Assembly (NCBI GenBank): GCA_963971305.1
Contig: OZ020303.1
Span: 34,088,106 to 34,152,105 of the forward strand
Direction: 5' to 3'
Source: Arcuatula senhousia
Taxonomy: Eukaryota; Mollusca; Bivalvia; Mytilida; Mytilidae
DNA length: 64,000 nucleotides
Every line of letters starts with the position of its first letter. Positions within the stretch are counted from its first letter, which is position 1. Positions 1 through 64,000 of the stretch are shown here, piece by piece. A program made the position numbers and the translations under genes. Under the pieces are notes generated by a model. The model ran no database searches. It was not told the origin of the DNA and saw only the letters and a list, made by a program, of their open reading frames with translations.

Positions 1-1127
1 TTAAATTTCACCATTTCACCATAGCCCCCCCCCCCCTGAAAATTTAATGGTCGGTACCTAACGAGACACAAACACACAAACACACACACACACATCAAAG
101 ATTATGATAGACCTGTACTATTTAAGATTGCTAAAAAGTCGTGTCTTTAAATAGAAATAGCTTTTCTGATGATAACAGCACGCAGATTGTCTTTTAATTA
201 TGATTTTTTTTCAAAGTACATAGCGTACACTTGCTTAATTAATAAAAAAGATTCATTTCTCATTTTTTCTGGATATAACTTAATTTACAGTTCTGATTGT
301 TCTCCAATTTGCCTTTGCAGGTGAAAATAAATTGATAGGATGCCATTTAAGGGTATTTTTGTGGAACAAATGAAAACAATACTAGTATATTAATAACACT
401 AATAACCCATTATAACATTAAAACAACACACAAAATAATACGATGGATCATCTTAACAAAGTAACCCTAGAAATAGCAATTGTGTTATTTTAAACCTCTG
501 CAACAAGGCCATGTCATTTATAGACATATCTTAAGGAACCGACCATTTAACTTGGGGGGGGGGGGTATTTTTTTCCTAAAAAATATTCTGAATCTGATTT
601 GGTTCCGTCACCTCAAGATTTTTTCATGTCTTTTTAAAGATAATATATATGGTTTGTTCTTTGTGAAATATTAACATCATCTGATGGATTTCCAGCTCTT
701 ATAATATAAGTTTAAAGATGCTAAATGACACTTTCCCCTATTAAATGTATTGAAAAACAAAAAGTTAGGTCACCAACTTCCCAATTTTTTCAGAGTTCAT
801 TTATCAAAGTTTAATTGTACAAAATTTTATAGAAAAAAATATCTTAAGAATTTGTATCTACCCTCGAACCACTTATAATAAATCTTGTTTGCTTTAGATA
901 GTACATCGAGTCGTACATGGTAATATTTTATAATAAAAACATTTCTAAATATGATTTATTTGTCATGATTTTCACAATGTGGAATTTCGTATCCTTAGTC
1001 GCATTTCGTGACGCAAAAATAACAACTATTTCTACGAAAGGCCACAGCAAAGTGGACAAGAGGTCGGGAAGATAAATAAAAAACAAGTCCCCATTTTATT
1101 CTTTTCGACAATCATATCCATACTTAC
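1..1127. other. Non-coding stretch with simple repeats
   Basis: AT-rich sequence with a poly-C run near 27-36, a CA-rich microsatellite near 65-95 and a poly-G run near 556-565. The minus-strand P450 gene should continue leftwards from its donor site at 1121-1127. I looked for its next exon on the minus strand here and did not find one, so this is probably intron. Confidence 0.5.
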
Positions 1128-1324
1128 GCATTCACAAGCCCCAATCCAATGTTCTTTTTGCGTCTGTAATGTGCCATGGGTTCCATCTCTCTCCTGTTGG
1201 GATATTTACGTTCCGCTTGAATGACTTTGTTGTATTCTATTGGGTCACTTATAACCACTGTGGATATGGCAGCAATGCTTTCTTTGTATATAGGACCATA
1301 CTCTATCGCTCGTTTTTGATATGC
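1128..1324 (-). CDS. Cytochrome P450 exon, mitochondrial-clan type (partial gene)
   Basis: This exon encodes about 65 residues beginning AYQKRAIEYGPIYKE and including VVISDPIEYNKVIQ and KYPNRREMEPM, typical of the N-terminal part of mitochondrial-clan animal P450s (CYP10/CYP11/CYP24-like). Such enzymes are haem monooxygenases of the mitochondrial inner membrane that take electrons from adrenodoxin. The acceptor AG is at 1325-1326 and the donor GTAAGT starts at 1127 on the minus strand, leaving phase 2. It joins the upstream exon at 1602-1796 in phase 0 with no stop. The haem-binding cysteine region would be in exons beyond the window edge, so this is only the start of the protein. Subfamily and substrate cannot be told from this piece. 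Confidence 0.85.
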
Positions 1325-1601
1325 CTTTAAAAACAAAACCAGCACTTTCAGTCTTCACGCAGTAATATCGTAAAACATAAATATTTTTTAATAAACCCCC
1401 CAAAAAATAAAGCATAGTCAAGTAAATTGCAGACTTACAAAAAATGGCTAGAATGTTTTTTTTTTTTAATATGCAGCTTTTGAAATTAAACTTTGAGCTA
1501 CGCCTAAAATTGCATGCAAATTTGCTGCATTCAACTTCGATTGAAAAAAAAATATATTAACAATACGACAATTATCTAATTAAAATGAAACATTTACGTA
1601 C

Positions 1602-1796
1602 TTCAAACATTTTATCAAATCTCAATCCATCCTTCTTGAAGTAGTCAAATAAAGTCCCAACTATTGGGTAGCCCTTTGGTCCTGGAACGTCTTTAAATGG
1701 TTTCACTTTGGTTTCATGTACGAGGTTGTCAGCTTCTGTTTGATGTTTTCGGTCAAAGATGGACCCTATTTTGTCTAAAGATTTCCTGAATGGACA
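1602..1796 (-). CDS. Cytochrome P450 exon carrying the proline-rich hinge
   Basis: This exon encodes exactly 65 residues (195 nt). Its second half contains VPGPKGYPIVGTLFDYF, the PGP hinge with the following glycine that packs the N-terminus of P450s, and it ends in FDKMFE. The acceptor follows a pyrimidine-rich stretch with AG at 1797-1798, and the donor GTACGT starts at 1601. Phase 0 joins it directly to the exon at 1128-1324. The start is not TATG-like, so an earlier exon with the initiator Met and mitochondrial presequence should lie upstream (higher coordinates). I could not identify it. The reading frame and splice sites look intact, so a working gene is likely, though a pseudogene cannot be excluded from two exons. 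Confidence 0.85.
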
Positions 1797-2039
1797 CTGT
1801 AGAAAAAAGTGTTGGTTTCTTATTTTTTGTCTGTTTCATACAACACATTTATAACGCCATCATAAATTTACACAGTTAGAGTACCATATAGAAGTTATAT
1901 TTGTATGTTTACAATTGGAGTTATCCTGTAATCTAAAAAAAAATATCGAAGAAATAAGAAATAAAAGATTTGTTTATGTTTACGTTTGTAAATTTCCTTC
2001 TGTATGTAATACAGATATATGACAAGAATATCTATCAAT

Positions 2040-2566
2040 TAGAATAAGGGGGCAAATAACTTTTTTCAAAGCTGCTAAAACAGATGAAAGTTTATTTAAA
2101 ACAATGAAATGTGTCAAGATGAAACTGATGCTCCGCTGGCAAATAAAATAAAACTGTAATTTTTACAAAATTTGCCAAGTTCAAGGGCCGTAATTCAGGT
2201 CAAAATCAGTGGACCGGAACCAAAATTAAAACTTGACCTGTAACTCATCATGGTAGACTCACACACCAAAAATCTTTTGAATATATGCAAGGATGTCGAA
2301 AAAGGTGGCGGAAAACTGTTATTTTTACAAAATTTGCAAAGTTCAATGGCCGTAATTTAGGTCAAAATCAGTGGACCGGAACAAAACTCAAACTTAATCT
2401 TTTTACTCATCATGGTAGACTAACATACCAAAAGTCTTTTGAATGTATGCAAGGATGTCGAAAAAAAGTGCGGAAAACTTAAGTGTGACGAACGGAAAGA
2501 CGGAAGGACGGACGGACCGATATACTACCGGTATATGCCCCAAACTTTATTGGCGGGGCATAAAAA
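2040..2566 (+). repeat. Tandem-unit dispersed element ending in a hairpin
   Basis: Two similar units of about 170 bp sit near 2160-2330 and 2330-2475. Both contain 'acaaaatttgc', 'gtcaaaatcagtggaccgga' and 'gcaaggatgtcgaaaaa'. They are followed by a GGACGGACGGACC stretch and a terminal hairpin-like segment (tatgccccaaa...ggcggggcata) near 2531-2561. This matches the layout of the other hairpin-ended families in the window. The left limit is approximate. Short ORFs here are repeat translations. Confidence 0.6.
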
Positions 2567-3410
2567 TCCTAAAGGTGAAAACGAATAACAAAACAGTCAG
2601 GCTTCAGGTGTTGACACTTGTTTTTTTCCCCAAATACGTGGAAGTGCGCGCATTGATCGAAACACACAAAACAATGCACCCGGTTGACCATGGAGGCTAA
2701 TTGTATATCAAATTAAGGTAATAACAAAATTACGGAACTTGCATGGAGGATCAATCTCAATGTCCAAGAGAAGAGACAAAACAAGGAAGACATACCGGAG
2801 AAATTTGAAGATCGTAATGGTCCTGACTTGATACAGGCATTTCAAAAGGAGAGCTGGTCAGCTTAAAACTGTAATATTTTTGGTTTATTAAACCATAAAC
2901 TAATTTTTTTCATGGTTCACATTGGAATATTACGCGAACGGATTGTGTAAATTGTGCACCATAACATAATTAGTTAATGGATTCTATAAACCAAAAAAAT
3001 ATAACAGCTAATACTTATAAATAAATTTATTGATATGTTCGGCGCAAAAAGTTTATGGCCCTGTCACACTATAACGTTTTAGCCAACAAGTGCCGACGTT
3101 TTAGAATATATTTTCAACACGCTGGTGTCCGTTGCGTAAGTTTTGTTATTACATAGATGCATATGAAATACCGATTTTTCCCAGTGAAATAAAATCTGGT
3201 AAATTCACAATGTGAAATATCAAAAATATTTTCACTCTTGCGTCCTTTCCGGTCAAACTCAATTATGACGTCGTGAATTGTATTGCGTTGTCGGCATGAC
3301 TCCTGCGGTCTAAATTCATACGCCATTCAAATAAATTTATTAAAAACTATTTATAAGCGGCATTTTATCTATGTAATAAATACGATAATCAATTAGGTCT
3401 CATGAATAAC
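2567..3410. other. Intergenic, contains a dispersed repeat copy
   Basis: Positions about 2713-2865 match 24661-24785 (shared blocks such as 'ggatcaatctcaa', 'atggtcctgacttg' and 'acaggcatttcaaaa'), so this is a second dispersed family. An ORF on the minus strand at 3114-3326 has no recognisable domain and I do not call it a gene. Confidence 0.4.
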
Positions 3411-5077
3411 AACAAGAGGCTCCCAGGAGCCTGAATCGCTCACCTGGTCTTGATGTTGACCCTATACTTTTGTAGAGCTAAATGAGCTGAACATTTAAGC
3501 AAGCAACAGCTTTTCTCTACCTGCAATAGTTTTCATTCTATAGGCCAAAAACACCATTTTTCACCTATAACCCCTATAAAGAGTCATCTGACAACTTCGA
3601 CCCTATGAAGACTTTTGTAGAGCTAAATGAGCTGAACATTTAAGCAAGCAACAGCTAATCTCTATCTGCAATAGTTTCATTCTGTAGGCCAAAAACATGA
3701 AAAAATGCCATTTTTCAGGGGCCGTAACCCCTATAAGGGGTTATTTGACAACTTCGATCCTATGGAGAATTTTGTAGAGCTCAATGAGCTGAACATTTAA
3801 GCAAGCAACAGCTAATCTCTATCTGCAATAGTTTTCATTCTGTAGGCCAAAAACATGAAAAATTGCTATTTTTCAGGGGCCGTAACCCCTATAAGGAGTC
3901 ATCTGACAACTTCGACTCTATGGAAAATTTTGTAGAGCTAAATGAGCTGAACATTTAAGCAAGCAACAGCTAATCTCTATCTGCAATAGTTTTCATTCTG
4001 TAGGACAAAAACATGAAAAATCGCTATTTTTCAGGGGCCGTAACCCCTATAAGGGGTCATCTGACAACTTCGACCCTATGGAGAATTTTGTAGAGCTCAA
4101 TGAGCTGAACATTTAAGCAAGCAACAGCTAATCTCTATGTGCAATAGTTTTCATTCTGTAGGCCAAAAACATGAAAAAATGCCATTTTTCAGTATAAGGG
4201 GTTATCTGACAACTTCGATCCTATGGAGACTTTCGTAGAGCTAAATGAGCTAAACATTTAAGCAAGCAACAGCTAATCTCTATCTGCAATAGTTTTCATT
4301 CTGTAGGCCAAAAACATGAAAAATGGCTATTTTTCACCTTTAAGGGGCTGTAACCCCTATAAGGGGTCATCTGACAACTTCGACCTTATGGAGACTTTTG
4401 TAGAGTTAAATGAGCTGAACATTTAAGCAAGCAACAGCTAATCTCTATCTGCAATAGTTTTCATTCTGTAGGCCAAAAACATGAAAAAATGCTATTTTTC
4501 ACCTTTAAGGGGCCGTAACCCCTATAAGGGGTCATCTGACAACTTCAACCTTATGGAGACTTTTGTAGAGTTAAATGAGCTGAACATTTAAGCAAGCAAC
4601 AGCTAATCTCTATCTGCAATAGTTTTCATTCTGTAGGCCAAAAACATGAAAAAATGCTATTTTTCACCTTTAAGGGGCCGTAACCCCTATAAGGGGTCAT
4701 CTGACAACTTTGACCAAATGGGAACTTTTGTAGAGCTTTTGATGCTGAATCAGTAGCGTGGCCTCAGATTTCCTCTATCTCTTATACTTTTTGATTTATA
4801 AGCCAAAAACAGTAGTCTGACCCCCCTAGTCTATTTTTAGTAACGGCGGCCATGTTTTTTAACGGATTAAAAATCAAAACACAAGTTTGGTGCAGGACAC
4901 CCTAAGGATCATTCATACCAAGTTTCATTAAATTCTGTTTGGTAGTTTCAGAGGAGAAGATTTTTGAAAAATTGTTAACAGACGACGACAGACGACGACG
5001 ACGACGACGACAGACGACGACGACGGACGCCAAGTGATGGTAATAGCTCACATGGACCTTCGGTCCAGGTGAGCTAA
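3411..5077 (+). mobile_element. Hairpin-ended tandem-core element, family A copy 1
   Basis: The element starts AACAAGAGGCTCCCAGGAGCC, where GGCTCC and GGAGCC form a small hairpin, followed by CGCTCACCTGG. It ends in (GACGAC)n, then GGACC-TTCG-GGTCC and CCAGGTGAGCTAA. The GCTCACCTGG near the left end is the reverse complement of the right end, so it has subterminal inverted repeats. The core is about eight tandem units of roughly 150-165 bp, each with 'tagagctaaatgagctgaac', 'aagcaagcaacagc' and 'cccctataaggggtcatctg'. No ORF. The layout resembles bivalve 'pearl'/Helitron-like non-autonomous elements (inference). Confidence 0.75.
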
Positions 5078-5185
5078 AAATATGATCACTCGTGCGGGAA
5101 CGCACTGAGATTTAACTCGTGCACGGAACAAGTTCCGCGCACTCGTATAAATCTGTGTGCGTTCACCGACTCGTGATCATATTTT
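5078..5185. repeat. Imperfect palindrome directly abutting family A copy 1
   Basis: The left arm starts AAATATGATCACTCGTG and the right arm ends in its near reverse complement, CGTGATCATATTTT. The centre is GCACGGAACAAGTTCCGCGC. The whole 108 bp can fold back on itself. It touches the right end of the preceding element with no spacer, so either the element landed at its edge or it is a hairpin MITE. No target duplication is clear. Confidence 0.6.
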
Positions 5186-5224
5186 GGTTATTCACTCGAC
5201 CCAATTGATTATCCTATAATACAC

Positions 5225-5600
5225 GTTATGAACACGCTACAAACACGCTACAAACACGTTAGCGAACGTCAGCGTGGGTTGGTGAACGTCGAGTGCGTCG
5301 CAAATTTTTCAACATGCTTAAAATTTCCAACGTTCGCCAACGTTGTAGAAATAGATTATTCGAACGCTAGGCATAAGTTAGAAGGACGTTATACACACGC
5401 TGATGTACGCTATGTGGTCGTTGTGCGCACGTTGAAATGCGTTTGACGAACGCTTAGCTAAATGGAAACGAACGTGTCTAGCGACAATGCAGCGCACGTC
5501 TAGCGTCAGTCTAACGACCAAGAAACCTATTCAACGTGTTTAAAACGTGTACAGAGCGCACAGAGCGTCATTGTAACGAACGAGTAGCGTATCAACCCCA
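5225..5600. repeat. ACG/CGT-rich short-motif region
   Basis: This stretch has unusually frequent ACG, AACG and ACGCT/AGCGT words spaced about 8-15 bp apart on both strands (for example 'acacgctacaaacacgctac', 'gaacgtcagcgtggg', 'cgcacgtctagcgtcag'). In an otherwise AT-rich and CpG-poor setting this stands out. It gives a spurious ORF at 5228-5446. Nature unknown; it may be a decayed satellite or the end of a transposon with repeated binding sites. Confidence 0.45.
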
Positions 5601-7414
5601 GATTTTTATTAGTAAGAATTAAATTTCAAGGGGGGAAGTCAATTTCAAAAGCTAAGCTGCTTCAAATACTAATTCAAACCTGAAAAAAAATCTTTTTACA
5701 AAAAAACAATGAAAAAAGCCAAAAAAAAATTGAATATAACAAGGATAACTTAGATGGTCTGGAATTAAAAGTAATTCTTGCAAATTGTAATACACCTGTC
5801 GTGTTAACGGAGGACATCTTTTTTGGTAGAAAATACTCAAATACAACCAGTAACGACAGTCTGACTTCAATACTCATTTGAAATAATGTGTATTTTTAAT
5901 ATTCAATAAGCACACGCGTTTTTCTCTATTAAGGACATCCGTGATGCTGTCTGCGATCATTTAGTATTAGTCAAGTGCTATAAAAAGGATGCTAGGCAAA
6001 CTCTACAGACCGGTAATTCTTACATGTATATACTCATTTGAGATATTGAGAGTTTGTCAACAAGCGCATGCATTCTTCTCTGTATATTTTCGACATATCA
6101 AAATATAAAATCTACAATATTTTTCATTGTTCTAGACTGAGTGCAAAAATCATCACTTTTGGTTAAAACGGCTTAATAATTATACATTCATATTACCAGA
6201 ACGCTGCAGAAAACCAATATTTTTATAACGATCTAAATTTACATGATGTATCTATATTTATTAATTAATCCAGCAATACATTTAAGCCAGATAAAATTAA
6301 ATTTGCATATATTGAGTTAATGCGCGACCAATAAAACCGATTTACATGTAACTATTTCCTTGATTCTGAACATTTTGAAAATCAAGTTAGTTCTTTTTTT
6401 TTTAGGAAAAGTAGAAACGTGTTGTTGTTTTTATTAAGGTTTTTGATTGTTGATTTCTCTATGACAGAAACGGTCACATGATCCTGTCTGTCATGGGATG
6501 TCTGTCATAGAAAATAAACAAAAACAGAAGAAAAGTAACAGTTGTTTGGGATCTAAATGACTTATCTTCAGTGAAGCAACGGTCGCACGAGCGAGAATGC
6601 ACATTGTCCATCAGAGGAGGACGTACATTACTGTTTCGATCCGGACTACCAGCATTTGAGATCCTAGCTTGGATGTCTGACATAAATTCTCGAAATGACT
6701 ATGTAGACGTCCAAAAAACCTTAGCTCCAAAGTTTTATTTGCTTTCGCTCTCTACTTTTGACTTCCTAATTTGATAGTTACTTTGTTTTATTATTATTCT
6801 TGGGGCTTCAATTTTCCTGGTTTTCGTGGGTTTCCTCTACCCACGAAAATTGATGCCCAAGAAAACGAATTTTACATTGATCAATATGCTGCAGTCTTAA
6901 AAACTACGAATTTAAAAATCCTCGAACTGGTCTTCTTTCATCAAACCACGAAAATTGGTACCCACGAAAATAAATGAATTGTAATTGTAATTCATTTGTA
7001 ATTAGGCAAATAAAATGATTTATGATTTTTTTTTATCATTACATGTATTTGATATTCATTTGGCCTTCACCTGTGGCATTGCGTTAAGTCTTTTGATGAT
7101 AATGTATATATACGCATCCCCACCTATTTGAATATTCCTCCATAGTGTCAACACCTTATCGCCTGAGTGCTATATTTTTTAGACTCAACACGATATCAAT
7201 ATTTTAAGAGAAATTATTTCTTACAAAATTCAAGATTTCACACAATTAAGGATTTAGTAACATATGAGGTCAATGATATAATACATAATACATAAAGCTG
7301 ACATGGTACAGGAATCAATCTGTTTGTTTACAAAAGTTGCAACCTTGGATACAAGTTTTACATTACAAAATGATAAATACCGCTTGTTCCGTCATCTCAT
7401 CAAGTGTTATTGTT
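5601..7414. other. Intergenic; small palindromic repeat near 6820-6975
   Basis: No gene recognised. Around 6821-6850 there is a hairpin TTTCGTGGG-loop-CCCACGAAA, and the word 'cccacgaaaat(a/t)' recurs at 6839, 6943 and 6961. A related arrangement of 'ttcgtgg' and 'ccacgaa' lies at about 23080-23200, so this is probably a dispersed palindromic MITE. Short ORFs here have no family resemblance. Confidence 0.4.
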
Positions 7415-7501
7415 TTAGAGTTGGACTGACTGGTTGACGCTGCCCGTTGGGTCGTTCGTACTAGAGACTGGATCAGTTTGTTCCCGCGCGATGATGTCAT
7501 T
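7415..7501 (-). CDS. Possible terminal coding exon of an unidentified gene
   Basis: On the minus strand, a pyrimidine-rich stretch ending in AG (7502-7503) is followed by an open frame of 28 codons (NDIIAREQTDPVSS..., ending SVQL) and TAA at 7415-7417. The patch is near 50 percent GC in very AT-rich surroundings, which is why I noticed it. The sequence is polar and would suit a disordered C-terminal tail. I found no partner exon upstream (higher coordinates), so this rests on composition and one splice site only. Confidence 0.3.
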   Translation of the reverse strand, partial: NDIIAREQTDPVSSTNDPTGSVNQSVQL

Positions 7502-7504
7502 CTT

Positions 7505-9510
7505 AAAAATACAAGAAAGGGCTATTGCTATACTTAATGCAAATCAACAATGTTTAAATAAAAAAATGAAATGAGTTATAAAAGATACATTAAATTACCA
7601 AAGGAACAGTTGAATAAAAACAAGAACAAAAAAAAAAGATGGAAATATGTCCATGAGCCAAGTATGGTGTTGTTGATAAAAAAAAAACTTGATGTAAATT
7701 TTCGTAACTTAATGAACCCCAACAAGTCGTCGAAGATGCAATCAAATAAAACTTAAGACATTAAACACAGCACATTTTCGAAATTGTTCATTTGATTAAC
7801 TTTATGGGGAGGAATGAACATCTTCTCAACAATGTCCGATTTTCATTTTTGCATTTGCATTTTTTTTAGTTTGTCGTGCTTTAGAACCATTGTTATCATA
7901 GTATTTAAAAAGTTGATATTAAATCTGGTCTGCAAGCAATACAAAATATGACTTAAAAAGCATAATTCAATAAACTATTTTATTTGCTGGACTTCGTTCG
8001 TAAAAATAGTAACTATATAATATATTTGATATAGAACTAAAATCTAATAACAAAAATGAAATAACTTACTTTTTGTTAGTTTTTCTTGTTAGTTATGATG
8101 TTATAACTTGTTGCGGGTTCCAGTCCTTTCTGAGTATTGTGGTAAATATTTTCCAATATTTTTCCTATATACTACTGGAACCGTATGTATTGATTGCTGT
8201 GATTGGATGTTCTCCATGTCTGATACTGCCCACTGTTATTGTTTGAATGGCAACACCTGATCTTAAGCTAAGCGCATTAAAAGACAGTTTATTTGGAATG
8301 TTATTATTTTTTACGCTCCTAAAAAACCGATTGCTCGTTTTTCTCAACGGGAATTAAATGCGTCATTAAAAAAAGACAAGATACAACATTTGATTATACT
8401 TATTACTGGGAAAACGCGCATTTTTTCTCTTCCCTTTTAACCGATATTATCAAAATGATATCGTCATAGTGTTCAAACTAGGCAATTAATTGAAGCTAGG
8501 CAATATTTAAATTGTTAATTTGTAGCATAATTATTATATATCGTATTGCATATTGTTTTGTGTTTAATTTCATCTCCAAATAGTAACCTTACATGATTAG
8601 TTGTTCCCACACGTCAGTTATTTTTCTTAACCTGAATTTGAGTGCAGTGGATTGAAAATCAAACTGTTTCTAGCACCGGAGCTTTCGTTTTTGCAGTATA
8701 GTAATTCGACTTTCAGATTCGAATGGCCTTTTAGTGAGTATTTGCTTCTTTCTCACATTGCAGACTTATCACGCCATGATTTGATGTTAACAGACCACGC
8801 ATTCACACACCCCTTCACACGAAGAGGCGAGGTACATTGTGTTGTTCGTTGTCCGTCTTTAAGTCCCCTTATTCCTGGTGGTTGCCGGAAGATAACATTA
8901 ATAAAAACAAAAACTTGCATAAATGCATAAAATTGCAGCAAAGTTTTAGGTAAAGAGTTTTACATTAAGTCAAAAGATAGAACCTAGCTGCATATTAGTT
9001 GCTTTTCAGTCCTCTTAGCACTCAATTGTTTTATTCAATTAAATAATTTTTTATCATTACACAATCATAAAGTTCTTCTTTTCTAGAAAGGGGGGTATAT
9101 TTATATAAATGTTCTTCCGTGTAAAAGCCTGAGACAGCCCCAGCCTAAGCTTTTTCTACATGTAGTTTAATGAAAAGTTCGTGGAATTATAAATTATAGA
9201 GATCATTTAGAAGAAATCGATGGATTTGTAAACTCCGGACTGTGAAATGATTGAATTGATGAGTGAGCCACCGGGTTAACAGATCAATAAAGTTGTTCAA
9301 AATAATCTAATGGTCTTCTTTACTATGACAAATGATGTGTATTTTAATTTACATACATGTACTAGTAAATTCATAATTTGTAGCATTTTGCAGGACAAGT
9401 TACATGTACCATGCATGCAGCTAAACTAAATGCGTCATTCATATGAGGAATCGTTCTCTTGTTCATGTTTAGCCACTTACTCAATTCATTGAAGAGTGAA
9501 AACGAATTCA
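7505..9510. other. No gene recognised
   Basis: AT-rich sequence with several short ORFs on both strands, none with a recognisable domain. A slightly GC-richer patch at 8640-8900 has no convincing exon structure. Confidence 0.4.
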
Positions 9511-9512
9511 GA

Positions 9513-9955
9513 ATTAATATGGAGTAGGCATTGCCTAAATGCGAGCAGAGCTAAAAGGGACTACGTTTTTTGTTCTAAATGTCAACATTCAGGGCTATCG
9601 CTATCATTTAATTTCCAATATTTCCATTTGCTTATTTTGGGGCGAGATGGTATGGGGCGATTAAGCTTCGAGACACGTTAGTTTCGTACGTGCATATAAC
9701 CAAGACGAAACGAGCAGCTTATGTGTATTTATTATTTTAAGAATATTATTTTCTTGTAAAAAGCGCAATTTATTATTTTTTTAAGCATTATTTCTTTTCT
9801 TATAAATTATTTTAACATTCACTCCGGCCCTGTAAAATAAACAATCCTTTCCGGACCATAAAAAATCTAAATCAGCATTAGCAAATTTCTCGCGGAAACA
9901 AATACCGTAGAGCTCTCCGCTCGAGCGGGCACTTCTTGCGAGCTATGCTCGCTAT
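9513..9955 (+). repeat. Dispersed element, copy 1 (inverted partner at 51631-52018)
   Basis: Shares long blocks with the reverse complement of 51631-52018, such as 'taggcattgcctaaatgcga', 'tcgagacacgttagtttcg', 'aaaaagcgcaatttatta' and 'ccgctcgagcggg'. It has a small hairpin near the left end (aggcattgcct) and ends in GCGAGCTATGCTCGC, a hairpin followed by TATAATG. This end-hairpin style recalls the other families here. No coding capacity; the 9496-9681 ORF is incidental. Confidence 0.6.
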
Positions 9956-10317
9956 AATGTGTAACTTCATTAGAATCATTATTTGGTAAAGGATAAATCG
10001 TTTTGCTTACACGATGCCTTGTATATTTTTATGCTAATTTTATTTAACTGCTTTGTCTATTTTATATACTAACTTTTTTCTTACGGTTTTTATCATTTCT
10101 TTTTTTTTAATTCATGCCGGTTAAGTGTACGTTTCATATATTTTAACATTTAAAATTGCTTATATATTACATAAACTTGTATCAGAAATTTTGTACTGTA
10201 GTGGGTTTGTTTTGGGGGGGGGGGTATTTTGTAAAGTTTTAGTTTTTGTATTTTTTCTTTTCTGTTTCTTTCTCGTGTGTTTTTAGCTTTTCTTGTCTTT
10301 TCGTTTTGTTTGTTTGT

Positions 10318-10360
10318 TTTGGGAACGACATATTAAGTTGTGGTAACAAGATACTATATT
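10318..10360 (+). repeat. Isolated units of the 21/42-bp minisatellite motif
   Basis: The words 'gggaacgacatattaag' and 'acaagatactata' match units of the array at 14041-14540. The motif resumes at 12758 with 'tacttatcttgtgg', so the intervening TIR element (10361-12757) appears to have landed inside it. Confidence 0.6.
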
Positions 10361-12757
10361 ACCCAGGTAGCACGAACTCTTTTCGTAACATTTTAATAAA
10401 GGTTTATCTGGGGTTTTCTGTAACATTCTTATTAAAACATTTTAAAAACTTTTTAAAACATTTTACTTTTTAACGAAATGTTTTAAAAACAGTCCAGGAA
10501 CATTTTCAAAATCAGTGTAAAAAGGGTATACTGAAACATTTTTGAAAATGTTTCAATAATGCGAATAAAACATTTCCCTCGAATAGTTTCTTGTGCTGTT
10601 TGTAAAACATTCTTTTCAAATGTTTCAATAACATTTTCATTATGTTCACAGATATGTTCTGTTATAGTGAAAATAGCATGCCGATAAAACATTTTAATGA
10701 TATGTTTTTCTGACGTAAAAAAATATTTTGCTTGGAAAGTTTCTTGTGCTCTTTGTAAAACATTTTTGTCAAAGGTATTTTGAACATTTTCATTATGTTC
10801 ACTGATATGTATTGTTAATAAAAAGTAAAAACTTTATTCCGATAAAACATTTTAATGGGATGTTTGTACTATGTCATAAAATAATAATAAACAATTTTGG
10901 AAAATGTTATTAAAGTGTTTTTAAAACGTTTCATTAAAAAAAAATCGAGTTTTCATCTTTTCGATCATAAGAATATTCAAACATATTTTTGAATGGGATA
11001 ATAATGTTTTCAAATATCAAATTAAAACGTCTTAAATGCATGTTTTAAAAAGGTTAATATTTGTTTAATAACAACTTACAAATAAAACAATTTTCGTAAG
11101 GAAAAATGAAAACTGCCTTTTACAAATGATGATTTATTAATCTGCTTATATATAATATCACAGTGAAAAATGTAGTTAAAAAACATATTTTTATCCTAAT
11201 TCATCAACCATTAATATAAGTCCAGTTAAACTTATAATATACTTTTCTTCTTTTATAATTATTTTTTTTTGTGTGTTTTTATCTTCATATGCGTTTTTTT
11301 CATGTCCCAATATAAAAATTGACTATTATTATTGACCGATATTTGCATTTAGAATTTCTGCATGAAAGATAAAAACAAAAATAATAAACAGAATAAAGAG
11401 AATGGTAATCAATTTTGATAACTACACACTATTTATTGTTAACTGTCTTTGACATAACAGGAGTGATACTGTGACTAATTTGCTCCAGATGTTTGATTAG
11501 AAAATAATCTTTCGTCGCTATCAGTAAGATAACCATGGTAACAACCAGATATCTGTAAGTTTAATGGTGTGCCACATGCTATGTGTTAAAGTCTTAAAAC
11601 AAATCTTTATCGGTATTAGTGTATTGTCGTTCAAGAGAGAGGAAACACATCTTGATTCACAACTGTTATAGATTGTAAGTACAAAAGATTAGCTTTAAAT
11701 TCAGTAAAGAAAACATGTATAATACTGTTTTTATTAAAGATTAATTGCACATGTTTAACATTTAATGAGGATCCTTTATTGTGATTTGCATTTATTCAAA
11801 TAATTTTACAAAGAACTTTTTTATTAACTGCATTATTTTGTAGTAAATACTTTGAAATTTATGTTATCATATGTCATTTCAGTTTAAATAATTATAAGGT
11901 TTTTAAGAAATACAAATGACAACAAAGTTCCAGACATAAAATTTGAATTAAGAATGAATATTTTAGTGAGAGAAAGCAAACTTTTCTTTTTGTATAATAT
12001 TTAATCGCCGTGTACTTTATTTTCAGGTAAGATGAGAACAATGAAAAGAATTGAGGATTATAATTCCATATTCTCAAGAGGATACTTTTCATTCTAATTA
12101 TTATATTAAAATATGCTATGGATTTATAAATACATATCAATTTTCTCCTTAAAAAAAAACTTGTGTTGTTATGGACATAACTCTTATTTAGTTTTCTTAT
12201 TGCAATGCAATAAAAAATATGGCAAATTGTTCTTTGTCGAAGAGCATGCAAAAGTTTTGAATAGTCAACTTTTCTGGGGACAGCTGCACTTGGATTAGTT
12301 CGCTTTTTGACTTGGTTGTGATTTTCTGTATTATTTGCTCTTATATTTTGCCTTATTTCCTTTCAATTTCGTTGAATTTTACGATTGGATGTTCTTAGGT
12401 ATTGGTTAATTTTTCCAAACCCAAAGATTCTACGACAAAAATACATGAAAATCATCTCACAATAACATTTAAAAAACATTGCAAAATATGTTTTAAAAAT
12501 GTTTCGAAAAACGTTTAAAATATGTAGTATAAACATGCTTCTGCCATGTTTTGAAGATATGTTAATATAACATTTCTTGAAAATGTTTCAGAAAAACGTT
12601 TTCAAAACATTTTAGTAAACAGTTTTGTAAAACGTTTAATTTACATTTCTGCAACCATACACTTTCGCGTAAAAATAACATTTCAAAAAAATGTTTTCTA
12701 ACTCTTTTTGAAAACATTTTTTTCACGTTTTTTTCATGTTTCCGTTCTACCTGGGTT
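10361..12757. mobile_element. TIR element with many AAAATGTTTT-type subterminal motifs
   Basis: The ends are ACCCAGGTAG (10361-10370) and CTACCTGGGT (12748-12757), a 10-bp perfect terminal inverted repeat that continues imperfectly for several bases. About 600 bp inside the left end and 330 bp inside the right end are packed with near-palindromic AAAACATTTT/AAAATGTTTT words; the middle is not. No ORF of transposase size, so it is non-autonomous. The flanks are pieces of the 21-bp minisatellite motif. A 9-bp duplication is possible (TACTATATT versus TACTTATCT) but imperfect. Superfamily unknown. Confidence 0.6.
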
Positions 12758-14040
12758 ACTTATCTTGTGGTCCTCGTCTTCGGACGCTCATTCTCCCGTA
12801 AAATGTACATTAACGTCTGTCTTTGACTTCTGGGACCTGCAAGTGCGGCACTGTTTCCTTAGAATATCATTTTATTATATTTTTTGGAAAAAAATATTAT
12901 AGTTATAACATATTTTAGAGAAAAATTATTTGATTAGCCCAAGGTTAAGATAAAAAACCATTCGCCATATGTGGCATTTAATCCTTTTGTTATGTCCAAT
13001 GCACGCCGGTGCAATTTTAAAAATCTCTTAATAAATAAACATGGGTCCATCAGTTTTCAAACTTAGACATATTTTTGTAGACAGGTTCCACTTCCTGTTG
13101 AATCAATTTTTAGCACGTGATTTTGTTGGTTGCTTAGTAACGGGTATTCCGATGATGTCTCCTGAAAAAGCGTGTTACGTAACGGTTGCTAAAATTTTAT
13201 TGAAAATTTGACATGTGGCGTTAATACGCATGTGTACAAAATGATAGAACTGTGAAATGTAACATAATTGGCTGAAAATTTTTAAAATAATAACGTTTTT
13301 TGTTTTTTTTTTTACATTTAAATATGAGCGGACCTGCGACCCACAAATATATTTTCTGGAAACATTGGCTCTGGTATGACAAATTAACAGTTAAAATATT
13401 TTTTGTGGGTCGCTTGTCCGCTCATGGTTATTTTAGCCAAAAACATACAAAAATATACCTAATTTTGAGAAAAAGCCACTTTTTCATCAAGATTGATCAA
13501 ATTTTAAAATTAGATTTGATGTACTCTTTGTTTAAAACATTTAAATTTATAAACTTTCATCACTTAATATCAAATATATCAACATTTCACTTTTGAAAAT
13601 GGGACCAAAAAATAACCCTTATGATACCTTGTACCGTTGATTATTCATATAACGATCAAATTGATCGATTTCTAGAGAAGTTTATTACTTTAAAAGGGTA
13701 AACTAATAAAGCAAGTAAAAGTCAAACATACAGCATATCTTCCCAGCAGTACAAAATATTATGAACAGGTTTTTGAAATGTGGAAAAATATCAGTGATTT
13801 TAACGTTGACGTCAACGATGCGACGTCAAATTTAACAGGTTTGATTAAAGAATTGTTCATTGTTTGAAAACATATATCTCAGCTTTTATTTTAGCAGTGT
13901 TGCTCAAATTTGAAGGGAAACCTCCTAACATTCTAAACTTTCGTTAAACGAAAAATTGTCTAAAAAATCGAAAAATCAAAATTTTCATTTCTGACAAATG
14001 AAAATGTACATTTTACCGGAGAATTAGTGTTGAACAGATA
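12758..14040. other. No gene; contains a short inverted repeat at 13321-13430
   Basis: At 13324-13353 and 13394-13425 the sequence has inverted arms built on ATGAGCGGAC and GCGACCCACAAA separated by about 40 bp, a likely small hairpin MITE. The ORF at 13300-13596 runs through it and has no recognisable domain. The remainder is AT-rich without supported features. Confidence 0.5.
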
Positions 14041-14540
14041 CTGATCTTGTGGGAACAAGATACTATCTTATGGGAACGACATATTAAGGTGTTGGAAAGA
14101 GATACTATCTTGTTGGAACGACATATTAAGGTGTTGGAAAGAGATACTATCTTGTTGGAACGACATATTAAGGTGTTGGAAAGAGATACTATCTTGTTGG
14201 AACGACATATTAAGGTGTTGGAAAGAGATACTATCTTGTTGGAACGACATATTAAGGTGTTGGAAAGAGATACTATCTTGTGGGAACGACATATTAAGGT
14301 GTTGGAAAGAGATACTTATATCTTTTGGGAACGAGATACATATATGTTGTGGGGAAGAGATACATGTATTTATCTTTTGGGAACGAGATACGTATCTTGT
14401 GGGAACGAAATACTTATCTTATGGGAACGAGAGAATTATCTTGTGCGAACGATATATTTATCTTGTGGGAACGACATATTTCGGTGTGGGAACGACATAT
14501 TTTGTTGTGGGAACCACATATTAAGTTGTGGGAGTGACAT
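14041..14540 (+). repeat. 42-bp minisatellite built from a 21-bp unit
   Basis: The 42-bp unit contains 'gatactatcttgttggaacg' and 'acatattaaggtgttggaaa' and is almost identical through about five copies (roughly 14060-14300). It then decays into 21-bp units of the form 'gggaacgagatacttatctt' to about 14540. Because 42 and 21 are multiples of three, both strands stay open (plus strand 14-residue repeat DTILLERHIKVLER; minus strand MSFQQDSISFQHLN). I regard these ORFs as by-products of the repeat rather than genes. Confidence 0.85.
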
Positions 14541-15474
14541 GAAATAAAAATGTCACATGGTCTCATTCCACTTATGTAATTTTTGGTGGTTTTTTTTATT
14601 TATCTAGGCCTAGTTGTTTGTTGCTTTCAAATATTCAGGGTTTTTCACACGCGTAGGATATTTGGATCTTGGGTACCCAAAACAATAAAATAGTACGTGT
14701 GTACCAATAAAACCTTGTAGAGAAGGTGACGTCACGTAGTTTATCCTCTTGATTAAATGGCCTTGTAGCAAAATTAAAGCGTTGTTAATAATAATGTTGA
14801 AAATTATGTAAAAATGAAAAACATATTGCTTGGAACTTTGTTATAATTTTGATTTACCCTAATGCCCTGTTGTGGTTGTGTCACATCATACAATTATGTT
14901 CCTGTCACCAATCCTCTCGTATACTCAAATCAAATATCAAATCAAATTTAGTAGCACAAGTTAAGCCTAATGAAGGGCCAAAGGCTACAAACAATAAATT
15001 GACAAAAAATTATAATAGCATGTACAAATGAAACTTACGTGTCTCCTGTCCTCAGTGTCATTGACTGTTTTAAAAAGGATCCCAGAAATTTTCACTTCTT
15101 GAATATTATTTGGGTTTAAAATAAAATTTAGCTTTATTTCGTTTTGTGAAGAAGAATCAAAGTCAATTTTATCAAAATATATTTTCCTGTAATTTTTCTT
15201 GTATACTAAACAACACAAGAAACGCACCACGCACTTATATTCATTTCCTTTACAATAAAAGTTTAATAGCAAATAACTTTGAAAGTATATACATATACGA
15301 TATTGAGATGTGGAATAAGTGTACGCGACACAACAAACATAAACAAACAGCAATTCAAAAAATCACAACGGAAAACTGAATGATCTAAGATTTCGACACA
15401 GCATGTTCTAGGCCCATAACTGCATCGCTGCAAATTTTGAGAAATTCTGATTTTTCGGGGTTTTTTTTAATAAG
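14541..15474. other. No gene recognised
   Basis: AT-rich sequence. The overlapping ORFs at 14985-15353 and 15146-15379 lie on opposite strands and show no family resemblance. Confidence 0.4.
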
Positions 15475-16004
15475 AACAAGAGGCTCCCAAGAGCCTGAAT
15501 CGCTCACCTGGGCTTGATGTCCACCCTATAAAATTTTTTCTAGAGCTAATGAGCTGAACATTTCAGCAAGTAACAGCTTTTCTCCATCTACTATAGTTTC
15601 ATTCTGTAGCCATAGGCCCAAATCATGAAAAAATGTTATTCTAGGGGCCAAAACCCCTATAAGGGGTCATCTGACAACTTCGACCCTGTGAAAACTTTTG
15701 TAGCGCTAAATGAACTGAACATTTAAGCAAGCAACAGCTTTTCTTTATCAGCTATAGTTTTCATTTAAAAGGCCAAAAACATGAAAAAAATGTTATTTTA
15801 AGGGCCGTAACCCCTATATGGAGTCATCTGACAACTATCACCCTATGAAGACTTTTGTAGAGCTAAATAAACTCAACATTTAAGCAAGCAACAGCTATTC
15901 TCTATCTGCTATAGTTTTCATTCTATAGGCCAAAAACATGAAAAAACGTCATTTTAGGGGCCGTTACCCCTATAAGGGGTAATCTGACAAATTTGATCTT
16001 ATGG

Positions 16005-16508
16005 AGACGCAGGGAAATTTTGCTTTTGTACATTTATTTAAATCAATTCAATATGTGGATCGTGTCATTTTGGCACATGTTCCATATTCTTTCGTTTTTA
16101 ATATTATTTCAGAGTTTGGCTTTAGTGCCGTGTGGAGGTCGTAGAAAGCTTCCCCGTGCTTCAGTTGTATGCTCTTATATATTTTCGATTACTGGAATAT
16201 GTGTTGGAAAGACACAGTTTACATATTTCCAAAATTTGACAACGTTTGGCTGTTTCTTTAAAAATTGATAAATTTATCTGTTTGGTCATTGTTTTAATAT
16301 TTTTTGGCTTTTTTTTTTTTTTTTTTTTTTATCAAATGTAATATTCTACCGGTTTTCCAAGTTTTCTACTCCTAGCGTGTCTGATGAAGGTTAATCCAGA
16401 AAAGCGCTTCACACGCAGGGAAATTTTGCTTTTGTACATTTATTTAAATCAATTCAATATGTGGATCGTGTCTTTTTGGCACATGTTCCATATTCTTTCG
16501 TTTTTAAT
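16005..16508 (+). mobile_element. Retrozyme-like insertion: 1.25 units of a 406-nt repeat
   Basis: The segment starting ACGCAGGGAAATTTTGC at 16007 recurs at 16413 and stays identical for about 93 nt except one base (16061-16062 region, a versus t), so the repeat period is 406 nt. The insertion interrupts a family A core unit cleanly: the left flank is '...tatggag(ac)' and the right flank resumes 'tttgtagagc'. The unit start coincides within two bases with the cleavage position predicted for the hammerhead motif at 16371-16420. A sequence longer than one unit that begins at the cleavage site is what reverse transcription of a ribozyme-processed circular or multimeric RNA would give. A short poly-T tract lies at about 16311-16330. 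No coding capacity; the ORF at 15993-16268 is incidental. Confidence 0.65.
16371..16420 (+). ncRNA. Hammerhead ribozyme motif (type I), possibly weakened
   Basis: The core is CTGATGA (16381-16387) and GAAA (16399-16402). Stem I pairs GCGTGT (16375-16380) with ACACGC (16411-16416), six perfect pairs, then an A-A mismatch and three further pairs (CCT with GGG, including U-G). Stem III is the short palindrome AAGCGCTT (16402-16409), as in ribozymes of Penelope-like elements and animal retrozymes that act as dimers. Cleavage would follow C16410. The weak point is stem II: only GG/CC plus an A-A opposition next to the core where G-C is preferred, so activity may be reduced. Confidence 0.6.
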
Positions 16509-17432
16509 TTTGTAGAGCTAAATGAACTGAACATTTAAACAAGCAACAGCTTCTCTCTATCTGCTATAGTTTTCATTCCATAGGCCAAAAACATGAAAGA
16601 ACGTTATTTTAGGGGCCGAAACCCCTATAAGGTGACATCTGACAACTTCCATCCTATGGAATTTTTTTGTAGAGCTAAATAAGCTGATCATTTAAGCAAG
16701 CAACAGCGTCTCTCTATCTGCTATAGTTTTCATTCTATAGGCCAAAAACATGAAAGAACGTTATTTTAGGGACCGAAACCCCTATAAGGGGACATCTGAC
16801 AACTCCCACCCAATGGATTTTTTTGTAGAGCTAAATAAGCTGATCATTTAAGCAAGCAACAAATATGAAAAAAACGTTAAATTAGGGGCTGTAACCCCTT
16901 TAAGGGGTCATCTGACAACTTCGACCCTTTAAAGACTTTTGTAGGGCTAAATGAGCTGAACATTTAAGCAAGCAACAACTTTTCTCTATCTGTCATAGTT
17001 TTCATTCTATAAGCCAAAGACATGAAAAAATGCTATTTTTCACCTTTAAGGGGCCGTTACTCCTATAAGGGGTCATCTGACAACTTCGACTCATTAAAGA
17101 CTTTTGTAGAGCTTTTGATGCTGAAGCAGTAGCGTGGCATCATATTTCATCTATCTCTTATACTTTTTGATTTACAAGCCAAAAACAGGAGTCTGACCCC
17201 CCTGGTCTATTTTTAGTAACGGCGGCCATGTTGATTAGACAGCGGTCACCATTTGTGCAATCTTGGTAGAGGACATCCCATAGATGTAGTGTGCAAAGTT
17301 TCAAAGCAATCCCTTCAGTCGTTTCGGAGGAGAAGATTTTCAAAGAAAAGTTAACGACGACGACGGACGACGACGACGGATGCCAAGTGATGGCAATAGC
17401 TCACCTGGACCGAAAAGGTCCAGGTGAGCTAA

Positions 17433-17668
17433 AAATGAGTTCTTGAACCCAAAAATTAAAAATTCGCCAATTTCAAGAAAATTTTGTGCCTTTTTAAACG
17501 TGTAACGAGAAAACGATGGAGAAAGCTTTATTTTCACAAAAACTGGTCAACCTTTTTTGAAACATGCATTTTCAAATTGACCGATCTAATACTTCTTTTT
17601 TTTAGTTGGTTACTGTTAATTGCAAAAATAGAGGCTTGGTTTTTATTATATCTCCCAAACGCTATGTT
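17433..17668. other. Spacer between family A copy 2 and the G-rich array
   Basis: No feature recognised apart from AT-rich sequence. The word 'tctcccaaacg' near 17651 recurs inverted ('cgtttgggagatat') near 19924. Confidence 0.35.
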
Positions 17669-17935
17669 TGAAGGGGCGGACAGGGGGGACGGGGGTACGG
17701 GGGTTGAGGAGGCGGGGAGTGAGTGTAGAAGGGGTGGGAGCGGGGATAGAGGGGGCGGGGAACGGGGATGGAAGGGGCGAACAAGGGGGACGGGGTACCG
17801 GGGTTGAGGTGGCGGGGAGCGGAGGTGGAGGGGGCGGGAAGCGGGGATGGAGGGGCGGGAAGCGGGGCTGGAGGGGCGGGGATGGAGGGGCGGGAAGCGG
17901 GGGTGGAGGGGCGGGGAGCGGGGGAAGAGAACTCT
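17669..17935 (+). repeat. G-rich minisatellite with G-quadruplex potential
   Basis: Almost pure purine on the plus strand, built on words such as GGAGGGGCGGG, AAGCGGGGATGG and GGGGCGGGGAGCGGGG in irregular tandem copies. It is strikingly G/C-rich against AT-rich surroundings. All overlapping ORFs (proline-rich on the minus strand, glycine-rich on the plus strand) follow from the repeat and are not genes. Dense runs of four G's imply G-quadruplex potential on the plus strand. Confidence 0.8.
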
Positions 17936-18068
17936 CCTGTCCACCCACCCATGTTTGGGACATATATTGTTTTTACTCTACTAGGGTTTAAAAAAAAATC
18001 TTCCGTTCATGAACTTGTCCGCATGCGGTTTTTCAAAAACTACTCAATGGATCGTAATGAAACACCTA

Positions 18069-19271
18069 GGTGAACATACAATACTCACTGACTGTCAACA
18101 TGGCTTCCGGGCAAGAAGAAGTTGCGAAACTCAGCTACTTACTTTAACCCACGAGTTGGCAAAATCCCTAGACAAAGGTATTCAAGAAGATCTCATCATC
18201 TTAGACTTCTCTAAAGCCTTTGATAAGGTTCCACATAAGTGACTTCTATCAAAACTGGATTTTTATGGAATTCGTGGCACAACACATGGCTGGATTAAAG
18301 CGTTTCTATCAGACAGAAAACAACAAGTCATCGTCGATGGGGCAACATCTGATAAAGCACCAGTTGTCAGCGGGGTTCCACAAGGAACTGTGCTCGGACC
18401 ATTACTCTTCCTCATTTCATTAATGATTTGCCAGAATGCGTAACATCTAGGACTCGACTTTTTGCCGATGATGCTATTGTATATAGAGAAATAAGATGTG
18501 ACAAGGATTGTGAGGATCTACAAGCTGACCTTATTGCCTTAGCAAAATGGGAAGAACTTTGGGGAATGTCATTCCACCCCGATAAGTGCAACGTCCTTAG
18601 AGTAACACGATCTAAGAAACCAAGGATATTCGACTACCAACTAAAAGGTCACACATTAGAAGCTGCAGAAACAACAAAGTACTTAGGAGTTGACCTAAGC
18701 CACAGCTTATCTTGGAACCACCACATAGACAGGGCAGTAAAGAAAGGAAACAGCATGCTGGGTTTCCTAAAAAGAAATCTAAGGATCAATAGCCAGGAAA
18801 CAAAGTCAGCAGCATTCTTCACACTTGTACGACCAAACTTAGAGTACTGTGCCTCTATCTGGAATCCCTACAGCCACCAATCAATACAGAAACTGGAAAT
18901 GGTACAACGACGAGCCGCCAGATATGCCACAAACAGACGGATACAGGAACACCAGCAGCGTAACTGACATGATAGAAAGCTAAGAGTGGGAGACACTAGA
19001 ATCACGAAGAACAAAGATTCAACTGACCATGTTTTTTAAGTTAGTACACGATCTTGTTGATATTCCATCATCAGACTACATCATACCATCATACAGTAGG
19101 ACAAGATCTAACCACTCCAAGAAGTACCAACAATACCATACCAGGTCAGATGCTTACAAGTACAGCTTCTTCCCTCGAACGATCCGCATCTGGAACCAAC
19201 TGCCAACTTCTATTGCTGAGACCCCCGACTTGGTATCTTTCAAGCGGGGGCTATCATCTGTTACTTTCTAG
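18069..19271 (+). pseudogene. 5'-truncated non-LTR retrotransposon, reverse transcriptase and C-terminal region
   Basis: Jockey/CR1-group reverse transcriptase. Recognisable blocks are QHGFRARRSCETQL, LDFSKAFDKVPHK (18180-18239), VSGVPQGTVLGPLLF (18369-18413), the active-site FADD (18461-18472), TTKYLGVDLSHSLSWNHHI, and the C-terminal block SFFPRTIRIWNQLP...SFKRGLSSVTF ending at TAG 19269-19271. It is dead: an in-frame TGA at 18240-18242 after the PHK block, a one-base loss near 18413-18416, a frameshift near 18940 and a TAA at 18981-18983. The endonuclease part is missing. The 3' UTR continues perhaps to about 19480; I see no clear tail repeat. Confidence 0.85.
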
Positions 19272-19938
19272 TTTGCTTTGGTCCATATTGTAAGTAAGTC
19301 CTAATGAAGATTAGAGCTATGCCGGTTGGGTGTATGCCCAGGGGCCGCTACGGTAGCCGGATTGGTCTAATCAGAAGGACCGAAAATGCAATATGGAATT
19401 TGTTTCTGTCCTTTAACTCTTTCTTTTCTCTGCAGTACAGTTAGATACCCTATTATTCTTCTTCAGCTCATAACTTTATCAGTTTAAATTTTGTTATTCT
19501 AACCGCCCACGCCTCTGCGTATAAGTTATTCCGAAACATAATGGTCTATCAAGACAGTGTTTTGTACCACATAGATGTAGAGCTGTAGAAATTTTGTATG
19601 GTGATAGAGAGCCACTCATAGGTGTGCAAGCAAAAATCAGAATTTTAAAAATGGCTGCCGTTTCCATGGGAACAAGGAAAAGGTCATAATTTAGGAAATT
19701 GCAAATATCTCGGTAACCTAGGTGCGTAGGGTTGTTAATAGAGCAAAAGAAGCTCTTGAATGAAAATTTTGAAACGATATTTACGGTTTTCGAATTATTA
19801 ACGAAAACGTGATATTTCAGGTTCAAAAATGAGCAATTTGTCAAAATGTTTCAATCTCAACATAACTTGATATATGTTTATAGGATATGATGTCAAAATT
19901 AAGGTAAAACGGCAATATGCGTACGTTTGGGAGATATC
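19272..19938. other. Retrotransposon 3' region and unassigned sequence
   Basis: Positions 19272 to roughly 19480 are probably the retrotransposon's 3' untranslated part. The ORF at 19494-19844 (minus strand) has no recognisable domain. Confidence 0.35.
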
Positions 19939-20226
19939 TATAAACCCCCATTCATAAGAGAGAGGGCTATATTGCAATCACCTTGTCCGTCTGTCCGTCC
20001 GGTTCAATTTCTCTGCTTCTACTGGATGGATTGGTTTCAAATTTGGTACACAGCTTCAGCATAATGAGTTATACCATGCCTCCCCTTTCCAGGTCAGTCC
20101 ATCATCTTCTTCCTTTTTTTCTGAGCCGACTCAGACTTTTTTAGGATAAAAAATTTGAAATATGAAATTTTTCGTAACAGATTTCTGGGCTTCTACTAAA
20201 TGGATTGGTTTCAAATTTGGTACATA

Positions 20227-21270
20227 CGTTTCTAACCGCTGTACGGTAAACGTACGTCAAATTATTGTAAAAACATATGTCAGACGTACGTTTTTTTAAA
20301 CGTGCGGTAAACATACGTTTACCATACGTCAGACATATAGTTTCCTAAAATGTATGAAGTTAGTCAGTTATTTATTTAGTGTGTTTTATCATAAAAATAA
20401 TGCCAAGATAAACAAGAGTTGCACTAAGTCCTGCTAAGCATACCCCCACTCGACCATTCAGAAATCAGGAAGTAGATGACCGACTGACCTGAAAAAGGGA
20501 GGCACGGTACAACTCATCATGCTAAAGCTGTATACCATATTCCAAATCAATCCCTTTTGTAGAAGCCGAGAAATCTGTTATGAAAAATTGTATATTTTTG
20601 ACCCATAAAAAGTCTAAGTCGGTTCGGAAAACAGGTAGTAGATGATGGACTGACCTGGAAAGGGGAGGCACGGTATAACTAATCATGCTGAAGCTGTGTA
20701 CCAAATTTGAAACCAATCCATCCAGTAGAATCCAAGAAATCTGTTACAAAAAATTTCACATTTCAAATTTTTTACCCTAAAAAGTCTAAGTTGGCTCGGC
20801 AAACAGTAAGTAGATGATGGACTAATCTGGAAAGGGGAGGCACGGTACAACTCATCATGTTGAAGCTATGTACCAAACTTGAAACCAACCCATCAAGTAG
20901 AAGCCGAGAAATCTGTTACGAAAAATTTCACATTTCAATTTTTTTACCCTAAAAAAGTCTAAGTCGGCTCAGAAAACAAGAAGTGGATGATGGACTGACC
21001 TGAAAACAGGAGGCATGGTATAACTCATCATGCTAAAGCTGTGTACCAAATTTAAAACCAATACATCCAGTAGAAGCAGAGAAATTGAACCGGACGGACA
21101 GACGGACGGACAAGGTGATTGCAATATAGCCCCCTCTCTTACGAGTGGGGGTATAATTTTTAACGTGCGTCAGACGTACAATGTACGCGGTTAGAAACGC
21201 CAATTTAATATGCATCAGATGACATGCGTTTAACGTACGCCAGACGCACGTTTAACGCAGTCAACATTTT
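20227..21270. mobile_element. Insertion within element D, with inverted CGTTTCTAACCGC arms
   Basis: CGTTTCTAACCGCTGTAC at 20227-20244 is matched by the reverse complement at 21183-21199 (GTACGCGGTTAGAAACG). Both ends are rich in ACGTACG, CAGACGT and AAACG words (20240-20340 and 21160-21260), and between them lies another, opposite-orientation D element (20411-21156). Host D sequence resumes with GTACACAGCTTC at 21276, and 'gtaca' occurs at both junctions, a possible 5-bp target duplication. The exact ends are uncertain. Confidence 0.45.
20411..21156 (+). mobile_element. Hairpin-ended element family D, copy 2 (complete)
   Basis: Begins AACAAGAGTTGCACTAAG, followed by TACCCCCACTCG, and ends CTTACGAGTGGGGGTATAAT, so the left subterminal motif is the reverse complement of the right end. 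Between them are about four units with 'agaagccgagaaatctgtta', 'aagtctaagtcggctcgg' and 'gtagatgatggactgacctg'. The 3' part has GGACGGACAGACGGACGG. The first eight bases, AACAAGAG, are shared with family A. Confidence 0.7.
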
Positions 21271-21825
21271 GCCTGTGTACACAGCTTCAGCATGATTAGT
21301 TTTACCATGCCTCCCCTTTCCAGGTCAGTCCATCATCTACTTCCTGTTTTCCGAGCCGACTTAGACTTTTTATGGGTAAAAAACAGACAATTTTTCTTAA
21401 CAGATTTCTCGGCTTCTACAAAAGGGATTGATTTCAAATTTGGTATACGGCTTAAGCATGGTGAGTTATAACGTGCCTCCTCTTTCCAGGTCAGACAGTC
21501 ATTTACTTCTTATTTTCTGAATGGTCGAGTGGTGGTATGTTTAGCACGACTTAGTGCAACCCATTGTTGTGTTGGGCATCCCCAACACAGTCAACACTAG
21601 TTGAATTTGGGTTTTTTATAAAAAATTTAAAGAACTCGGTTTATAATGAACCAAAGTTTTATTTGAGTGGAAATCTTTTATAGTTTTAATATTGTATACT
21701 GTATGAATGTTTTGTGTTGGGTGTGTGTGTGTGGGGGGGTGTTTAATTGTGGTCAACTCATTTTGTTTCTTCACGGAAAAAAATATTTAACGAAGTTATG
21801 TATAATAACGCTTTTAGCATGAGTT

Positions 21826-22010
21826 ATTATGGAACGCCATAGCTGCCTTATGATGATGTGTTTCATTATGTGATGATACTTCTTCATTATGTGATGATAC
21901 TTTGTCATTATGTGATGGTACTTTGTCATTATGTGATGGTACTTTGTCATTATGTGATGATACTTCTTCATTATGTGGTGATACTTTGTCATTATTTGAT
22001 GATACTTTTT
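21826..22010 (-). repeat. 21-bp minisatellite with a conserved preamble
   Basis: The unit 'cattatgtgatgatactt(t/c)' recurs every 21 bp about seven times (roughly 21865-22008). It is preceded by TTATGGAACGCCATAGCTGCCTTATG (21827-21853), which is nearly repeated before the array at 54760. Spurious ORFs exist on both strands because 21 is divisible by three. Confidence 0.75.
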
Positions 22011-22651
22011 TCGAATTCGAAATCTGTTTATTGTTTGCTTAAAAGGTTGAAATGGTCTGATAATAGTTTAGTTGATCGTTATACTAAATCTAATTTTTTG
22101 TAGAAAGAAGATAATCAAACATAAAATTGTTGTATGTAAATATAATGGTATGGACCTATTCTTAATGTGCCTGAAACAAAGTTATCTATTTATTCATCTA
22201 TTTATTTATTTTTCTATTTACTTATAAGATAAAGCAATATTTATTTTACAATTGCCAATGACGCCATCATTCTCTAAAACTATTCTGCAACGGTCTCTTC
22301 CCATTTATCCAACTTAACTCTGCAACATGTGAAACCCGACCGCAAATCGACCATGCAGTGAGCCGTGTTGATAAAAAGTTGTCCCTTTCCCTTCAACGAA
22401 CATTACGGCATCTCTCATGAGCGAGGGTAAGACCCGTATGATTCCCTGTTTGTGCTTATCTGTGAGATTCGCCTCATCCTTCCATTGCCACGTAGAAGGT
22501 AAAACACGTTTCTCCGACTGACTTTTTGTTCCCATTTCATTTTATTCCACTTCTATCATCATTTCAACCCTTTCATATCTTAAGAAAGGGTATGGAGTAA
22601 ATGAACATGAGACCACAACATATACATAAACTCTAACTGTAATTGATTTTT
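22011..22651. other. No gene recognised
   Basis: A minus-strand ORF at 22314-22535 is somewhat less AT-rich but shows no domain or splice context I can support. Confidence 0.35.
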
Positions 22652-22700
22652 ATGAGCTGTATGGCCATTTCGGAAATGTATTCCTCATCAGCAGCACTTG
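22652..22700 (-). ncRNA. Hammerhead ribozyme motif (type I), near-consensus core
   Basis: On the minus strand: CTGATGA (22691-22685), stem II GGAATACATTTCC (22684-22672) giving GGAA/TTCC with the conserved G-C next to the core, and GAAA (22671-22668). Stem III is the palindrome ATGGCCAT (22668-22661) and the cleavable base is A22660. Stem I pairs GCTG (22695-22692) with CAGC (22659-22656), followed by a U-U opposition and another G-C. Every conserved core position I can check is present. The short palindromic stem III is typical of Penelope-like-element and retrozyme ribozymes. No second copy of the surrounding sequence is in the window, so its host element is unknown. Confidence 0.7.
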
Positions 22701-24789
22701 AACCCAAACATATATAGAAAATTCACAATTTCAAAAGATGTTCAAAATGTATAAATCAAACGAAATCCAAATAAATATAGCCAAGGACAAATCAACGATG
22801 GAGGGAGTTAAACCTTAGGTTTTAGAATTTACATGAATTTAGATAATGGTTAAGAACAAAGTGTAAACAAGTACACCATATCTAAAAAATAAAAAGCATA
22901 CATCTTTATCACGGGGAATTGTTCTACTAACTCCACACGGCATTAAAGACCATCTCCTTCTTTTTCCTGATACAGTCCAATTTGTGATGCTAAATAATAA
23001 AAGCCATATAATTTTTAAATAACTAAATCAATTTAATGATGTTCAATCCTTTTGGTTTACTGTGAAAAAAATCAGTAGTCTCGAATTAATTTCGTGGTTT
23101 TCGCGTGTCAAAACCAAGGAATTTGGTTTCCGGCAAAAAAGAAATTATTTGTTGAAATGTATAATAGTTGAGTTGTCGAAACCACGAACTCTTGAATTCA
23201 TTTTATCCAATTTACGAAATGTTGATACCATCGAATTGAGTATACATTGTAAAGGTTTCACCAATTCATAACCCAGTTTGCTCCTTGCATCTTTATATAT
23301 ACAGTATATATATTTCTGGTTTTTGTACTATATTATGTTCTAAATTTTTACCCTAGGAGAGGAATGATCTAATCTATAAAAAGAACTAGATCCAAAAGTT
23401 TATACTTTTAAGCAATGTTCTAAACTAAAAATTTCTTATGTTTCTCCAATGTTCTAAATTCTCACCTATTAAAAAACCGGTAAAAATAGATTAGAACATG
23501 ATGTTGTATACAAAAAGATTTAAAATATTTAGGACAACACTGTATGCCCCAACGACTCCGGCTGGGAATTTAAAAGTTTACAGTTGATCAATTTTTCATG
23601 AATAATAAAAATACCACATTCATATTGATTTGTTTACATGTAGAATAGTTGGTTCATACAGTCGGTTCTGATGGCTTATTGAAAAAAAAGTCTGCTGCAA
23701 TATAATTTTGGAGGTAAAATACGCCGTCTGTCACAGTATCATTTTAAAGGTAAAATAACATTTCAGCATAAGATTATACTTTTAATATATACAGCAATGC
23801 TGTTAAATCTATTTATGAGAATGAATATTGATTTAAATATTATAGAATATCTTCGGGCGTGGTATATACTTGTTTTATTTTTTCAAAGTGAAAAAAAATC
23901 AAGATCATTCAACTTCAGCATAACACCCATGTAAAATGGTTAGAGATGTCAAGTCTACACATGCAGGTTGTGTTTTCATAAAGCATTAAGTTTACGAACT
24001 TGTAACTTTTGAGTTTTTTTTAACCTTTTACATTTTAATATAATATAATTATATTAATATAAAATGGCTCGGATCATTTTAATATTTTTGATGTGATTTT
24101 TCTCGTTATAATCAAAGCAAGTCAAGAACCTGCTATGCTTTCCATTTTCTTTTGCGTTTATTTTGCTATTGAAATTTCATTATATTCTTTTAAATTAAAA
24201 TCTGTGTTTTTAAGGTTAGTATTTTATGCAATGAGAACATGTAAACCCGTTTGACACAGGAAATCATTTTTCATAAGAATTTTGTCAAAAACAAATAATA
24301 AACCCTTTAAAAATCTGCGTAATGTCTTTTTGACTAGAATACAATACACGGAAATATTAAAAAAAAGTCCTATTCCATTATGGTCAACTTTTCAACCATG
24401 CAAAAAATATATGAGAATTCATTTAGGTATTGAGTTTTTCAAGCATTAAATCATTCTTTGAATTTAAATTGATATAACTTGGCTCTGACAGTTCCAGGGC
24501 GTGGGTGTTAAGCAAACTTTGAGTCACGTTGAGAACTCACAATTTCACATTGCACTCACTACACCCTTAAAAAACGTTAGGGCGTTGGAAATGGTTAATT
24601 GTGGGTTTTTAAATACCAGTTTTAATTTGAAGCTTAAAACGACAAGCCTATACCAGATATAAAGGTAATTACAAAATTATCGAACTTGAAGGATCAATCT
24701 CAAATGTCCATGAGTAAAACACACCGGAATAATTGAAGACCGAAATGGTCCTGACTTGGTACAGGCATTTCAAAAGAGACGGTGGATAA
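22701..24789. other. No gene; dispersed repeats
   Basis: About 23080-23200 has the 'cgtggttttcg'/'gaaaccacgaa' palindromic motif also seen near 6820. About 24661-24785 matches the repeat at 2713-2865. The rest is AT-rich and unassigned. Confidence 0.4.
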
Positions 24790-26161
24790 AACAAGAGGCT
24801 CCCAAGAGCCTGAATCGCACACCTGACCTACACAGATACATATATTTGTAGATATTATTGTGCTTAACCATATGCGATTTAAATTTCTGAAATATCTTGG
24901 TTAGTTTTTAAGATATTGGGCTTAATAAGTGCAAATTTGGCGAAAATTAGGAAAAAGAACAATAACTCCCACATCAGCAGTCAGATCTTTTTTGAAATTT
25001 CAGGACAGGTAAATCTTAACATGCTGTTCTATTTTAGCCATGGTGGCCATGTTTTTTACGAATAAAAAATCTGATAATAGAGTTGTAGCTTATAAGCTAT
25101 TAAACAATGGAAAATGGTAAATTTTGACGCTTTAAGGCCCATAACTCCTAAAAGAAATGGTTCTACAGCTTTGACCTAATTACATAAAATGTAGATCTTG
25201 ATGTGCTTAATCATATGCAATTTGAATTTTTAAAATATCTTGTATAGTTTTCAAGATATAGGGCTAAGTAAAAGCAAAATTTTCAAAAAATCCAGAAAAA
25301 AGGGCAATAACTCCTATGTCGATTGTTGGGTCTTCTAAAAAATTTCAGAGCAGGTAGATCTTAAGATGCTGATCACTTTTGTCTCCCATCAAAATTTTGA
25401 TATCTAACTATTTTTGAGTAATTAGCAAAAAACTGCAATTTACCCCTATGTTCTATTTTTAGCCATGCTGGCCATATTTTTTGACAAATCAAAAATCCGA
25501 ACGATAGAACTGTAGCAATTATGCTATTTAGCAACTGTGCCAAGTTTGGTTGAAGTTGGATGTATGGTGTCATAAAAGTTCATCTTTGAAATTCAGGGGA
25601 AAAGTAATGAAAAATGGTAAATTTTGACGCTTTAAGGGCCATAACTCATAAAAGAAATGGTTCTACAGCTTTGACCCAATTATATGAAACGTAGATCTTG
25701 ACATGCTCAATCATATGCAATTTGAATTTTTAAAATATCTTGTATAGTTTTCAAGATATAGGGCTAAATAAGTGCAAAATTTTGAAAAAAAATCCAGAAA
25801 AGGGGCAATAACTCCTACATCGCCTGTTGGATCTTTTTGAAAATTTCAGGGCAGGTAGATCTTGAGGTGCTGATCACTTTTACTCTGCCAGAATTTTGAT
25901 ATCTGTGACCGTTTTTGAGTTATTTGCAAAAAACTGTATTTGACCCCCCTGTTCTATTTTTAGTAACAGCGGACATGTTTTTTGACGTATCAAAAATCCC
26001 AACGCAAACTTTTTGCACAATACCCTAAGGAACAACCATATCAAGTTTGGCTGCAATTGGCCAAGCAGTTTCAGAGAAGAAGATGTTTGAAAAAAGCTAA
26101 CGGACGACGGACGCAAAGAGATAGCAATAGCTCACATGACCCTTCGGGTCAGGTGAGCTAA
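24790..26161 (+). mobile_element. Family A ends around a different tandem core (copy 3)
   Basis: The ends are the family A type: AACAAGAGGCTCCCAAGAGCC plus CACACCTGA on the left, and GACCC-TTCG-GGGTC with CAGGTGAGCTAA on the right, after a CGGACGACGGACGC stretch. The core is different from copies 1 and 2: units of several hundred bp with 'ataactcctaaaagaaatgg', 'ttctacagctttgacc' and 'atatcttgtatagttttcaa'. Only the last 250 bp ('ttctatttttagtaacagcg ... gaagatg') resembles the tail of copies 1 and 2. Confidence 0.7.
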
Positions 26162-26275
26162 CCAGGTTAAAAAATAGTTTCACTTCACAAATATCTTCAA
26201 AGAAAATTTCCCGGCATGCTTCGAGTTTTAAAATAGTTTATTTTTCTTATAGAAACAAACGATTCCAGTGCCAGG

Positions 26276-26329
26276 ATGTCAAAGTTAACACCTATAGCGT
26301 TTATTTTTGCCTTGTCTGTACAATCTTCG
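26276..26329 (+). CDS. FRRS1-like exon 1: signal peptide
   Basis: Eighteen codons starting at ATG 26276, ending phase 0 before GTAAGT. The hydrophobic stretch PIAFIFALSV marks a secretory signal. A pyrimidine-rich AG at 26250-26252 could be the acceptor of an upstream 5'-UTR exon. Confidence 0.8.
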
Positions 26330-29300
26330 GTAAGTATGTGTTTTAAGGAAGTAATGTAATTTCAAAAAGGGCATTCTCCAATACAGACAAATTTCACTTT
26401 CAAGTCAAGAATTTTTATCCAATATTAGCACTAGAAAGATAAGTAGCGAATTGCAAAGATGAACAAAACCAGGAGACAAAGAAAGCAATACAGCAAAACA
26501 CATCAACAGAAAACAACAAGAAGACGGCACTAGTAAATGATTACTGCCAATAAAAATTACATGGAAAGTATCGAAAAGTTGATTTTTATGTATGTCCTTA
26601 TTAATACAACTTCCATTGAAAGTAACCCTGACTGTGACTCATGAGTACTTTAATTATTTAGAATATTTTCAAACTTTGTTTAGAAAATTTCGAATCTTGG
26701 TTTTGTAACTGGTTCATTCGTAGTGCGTTACAAAGGCAGAAACATTTACGATCTCTGATATTATACACTAGAACAAAAGATTTGTCAAATTTTCAACAGT
26801 TTTGAATTTTGATTTTTGAATAGAAGAAAATATTTCTTTTTCAAATCCTGAATGGTGAAAAAAGACAAGTGTGTTCTCTTATGTTTTGCATGTTAAACTT
26901 CAATTAAACCACTAGTTTTGTTGCCAATAGCTGGCCATTTTTGACTATTTTAAAAATGATGAAAAACAACTCCAGAAAGAGTATGCAGCAAAACTGGCCT
27001 GTAGCTTACATTTTTATTTTTACTTTTCTTTATCAAAACAACTGTTCGGTTTAAAAAAAACTGTCGATTTTCAGGAGGTCCTTAATGTTTTCCCGGTGTA
27101 TACATTTTAGTATACTGATTGTAATGTAATCAAGGAATACTGTGCGAGAACATACACATTTAAAAGTCTAAGCATCATACTTGAATGATATCTGAGAGCA
27201 ATCATATGAAATTTATTCGTGCACATCTCCATAAAATGTACTTACTTTGTGTAAAGTTTCATCAAAATCTATCAAGTGGACTAGGGACATTTACGCTTAC
27301 AAGATATATGGACAGACAGGTCGACAGACACACAGATTCTTATATACATTTGTACCCAAAACTTTGTATACTGAGATTATCATAATAAAAACGAAATCCG
27401 ATCATTTTGTCTTTGGCTTATTTTTTAATATTTACCCCCTTTTTATAATTGTAAGGCGCCAAGTTGGGTGACTGAGAAAATGAAGAGCTACGCCAATGAG
27501 CTTCTTCATTCGATGTTGCCAAAAATAATACCCCAAATAATATTAATAACGAAATAATTTTATCCATTACAGCTGGCGTTTGAAGCCAACCCTGGATGTG
27601 GTTCATCAGTTGGATGTTTTTATGACTGTGATAAAGACTGTACCTTTGAAGTGTCATGGAAGGACCAATCAGACAAAGTGGAGATGACCATTAAAGCAGA
27701 CCTACCAACCGTGTCGGCAGGCGGTGACTGGTTGTCTTTGGGATTTTCTGCTGACCAAAAAATGGTATGGGCTTTTGAAGATTTCAATGAAAAAAAGGGT
27801 TTTCAAGTTTAATGTCACGGAAAAATTCCAACGAAATACTGGCAACGTATAACGCACGGAAACATTAACAATCCAATCTTTAATACTATATAAAATATAA
27901 CCACGATATGTTTGTAACATTTCTGTTCTTCTATTAAAAATCATACACCGAATTATTTCTTGTACATATACAAAGTGCGAGTATACTCTAATAGAGGGAT
28001 GCACTCAAGAATGATGATGATGATGATGTTCCCCTGTGACATCGAAATCGTACGGGATAAGAAAAAAGATGGGTTATTTTTACTCTCATTAAAATATTTC
28101 TTTGATATTTCAATATTCAATATTTCTACATTGTACTACGTATAAGTGTAAAATCGTTGCAAAAAATTGTGTTCTATAGCTATTCTAAGTACAGCGCTGT
28201 TCTATAAAGTACACTATATAGCCCTTTTGTTTTTACAGGGTGACGACCAAGTGATTGATTGTATAACTGATGGAACAAATACATTTATCCAGCATTCATT
28301 CAATGTAGGAAGTCCAAAATTCAATCGTCAAGAGGATTCTGTAAGAATATCATGATTACTAAATTAGAGGCTCCCACTGAGGCGTTTTATGTTCGCTCAT
28401 CTGGTCATTTTTTAATAGGGTAAAACATCTGTAATATCTAACCATGGAAGTAATGCGGCTGTTTGTAACTAAAGTTACGAACGGCCTAACATGGCGGAAG
28501 GTGTCACCGCTTCGATTTTGTTTTCTCATTAAAGGCGCTTTCTATTAAGCTACAACGTTTAAGCAAGAATCGTCTTTTTTAAGCCATTAAAGTTAAACTG
28601 TTTAAAGACGAATTTTAAAGTCCCGACAACAATTCAGAGCCAAAATACGTCATCAGAGTTCAAATCCGCATAAAATAAATACAAAATTTTGATTTGATTT
28701 CAGATCCGCCGCTCACCTACTTCCTGTTTAACAAAATCTCTCCATTTTTGTTAATTATTTTTTTTTAATTTATTTGCAAGTCACCAAGTTGGATTACTGA
28801 GAAAACTAAGAGCTACACCAATGGAGTGTTAACTTGTTCATTCGATGTTGCCAAAACTAATACCCCGAACTTAAACATGGGTACGGACTGGTATCTACTG
28901 CTCGGCGATGGAAAATGGAATGGAAGTAAGTACATTCAGGTATCACAACTATCAGCGATATCATATGTATTAAATCATAATATTTTTCAAATGAAACATC
29001 AAAATGTCCAAAAGACACGATGCCCCTGCTTTGCGACTTTTTTCTTAACAATTTCTGAAGAATTTAGTAGATGTTGAAATTCGAGCACCTGAATAGACAT
29101 TATATATGTTAACATAGAATATAGGCTATAGTGCCTGAATTTGCGTAAATTGTCCCTAACATATCGTTAAAGTTACTTTCAATCAATAATTATCTTATTT
29201 TTAAAGGACAGTCTATGCCATCTTTGAAAATGTCCTGTTAACATATGCTATATATCCCTTGCATTACTTATAATAAAAACTTGATGGTGCTATGACTTAT

Positions 29301-32300
29301 CTGTATATAAGCAAACTATAAAAAAATATCAACGGTTACCTCTGATAAGCAGTATACTGTCTCAGTTAAAAGATTTACAATCATTATCATTTTTGTGACA
29401 AGGTTGATCTGAGCCGGATCATCCCTCGAAAACCCTGTTTTACTTTTTTTCCGAAATGATCACTAAGTTGGATATACGAAAATTTTAAAATGAATAACAA
29501 CGATTTTTTATGGGTTAAAAACAATATAGTTCAAAATGAAATTCGAACTATAGGGGTTTTCCTATCAATTATGATAGGTGTATAATATTTTGATCTGTAA
29601 ACTTTTTTTTTCTAGACTCGAAGAGTAAACACCAAGACTCTCCGAAGATATCATCCGTCACAGCTGATTTCCAGAGTTTTGATGTCATTGGTGGTGCTGG
29701 TCAGAATATAATGTTGAAACTACATGGTGAGAATAGCTTTCAACACATGATTTGTTTTCTTTTACCTTCCTTAATTCTACGGATGGTATGGTGTACTAAC
29801 TTTCCATGGGAATTGATGTATAAACTTTCTTAGGCTCATTAGAATCATAGCTTCAATGCGGCTCACCATTTTTTTGCTTTGTCCACTTCATCATTCTAAA
29901 ATAAAACATCTGTTTATATCATATAATCATCTTCTTTTATACAGTCCCAAATATGGGACAACTTTAAATTTTCAAGAAATTACACAATAGAACAAAAATC
30001 TGAGAAGTTGTAATGTAACAACCTTTGTGTGATTTTTTTCCAAGATACCATGGGTGTCGATAACAGTTACAATTATTGCTGTAATTGTCGGGTGAATTTG
30101 GAAGTATACCTTTTCATGTAGAAATCATCATTTCTATGTTTATATATATTAAGAAATTGTCAGTGCTTGATGAAAATCATTTGTTAGGATAGCAGAAACC
30201 TCGAAGAATAGGGAACAAAGTTGTTTCATGCGTTAACTCAATTACATGTGATCATGTTGGAGTAGGATTTAGTGACATACGAAAAGTAAAAACTATACTT
30301 ATTATTGAATATAAATTCTTTTGGAGAAAACATATAGAAAATAATTGGGAGATAAAGCAAAGAAAACCAAGATCATACTGTAAATTCAAAAATAACCCCC
30401 CCCCCCCCAAAAAAAAAACCATATCTCAGATTTGTTACAAACTTCCAGGCAAGGAAATCTCTTACCAAGTTTAGAATAAGTGCCCGTCATCGATACAAAA
30501 ATATTGATAAGGATAAAAGAATATGTAAACGATGTTCAAATGATGCTAAAGAAGACTGACTGGGGAGTTTAACGCCGTGACTATACCTAGATTTAGGTCT
30601 GCAGCAACGTTTGCTGTTTGCAATAGAAGATGAATGGCATTTCTTAATGAAAAGCAAAACTTATGACATTAACTTCAAAAATCTAAATAATGATCTTAAG
30701 TTCATATGGCTGCTATCAATCCTGTGAAGACCAGTTTGTTTGTATTTTTAAAAGCAACTAAATTAGAAAGTAATTAATGTGTTTATTTTCACTGATCACA
30801 TAAATGCTTTAATATTACTATATCATCTTGGTGTTTTTTATTACTTTTAGATGATTGCAATTTCATTCATGTATGCAGATAGATATATACCAAGTAATGG
30901 GACCATAATTGGTTTAATAAATTATTCTATTCTATTCAATATTTAAGTAATTGCTTCGCTTATATAGAAAGTTTTAGTCGAAATAATCGCTTTAGCGATT
31001 AGCACGATAGCCTTTCAGTAAGCGACTAATCAAAGCTGGCTGATGGTCGTATTGTCTCATCACATATCAACTTATATATCAATATATAGTATAATACGTT
31101 CGCAATATAGTTCCTTTTCCAATATCCAATTACTGCTCTACTTTTATACTAAACATAAACCATCTTTAAATTTTCAAGGCTCTCATGTATAATAACTCAA
31201 TTATCATAACTAATTTTCAGTGGATTTTGATTTGTTGCTCTTTTCTAGCAATATTAATTAATAATTGCCATTTTAAATAGTATGTTTTGAAAATTCAAAA
31301 ATGCTGACACAAAATACAAGAGCTGATGTGAGTGAAACAATACTACGTTATTGCGATTGGTTAAACAAATGAAAGAAGCAAAGAGGCACCAATGGGGCAT
31401 ACAAGTGTCGAAAGTCTGAAAGGGCAACGACGAAACCGGTAAACACGAACAAAAACAGCACGAAGAAACACAAATCACAAAATCAAATTTGCTAAAAAAA
31501 AGAGTTTATCCTTAGGACATGCCAAATTAATTCTTAGTTCGTCGGATTCGACGCTTGCTTGACAGAAGAAGCCACTGAGAAAAAGTAGTTTTTGTTTCTT
31601 ATACCTCTACAACTTCCTGCGTCTAAAATCTTATTACGTTTGCAATCCTTTTTTTTTACATCACTGCGTATTTCACGAAGACGTTGCTCTATAACATGTA
31701 AAATCGACTTATTAGTCCGTAAAACAGTTTAAAAGTGTAAAAAAGGTACAATTGCTCTTTGTTCTGAAGAATTATCAATATTCAACAGGAGAATTCTTTA
31801 GAAAACTGTTATCCTGGGCATGCATTCTCTCATTCTTTCAAAAATAAAATTTCGTCCGCTAATAAAATAAGAAAGTGCGTCCAAAAACGTTAATTGTAGA
31901 AAAAGATACAAATAAAAAAAAATCGACCGCTCGCATCCATTTTTTTAAATCTTTTGTGCGACGACTATGAATTAATTTGGCATTGCCTAATAATTTGTAA
32001 TAACAGGAATTATGATGATCTCCGCCTGGATATTGTTCACCAGTATAGGTATAGTGGTTGCCCGTTACTACAAACCTGTGTGGCTAGAAGAAAAGCTTTG
32101 TGGAGAAAAAGTCTGGTTTTCGGTACGTTAAGTTTTATACAATTTTATACACAAAAGAAAATAATATATAAATATTAAAACGAATAGTAACAATAAAACT
32201 TCTGTTAAATGCCACTTGTGAATAAATAGCAATGGGCTGGATCCATTAAAGCAATGGCAATATAAAAATCAACACAGAAAAAAATACCATAAAGCCTACC

Positions 32301-35300
32301 ATATGATTAAAGCAACGGTAATTTACAAATTGCTTCCTCTCCCTGTATCGCAATATAGACACTTAAGTGTAAAAATATGGATTGGAAGTCTTGCCCCCCC
32401 TATTGCATTTGACACTTAAATTAACTGTAAAAATTACCAATGACCCTCATCTTGACATGGAACTTTCACTGCCGATATAAAAAATCGGAATAAAGGCTAT
32501 AAAAATCTGAATATGTATAAAATATACACATTTGAGTGTTTATCAGTAATATTTGGAAGAAACATAGGCTTGGAGTATTGAGAGATTATCTCCTTAAACC
32601 TGTCTAAACGAAGCCGATTTGGAACTGAAGACTTTGTTCGGAATAGAAAAGTGTTCAGTTTATACAGATTTAAAAAGTATTGAAATATAAAGAATGCAAT
32701 ATTAATCGAGTCGGTTTAGACAGGTTTTGTTTTATTCAGAGTCCGCTTATGACTGCTTTTACTGAGTGAAACATTTGTATTTATTCCAGGTTCACAGAGG
32801 TCTTATGATATCGGCGGTTTCCTTCTGTATTGCTGGCTTTGTAATTATTTTTGTGGAAAAGAAAAAGTTTGAAGAGGTAAGAGGTCGAATCGCAAAGTCT
32901 TTACAGTTTAGAGCCCTATAGTTCCGTTCCTCCGAGGTCCTAATCTAAATGCATTTACAGATTAGATGAAACGAAGACGAACTCAGGTATTGTGAGGCTG
33001 ATGGCAGCTGGTAGAGGGTGGGTGTCAACAACTTGGTTCCCGTGCGATAACTAAAACAGTTTTCAATGGATTTTGAATAAAATTATTATACTATTTAATG
33101 AAAATAATTTATATAAGAGTAATAAGGAAAAGCATTTCTTTTCACTTTTATTTCAAAAATGATGGTGAACCTCATTTTTAGATTTTCACAAATTTTAAGA
33201 AATATCTATGGTGAAGATTTTTTTTTTAAAATACAAGGAAATGTTAATTCTCTATTGATTCTATATGATATTTATAATATTGAAAACATGCATTTTGCAA
33301 AGCGAATTCTACAAAAATTCTGATGGTGAACTTTTGATAGAAGCAAAGAAGCACTAATGGGGCATTCGAGTGTCAAAAGTCCAAAAGGCGGCGAGAAAAC
33401 CGGCAACCACGAACAAGAATAGCACGAAGAAACACAGAACACAAAATCAACCGAACGGAAATGAACAACGCAAACTCAAGTCGTATCAAGAGTGAACTCA
33501 GGTGCTCCGGAAGAGTAAGCGGTTCCTGCCTGCCTGCTGATTTTATTATCAGTATTATACTGATTTAAAGTACCATTCTAGGGCTAACTGTCACCAAACT
33601 TTCAGAAACCATATTGTTATTGAAACTATTACCTTCAAGTTATTTATACATAAAGTCATCAATGATTCATGCATATTTTCTTTTTAGGTGGGGAGCGACT
33701 CAGATTTCAAAAAGGCTCACCCTTTCATCGGCATAATTGTCATGAGTCTAGCAATTATACAGGTAAGGAACATCGAAAATCTATCTAAGCCCTTTAGTCT
33801 GTTTCTCTGTTATATCTGCCTTGTTTTGTCTTTTCGTCTTTGTCATCCAGTACGATATAATTGGTATTACCTTTAATAAATAAATCCTTGCTGCTTTTCA
33901 AAGTATATAGTGTCTTGTCACTACACAAACTCGATCACACATCAAACATTGGTTGTTTTCAGTTGACCTAACCTAGTTGGTACTCGGGTAAACCTCATTG
34001 ACCTACTCGAGTTAAACTCTAGCCAAAGCAGGGTTAATAGAGTAAATTACATCTTATGTAGAGTTAATTGGAACAATATGGCTGGATTTTTAAAATAATA
34101 CATAAATTATGTTTAATTTACACCAAGTGCCTTTAGAAATGAAAGAACCTTAGTGAGCACGCTCACATACCCAGCGCGTCCACATTATGTATTTAAAGTT
34201 TGACGTAAAAAAGTTAGAGATATTGTCTTTCCAAGTCAGCTCGTTAAACAGGAAGTAGATGATCGATAGAGCTGAAAATGAATCCCACCATATGAGACCC
34301 CTACTTAAAGCTACATACCAAATATCAAAGGCCTACAATTAAAAGCTGCTGAGAAATCTGTTACGAAAATTTTCGACCCTGAAAATTTAGTGAAAAAAAG
34401 TTTAAACCGGCTTGTTAAACAGGAAGAAGATGGTCGACAGACCTAAAATGAATCCCACCATATGGGACCCCTACCTGAAGCTTAATACCAAATATCAATA
34501 GCCTATGATTAATAGATGCTAAGAAATCTGTAACGAAAATTTTCGGCCATGAAAATTTATTAAAAAATTTCGAAGACGGCTCGGTAAACAGGAAGTAGAT
34601 GATAGACAGACCTGAAAATGAATCCCACCATATGGGACCCCTACCTAAAGCTACATACCAAATATCAAAAGCCTATGATTAAAAGTTGCTTAGAAATCTG
34701 TTACGGAAATCACGGACTGACAGACGGACAGACGGACCAGTCAAAAAACATTATACCCTTCGCAACTTCGTTGCGTGGGGTATGATAATGTTTTTATTTT
34801 ATTGTTTAAAGGTATTTAAGTTTAATTGCTATTAAATTGAGATAATGGTCATCTTTATGCTAGACTATACTTTTCTAGTGACAAAAAGTACTCTAGTAAA
34901 CCCGATAGTAGAGTAACTTTTTAAGTTGATGAATATAATGCGCATGACCCTACCAATTTACTCTACTAGGTTTAACTATAGTAGGTTAACTGAAAACAAC
35001 CACGTGTGTGACCATGCAGTCCTACATTCGGTGGCTTGGAAGAACTGTCTGAATTAGGTCCCGAAACTCAAAACATATACTGAGCACCACAAATAAAGCA
35101 CTACTTTTGTTCTATCAGACTTTTTTCAAGTATAGTTTTGAGAAAAAAAAAGAATTCTTTTATACTAAATAATACATGAACCAAATTCAATTAAATAAAA
35201 CAAGCCATTATTTCTGAAATCGACGGATTAACAGCATTTATTTTTGATATCCATGTCAAAAAACAAAGTTTAACATTGGGTCAATTCAAAAGAGTGTGTT

Positions 35301-38300
35301 TCCAAATAAAATGATAAGAATATGTGAAAATAATGCTTCTCTCTATTTTTTGTGTGCTTAGACATTAAGAAAAGCATCTGATTTTCTCTAAATTATTGAA
35401 TTTTCATTTTTGGGTTGACAAAAACTTACTTTTTTGATAATGAATAAAAAACAAAGAACCGGAAGTCCTCAGAGATTGATGTTATGGACCTCAAACATAC
35501 CCAGCCAAAATTTCTGATAATTCCGACAAAAACTTAAAAAGATTTTGCAATGAAACTTTGAAGTCAAAGAAATTGAATGGAAGTGGTGCGTTTATTGTGT
35601 TGCTTAGTATATTTGTCTTCGACCCGAAATAAAGTCTTCTTTGCATTGTCAAATATTCAAATACGAAAAAAATAAATTATAAAACGGCTTCAGATAAAAA
35701 CCGCTACCGAAAATTGTTTAACAAAGATTTTAAAAAACAATATATATTTTTGGAATGTTCCGGGTGAATAAAATTGACAAAATCTTTGACAAAATCTTTT
35801 AAAAATCATTACCTTATTTTTCAGCCATTAATGGCACTATTACGGCCACATCCTGATGAGAAATACAGATTTGTTTTTAACTGGGCACATTGGGCAGTCG
35901 GATTTGTTGTCCATGTGTTAGCAGGTATTTTTCAAGATTAATTTATACGGAAAACAATGCTTTAATTGATTGATTGATCTTTGTTTTGTGTTTCAGCCAA
36001 AACGGAAAACAATTAACTTTTTAGAACACGCTTGTGAGAGTTTAAAAAAAAATAACCTGCGTCCTTCAATGAAACTAAAAATAAAAAGAAATGATAAAAG
36101 AATAGTTCGGGATTTCAAGATGGACAAATGCCCATAAATTACATTAAATAGAAAAATTAGCACAAACAAAAAGAAAAACACCCTCAATAGAATAAAGCAT
36201 GTCTATTGCATTACTCTATGAGTGTGTTACAAATCTGATATGATGACAAGTTTAATGCATACTCACTTCAGACATCTTCGCTAGCCAAGGGTTACGATCC
36301 GGACCCCCTCGTGAAGAGTAGGAGGTCCGGATCGTAACCCTTGGCTAGCGAAGATGCACTTCAGAGTGATCATAAAAGTTGTATTTATATTTTCAGTGAT
36401 CAACGTTGTTATTGGAGTCCTTCTGGATGCCATGCAGATGCCCATTTGGGTGTGTTATGTTGTCGTGGCATATGCATGTTATCAGATATTGATAGAGTTT
36501 CTCTTGGAGATACACGATTGCTGTGTCCGAAATAATCAAAGTAAGAAGCTTTAAGTAATTTTCTGCTATTCGAATTTTTTTGAATACCTACATTTGATTT
36601 ACACAGAAATAAATAAAGCCATCACTTACACTATGTAGAGGGCGTTATTTCATACATAAAAAAGATTTTATAAATGCATTTGCGTTCACCAAAGATGATT
36701 TAGGGGCATAGGATTAAAAGGACAAGGAATGATAAGAGCCAAATTTGCACCCCCATAAAATAGGAAATTATTAAATTAGCTGAAAATAACTTTAATGTGA
36801 TTTAAATTTACTATATCAGAATGCTTTAGTTCAAAGTTTAGTTTTTAGAATAATTACCCAAATGGACTTAAAAATTGTAATTTGGTAAAAAAACAAAAGC
36901 TGTAAAAAACCTGCAAATGTTTAGATGTTTTTGACAAATTTTACTAGGATCCACATGGAGTACCACTACAATTATATGAATAATGTGTGCTAATGATCAT
37001 TTATAACAAAGCAACTATCCACAAAAATATCTTTATGGTACACTGTGTGGCTCATAATTAAATTTGCCAAATAACACACAAAATTGACATGTTTTTGACA
37101 CTTTTTTCACCAAACTTTGGAAAAATATTGTGGAAAAAGTTACCTGAATTTTCGCCATGTTGGATCCTTGTTTGTCAACCTTTTTGCTACTTTTGATATC
37201 ATAAGGGAATGTCAGTGTGCCTTTTATGATTAAAATCACATTGTTGCGCACTAGTTTTGGGATAATCTTCCGTTTAATCAAATATTTCTTTTTACAGCGA
37301 TGATCATACATCGTGAATCTCAAACAACATTTCATTAGGCAGGGTGGTGGTTGGAATATAATATATGAAAAAGTAGGACAATCGTATGAGCCAATCCGTT
37401 TTTGTTCACCTAGCTTAATCAACAGATTTTGTCCAGCGTGGACAGGTGGATACATGATATAGTTTTAAAAATATCAAAATGCATTGATTTCGTGTATTGA
37501 ATCTAGATATTTTAATGTTATAGTGAAAAAGTTAATCAGTTTATTTTGGTACCTACTATTTTATTAATAAAGAAATGGAGCAGTCTCACACGACAGCTAA
37601 TCCCCTCGCCTGTTACCATTAAAATGTAAATGAAGGTGACGTAAATCTGGAACAGAAGTTAATTATTATCCAAGATATACCCACTTTCAAATATCATTCC
37701 TCTACCAAATGGAGTTGTGGAGATATGCACCTTAACCAAAACTTTCATGCAGAAAATAAAGGTCAAGGTGCCCTTATCATGGTATGCTGATTACTATTCA
37801 AAATGTACTCAGTGACCCATTATTATCCCTTGTAATTGCTGAAATGTGGACCTTATTTAACCAAAACTTTCATCGGAGTCATTCATCTGGAAAATGTAGG
37901 TCAAGATGACCTAATTTAGGTACTGATGCTGGTTATAATCCAAGATATGCACAATCACTCTACATCATTTCTCTACCACTTACAGTTGCTTTGATATGGA
38001 CATAAACCAAAACTTTAAACTAAGTCATTCATGCGGAAATTGTAGGTCAAGCTGATCTAATTTAGCTACAGATCTTGGTTACTATCCAAAACGTACCAAC
38101 AGACTCAATATCGTCTCTCAATCACTTGCAGTTGCTGAGATATGGACTTCAACTTAAACTTAAACCTGAGTCATTAAAGCAGAAAATATAGGTCAAGGTC
38201 ATTTAATTTTGGTACGGATGCTGGTAATTAACCAAGATGTACCCACTGAACCAATATCGTTTCTCAATCACTTGCAGTTGCTGAGATATGAACCTCAACC

Positions 38301-40499
38301 AAAACTTGAACCTGAGTCATTAAAGCGGAAAATATAGGTCAAGGTCACTTAATTTTGGTACGGATGCTGGTAATTAACCAAGATGTACCCACTGACCCAA
38401 TATCATCTCTCTATCACTTGCAGTTGCTGAGATTTGGACCTTAACCAAAACTTAAACCTGAGTCATTAAAGCTGAAAATATAGTTCAATGTCACTTAATT
38501 TTGATACTGATGCTGACTACCATCAAAGATGTACCCACTAATCAAATATCATCCCTCTATGATGTTTAACTCCTAAGTTATTGACAAAACAAAATCCATT
38601 ACGTACAAACGTACGTACGAACGAACGAACCAAACGCTATATCCCGCTCGGGGATAACAAAAAATAAAACAATCGTGTTAGCGGCTACTTATGGGGTGAC
38701 CCATAGCTCAAATTTAATCATTTTGTAAGCAAATGTATTAACTGACCTAATTTTTATCTCACAAAATCACACGTTCTCTTCTCCAGAATCATCAGACGCT
38801 TATGAAATGAGAGAGATAAACTCACAGTCAAAGGCAGACAAGAAAACAGAATCCGTAAGTATCATTTGGAATTGGAATTTGAATTCTTAAAAGGTGACGT
38901 AGCAAAGAAATTACAAAACCTGACTTTTGAGTCCAAGAGAGAAATAAACACACAATCAAAACCCAAAAAAGAAAACAGAGTCTGTAAGTATGATGCAACC
39001 AAGATAATTTGGAACTGTAATTCTACAAAGCAGTTTTAAAAAGGGCGCGCCAGGAGAAGCTAGATTTATTATCTGGAATTTTGTTGCAATTTTTATTTCT
39101 TAAAGGCAGAAAAGCAGAGACATCTTAAATACAAGAATAATATAATAGTTTATTCCCCTGATGACAAAAAACTTCAGCATAAATACTGGAAACAAAATAA
39201 TGACCTTTATTAAAACCAAATTAAAGAATATATGTTGAAGAGTTCCCTATAGCAAATATAAGTTTTTTTTCTTGTACTACACATGTATTCTCGGTGCTAA
39301 ATTGGCTTCCTTGTTCGATCGTTTAAAGTTTTTACTACATTTCTTTCAATATCATCTTTGGTTTTTGACCTTCCGATGTTTTGCTTCTAATGCATGCATG
39401 CTGATGCGAGATTACTTTTGAAATATGAATCTACACATCATAACCAAATTAAACGTTTTTATAAACGTTTTTTAATTTGTAAAGTTTAAATATTTTGTGA
39501 TGTTCTAGTGAACACCACATTGTGAGCGCTTGTGAAATTAAATCCATTGTTTTATCAACATATCAGCATATTTATGCATCTTAAATTAACCTAATCATAC
39601 CAATAAATAACAAACAATAATTTATTGTCCAAGCTAAAAGTCCCACAAGGCTTGTAATTTTGAGCTGCATCAATTTTAGTTAACTCTTTGCTTATAGGGA
39701 ATATCAAATTATCTCTGTGCTTCAACTCAATCGGTCTATTAATGGATATGACTTGTTAACATAAGGCTAGGCAATCCCATAGCAATTTATAATTTTGCAA
39801 AGGGTCCAAAGTTTGATGAAAAAATAACTGCTACAGAATTATGATAGTACATTTATTATATCCAATTTGTTGTCTTTGACAATACCACCAACGCTTTGAA
39901 GAAACAAAACTTCATATCTGTGCAAAGAATCCTCTTAGACCGCACTTGTTTCATTCCTGGTTATTGTTTAATTGTAATTTGTGGCTTAGTTTTGAGTTTT
40001 TAGTGCCTCTTTATACAATTGTTTCGCATTAATTTATGACTGCGGCCGAAGCAAAGAGGTACGTACCAATGGGGCATCCGAATGTCTAAAGTATGAAAGG
40101 GCAAAGACAAAACCAGTAAACACGAACTAGAACAGCATAGAGAAACATACAACATGAAAACACAAAAAAAACAAAAAACAATTGAATAGCAATCAACAAC
40201 GCCAACTAAAGTCGTTAAAACCAGATGTTGGAGTCGAATACACATTTTTACTGCTTCTCTCGTAAGAGTCAATTTTATAAACCTTTTTTATTTCATTGCT
40301 CATGTGATATTTGCTTTTTGACTGTTTCATTAATGAAATCAATTTATATATTAAAACTGAACTTGCTTTTCATTTTCAGACAAACCGATTTAAGAAGATG
40401 GTTCTTGGATTACACGTCTTCATCATAATTGGATTTTCAACAGCCTTAATTGTAATGGTAGCAATGGACCTGTCTGAGCTTAGTGAACATGATCATTAA
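26276..40499 (+). CDS. Ferric-chelate reductase 1-like protein (DOMON plus cytochrome b561), complete 12-exon gene
   Basis: The spliced product is 437 residues. All introns are GT-AG and the phases agree throughout. Residues 1-18 are a signal peptide (MSKLTPIAFIFALSVQSS). Residues about 20-200 form a DOMON domain with four early cysteines (CGSSVGCFYDCDKDC). Residues 202-430 form a cytochrome b561-type domain with six hydrophobic helices near 203-222, 243-262, 280-300, 314-338, 343-366 and 405-427. Four candidate haem ligands are His201 (LKLHG), His242 (VHRG), His280 (KAHPFIG) and His316 (NWAHWAVG). Such proteins move electrons across membranes, with iron(III) reduction proposed for FRRS1. Vertebrate FRRS1 is longer, with an N-terminal Reeler domain that is absent here. 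The gene is bloated by repeats in introns 5, 8 and 10. Three decayed local exon copies are described separately. An ATTAAA at 40699-40704 is a plausible polyadenylation signal. Confidence 0.9.
27454..27538 (+). pseudogene. Decayed copy of FRRS1-like exon 4 inside intron 1
   Basis: About 85 bp match exon 4 (28781-28925): 'ccaagttgg.tgactgagaa', 'aagagctac.ccaatg' and 'ttcattcgatgttgccaaaa' are shared. It lacks about 10 bases in the middle, which breaks the frame, and stops matching after 'taccccaaat'. It lies upstream of exon 2, so it is left over from a partial duplication of the gene. Confidence 0.8.
27573..27764 (+). CDS. FRRS1-like exon 2: start of DOMON domain
   Basis: 64 codons, phase 0 at both ends. 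Begins LAFEANPGCG and carries the cysteine-rich start and WKDQSDKVEMTI. Acceptor TTACAG, donor GTATGG. Confidence 0.9.
28239..28340 (+). CDS. FRRS1-like exon 3
   Basis: 34 codons (GDDQVIDCITDGTNTF...), phase 0 at both ends; acceptor TTTACAG, donor GTAAGA. The DDQVIDC motif is a common DOMON-type strand-turn-strand. Confidence 0.85.
28781..28925 (+). CDS. FRRS1-like exon 4
   Basis: 145 nt; begins SPSWITEKTKSY and includes LTCSFDVAK and TDWYLLLGDGKWNG; ends phase 1 before GTAAGT. This is the exon of which a decayed copy lies in intron 1. Confidence 0.9.
29616..29726 (+). CDS. FRRS1-like exon 5: linker into the membrane domain
   Basis: 111 nt between TTCTAG and GTGAGA, phase 1 in and out. Ends at LKLH, whose histidine (residue 201) is a candidate haem ligand. 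Confidence 0.85.
29727..32006 (+). other. FRRS1-like intron 5
   Basis: 2.3 kb intron with a poly-C/poly-A run near 30396-30417 and a dispersed repeat copy near 31365-31480 (family J). No coding sequence seen. Confidence 0.6.
31365..31485 (+). repeat. Dispersed repeat family J, copy 1
   Basis: Shares 'gaagcaaagagg', 'caatggggcat', 'gggcaacgacgaaaccggta' and 'cacgaagaaacaca' with copies at 33338-33540, 40048-40225 and 53838-54060. No ORF or clear ends. Confidence 0.65.
32007..32122 (+). CDS. FRRS1-like exon 6: first transmembrane helix
   Basis: 116 nt; encodes GIMMISAWILFTSIGIVVAR then YYKPVW and KLCGEKVWFS, closely matching the first cytochrome b561 helix and following loop of FRRS1 proteins. 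Ends phase 0 before GTACGT. Confidence 0.92.
32790..32876 (+). CDS. FRRS1-like exon 7: second helix
   Basis: 29 codons, VHRGLMISAVSFCIAGFVII..., phase 0. His242 in VHRG is a candidate haem ligand. Donor GTAAGA. Confidence 0.92.
33338..33540 (+). repeat. Dispersed repeat family J, copy 2
   Basis: Longer copy of the family J repeat, continuing to 'gagtgaactcaggtgctccg' and 'gcggttcctgcctgcctgct', which the copy at 53838-54060 also has. Lies in intron 7. Confidence 0.65.
33688..33762 (+). CDS. FRRS1-like exon 8: start of third helix
   Basis: 25 codons, VGSDSDFKKAHPFIGIIV..., phase 0; His280 is a candidate haem ligand. Donor GTAAGG. Confidence 0.9.
33950..35002. mobile_element. TIR element in intron 8 with repeated ACTCTA/GAGTAAA motifs
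   Basis: The left end TGGTTGTTTTCAGTTGACCTA (33950-33970) is matched inverted by 34982-35002 with one mismatch. Just inside both ends are repeated words (ctcgagttaaactctag, agagtaaa, actctagtaaac, tttactctactag). A hairpin-ended element sits in the middle (34140-34792). I see no clear target duplication. No transposase ORF. Confidence 0.6.
34140..34792 (+). mobile_element. Hairpin-ended tandem-core element, family C
   Basis: The left end has a hairpin GTGAGC-AC-GCTCAC followed by ATACCC. The right end has GACGGACAGACGGAC, then CGCAACTTCGTTGCG (hairpin) and TGGGGTATGATAA. The core is three units of about 160 bp with 'aaacaggaagtagatgat' and 'aatcccaccatatg.gacccc'. Nested in the TIR element 33950-35002. 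Confidence 0.65.
35825..35924 (+). CDS. FRRS1-like exon 9: end of third and start of fourth helix
   Basis: 100 nt, PLMALLRPHPDEKYRF then NWAHWAVGFVVHVLA; His316 is a candidate haem ligand. Ends phase 1 before GTATTT. Confidence 0.92.
36273..36356. mobile_element. 84-bp perfect foldback MITE with 9-bp target duplication
   Basis: Two perfect 33-bp arms (36273-36305 and 36324-36356, starting CATCTTCGCTAGCC) surround an 18-nt loop. The flanks are identical 9-mers CACTTCAGA (36264-36272 and 36357-36365). A 9-bp duplication suggests a Mutator-like transposase in trans (inference). It sits 40 bp before the acceptor of exon 10. Confidence 0.85.
36397..36540 (+). CDS. FRRS1-like exon 10: fourth and fifth helices
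   Basis: 144 nt; VINVVIGVLLDAM and MPIWVCYVVVAYACYQILIE, then HDCCVRNNQ. Phase 1 in and out; donor GTAAGA. Confidence 0.92.
36541..38786 (+). other. FRRS1-like intron 10
   Basis: 2.2 kb. The left half is AT-rich without recognised features (a minus-strand ORF at 37033-37455 has no domain). The right half is a tandem-core element (37600-38662). Confidence 0.6.
37600..38662 (+). mobile_element. Hairpin-ended tandem-core element, family E
   Basis: About six units of roughly 145-155 bp share 'aatataggtcaaggtcactt', 'ttttggtacggatgctggta' and 'cacttgcagttgctgagat'. The right end has CGTACGTACGAACGAACGAA and then TATCCCGCTCGGGGATA, a terminal hairpin. The left end near 37601-37610 has 'aatcccctcgcc', a candidate partner of that hairpin. 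Lies in intron 10. Confidence 0.65.
38787..38854 (+). CDS. FRRS1-like exon 11: cytoplasmic charged loop
   Basis: 68 nt; SSDAYEMREINSQSKADKK, a hydrophilic loop between helices 5 and 6. Ends phase 0 before GTAAGT. Confidence 0.8.
38930..38986 (+). pseudogene. Decayed tandem copy of exon 11 with an intact-looking donor
   Basis: About 55 bp resemble exon 11 and its donor: 'agagaaataaacacacaatc' against 'agagataaactcacagtc', then 'gaaaacagagtctgtaagta' against 'gaaaacagaatccgtaagta'. The match extends into the following intron. It could be a cryptic alternative exon or just decay. Confidence 0.7.
40048..40225 (+). repeat. Dispersed repeat family J, copy 3
   Basis: Third copy, in intron 11, with 'gaagcaaagagg', 'caatggggcatcc', 'aaaccagtaaacacgaact' and 'gccaactaaagtcgt'. 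Confidence 0.6.
40380..40499 (+). CDS. FRRS1-like exon 12: sixth helix and stop
   Basis: 39 codons plus TAA (40497-40499): NRFKKMVLGLHVFIIIGFST, then MDLSELSEHDH at the C-terminus. Acceptor TTTTCAG. The C-terminal coding sequence is duplicated just downstream. Confidence 0.92.
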   Translation, partial: TNRFKKMVLGLHVFIIIGFSTALIVMVAMDLSELSEHDH

Positions 40500-40532
40500 C
40501 TAGCTCGACTATAAACCAATTGTGTGTTGTCG

Positions 40533-40571
40533 TCATGGACCTTTCTAAACATAGTGAAAATGATGATTAAC
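40533..40571 (+). repeat. Copy of the exon 12 tail in the 3' UTR
   Basis: 'gtcatggacctttctaaac' and 'atagtgaaaatgatgattaac' repeat the coding end 'gcaatggacctgtctgagct' and 'tagtgaacatgatcattaac', 72 bp apart. A short local tandem duplication after the stop codon. Confidence 0.7.
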
Positions 40572-40864
40572 AATATACCCATAGAACCTATTATTTTTTT
40601 TATGTTTATTGCATTCAACATTTAAGTTGTTGTTGGTTTTTTTTATTGTTCATTACTTTTAGTATATATTTTTTTCTTATGTAAACATATTTTATTTTAT
40701 TAAATATAAACACAACTGGTTGAGAGGTTGATAAATCGGATGAAAATTAGAGAAATATAGCTTCTCACCTCTTTAGAAAATTTTGTTCTCAGCGTAATTG
40801 CACGTGCAATTGATGATCAACCTTTTTGCATTTATTTACCTGTAAACATCAAAGAAAACCCTTC

Positions 40865-41410
40865 TACAACTTAATTCTCGATGATTATCACTGTCGTGTA
40901 CGTGAGAAGGATCGGTCATTTCAAGATGGCAGACACTTCGTTGGATCAAATCAGGGAGTTGTCTTTTCATGAGTTGTATTGTATGAAATCTACAGCACTT
41001 TATAAAATCTTATATATCTCCGAAGGAAGGTAATAGAATTGTCAACTACATATAAAAGACCGACGGAAAAAAGCACGGATGGATTTTCCATATAAGACTC
41101 ACAAAGGCGAAAATCTGAAATGAAAATCGAAGCGGGCATTTCTCCTGAAATCGGTAATTTTACACAAAACTATGGGCTTTACTTACCGAAACGCAACTCT
41201 GGAAGAATTCTTTAATCGGAAGCCACCAATTGTCATTCATGTTGTACCAATATATGTTGAAAGATGTTCACAATTTAGATTTAAAAGTTTTGTTTATGTC
41301 AAGGAGCAGTCCTGTGACAATTTGCATATTAATCTTGAGAAAATGTGTTCAGGATCGGACTTCTGTCGTATTTTGGTTCGGGATCTGTCATCAAATGTAG
41401 AAACATTTTC
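40865..41410 (+). repeat. Long inverted repeat L, left copy
   Basis: About 540 bp that are closely matched by the reverse complement of 52895-53525. Shared blocks include 'cactgtcgtgtacgtgagaa', 'aatagaattgtcaactacat' and 'aacgcaactctgg'. Short ORFs in both copies (41172-41522 plus strand and 52902-53114 minus strand) align as proteins only because the DNA does; the right copy lacks about 14 bp. I do not recognise a domain. Confidence 0.7.
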
Positions 41411-41654
41411 ATATTCAAATACAAGAGATACATGTATGTACGAAAAAGACCGTTTCTGGGCTTTATTTATTGTCGAATTTGACAAGAAATCGTTAACCCT
41501 GGACGGATCTAGAAATGATTGAAAAGAAGGGGTGTGCCTATATATAGTACCAAGGAAGAAAAGGGGAGGTAACAGGCTTCTTTTGCTTTATATCTGCACA
41601 AGAATTACATGAATTTTCGTGAAAAGGGTTTACATCATGGAACCCACCACATAA

Positions 41655-42420
41655 ACCATAAACTAGTCAAACCAGCCACGCTGCATATCCCCGCGCTACT
41701 CTTGTGGTTGATAGTATAAGGGCAAATTTTGAAAGAATTAAACTATGGCTATAATGAGCATTACTAGTACTATCAAATGTATATGTACTGATATGAGACT
41801 TTACCCTGGTATTAAGAGTTATAGTAATGTAAATAATTATGCATGACGAAGGAATAATGTGCCCTAAGGCTATCTATGCAGCCCAGCCACTAGGGTCATT
41901 ATCAAAATTCCGAAACCTTTGGCAGAATCTACATCTATAGTGCAACTACTGAGCCAAGCTTCAGTTCCGTATTCCAAATAAGCTGGGAGGAGTTGCGTGA
42001 CGAAGGAATATATGCCCCTAGGCTACCTAAAAGCCCAGCCCTAGGTGCATTATCAAAATTCCGAAACCTTCGACAGAATATACATCCATAGTGCAACTAC
42101 TGAGCCAAGTGTCAGTTCTGGAACTTTGTTGGCATTTGTATTTCTGTATTCAAAATGATCGGGGAGGACTGAGTTAATTGTGTGACGAAGGAATAATGTG
42201 TCCTTAGGCTCCCTTGCAGCCCAGCCCCTATGGGCATTATTCCGAATTCGGAAACCTTCGGCACAGTCCCCACCCACAATGCAATCAATGACCCAAGTTT
42301 CATCTTTCTTCTCCAGTGGTTACAGAGATTTTCCTATAGACATTAACGCCATACGTATGTACATACGTACATCGAACAGCAAAACATTATCCCCGCGCTT
42401 TCGCTAGCGCGGGGATAATA
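41655..42420 (+). mobile_element. Hairpin-ended tandem-core element, family B copy 1
   Basis: The left end has 'aaactagtcaaaccagccac' and ATATCCCCGCGCT. The right end has CATACGTATGTACATACG and then CCCCGCGCTTTCGCTAGCGCGGGG, a strong terminal hairpin, followed by ATAATAA. The core units of about 150 bp carry 'gttgcgtgacgaaggaata', 'gcagcccagccc' and 'attccgaaaccttcg'. Confidence 0.75.
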
Positions 42421-42519
42421 ATCGATCTGATATGTAAAAACCTAGTTTCTGATAGAAAAAAAATTCTACACTTAGCACTCTTGTGCTAAGTACTGGTATT
42501 TTTTCAAGACACAAAGTAA
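42421..42519 (+). repeat. Repeat Y, left part, split by the TIR element
   Basis: 'aaaacctagtttctgataga', 'tactggtatttttt' and 'caagacacaaagtaa' match 51433-51515. The sequence continues at 49222 on the far side of the 6.7 kb element; 51433-51555 is the uninterrupted version. Confidence 0.75.
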
Positions 42520-42532
42520 CACAGTGTAGGAA

Positions 42533-44340
42533 GCATAAAAGCATAAAGCATAAAAGTTTTATTTAAAGTCGATGGCATTAAAATACATAACATAAGCTCT
42601 GTAGAGCTTTTTATCGACTGACACAAATAAATAATAAACATGATCAACACACATAAAACAACACAATACATATCATGCAGACAAGACATATAAGCATTAC
42701 TAAATTAAAGCACACATAAAGCAAAGCACAAGCTAAAACTAGAGTTATAACTAAAAGCACAAATAGCAAAATTATTAAAAAGCACAAGCAAAGCATGAAT
42801 TAGTAAAAACACAAGCATTGCATAAATTAATGGGCTAAACTAAAGCAGAAATGACAGCACATACATGTATAGCACTAGCTAGATAATACATAAAAATACA
42901 TCCCAGGCTACACCCCCTCAGACCTACAGGATCCACATCTGCAAAAGCTACCGTTCCAGTTGCTTATTAAGCTTTTGAACTGGTTGAGGTTTGAAGCTGT
43001 TCTAAATTCATTAGGTAGCTCATTCCATAGTGTGGCCCCTGCATATCTGAAGGAGTGCAAACCATGGTTGGTTGTCCTTACCCTAGGAACTTCCACTGTA
43101 TTTTCCTTTCTGAAAGAATATTTACTATCTTTAAAAACAAACATATCTTGTAAGTACAGTGGACCTTGTTTATTTAAAATTTTAAAAACTTCTATTGCCA
43201 TTGCTCTGATTCTTCTAATTTTTAAAGATGGTAAACCTGATTTACATAATAGTTGTTCATATGAGCTGTTATAGTCGTCATAAACAAATCTGAGCGCTCT
43301 TTCCTGAATTTTTTCTATTTTTCTAGTGTTGTTCTCTCCACAAAAATGCCATACAATAGGACAATAGTTAAAATTGCACATGATGAATGAAAAATATATA
43401 GTGAGTTTTCCAAGTTTCGACAGGTGTTTACCAATACGTTTTAGTACATTAAGTTGGCGAGATGCCTTTTTACATATATTTGATACATGGTTGTTAAACT
43501 TAAGCTGACTGTCAATAGTCACCCCCAGAAGTTTGACTTCGTTATCACATTTTATAACATTTCCTTTTAGATTAAAGCCAATGTTTTGTTTAGATGTTTT
43601 AGACCCAATAGCAAGAGCTTGAAATTTATCTGGGTTTGCTTTCATGTGGTTATGGGAAAACCAATTTATTAAATTTATACTTTCTGATTCCAAAACTCCC
43701 ACAACCTTGTTTAAGTCAGTATCTGAGTATGACAGCGTATTGTCGTCAGCATAGTTATACAGGTCACTATCTTTGATAAAATGAAAAATATCGTTTAAAA
43801 ATATATTAAACAGCACAGGCCTTAAAATTGAACCTTGCGGCACACCTTTGTACAGATCTTTCCAAGTACTAATATTAACTCCCACCTTTACACATTGTCT
43901 TCTATTTGTTAAATAACTACACAAAAGATTTAATGCTGATTCTGAAAGCCCATATGCTTTTAGTTTTAATAATAATAGGTCATGCGGGAGGCAATCAAAT
44001 GCCTTCGAAAGGTCCATCAGAACTGCAGCAACATATTTGTTGCTATCAACTGCAGATTTCCAGTCTTCTATGATTTTTAGAAGAGCGGTATTACATCCAA
44101 AACCCGGTCTAAAAGCCGAAAGGTACGGGTGAAATATATTTTCGAAAAAATCTAATAGTTGTTCATAGATGGCCCTCTCAAAGAATTTTGAAACCACCGG
44201 CAAGATACTCACTGGTCTGTAGTTACCCACCTCCAATTGACTGTTCTTTTTGTGGGGGGGGGGACTACTTGTGCCTCTTTTAACTTATTTGGAAATGAGG
44301 CTTGTTCAAATGATTTATTTATTAACGGAAGTGTACAGTT
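42533..44340 (-). pseudogene. 5'-truncated non-LTR retrotransposon with open reverse transcriptase
   Basis: Reading leftwards, the frame is open from near 44340 to the stop at 42908, with no break over about 470 codons. Blocks seen: NYRPVSILPVVSKFFERAIY, LMDLSKAFDCLPHDLLLLKL, GVPQGSILRPVLFNIF, the active-site YADD (43742-43753), and LLGVTIDSQLKFNNH. The clade is jockey/CR1-group. The upstream endonuclease is missing. The 3' UTR ends in short TTTATGC-type repeats (42533-42556 on the plus strand), as CR1-like elements do with their tail repeats. It sits inside the left TIR of the 42520-49221 element, whose right TIR shows the uninterrupted site. The first base pairs at 44324-44340 may belong to that TIR. 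Confidence 0.85.
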
Positions 44341-44837
44341 TTAGGGCCTATAAAGAAATGGTGAAATGAACCATTCTAGATTGTACAGTTTAATTTGTTT
44401 TTGCACAAACTTTTCAAATGACACAAAAACGAAGAAGATGTACGATTGCCGTTCGCTTCAAATTTTAAGTAGACATAACATAGAATATAATATAACTCAA
44501 TTACCTGTAATTGTTTGTGATGTCGAATAGAAATTTCAATCTGCACTCCAAATTGATGTGAATAATCGGTTCGTGAACATTAATTGCATTCAACTCGTGA
44601 TCATTGTGTATATGTATCCTCTCAAAAATCATTTCTGCACATTCTTAACATGCACAAACGGGTTAATACATACAGGATTTTATTTAATTTGAACTTTATT
44701 CACCCAAGCCGTGTTTGAAAATCTGAGCGAAATCTATCGCAGTCATTGTACAAAATCTATGGAGGACACTTCACAAAATCTATGGGGGACATTTTTCATA
44801 AAAACATATTTTCACAACATCAGCGGTGTCAGATGTA
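44324..44837 (+). repeat. Left terminal inverted repeat (main part)
   Basis: Matches the reverse complement of 48675-49208, for example 'aaagaaatggtgaaatgaac', 'gaagaagatgtacgattgcc' and 'taattgtttgtgatgtcga'. It contains a small internal duplication, 'caaaatctatgg(a/g)ggaca'. Confidence 0.85.
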
Positions 44838-45689
44838 TAGTTCTTATTTAGCATTAAAGATACCAGAACATAAATAATTCATATTCCCCAAAAAGAATCG
44901 TTTTTCCCCAAGCTTATAGGTGTAGAACAGTTTTATAAATTCAGCTTAGTTGACACCTACAGGATAAATAAAATGTCAAAATAAATGAAAAATGTAACAA
45001 CATAACTGCTGAACTGGGATGATCAATCTTAATAATACAAGACGGAAAGACATAACGAAGCACACGCCAGAGAAATTGAAGGTATGATCCTATATATAAT
45101 TTCCAAAACTCGGTCTTATAGCGCAAAATCTCCTTCTTCCATAGCGAATAACCTGTCATTTAGAAGTAGCAGTTGCTGATCTTTTTCAGATCAAAACGTT
45201 TTTTTTCACGATTTGCTTCATAGGTTTGCTCCATAGTGGCTACATACTAGTATATAGTAAAAATATATGAATTAAAACAATTTTGGCGTGCTCAGAACAG
45301 GGTATGTTATACAACGTTCCCTTGTATAACACGGTACGTTTTTCTGCAAATGTCTTGATTCTAACAAGGGTCGGTCCAGAACAGGTCAATGGCAGCTGCA
45401 CATGTTTATCATAAATCATAGATAGTAGTATCACATTAAAGGACATGTTGTTTAACTAGCAGTATATTTAATTAAAGAAGCCAAGTTTCAGTTCTGTATT
45501 CCAAAAACCTGGAAGGAGTTGCGTGACGAAGGATCACTTTGTCCTCAGGCTACCTGTGCGGCAACTGTGCGGCAATCATATATCGCTAGTCCGAGAAGAC
45601 TTAAATTAAAAATAAAATCATCGTAAATACAAACCACACAACTTAAACAAAAAAAAAACATATTACAACCAAATCGCATAACGCGAACT
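44838..45689. other. Interior of the 6.7 kb element, unassigned
   Basis: No transposase similarity in any frame that I can recognise; ORFs are below 75 codons. A partial family B unit is at about 45476-45560. Confidence 0.4.
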
Positions 45690-46612
45690 CTTCAGTTAAA
45701 CTAGTCGAAGCAGCCACGTTACATATCCACACGCTAGTATATGGGGCAAATAACTGAAAGAGATGAACAGGAACTACAATTGTAATTTATTGTTGTTAGA
45801 CTTATTACTGGTTTTGTGGCAAGTAATAATAACCTGCAAATTGATTTTTTTATATAAAATATAAGATTATTAATATATGGTTTAAGGGTAGGTACATTTC
45901 TAAACTAATTTGTAGGTACATTTCTAAACTAATTCTTAGGTTAATTTGGCTGACACAAAAATTAAAGTCTCAGTTCCATTTCAAAATAACCTGGAACAAT
46001 ATGCCCTATGGCTACATATGTATCCCAGTCGCTTGGGGCATCTACATACACACTGCAACTACTGAGCAAAGATTCAGTTCTACAGGTTTTGTTACAAAGG
46101 AATAATTAGCCCTTAGGATACCTATGCAGCCAAGCCCCTAGGGGCATTATAAAAACTAAGAAACCTTTGGCAGAATCTAATTCCTTAGTGCAATAACTCA
46201 GTCAAGTTTCAATTCTGTATTCCAAATATCATGGGAGGAGTTGCGTGACGAAGGAATAAATTATCCTCAGCTACCTGTGCAGCCCAGCCCTAAGGGGCAT
46301 TATCAAAATTCAGAAACCTTCAGCAAAATCTACACCCATAGTGTAACTACTGAGCCAAGTTTCAGGGAAGGAGTTGGGTAACGAAGGAATAGTGTGCCCT
46401 TAGGCTACCTATACAACCCAGCCCCTAGGCCGGGGGAGGCATTATTAAAATTCCGAAACCTTCGGCACAATCCCTACCCACAATACAATCAATGACCCAA
46501 GTTTCATATTTCTACTCCCAGTGGTTTCAGAGATTATCTTGGACATTAACGCCATACGTACGCCGACATACGAAAAACATTATCCCCGCGCTTTCGCTAG
46601 CATGGGTATAAC
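45690..46612 (+). mobile_element. Hairpin-ended tandem-core element, family B copy 2
   Basis: Starts 'ttcagttaaactagtcgaag' and 'cagccacgttacatatcc'; ends 'cgccatacgtacgccgacat', then CCCCGCGCTTTCGCTAGCATGGGTATAA, with the hairpin slightly mutated. Core units match copy 1. Nested in the 6.7 kb element. Confidence 0.7.
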
Positions 46613-46759
46613 GAGAATGAACGTTCTTAAAGAGTTCATTAGTTCCTGCTTGATATGAAGCACATCCGTCACTTTGTCAGCACTCGATAAAGTGCATGTG
46701 GCAGTTTTCGGACGACCCCTCATAGAAGACCATTATGGTTTTAGGATCAGGGGACAATT

Positions 46760-47282
46760 TTAATCTGATAAAGACTTTTGTAGAACAAATGGAGATTTTT
46801 TGTAGAGTTTAATGAGCTGAAGGTTTTAGCAAGCAACTGATTTTCTCTATCTGAAATAGTTTGCTTTCTATTGGGCCAAAAAACAGGGAAAATCGCTATT
46901 TATGGCCTTTAAAGGGCCATAACCGCTATAAAGGGTAATCTGACGACTTCACCCAATGGAGGCTTTTGTAGAACTTTTGATTCCAAAGACCCTAAGAATC
47001 TTTTGATATTTTGTATCTGTTATAGTTGCTGAGTTAAAAGCCATTTTAAATAAGTCTACCCTATGTTCTATTTTTAGTAACAGTGGTCATGTTTTTTTAT
47101 CGAATCAATTCAAAATGAACTTCGTTTGTTGCCAACGTGTCAAATATCAATCCTGTAAAGTTTCAGTTAAATTGGTTAAGTGGTTTCAGAGGAGAAGATT
47201 TTAAAAAGTGTTAACGGACGACGACGACGGACGCATATATAGTGATTGCATAAACTTACATGACATCGTCCAATTGAGCTAA
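46760..47282 (+). mobile_element. Family A fragment (tail plus one core unit)
   Basis: One diverged core unit ('agagtttaatgagctgaagg', 'agcaagcaactg'), then the family A tail 'gtttcagaggagaagatttt', (GACGACGACGG) and a decayed CCAATTGAGCTAA end. The left half is missing. Confidence 0.65.
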
Positions 47283-48674
47283 AATTATTTTTTGGTCAAA
47301 ATATTAAAACTAGATATATGGTGAATTTGATCAGATGTAATACGAGAAAAGGCTTCAGCTAGCATCATAATTGATTTTGATATTTACATGTGTACATTCA
47401 GTTGTTTGCTGTCAACTTTGCCTGTTGATAGCAACCAGACATGTATCAGATTCGCATCAATAGCAAAAAAGCATTTTTGCGAATCGCACCTGGTAAATCA
47501 GTGTCTTTTTGTTACAATCGAACATTTCACGCAGTTTCGAAGCGATAATTTTGGTTTGGGTCACGTGTAAAAATCCACTAAGAACTAGTTTGCTTGCTAA
47601 AATGTTCGGCATCGTTCTTCGTAAACTAGACAATTTTTAGATAATCATACGAAATAGTAAGTTAGGCCACCTCTCTCCAAAAGATTTTACTGATCAAACT
47701 TTTCGACGAGGTTGAATAAAAATTGTACACATACATGTAAAGCATATTTTTAATTTGGTTGCAGAAAAAAAAAGCTTAAAAATACATCAGAGTTAAGCCT
47801 TTTAAAAACAGAATAAAGAGAAAGGTGTCTGAGTCTACAGTCTGTCCGTTCAGCTCTACAAAAGTCTCCTTTGGTGGAAATTTAGCCCTTTTTGCAGCAG
47901 TGTCTTTTCCGTATTAAAAAGTATAAACTGATTAACAAAAGTAAATCCCACTTGCAGGCACCATCAGAATAATAAGATTTAGCTTTTATCATAAAAAAGT
48001 TTATGATTTCTGTTTTTGTATTGAAATTACCGAAGTGATTCGACCTGAGATTCAAGGTCAATAGTGCTAAAGTACCACTTGGGTATTTGCAAGTTTTATC
48101 AACTGGATGCCTTTAAACAGTTCATGAGATAATAAAGTGTTCATATATTTGATAAACTTTCTGTCATTTTAAGATATATACTCTGTGTCAAAAGATGAAA
48201 ATGTAGATATGTTGGTCTTCAACTGAGGCATATATGCACAAAGCTTCATCAGCTATACGTGCATTACGTGAGCTAGGAAGTACTTATGAAATTTAACAGC
48301 AATAGTTAATATAAAGCAATCGTAAGGTCCATGTTTCTGTAGAATAAAAAAAAACTTTATGATATCCAAATAGAAATTAAAGGGTTCTCAATAACTATTT
48401 CATGTATACTAGTACTTAATCCATCCAACGTTTTGTAAGTCAGGAAGAAACGTGCTCGAAAATCTCCATTTGATACAGCACATGACAGGAAACACTTTTT
48501 ATATGTTGGAATACATGTGCATATGCGTATACGATATGTGTTTGAATAAAAAAAATATTCCCATCCCTGGATTTATAAAATATTTTATCTTTGTTTCATA
48601 TGCCTACTCATTATTTTCTTATAATAATTATATGAATTATTTATGTTCTGGCATTATTTATGCCATATGAAAAT
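47283..48674. other. Interior of the 6.7 kb element, unassigned
   Basis: AT-rich; no coding capacity recognised. Confidence 0.4.
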
Positions 48675-49221
48675 TACATCTGACGCCGCTGATGTTGTGA
48701 AAATATGTTTTTATGAAAACTGTCCTCCATAGATTTTGTGAAGTGTCCTCCATAGATTTTGTACAATGACTGCGATAGATTTCGCTCAGATTTTAAAACA
48801 CGGCTTGGGTGAATAAAGTTCAAATTAAATAAAATCCTGTATGTATTAACCCATTTGTGCATGAGAAGAATGTGCAGAAATGATTTTTGAGAGGATACAT
48901 ATACACAATGATCACGAGTTGAATGCGATTTATGTTCACGAACCGATTATTTACATCAATTTGGAGTGAACTTTTTAAAAATCAAGTGTGCAGATTGAAA
49001 TTTCTATTCGACATCACAAACAATTACAGGTAATTGAGTTATATTATATTCTATGTTATGTCTACTTAAAATTTGAAGCGAACGGCAATCGTACATCTTC
49101 TTCGTTTTTGTGTCATTTGAAAAGTTTGTGCAAAAACAAATTAAACTGTACAATCTAGAATGGTTCATTTCACCATTTCTTTATAGGCCCTAAAACTGTA
49201 CACTTCCGTTCCTACACTGTG
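48675..49221 (-). repeat. Right terminal inverted repeat
   Basis: Uninterrupted partner of the left TIR, ending TTCCTACACTGTG. It shows the pre-insertion state of the site where the retrotransposon entered the left TIR. Confidence 0.85.
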
Positions 49222-49341
49222 AGTAAGATAAGTAAAGAAAAGCCATGAAAACAAATAGTTACGAATCGATCATAACAAATTCGCAAAAATATCCCATCGC
49301 GTAGATTACATTAGAAGGACTCAATATTCCATGATCAAATA

Positions 49342-51200
49342 GAGAATTCTCGATAACTTACGAACGAAAGAAAACGAACGAAACTTTACCTATATATACG
49401 AAAGAGACAAAAGGATCCTTTATTTCGTATGTTTTGACGAAAGATCAAACGTAACTACTCGGAGAACAATTCACAGCCGAAGATTTACGAATTGTTATTT
49501 TGTCATTTAAATGATGTTTTATAGCAGCGATTGCTTGAATTTGAAGTAAATATAATCTTTTACATATAACGGATTACATTAATCGTAACAGGGAGCTTCT
49601 TTACTCAGACGGCTGAGCAATCACGTTCAATGGGAACAATAGAGATTTTTATATTCGAAATGAACACAACTACATAGGGGCGGATCCAAATTTTTTTCAA
49701 ATGGGGGGGGGGGGGTGTCGCCTTTTATAGTATAGTGAGAATGAAAGGGGTTTCAGGTTAATTTTGCTGAATTTCTTCCCGAAAGTTTCAAAATCTACCA
49801 AGAAAAGAGCGCGTTCCAACCCCGGAACTCCCCATGTGAGCAATTTGGCACTTGTTGTCAATAATTGCTTTAAATTACAAGATACACCTTTGCCATAAGC
49901 AGGAAGTGCTTCCTTTTCGGTACATTCGAGTTCAGACAACGGCGACGGTGCATTGTGCTTCAACAAGCAGAAGTTGCTTACGCTACAAAGCATCGGAGTT
50001 TCCTTAGGTCATTTTTACGGAAATCGGAGTAGCTGATTACATTTAAGTTTTTAGTCTATTACTTCGTAGTGCCGTTGACATCTGCATCTCTTGCTTTTAA
50101 TTGCCTTCTTTATTACTATGAGATTTGAATGTCCATTTTGGATTTTTAATACTTTCATAGGAAACGTACCAACTTCACCTTATTTTGCGTGCTTTCACTA
50201 AACAAATAAAGCCCCAAAATATCAATGAAAAAAAATATACAATAAATAACGATTGCTATAATTTTCAAACACGATTTTTATGTATGGCATTTTAATTTTA
50301 TTTTTATTCGTATACTGCTGTAAAAGATTGCTCCTCTCAACATGCATACACATCTTAACAAATTTTATACTTTTCAGCGTAAAGGGAACGAGCAACGCGG
50401 TTTTTTAATGTTAATTTATTCATATTTATGTACAGTCCATATATGCATAGAAGTAATAAGTGATGTTTTCATTAGACACCTTATTTATGCATATAACCGT
50501 TCATTTTTACATCAACTGACTTTTTGTAGGGTTGAACAAATGTCCAAAAATACCATTGAATGTTGCAGGGTTTTCTCTATATTATACAACCCAACTGAAA
50601 AGTGGGCGGAATATTGTGATAGGGTGTCCGTTCGTCCTTCCATCCGTCTTTCGCCGGGTGTCCTCCCATCTGTTACATCTTATCCACAACTCTCATAAAC
50701 TCATCAATAATCAAACAATTTTGTGAGAGACGTAGATGATGATCTTCTATTTTAAAGTTTGATCTGTTTTATTTTGGGGTTTTCCATAGCACTAAGCAAA
50801 ATACGGATTTACTAGTAGTCATTAGAGGTTAGGTTCATCCATTTCTTATCTGCAACTCTTTCTTAACTGTTCAATGGATTTCATGAAACTTTTAAACAAT
50901 CTATGTTATATAATATGTAGAGTACCTCCTATTTAAAAAAAAATGATCTAGTAGATTTTGACCTTTTTGAGTTGGGAGGATGGGGTATTTATTTGTGAGA
51001 AGCCAGCTGCCAGCTTTTCTAGTTTTTTAGTTTAGAAATTAAAATAAAAATAATTTTAATATAAAAAAGGTCATAAGTATCTAAAACTTTCAAAAAGACA
51101 GGGTATTTAGAATTTTAAACAATAAATTCTCCCTGACAAAAATCACCTTTTCGTTTGGTTAGGTAAAGTTACGTTCGTTCGTCAGTTATCGAGAATTCTC
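49342..51200. mobile_element. TIR element with TA target, mariner-like ends
   Basis: The ends are GAGAATTCTCGATAACT (49342 on) and AGTTATCGAGAATTCTC (to 51200), each next to TA. The inverted match extends with 'acgaacgaa' and 'aactttacct'. TA duplication is the hallmark of Tc1/mariner. No transposase is seen inside; a poly-G run is at 49704-49715. The ORF at 49697-49993 is unassigned. Confidence 0.55.
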
Positions 51201-51432
51201 TAATAAAACACGAGACAAAATTTGGTACTGAAAACGCGAAATTTAAACCACGCGAAATTATCCCCTTTTCATTGTTTTTTAATGAATCATTGTTTTATTC
51301 TTAAAATATTCTCTCAAAACAAATTTGGATTAAAGGCCATGCAAGTTTCTGTACATCAAGACTGGACTTGTTGGCCACATATCTTAATACCTTCTATTAT
51401 AAGTTTGTAGAAATGCTTTTCATTCATAATTA

Positions 51433-51555
51433 TATAAAAACCTAGTTTCTGATAGAAAATAATCTACACTATAACTCTTGCGCTTAGTACTGGTATTTTT
51501 TTTCAAGACACAAAGTAAGATAAGGGAAAAAAAGCCATGAAACAAACAGTTATTT
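51433..51555 (+). repeat. Repeat Y, uninterrupted copy (empty site)
   Basis: Contains 'caagacacaaagtaagataa' at 51505-51524 without any insertion, and 'agccatgaaacaaacagtta' as at 49247-49260. It serves as the empty site for the 42520-49221 element. Confidence 0.75.
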
Positions 51556-51630
51556 CATTTGATGATAATCTATATTTACAACAAAATAGTGTATTTTAAG
51601 TTACATGTATTAGAAATAATTTTGAATCAG

Positions 51631-52018
51631 GTAATAGCGAGCTCTTCGTGCCCGCTCGAGCGGAAAGCTCTACGGTATTTGTTTCCGCGAGAAATTTGCT
51701 AATGCTGATTTAGAGTTTTTATGGTCCGGAAAGGGTTATTATTTTTACAGGACCGGAGTGAATGTTAAAATAATTTATAAGAAAAGAAATAATGCTTAAA
51801 AAATAATAATAAATTGCGCTTTTTACAAGAAAATAATATTCTTAAAATAATAAATACACATAAGCTGCTCGTTTCGTCTTGGTTATATGCACGTACGAAA
51901 CTAACGTGTCTCGAAGCTTAATCGCCCCATACCATCTCGCCCCAAATACATTATATAAACAAAACGCAGTTCCTTTTAGCTATGCTCGCATTTAGGCAAT
52001 GCCTACTCCATATTATAT
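51631..52018 (-). repeat. Dispersed element, copy 2 (inverted partner of 9513-9955)
   Basis: Reverse complement of the copy at 9513-9955; about 55 bp shorter because the middle differs. The CCGCTCGAGCGG palindrome and GCGAGC end are both kept. Confidence 0.6.
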
Positions 52019-52894
52019 CGATTACAAAACTTACATCGTACCCAGGATTGTTATAAGAAGAAATGGACTTTTACCATTCTTCTGTTAGTGCTGTAATCTA
52101 TTTGGAAAATATTGGTCACAGTCAGCATCCTAAGTATGCATTGTGCTAAGCATCACTAGGTGCATTTACCTTTCCAATAAATGATGTGGCACTTGTCTTT
52201 AAGTGGTAATGAACTTTAACTACTAGTATTATTCTGTTAGTGGTCATTCACTCGAAAGAAGATAGATCATAGCCAGCGCCCGAAGCATGCTTTGTGCTCA
52301 GCATCACTAGGTGGAACTACCATACCAATATGGTTGATGCCGGGGGTTGATGTGGCAATTATCTGTAAGCAAGAATGGACCTTGACCACCTTCGGTATGT
52401 TGATGCGAACTCCGACGCTCGGGGTATCACAATAACCCCCAATGCGTCCTGTTCGTTAGTTAAAATTCTAATCGATATTTGAAATCATTGAATTATGAAT
52501 ACATAACTTTTCTGTAATTCTTTTATTTTTGTTTTCAATGTATATCAACAGATCGAGTCAACTAGATTCAGTTTGATTTTTTCATCAATCAAACAATGTT
52601 CTGAAAGAGTAGATATCTGACGGGGGACAGGATCATGGTATGAAAAAATCAAATTTTAGATATCACAGTTCACGGGAAAAAAATTATTTTAATCACAATT
52701 CAAGAAAAATAACAAATGAACCAATCAACAAATAACAAAAATACCCTCATCAATCAATTCGTAGATGTGCCTGGGCTGATTTTTTTTGGCAAGAAGAAAA
52801 ACCGTCTTTGCATCTTATCATTCATTTTCTTCGTCAGTGGGCTCAATTCCAATTACTTTTTCACATATAGCCCAAACACTGTCTATTAAGTACA
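52019..52894. other. Unassigned repeat-rich stretch
   Basis: Contains two diverged units near 52110-52330 ('gcattgtgctaagcatcact' and 'gctttgtgctcagcatcact'), about 165 bp apart, and a possible end hairpin near 52417-52439. Probably another tandem-core element. No gene. Confidence 0.4.
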
Positions 52895-53525
52895 TATCCT
52901 TTCATTGGAAGACCGATCCTGAACCAAAATACGACAGAAGTCCGATCCTGAGATTAATATGCAAATTACCACAGGACTGCTCCTTGACATAAACAAAACT
53001 TTCAAATCTAAATTGTGAACATCTTTCAACATATATTCGTACAACATGAATGACAATTGGTGGCTTCCGATTAAAAAATGCTTCCAGAGTTGCGTTTCGG
53101 TAAGTAAAGCCCATAGTTTTGTGTAAAATTACCGATTTCAGGAGAAATGCCCGCTTCGATTTTCATTTCAGATTTTCGCCTTTGTGAGTCTTATATGGAA
53201 AATCCAACCGTGCTTTTTTCCGTCGGTCTTTTATATGTAGTTGACAATTCTATTACCTTCCTTCGGAGATATATACGATTTTGTAAAATGCTGTAGATTT
53301 CATACAATATCACTGAAAAGACAACCCCCTGGTTTGACCCAACGAAGTGTCTGCCATCTTGAAATGACCGATCCTTCTCACGTACACGACAGTGATTATG
53401 GAATTTCTAACATCACGGGAAATAAATTTGATATTTCAATCGCTCGACATGCCTAGCCATTAAAACCATCAAATTTATTTCCCTTGATGTTAGAAAATCC
53501 ATAATCACCTCGATCGCATTGTAGA
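52895..53525 (-). repeat. Long inverted repeat L, right copy
   Basis: Reverse complement of 40865-41410, carrying an extra hairpin insertion at 53399-53501 that the left copy lacks. Confidence 0.7.
53399..53501. mobile_element. 103-bp hairpin MITE with TA duplication
   Basis: Arms TGGAATTTCTAACATCA (53399-53415) and its near reverse complement at 53485-53501, with longer pairing through 'ataaatttgat'. Flanked by TA on both sides (53397-53398, 53502-53503). The partner repeat at about 40875-40890 reads 'gattatcactg' without it, an empty site. Confidence 0.75.
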
Positions 53526-53837
53526 AGCTATATTTATCACATTTTGTTCAAGTTATAGCACGGACACCAAATTTCTATATAGACAACAACGACGCGACGA
53601 CTACCACGACGTCGCCATAACAATATTTTTGTTGCGGTCGTATAAAAATCGTACGATTAAAAAATTGTAAGGCTGATGTGCACTTGGCATTATGCCTTTA
53701 AAGGCAAAAAGAAAAACCAGTCAGGTATTGAAAAAGAATAGACCTGTCATCAACCAAAGACTGGCAAATGGAGGGATAAGGCCGTTAAGAAAGCTGGGAC
53801 TGTCACTAAAGATGACAGCACTTAGAAGAAAGGACTA

Positions 53838-54060
53838 AACAAGAAGCAAAGAGACAGCAATGGGTTATTCTAGTGTCAAAAGTCCAAAAGGGCAACGACA
53901 AAATCGATAAACACGAACAAGAACAATGCGAGGAAATACAGAACATAAAAACACAAAAAAAACGAGCAGAAATCAACAAAGCAAAACCAAGTCGTAAGAA
54001 GGAGTGAACTCAGGTGATCCGCAAGATTAAGCCGTTCCTGCCTGCTATAGCACACCCGTT
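53838..54060 (+). repeat. Dispersed repeat family J, copy 4
   Basis: Contains 'gaagcaaagaga', 'gggcaacgacaaaatcgata', 'gagtgaactcaggtgatccg' and 'gccgttcctgcctgct'. The longest copy in the window. Confidence 0.65.
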
Positions 54061-54751
54061 GCACTGTTAATTTTCCAATTCAGTGTGTCAAATCCGGTAA
54101 TGGAAGACTAAACAAAACACTATGACAAACCGACATCTGCACTCATCTGCGACATAGAAATCCTAATTTGTCTACCGTAAAATTTCTCGAGTGAAGACAG
54201 CAACCGAGGAGCAACATAACCTTGTGTTAAAAATTTTTGTGTCAAATGTGACGCTTTTCCAAGAAAATCGATGTAATTTCCTCAAGCTCTGAAGTAACGA
54301 ATCAATTGTGATACGTAAACTCCGTAAGCTGGAGCAGACGGAATGTTGCTATACATGAAGGGAAAGTTGACAATTGGAAAGTTGGTCATCACGCGTACGT
54401 TTGTAATAGAGTTGAAAGTTTTCCTTGAGAGTCAAATTCGAGATGCAGATCTAAATATGAAGCAGACTTTGTAGAATCCGTTGTGGTCTTTATCTCAAGT
54501 ACCTGTGGATATATGGGATGGAGAAAGTCACCAAATCGAGAACTGTTCAGTGAAAGGATATCGTCATTATATCGGAAAGTGAGGCTAAGAGAGAGCGCTA
54601 GTCTACGATCTTTTTGTCTAGAAGAGATTGTAAGAAGTCTGCTTCATATGAACGAAGAAACAAATCAGCAAGCAAAGGTGCACATGCAGTTAGTGCCAAT
54701 TGGAATCCCTATTCAATGACAACAATGAAACACCATGCAACATTGAGGCGC
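54061..54751. other. No gene recognised
   Basis: An ORF at 54483-54719 and its neighbours show no family resemblance, though the region 54300-54720 is less AT-rich than its surroundings and could be degenerate coding sequence of an unknown element. Confidence 0.35.
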
Positions 54752-54753
54752 AA

Positions 54754-55665
54754 CTATGGAACGCCAGGACTGCCTTATGTTGGTAACCATCATTATACTC
54801 AGGCGTAACGCCATTATGCTCAGTCGTTACAACTTTATACTCAGTCTTTACAACTTTATATTCAGTCCTTACTACATTATATTCAGTCGTTACCACATTA
54901 TACTCAGTGGTTAGAATATTATATTCAGTCGTAATAACATTATGTTCAGTCGTTATAACATTATGTTCAGTCGTGTCAACATTATACTCAGTCGTGTTAA
55001 CATTATGTTAAGTCGTTTCAACATTATACTCAGTCCTTAAAACTTTATACTCTTTCATTACATTATTATATTCAGTCATTACAGCATCATACTATGCAGT
55101 TTTAACATTATAATCAGTCCTTTCTTTAGTTTACTCTGTTGTTTAATATTATACACTGTCGTTACAGCATTATATTCAGTAGTTATCACATTATACTCAG
55201 GCGTTACACCATTATACTCGGGCCTTACAACTTTATACTCTGTCGTTTTATCATTTTACGCTGTTGAGACAACATTATACTATGTCGTTACCACATTATA
55301 GTCAGGTGTTACAACATTATGCACCGTGGTGACAACATTATACTATGTGGTTACAACTTTATACTCAGTCGTTGGATCATTATACGCTGTCTATTCAACA
55401 TTATAATCTGGGGTTACAACATTATAATCTGGGATTACAACATTATACTCTGTGGTTGCATAATTAAACGCTGTCTTTTCATTATTATACTCTGTGATTA
55501 CACCATTATACTATGCTGTCACAACATTATACTAAGTTTGTGCAACATTATACTCAGTACTTACAACATTATACTATGTGATTACAACTTTATACTATGT
55601 GGGTACATCATTATACTATGTGGTTACAACATTATACGCTGTCGTTACAACATTAGGTGCTCTTT
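54754..55665 (-). repeat. 21-bp minisatellite, long and diverged, with a conserved preamble
   Basis: Roughly 40 diverged units of the form 'acattatactcagtcgttac' spaced 21 bp. Preceded by CTATGGAACGCCAGGACTGC and CTTATG (54754-54779), almost the same as before the array at 21865. The array is older or faster-evolving than the 14041 array. ORFs are by-products. Confidence 0.8.
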
Positions 55666-55762
55666 TAAGTGGTTGTAACTCGGGGGAAATCGGAAATAAA
55701 TGACAATTGCCGAACTCGGATTTTTTTTGTAAGATTAAATTTCACATTCACCGCCTAACAAA

Positions 55763-56035
55763 ATGGCAAGTATGGTCAGGCGGTTCTGTTTAATATGGAT
55801 AAGGGCACTCTCGCCGAGCTTTTTCTTGAACAAAAAAATTGATATAAAAATCGCCAAGCAATTATCAGACGACGAACTTGCCGTTCTTGGTGTCGTTACA
55901 ATAGGGGACGGGATCTGTTTAAGGAAATCGCTGACGAAGTCACAAGCGGGACCACAAGACACGTGCACCATCCGGACAGATGAAGAAGAACCATCTACGA
56001 GTAGTGATATTGTATCTGATCTATTAATAAATTAA
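55763..56035 (+). pseudogene. SAM-like domain ORF, probably decayed
   Basis: 90 codons. Residues about 25-60 (KIDIKIAKQLSDDELAVLGV then TIGDGICLRKSL) resemble the second half of a SAM-like domain, where 'LSDxxLxxLGVxxIGxRxxLxxxL' is usual. The usual Arg is replaced by Gly-Ile-Cys, and the N-terminal half (RRFCLIWIRALSPSFF) looks like a frameshifted version of a similar fold near the poly-A at 55834-55840. The tail TCTIRTDEEEPSTSSDIVSD is acidic. I suspect a fragment of a multi-copy mobile or host gene. No neighbours support it. Confidence 0.4.
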
Positions 56036-57354
56036 TTTCAATCAACCTACAGGGTGGTAAAAACATTTCAAACTCGTATTTTCATTTTTGTATCATGAAC
56101 ACAGAACAGATGCGATCTGTTCAAGTACATCTTATTGACCTTTTAATAATAAAAGTGTTTTCTCTATTTAGTTTTTGTAAATCTATTTGTTTTATATCCA
56201 ATCGTCTTTTGCTCCAGCAACAGCTAGACCAATGATTCATTACATGTACGGAAAATAGCTAAGTTATAGTCTTTGTTAACTCGAGTTTGAATCAAATAAT
56301 AAGATGTAAAACAACTTTTTTTAAATCTGTGAGCTTATGCACACTAGTGAAACCCCGCTTCCAAAATTAGGGGTTGTGTAAATACCTAAGTATTCGGTGA
56401 ACAGGAAGTAGACGATATAGGAACATCGATTGCTAATACGCTATATGGTACTATAGGATAAAGTAATATGCAAATATCAGGCCTTTGCATCATGTATAAC
56501 AGTCTTGTAGTTGCTTAGAAAACTTTGACGGAAATTTTGCATATATGTCCAATATTTGTAAAACCCTTAGTATCCGGTAGACATGAAGTATATGAAATAG
56601 GAGAATAAAATTACTATACGCCAAAAGGTACTATAATTATAAGATAAAGCTATATTTATATACAAAATATCAGGCCTCTATGGCATCTAGTCGCTTAGAA
56701 AACTTTTTTGAAGCAGGGATATAAAAAAAACTTACAATTTAAAAAGACATAAATGTTGATAAAAATAACTTAAAATATCGGGCTTTGGTGTACATGTTTT
56801 TACAGTAGCACCATTCAAGTTACCGAAATTCTTTCTACAGGCCAGGGAGAGACCTAGATATTGTTATTTTCTTTCAGACTCTCCGTCTTATATGCACAAA
56901 TACGGCTACATACCGACTTTCATAAATTTCATTGTCATATGTACTTGTAGTTTTTAATGAGATAAGAGCGGAAACCTATGATTAGGAAGGGTAATGAAAA
57001 GTCTTAAGATCAATGGACAATAAATCCCACAAAAAATTGAGGATAGAGATTTCCTGTTAATTTTGCCCAACTTCATATTTTTGGTGTCCTTGCTACATAT
57101 CAACTTTCTTAAGAAGCTGAACGGAATAAGTGTGACGGACAAACGACAGGACAAACAGACAGGCGGACGGATAGAATAAAAATATGTCTTCAAACAAAGA
57201 GGGGGGATAAGCATAACAAAATAAAATAAAAAACTTGACTGGAATTATATCTGTTAAGAGTAAAAATGTGTTCAAGGATTGTTTCCTATCCACGTCTTAT
57301 GTGTTTAAGTTTAAGGAGTCACGACACGACAAAATCTTGGTACAGGGATTTAGC
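56036..57354. other. No gene; decayed repeat unit
   Basis: Around 56380-56720 there are two diverged units (about 170 bp) with 'ggtgaacaggaagtagacg', similar in style to families C and D. About 57100-57190 has a GGACGGATAG stretch. Otherwise unassigned. Confidence 0.4.
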
Positions 57355-57359
57355 ATAAA

Positions 57360-59410
57360 CAAGGAGGCCTAACCGTTTATCGAGAAATATGGTCCGTTAA
57401 AAGGTGTTTCACGGTTTTTGTGGTCCGTTAAAGTCGCCGTGACAGTCCGTTAACCAGGTGTAATCGAGAAAAAACACTGAAGGTCAGTAATTAATTTGTT
57501 ATATCATAATAAATACGCATTTTATATTTATAAAAATTACATCTGTCAAAATGAAAATGAATGACTGTTCGATACGATTTGCATTTGTGTAAAAATAGTT
57601 CTATAAAACTTCATAAAATGAAAAGACGTGTGGCTCCTTAATATTTTATAGGTCGCAAATGTAAACATGTTTACCTCATTTTTATCAATTTCTCTTTTTA
57701 TATAACAAAAAAATATGTTTTGGTTGATATCCATAGAAAGTACAATAATGTATCAACATTCTGTTTAATTTTCAACGCTCTATGTTATATAATAATTTTG
57801 TAATAGGGGAAAAGTTATAAAATATGGTCCGTTAAGGGCTGATGACATATTATTTTGTCCGTTAAGTTGGTCCGTTAAGTGCCTGTGACAAAATATTATG
57901 ACGTTAAATAACATAAATAGATAGAAGATTAAAATAGTTTTGTTTGATATGACATATAATAATTTTACTATATTGAAGGACTGAACGCTTGTATACAGAA
58001 GAAAAGACAAAATTCATGCGGATTTATCGAAACTAAAATACATACATTAGAATATGCACGTCTAAAAATGAACCATTGTCAAAAGGCCTTACTTGTAACA
58101 CCATTCTAGATCATTCTACGAAACAACGGTATTGAAAACGTACAATACATGTGTATATGATATATGAAAGAAGCAATAAGCTACTTATTATTAATAAATA
58201 TAATGAAAACGGTTCAATACAGTCTGTTTTGGTTATTTATTTTAGGCAATGAAAAGAAAAAAGAACAAAAACTATGGAAATAAAAAAATATACATGTAAA
58301 TGGAGAAAAATATCTTAATATGAAGGGATTTGTACCATAGACACATTTTTGGAACTTTAGGCCGTACTGATATTTTTGTATAGTGTATTATGTTTCTTAG
58401 TTGTGCATGGTTGTTGATGTACGTATATATTTTTCCACATTTTAATTTAAAATTTTCATTAATTTATTGTTTTGTGTTTTTTTTATCTTCCATACTACAA
58501 CTAACTTATTATTTTAGTTTTTAATCAAGAGCATAGTATTTGCACTAAACAAAAATTCAATATCTCTCCTCAGCTGTCGCTTTTTATATTTTTTTCATAA
58601 ATGAATGTAACACTATATTATTCTATTTGTATTATACATGGAAGTATATCCAAATAAAATACATTTAAATAGAATTGATAATCGTGTTCAGATTTATTTC
58701 CATTGCCACAAACTCGTGTAAATATTTTAGGCATTTATATTATATTAAAAATAATACAATAATTCTGGGAAACCAATAATTAGAATCTTCTGAAAAAGAT
58801 ATTATCGATTTTGCCAATTTTAATAATTGGGATTCGCTATATTAAGGTTTATTTCCATCAGACCTGCATTTTCAAAATGTGAGACATGCATCATTAACGG
58901 ACCAAAAAATTGTCACGTGCCTCTTAACGGACCATGTTTCTCAAAGTAATACAATTTTGGCATTTTTGTCCAAATATTAATATTTTGGTCCAGAAAATCC
59001 TTCTCTTATGCTTTTTATTGTGCAAGTAGCACAAGACTTACTACAAAAAAAATGTTTCAATGACGAAAATAACGTATTTTAATGCATTTTTCGTCATTAT
59101 AAGGACACATTTTTGCAGAGGGTAGGCCTCCGCCTTTCCGTTTTGCGAAGAAGTGTCAAATCAAATCAAAATGGTTTTTGCGGGAAGTTTTTCGTGAATA
59201 ACAACCATTTGGACACATCTATCACAAGTTTCACTTATTTACTGTATTTTAGCCTCAGAGTTAATTTCGTAAAAATAAATGAATTTTTTGTTCATAAAAC
59301 TACTTAACGGACTGCCTCGTGCAACATATAACGGACAAAACCGTAATGTTAACCTATGGTAGAAACACGTAACGGACAAAATGCCTCGATAAACGGTTAG
59401 GCCTCCTTGA
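57360..59410. mobile_element. TIR element with GGTCCGTTAA motifs and 5-bp target duplication
   Basis: 25-bp perfect TIRs (57360-57384 and 59386-59410, starting CAAGGAGGCCTAACCG) flanked by ATAAA on both sides (57355-57359 and 59411-59415). GGTCCGTTAA-type words occur in the left part (57391, 57421, 57446 region, 57827, 57858, 57871). Their reverse complements TTAACGGACC/TAACGGACA occur in the right part (58895, 58923, 59304, 59329, 59370 region). No transposase ORF. Clearly a non-autonomous DNA transposon; the superfamily is not recognisable from these ends. Confidence 0.8.
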
Positions 59411-59889
59411 TAAAGTACAGCTAATAATAGCTTTTTCGTATACTAGTTCAAGAAAGTTCTTCCGACAATATTGGTGAAGCAGAAGACTCACTATTCGAAG
59501 GATTACCTTTAGCGAAAATGTACTACTATGTTGTCTCGAATGAATAACTGTAGGTTATATATAACACAATGGGACGAAAAAAGCGAAGGCGAAAAAGATT
59601 TGTCAAACTTGCAAAAAATGCAACCAACATTGAGGTTAAACAGATGCATATGACCTTGTATAAACCTTCTTCTCAATCTAAAACTAACTTAACCCTGTAA
59701 GTGGGCATATTTATAAAGAGCAGATGGACGAACGAACGAACCTGAACATCAATTTACTTTATTCACCTCTACTTTTGTAAGCAGCGCAAAAGTAGCAAGC
59801 AACTTCCTCCTACCAACAGGAATAGGACCTTTCTCTAGTGTATGGTTATTTAGATTTCTGTATTTGTTTTTGTTATTTTTGGGTCGCTT
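59411..59889. other. No gene; fragment of a family E-type tail
   Basis: Near 59725-59745 'gatggacgaacgaacgaacc' resembles tandem-core element tails, and 'ctacttttg ... gcgcaaaagtag' (59768-59795) can form a terminal hairpin. Confidence 0.4.
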
Positions 59890-59895
59890 TTCATT

Positions 59896-60360
59896 TTCCC
59901 CGCCGAAACGCGGAGCGGGCATATAAAAATATGTCGGGCGTCCATCCGTCCGTTTGTCCGTCGCACTTTTGCCCGTAACAGATTTCTCAGCTACTAGTAA
60001 TCCAAGGCTTTCAATATTTGGTATGCAGCTTCAGGTAGGGGTCAAAATAGAAAAAAATTCGTAACAGAGTTCCATGCTTTTATTATTCGTACGCTTTCCA
60101 TATTTGGTATGCAGCTTTAGGTATGGGTCCCATGTGGTGAGATGCGTTTCCAGGTCTGCAGCTTACCTACTTCCTGTTTAACGAGCTGACTTAGCATTTT
60201 AAGGGTCATAATGGAAAAACTTTTCGTTCAACATTTCTCAGCTATTACTATTCTTAGGCTTTCAATATTTGGTATGGAGCTTTAGATAGGGGTCACATAT
60301 GGTGGGAAGCATTTCCAGGTCTATCGCTTGCCTACCTCCTGTTTAACGAAAGTTTTTGCC
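59896..60360 (-). mobile_element. Hairpin-ended tandem-core element, family H (partial)
   Basis: Begins on the plus strand with CCCCGCCGAAACGCGGAGCGGG (hairpin) and GTCCATCCGTCCG, followed by about three units with 'aacagatttctcagcta', 'ttcaatatttggtat' and 'cctacttcctgtttaacgag'. The opposite end is not clear. Confidence 0.6.
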
Positions 60361-60879
60361 ACAGGGCGGGGGGGGGCAGGAATTTCGTTCTTGTTGGTTT
60401 TATTTTGTTTGTTTTTTTTTTTTTCGAGAGGGGATATGTTAATCCCGGATTTTTGTTCTACCATTGTTGCATTGTTGATGCACAATCACTATCCGACCCG
60501 AAACTTTCCTATGTTTTCATTCGTGTATTTGCTAGTCGCTATTTTGATTATTTATCATGTTTTGGGACAAGCAGGGAAATCAGTGTACCATGGACACATT
60601 CCCTTTTTATTGGAGATAACGTTCGAATTCAATAAAAGTCATATCAAAATACACTAGATGACATTAAAACATATTGCACACTCAAAAAGTAGACCCTTTA
60701 GGCCGCACCTATGTACATATCCCCCCCCCCCCCGGGCCGAGAAAAATTAATTATCAAATATCTCAGCTCACTGTGGGCCAGTACCAGGATCGTAGAATTT
60801 TTACCGAAAGTTACAGCTTGCTTCGCAAGTGGAAAGCTTAGCTTTGTTTGTATATTTGCGTGTGGTTAGTTTTTGTCTC

Positions 60880-61585
60880 GCCTGCGAAGCAGAGCGGGAC
60901 ATAGGTGTTACTTTACCGGCGGCGACAGCGGCGTTAACTATTTGGAAAAGTTTTATGAGCACCTCCATATCTCAAGAACTATATGTCCTAGGTTGATGAA
61001 ACTTGGTATGCATATGCCCCAGTAGTAGCTTAGCACAGTTGCATCCCCATCTTTTGACCTTGACCTTGATTTTCCGGTTGAGTGACTTTGACAATTTTCA
61101 ATACATATAATAGCAATGGAAAAGTTTTGGGAGCACCTCCATATCTCAAGAACTATAAGTCCTAGGTTGATGAAACTTGGTATGCATATGCCCCAGTAGT
61201 AGCTTAGCACAGTTGCATACCCATCTTTTGACCTTGACCTTGATTTTCGGTTGAGTGACTTTGACAATTTTCAATACATATAATAGCAATGGAAAAATTT
61301 TGCGAGCACCTCCATATCTAAAGAACTATAAGTCCTAGGTTGATGAAATTTGGTATGCATATGTGCCCCAGTTGTAGCTTAGCACAGTTACATCCTCATC
61401 TTTTGATCTTGACCTTGATTTTCCGGTTGAGTGACTTTGATTATTTTTATTGCATATATTTGCAATGTTTAAGTTCTATAAACATTTTTTGATCTCAGAA
61501 ACTGAAAATCCATGTAAATTCAAAATATAGTGGAAGTAAGAAAGAATAATTGTTTCTGATGGTGCCGGCAGGCGAGACATACTTA
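60880..61585 (-). mobile_element. Hairpin-ended tandem-core element, family G
   Basis: Starts GTCTCGCCTGCGAAGCAGAGCGGGAC and ends GCCGGCAGGCGAGACATAC, so the ends are inverted (GTCTCGCCTGC). The core is three near-identical units of about 170 bp with 'gagcacctccatatctcaag', 'cctaggttgatgaaacttgg' and 'catcttttgaccttgacctt'. Complete and apparently young. Confidence 0.7.
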
Positions 61586-61659
61586 AGTGTTAACTCTTGT
61601 ATCTAAGATCTTTCAATTTAGTTTTTAAATTGACTCCTTTTCACGGTAGGTTCCGTGTC

Positions 61660-61975
61660 CTGCGACAGGATTGTTTTTTCGAGAGGCATTGTGCAATTTT
61701 TTTCGAGAGAGGTCCAGGTTTTTTCGCCTGTCCGTTTACAAAAAAATGCTTAAATTCTCAATTGTAAGTGAAACAAAACAAAAAAAAGGAATAAAAGTAT
61801 TCAAAATGTTCGAATTGTTACTTTTCTTCCAAAAAAAGTCCGTAAAGAAGCAACAGTTAATGATTTATTAAAATTGATCAGGTTTTTTCGAGAGGCACAA
61901 TAACTTGTCCGGTTTTTTCGAGAGGTATCCTGGTTGTTTTTTGAAAATTTTGACTAAAGAGAGGCACTGGGTTTT
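61660..61975. repeat. TTTTTTCGAGAGG repeated-motif region
   Basis: The motif TTTTTTCGAGAGG(C/T)A recurs at about 61674, 61701, 61884 and 61912, with partial copies at 61720 and 61930 and one at 60414. This resembles the repeated subterminal motifs of the 57360 element, but I could not find TIRs. Confidence 0.45.
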
Positions 61976-62349
61976 GTGAAAACTATACGACTTAAATGGA
62001 AACTAATATCCCTCCTACTCAATAAACATACATTTAAACACATTACATGCAAAATATCAAGTTTGTTAGCATAAGTAGGCTGCCCAAATACATTATCTTT
62101 GAAAACTTAATTAGTATTTTGACAAAATTAGTTTTATAGTACATTTGTACATTTGTGACTTTCTTGAGGTGCTTTGATAAATTACCGGTTTCAAAAAGAA
62201 TGATTGTTACGGTGGTCAAAATTTTGAAAGGTAAGTTGCAATCTTGTTTTTGTGCCTTTTCAAGTCTTTGAAACTATAAAATCAACATGTATGTCAGAAA
62301 CAAATAAATACAAAAAGAGCACATTCCACTGGTGCATTCTGTTATTTCA

Positions 62350-62545
62350 AGAGTTTAAGGGTGTGTTGGAATATGGGGTATTTACATATTTATTCCTGGG
62401 ATACGGGATATTTGAGGCAAAACAAACTGGGATACAGAATATTTAAATCTATTCTATTTACAGGGATATGGGATAAGACAAAAACCCTCTATTTTGGATA
62501 CGGGATATTTGATAAAAACATTAGGGAATATGAGATATTGGAACC
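62350..62545 (+). repeat. Degenerate minisatellite, GGGATACGGGATATTTGA-type
   Basis: Words such as 'tgggatacgggatatttga', 'tgggatacagaatatttaa', 'agggatatgggata' and 'ggatacgggatatttgata' recur irregularly. ORFs here are by-products. Confidence 0.55.
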
Positions 62546-64000
62546 CCTTAACGTATACATATGTATGTAAAGATACAGAAACTTCATTAGCATTTGAATC
62601 TCATACTCTTATGTTTTTTTATGTCCAGTCGACACTATTTCAGTCATAATCAGCAGGACAAGAGCTAATTGAAACACCAAAATGAATTCTGTAGACCCAC
62701 ACAGGACACAGACCCATGTATGTCATTCGAAGGACCCATACACGACCACAAACCAGAATTAAAACGAACCAACTCACAAGATAGGCCAATGTACCCTTAA
62801 CGCACCATAGGCCAATGCATCCAGAAAGTGACGAAATCCTTCCCTCAAAAGTTTCGAACAATTTGGAATCCTTCCATATGGTTAATGACAATGAAGAACC
62901 CTTACCCGAAATCAGGTCATACTAGATGGAACACCTACCGGTGTGGGATATAACCAACTCTTTCCAAGTTTCACCTTACCATCCTTTATCTGGCGAAAAT
63001 ACAATGCTGAATCATGTTTGAACCTATACTCACTGAGAGAGAGAAGCGGAGTTGGAGTGGGAAACAAAGGATCTGTTAATTTTGAAGATCACTGGAAAAG
63101 GGAAGAGGTGGGTAGGTGCGGAAAATTTAGCCTGTGGCGGTGCACAATGGGATATTTTACGTGCATGAACCTTGGAACTCTCCACGCACGTTTGCCCAAT
63201 ATGGTTTACGGTCAAGTTTCCGCATTAGTATAGCTTGATGAACCGGCATTTATTATGACAGGGCTGCCCCATTCAACCACCTGCGGCACACATCCCAGTC
63301 GCTTTGTGGGCTAAGCAGCCTTGAAAGATGACAGGTTTCTTAGCGCTCTTTAGTGGACTTTTACCGACAAGCTATAGCGCTGCTGCTAACCTATTCGCCT
63401 TCCATGTCCAACACGGGAGCATACACTTATGAAGCTTTTTGTTGAAACTATAACATATACAATAAATACATGTGTGTAAAAAAAGCTACGCCGGGAGCAG
63501 CATGATACGACCGCAACAAGTTGAACTCTGTACATTGCAGGCCCAATATGGATAGTCTATTGCTTTGGTCACGTGCAGCCCATGGTGGACTTACAAAGCT
63601 TTTTGACACATGCATCATGTGATGGATTTTAAAATGCATATATATATTTGACAAATATAGATTTACATTAACATTTAATAGAAAAAAAAAATTCTATATT
63701 CATTGACATTTTTGACACGATTTGACCCCTTTTGGATTTTTTTTTTAAAATAAAGACCACAAATGCAATAAAAAGTGTCCATAAGTGGATATAATCATCA
63801 TATTTAAACTTTATAACAATTGGCTCACTACAGCAAAATTTATTTGCCTTGGCCAACTTTTAAAAATGGAGTTTGTTGCCCCTTCGACCCCTAATATCTC
63901 AAAAACAGTAAGAGATATTGCAAATCTGATAGAAAAACGCAGGCAGGGATTTTCACAAGGATTCCAATGAAAAAAAGAATTTGAAAATCGGACCACAAAT
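62546..64000. other. No gene recognised
   Basis: A plus-strand ORF at 62943-63233 and the opposing 62640-62891 frame are in a less AT-rich patch, but neither has a recognisable domain or clear splice sites. A 63230-63420 patch is GC-richer and unassigned. Confidence 0.35.

Follow-up and report, generated by a model that had tools for sequence, protein, structure and literature searches.

The copies of a hammerhead-bearing retrozyme in the bivalve Arcuatula senhousia have a preferred 3' end that resembles the start sites of Penelope-like elements

A stretch of 64,000 nucleotides of the Arcuatula senhousia genome (contig OZ020303.1, positions 34,088,106 to 34,152,105; hereafter the window) contains an insertion that is a copy of a metazoan-type (non-LTR) retrozyme family, and the invariant boundary of the retrozyme is its 3' end, not the hammerhead cut. 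This fixed end resembles the start sites of Penelope-like elements, which suggests that these larger elements copy the retrozyme. The kind of element is already known, and Penelope helpers have previously been proposed for it from co-occurrence; what is new here, as far as literature listings show, is the description of the insertion ends together with the start-site match. In the open literature, we found no title or abstract that reports the insertion ends of animal retrozymes or links these elements to internal Penelope initiation.

Background

Animal retrozymes, their RNA circles and their co-residence with Penelope elements are described in the available text of PMC7229834 (Cervera and de la Pena 2020), where helpers are proposed, and the available text of PMC7761336 proposes the copying of circles into multimers. 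The machinery that mobilises animal retrozymes, with circles as its template, is left as a proposal in these portions of both papers. The metazoan retrozymes are characterised by a type I hammerhead, dispersed tandem repeats in the range of about 150-450 nt, a GC content below 50% and the lack of a coding frame, all of which are found here, whereas target site duplications (TSDs) of more than 4 bp, a non-obligatory feature, were not detected over 32 junction pairs. By description, the retrozymes of Mytilus galloprovincialis (PMC7229834, available text) share with the present ones the type I hammerhead, a tandem arrangement (units of 350-390 bp there), a low GC content, the lack of a coding frame, thousands of copies and co-resident Penelope-like elements. 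The available text of that paper does not describe where retrozyme insertions end and puts the TSDs, where they occur, at more than 4 bp; the present copies lack a TSD, and their 3' end is fixed and falls at a Penelope-like start site. Acropora and Ambystoma are further hosts for which both retrozymes and Penelope-like elements have been described. The LTR retrozymes of plants (in part from PMC7761336, available text) are likewise non-autonomous and hammerhead-bearing, and a circular RNA intermediate has been published for plants; they differ in having a type III hammerhead, LTRs, a PBS, a PPT and a 4-bp TSD, where the present elements have a type I hammerhead and no TSD.

Results

Anatomy of the insertion

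The insertion and its parts, in window coordinates, are as follows.

16007..16508, plus strand: the entire retrozyme insertion, comprising 1.2-1.3 units; each end is placed to within 1-3 nt, owing to letters common to the target
16007..16412, plus strand: complete 406-nt unit, GC 0.32
16413..16508, plus strand: partial second copy, about 96 nt, which stops at the family's fixed 3' end
16375..16416, plus strand: type I hammerhead by a rule-based descriptor, cut after C16410
16309..16330, plus strand: T22 run, where the units vary most (the longest T run ranges from 5 to 29 across 63 units)
16112..16189, plus strand: 78-nt conserved block, 78% alike in a second family
16049..16234, plus strand: long predicted RNA hairpin, -57.3 kcal/mol, z -5.3
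16095..16108, plus strand: putative reverse-transcription start site, TTTTTAATA followed by TTATT; the fixed 3' end of the genomic copies falls at about 16103

A preliminary description of this DNA had called the insertion retrozyme-like, with a 406-nt unit, about 95-98 nt of a second copy, and a unit start within two bases of the cut of a hammerhead at 16371-16420 (cleaved after 16410). These points stand. Positions 16007-16105 and 16413-16511 are identical at 97 of 99 positions when aligned within the window, the final bases of this alignment being target letters, so that the true 3' join of the insertion lies at about 16508; the unit starts 2 nt from the cut; and the hammerhead, redrawn by a few bases, keeps the same cut. 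The type I hammerhead, the tandem units and the thousands of copies described below bear out the class assignment. The 406-nt unit has no coding frame, since the only frame of at least 90 aa to overlap the insertion measures 108 aa from stop to stop and has its beginning in the flank, and no reverse transcriptase or GIY-YIG frame of its own is present in the unit.

The hammerhead reads GCGTGT-CTGATGA-...-GAA-AAGCGCTT-C, then the cut, then ACACGC. Its stem I is formed by GCGTGT and ACACGC, the core is CTGATGA, the short stem II has an A-A mismatch at its base, and stem III is the 8-nt palindrome AAGCGCTT (2 bp plus a tetraloop). From this mismatch and the weak stem III, monomers would be expected to cleave slowly. 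Scanned with rules for its three stems (I, II and III), the 64-kb window yielded two sites, both within retrozyme-type elements, and 150 dinucleotide shuffles yielded not a single one. The Rfam models recognised no hammerhead, either at the gathering score across the window or at E up to 5 in 15900-16700 and 22500-23000; the call therefore draws on the descriptor, on the conservation of the motif and on the different stem letters of a second family. In the 1.04 Gb genome, we counted 2789 exact matches to the 42-nt hammerhead and none to its reversed control. The motif, A-A mismatch included, is kept in most of the 63 full units of the first 21 arrays read, and in the pieces carrying the 41 arrays that we read, the exact 42-mer is present 96 times and the structural rules recover 123 sites.

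The long hairpin is a folding prediction, for which none of 200 shuffles was equally stable; the end or start site and the conserved block would lie towards its apex. The 20-nt core of the block occurs 2535 times in the genome, and its reversed control is absent. A match of the block in a collection of viral contigs (viral_contigs, L009) lies in a phage-like coding stretch; it is the sole such match and was taken as chance. The search of a phage collection returned nothing but 30-nt chance matches.

A second family and further relatives

The window contains a second hammerhead-bearing element, on the other strand.

22576..22960, minus strand: copy from a second and diverged retrozyme family, about one unit long and truncated at its 5' end; it ends at about 22580
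22656..22695, minus strand: hammerhead of the second family, stem III palindrome ATGGCCAT, cut after 22660

The letters of this hammerhead differ in all three stems from those of the first family, which supports the structure itself. The conserved block, aligned between 16112-16189 and 22956-22880 (78% over 78 nt), is the only segment that local alignment of the two families finds. For the fold of the second family, a matching closing stem can form; it is not part of the predicted minimum, and when forced it is less stable than the minimum. The second-family copy of the window and the last unit of L030 stop at the identical family base, 80 nt past the family's own hammerhead cut (L030), and since the genome query for this family stops about 4 nt beyond that base, it gives only weak evidence for a fixed end there. 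A third type of hammerhead was seen within a first-family array, in a 78-nt insert on the minus strand at about 2386-2463 of the oriented piece L069, with stem II GTCT..AGAC followed by GAAACGCGCGTC.

Copies in the genome

We read 41 arrays, i.e. 20 from a first genome search, 20 first-family arrays along contig C1 (L060-L079) and the window copy; the first set excludes the large C12 array, C6:31017887 and C11:32624057. A search for the unit, as the preliminary description had proposed, recovers tandem copies with a near-constant period: the full units are 384-413 nt long (63 units in the first 21 arrays). The arrays comprise about 1 to 14 units, with 11-14 units in L024, L064 and L026. Both sampling routes need about one unit of sequence, and short copies are consequently under-represented; isolated hammerhead matches on C1 in the 42-mer list suggest that there are many.

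Full units of one array differ by 0.68% on average (163 pairs), as against 3.9% between arrays (1790 pairs), and L010 and L016 each hold three units without a substitution, their unit lengths differing by 3 nt. In the short arrays (up to 2.3 units, 22 with an overlap), 104 of 5560 overlap positions differ, or 1.9%, in a count that omits the T run, the junction and two further arrays without overlap; L071, L073, L029 and L062 are high in differences. This divergence is above that of the 0.68% arrays and below the between-array level. The similarity within arrays would agree with a single circular template for each event and subsequent ageing; similar units could likewise come from homogenised source arrays or from local duplication at a later time.

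Several arrays have a structure of their own. The unit lengths of L024 follow a period of four (397, 412, 406, 406; then 397, 411, 406, 407), a higher-order repeat; at C12:23568401-23616401, units extend across about 48 kb in a satellite-like manner; and L071 carries, at 440-556 of the oriented piece, a 117-nt insertion that runs from within the hammerhead to near the fixed end.

The 3' end is fixed

With unit position 1 set at the first base after the hammerhead cut, 38 of the 41 arrays have the end of their last piece at unit 92-107, within 16 nt and about 99 nt past the cut, and the terminus mostly reads ...CTTTCGTTTTTAAT(A). The exceptions are L015 (166), L023 (260) and L028 (75). All 20 arrays of L060-L079 obey the fixed end, as do 21 of 22 consecutive C1 arrays (1.08 to 18.5 Mb) when L015 and L017 are included. 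Where other DNA splits an array (L061, L069, L079), its 3' end was read from the far piece, and the counts are exclusive of isolated fragments (L060 22-201, L022 155-195, L026 77-180, L071 375-95, which obeys, and the first piece in L075). The two BLAST tables used below were made with queries rotated to the fixed end; pieces trailing past it were noted individually, apart from any tally over all arrays of the tables, at C10:1578213, C7:18111572, C731:629 and C1:23613010 in one table and at C6:23254420 in the other. An apparent 3' end at unit 59-62 among the BLAST ends was rejected as an alignment artefact, the true end being at about 99. L015, C7:18111572 and C731:629 end at unit about 150-166 instead of 99, perhaps at a second, rare start site, comparable to the two sites 86-94 nt apart in the Penelope-like elements.

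The 5' ends are scattered

The 5' ends (105 in total) were taken from 40 read arrays, with L023 omitted as it runs off its piece, and from the two BLAST tables, which contributed 29 and 36 ends that may be off by a few bases. In the set of 29, which is from the table with four trailing pieces, four duplicates were counted once, and L078 itself and one entry inside an array (query 247) were dropped; from the set of 36, we removed L074 itself, one piece internal to the C15 array and every array that lacks a partial first unit. The ends spread over the whole unit. Six of the 105 fall within -4 to +3 of the cut, against 2.1 expected (P 0.02), and five of 104 when the window copy is excluded (P 0.06); per set, the numbers are 3 of 40 for the read arrays (P 0.047), 3 of 29 (P 0.02) and 0 of 36. 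The window copy starts at unit 3, and L073 and L076 at unit 1. A cut-site enrichment in the first two sets (70 ends, P 0.003) was mostly gone after the third set. Denser clusters are found at unit 48-58 and 156-165, the former of which loses most of its weight if five loci with a common end (query 349) count once. The 48-58 cluster lies near the foot of the predicted long hairpin.

The coincidence of boundary and cut in the window is thus mostly one draw from a scattered distribution. The preliminary description had held that the boundary was set by hammerhead cleavage and that the coincidence was unlikely by chance; with 5' ends scattered, six of 105 near the cut and the invariant end elsewhere, the copies do not bear out cleavage as the general determinant of the boundary.

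The target

The insertion interrupts another repeat.

15522..17187, no strand given: interrupted target, tandem core repeats of 157-165 nt of another element

Adjacent target units read TATGAAGACTTTTGTAG, TATGGAAAATTTTGTAG and similar, and the insertion separates TATGGAG from TTTGTAG without duplication. The target had earlier been described as a unit of another element and as lacking a clear duplication, and both statements are upheld, the first by the tandem repeats in the flanks and the second at the window and over 32 junction pairs, where the longest word shared by the flanks averages 4.0 against 3.99 for re-paired flanks (P 0.49; nine arrays were left out of this test, and five of the 32 pairs have a misplaced 3' join). 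Elsewhere in the window, frames resembling LINE reverse transcriptases were seen by eye at 42908-44284 (minus strand) and 18356-19271 (plus strand), and minisatellites with a 21-nt period lie at 14032-14533, 21863-22008 and 54791-55655.

Resident Penelope-like elements

A GIY-YIG search of the genome gave at least 140 matches over the cut-off among the 150 of 1106 candidates that were scored, and 17 matches lie in frames of at least 900 aa, several of them in tandem at 3.1-3.2 kb or head to head. The stretches between two tandem frames were read for three elements, L080, L081 and L082. The assignment of L080 and L081 as probable Penelope-like elements rests on the C-terminal GIY-YIG, the frame length and the tandem or head-to-head arrangement; Pfam found nothing over the cut-off in N-terminal pieces of the Penelope-like frames.

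L080 has a hammerhead-like motif with a minimal stem III and a cut placed by eye after L080:294, L081 has a variant of this motif with one core change and a presumed cut after 295, and no such motif was seen in the junction piece of L082. Genomic rows of L080 end at query 252-266 (24 of 45), 162-179 (16), the query's end (4) and 113 (1), so that the preferred ends are about 166 and 72 nt past the presumed cut. For L081, the ends are at 292-297 (7 of 43), 377-385 (16), the query's end (4), 696 (5, about 70% identity) and elsewhere (11), the preferred ends being about 56 and 142 nt past the cut; 16 of the 43 rows, the five at 696 included, end at neither a preferred site nor the query's end. The common anatomy of L080 and L081 is a hammerhead-like motif followed by two preferred 3' ends 56-166 nt downstream.

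The start-site match concerns 14 nt of AT-rich DNA. At the two L081 ends, to within one base, 12 and 11 of these 14 letters agree with the retrozyme end. These two windows are the best between hammerhead and frame, and over the whole L081 piece one more scores 11. In L080, the best 14-nt window is 18 nt away from an end, and the runner-up is 2 nt away from one. When the comparison is reversed over 396 unit positions, the retrozyme end alone reaches its sum against the two L081 ends; against L080, position 313 scores the same as unit positions 97 and 98; and when all four ends of L080 and L081 are taken together, the retrozyme 3' end is the single best of the 396 positions. The second family is best at offset +1 from its own end against all four ends; against L081 alone a position 114 nt away ties, and against L080 alone neighbouring offsets score higher and others tie. 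Between the retrozyme and the three Penelope-like pieces, we found no longer shared sequence but only short chance-level matches, the start-site ones among them, and the conserved block was not found in these pieces.

The available text of PMC11167929 reports that a purified Penelope enzyme of Anolis starts internally, 111-118 nt into the ORF, which by subtraction from the figures of that paper is 85-92 nt after the hammerhead cut at 26. According to the same text, the enzyme requires RNA beyond the start point and favours AT-rich ATT targets, and the genomic ends of Anolis Penelope fall on two start sites. The retrozyme and the resident Penelope-like elements have a similar anatomy, which this known mechanism would explain.

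Discussion

Taken as a whole, the most satisfactory explanation, and one that we consider probable, is that a Penelope-type reverse transcriptase starts internally on circular retrozyme RNA, runs round it and stops variably. The genomic copies supply the fixed 3' end, the scattered 5' ends, the within-array similarity, the anatomy and the start-site resemblance, read here from DNA; the circle, the enzyme, its binding and its priming are what we infer. In this scheme, the units would be transcribed, the hammerhead would cut the RNA to unit length, and the ends would be joined into a circle, as the published biology of the class implies. The reverse transcriptase of a resident Penelope-like element would then bind the long hairpin with its conserved block and be primed at AT-rich target DNA, and copying would begin at the internal site TTTTTAATA followed by TTATTT, about 99 nt downstream of the cut, which resembles the Penelope-like start sites. 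Circling the template once to many times before a variable stop, the enzyme would leave tandem arrays of near-identical units that agree in their 3' end and vary in their 5' ends. In support of the scheme, a cut linear monomer primed at 99 would give no more than about 98 nt, whereas 38 of the 41 arrays are longer than one unit (the remaining three are interrupted, and both sampling routes favour copies of about a unit or more). Against it stand the lack of any longer sequence shared with the Penelope-like pieces, the ties in the start-site comparison and the L081 rows that end elsewhere; nor does the scheme account for the insertion step, at which no target duplication is seen.

The same enzyme and start site could also have acted on a linear multimeric read-through transcript of a homogenised array. 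The source arrays can indeed be near-identical internally, and the Anolis enzyme, according to the available text of PMC11167929, worked in vitro on unprocessed RNA, with no need for cleavage by the hammerhead; we nevertheless regard this template as rather unlikely, as the arrays of 11-14 units (L024, L064, L026) would need very long uncut transcripts despite a hammerhead in most units. Mobilisation by a LINE, in the manner of a SINE, would account for 5' truncation and a fixed 3' end, and the window does contain the frames resembling LINE reverse transcriptases that were noted by eye, but the lack of target duplications, the absence of poly-A at the 3' junctions examined, the position of the 3' end inside the repeat unit and its resemblance to the ends of L080 and L081 make this quite improbable.

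Still less credence can be given to the earlier reading, in which copies begin at the cut because self-cleaved RNA is copied to its end: the starts of the window copy, L073 and L076 and the low P values of the first two sets of 5' ends speak for it, whereas the third set has no end near the cut, the overall excess fades when the window is excluded, stronger clusters lie near unit 48-58 and 156-165, and the invariant end is the other one. Satellite turnover, by extrachromosomal DNA circles or unequal exchange and with the hammerhead as a passenger, finds an argument in the matches over about 48 kb on C12; random breakage would scatter both ends, yet the 3' end falls within 16 nt in 38 of 41 arrays, and we think this extremely improbable.

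The proposed copying of a circle by a Penelope-type enzyme has a close known parallel in PAc of Anolis (PMC11167929, available text), where a hammerhead cut is likewise followed by a start at a short set distance, RNA is needed beyond the start, genomic ends lie at the start, and copies are found in tandem; the retrozyme unit, unlike PAc, encodes no protein and has one main end, not two. The retrozyme would accordingly work like a Penelope-like element, with a hammerhead and then a fixed internal start as in L080 and L081, without being a member of that group. We lean, by a little, towards a broader reading in which animal retrozymes are SINE-like parasites of Penelope-like elements, circles equipped with a Penelope start site and a recognition hairpin, whose tandem arrays arise in one event and whose hammerhead makes an endless template, not an insertion boundary. 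With thousands of copies that favour one end, located at a Penelope-like start site, the helper proposal becomes open to a direct bench test, and the genomic signature of a fixed end could be sought in mussels, corals and salamanders.
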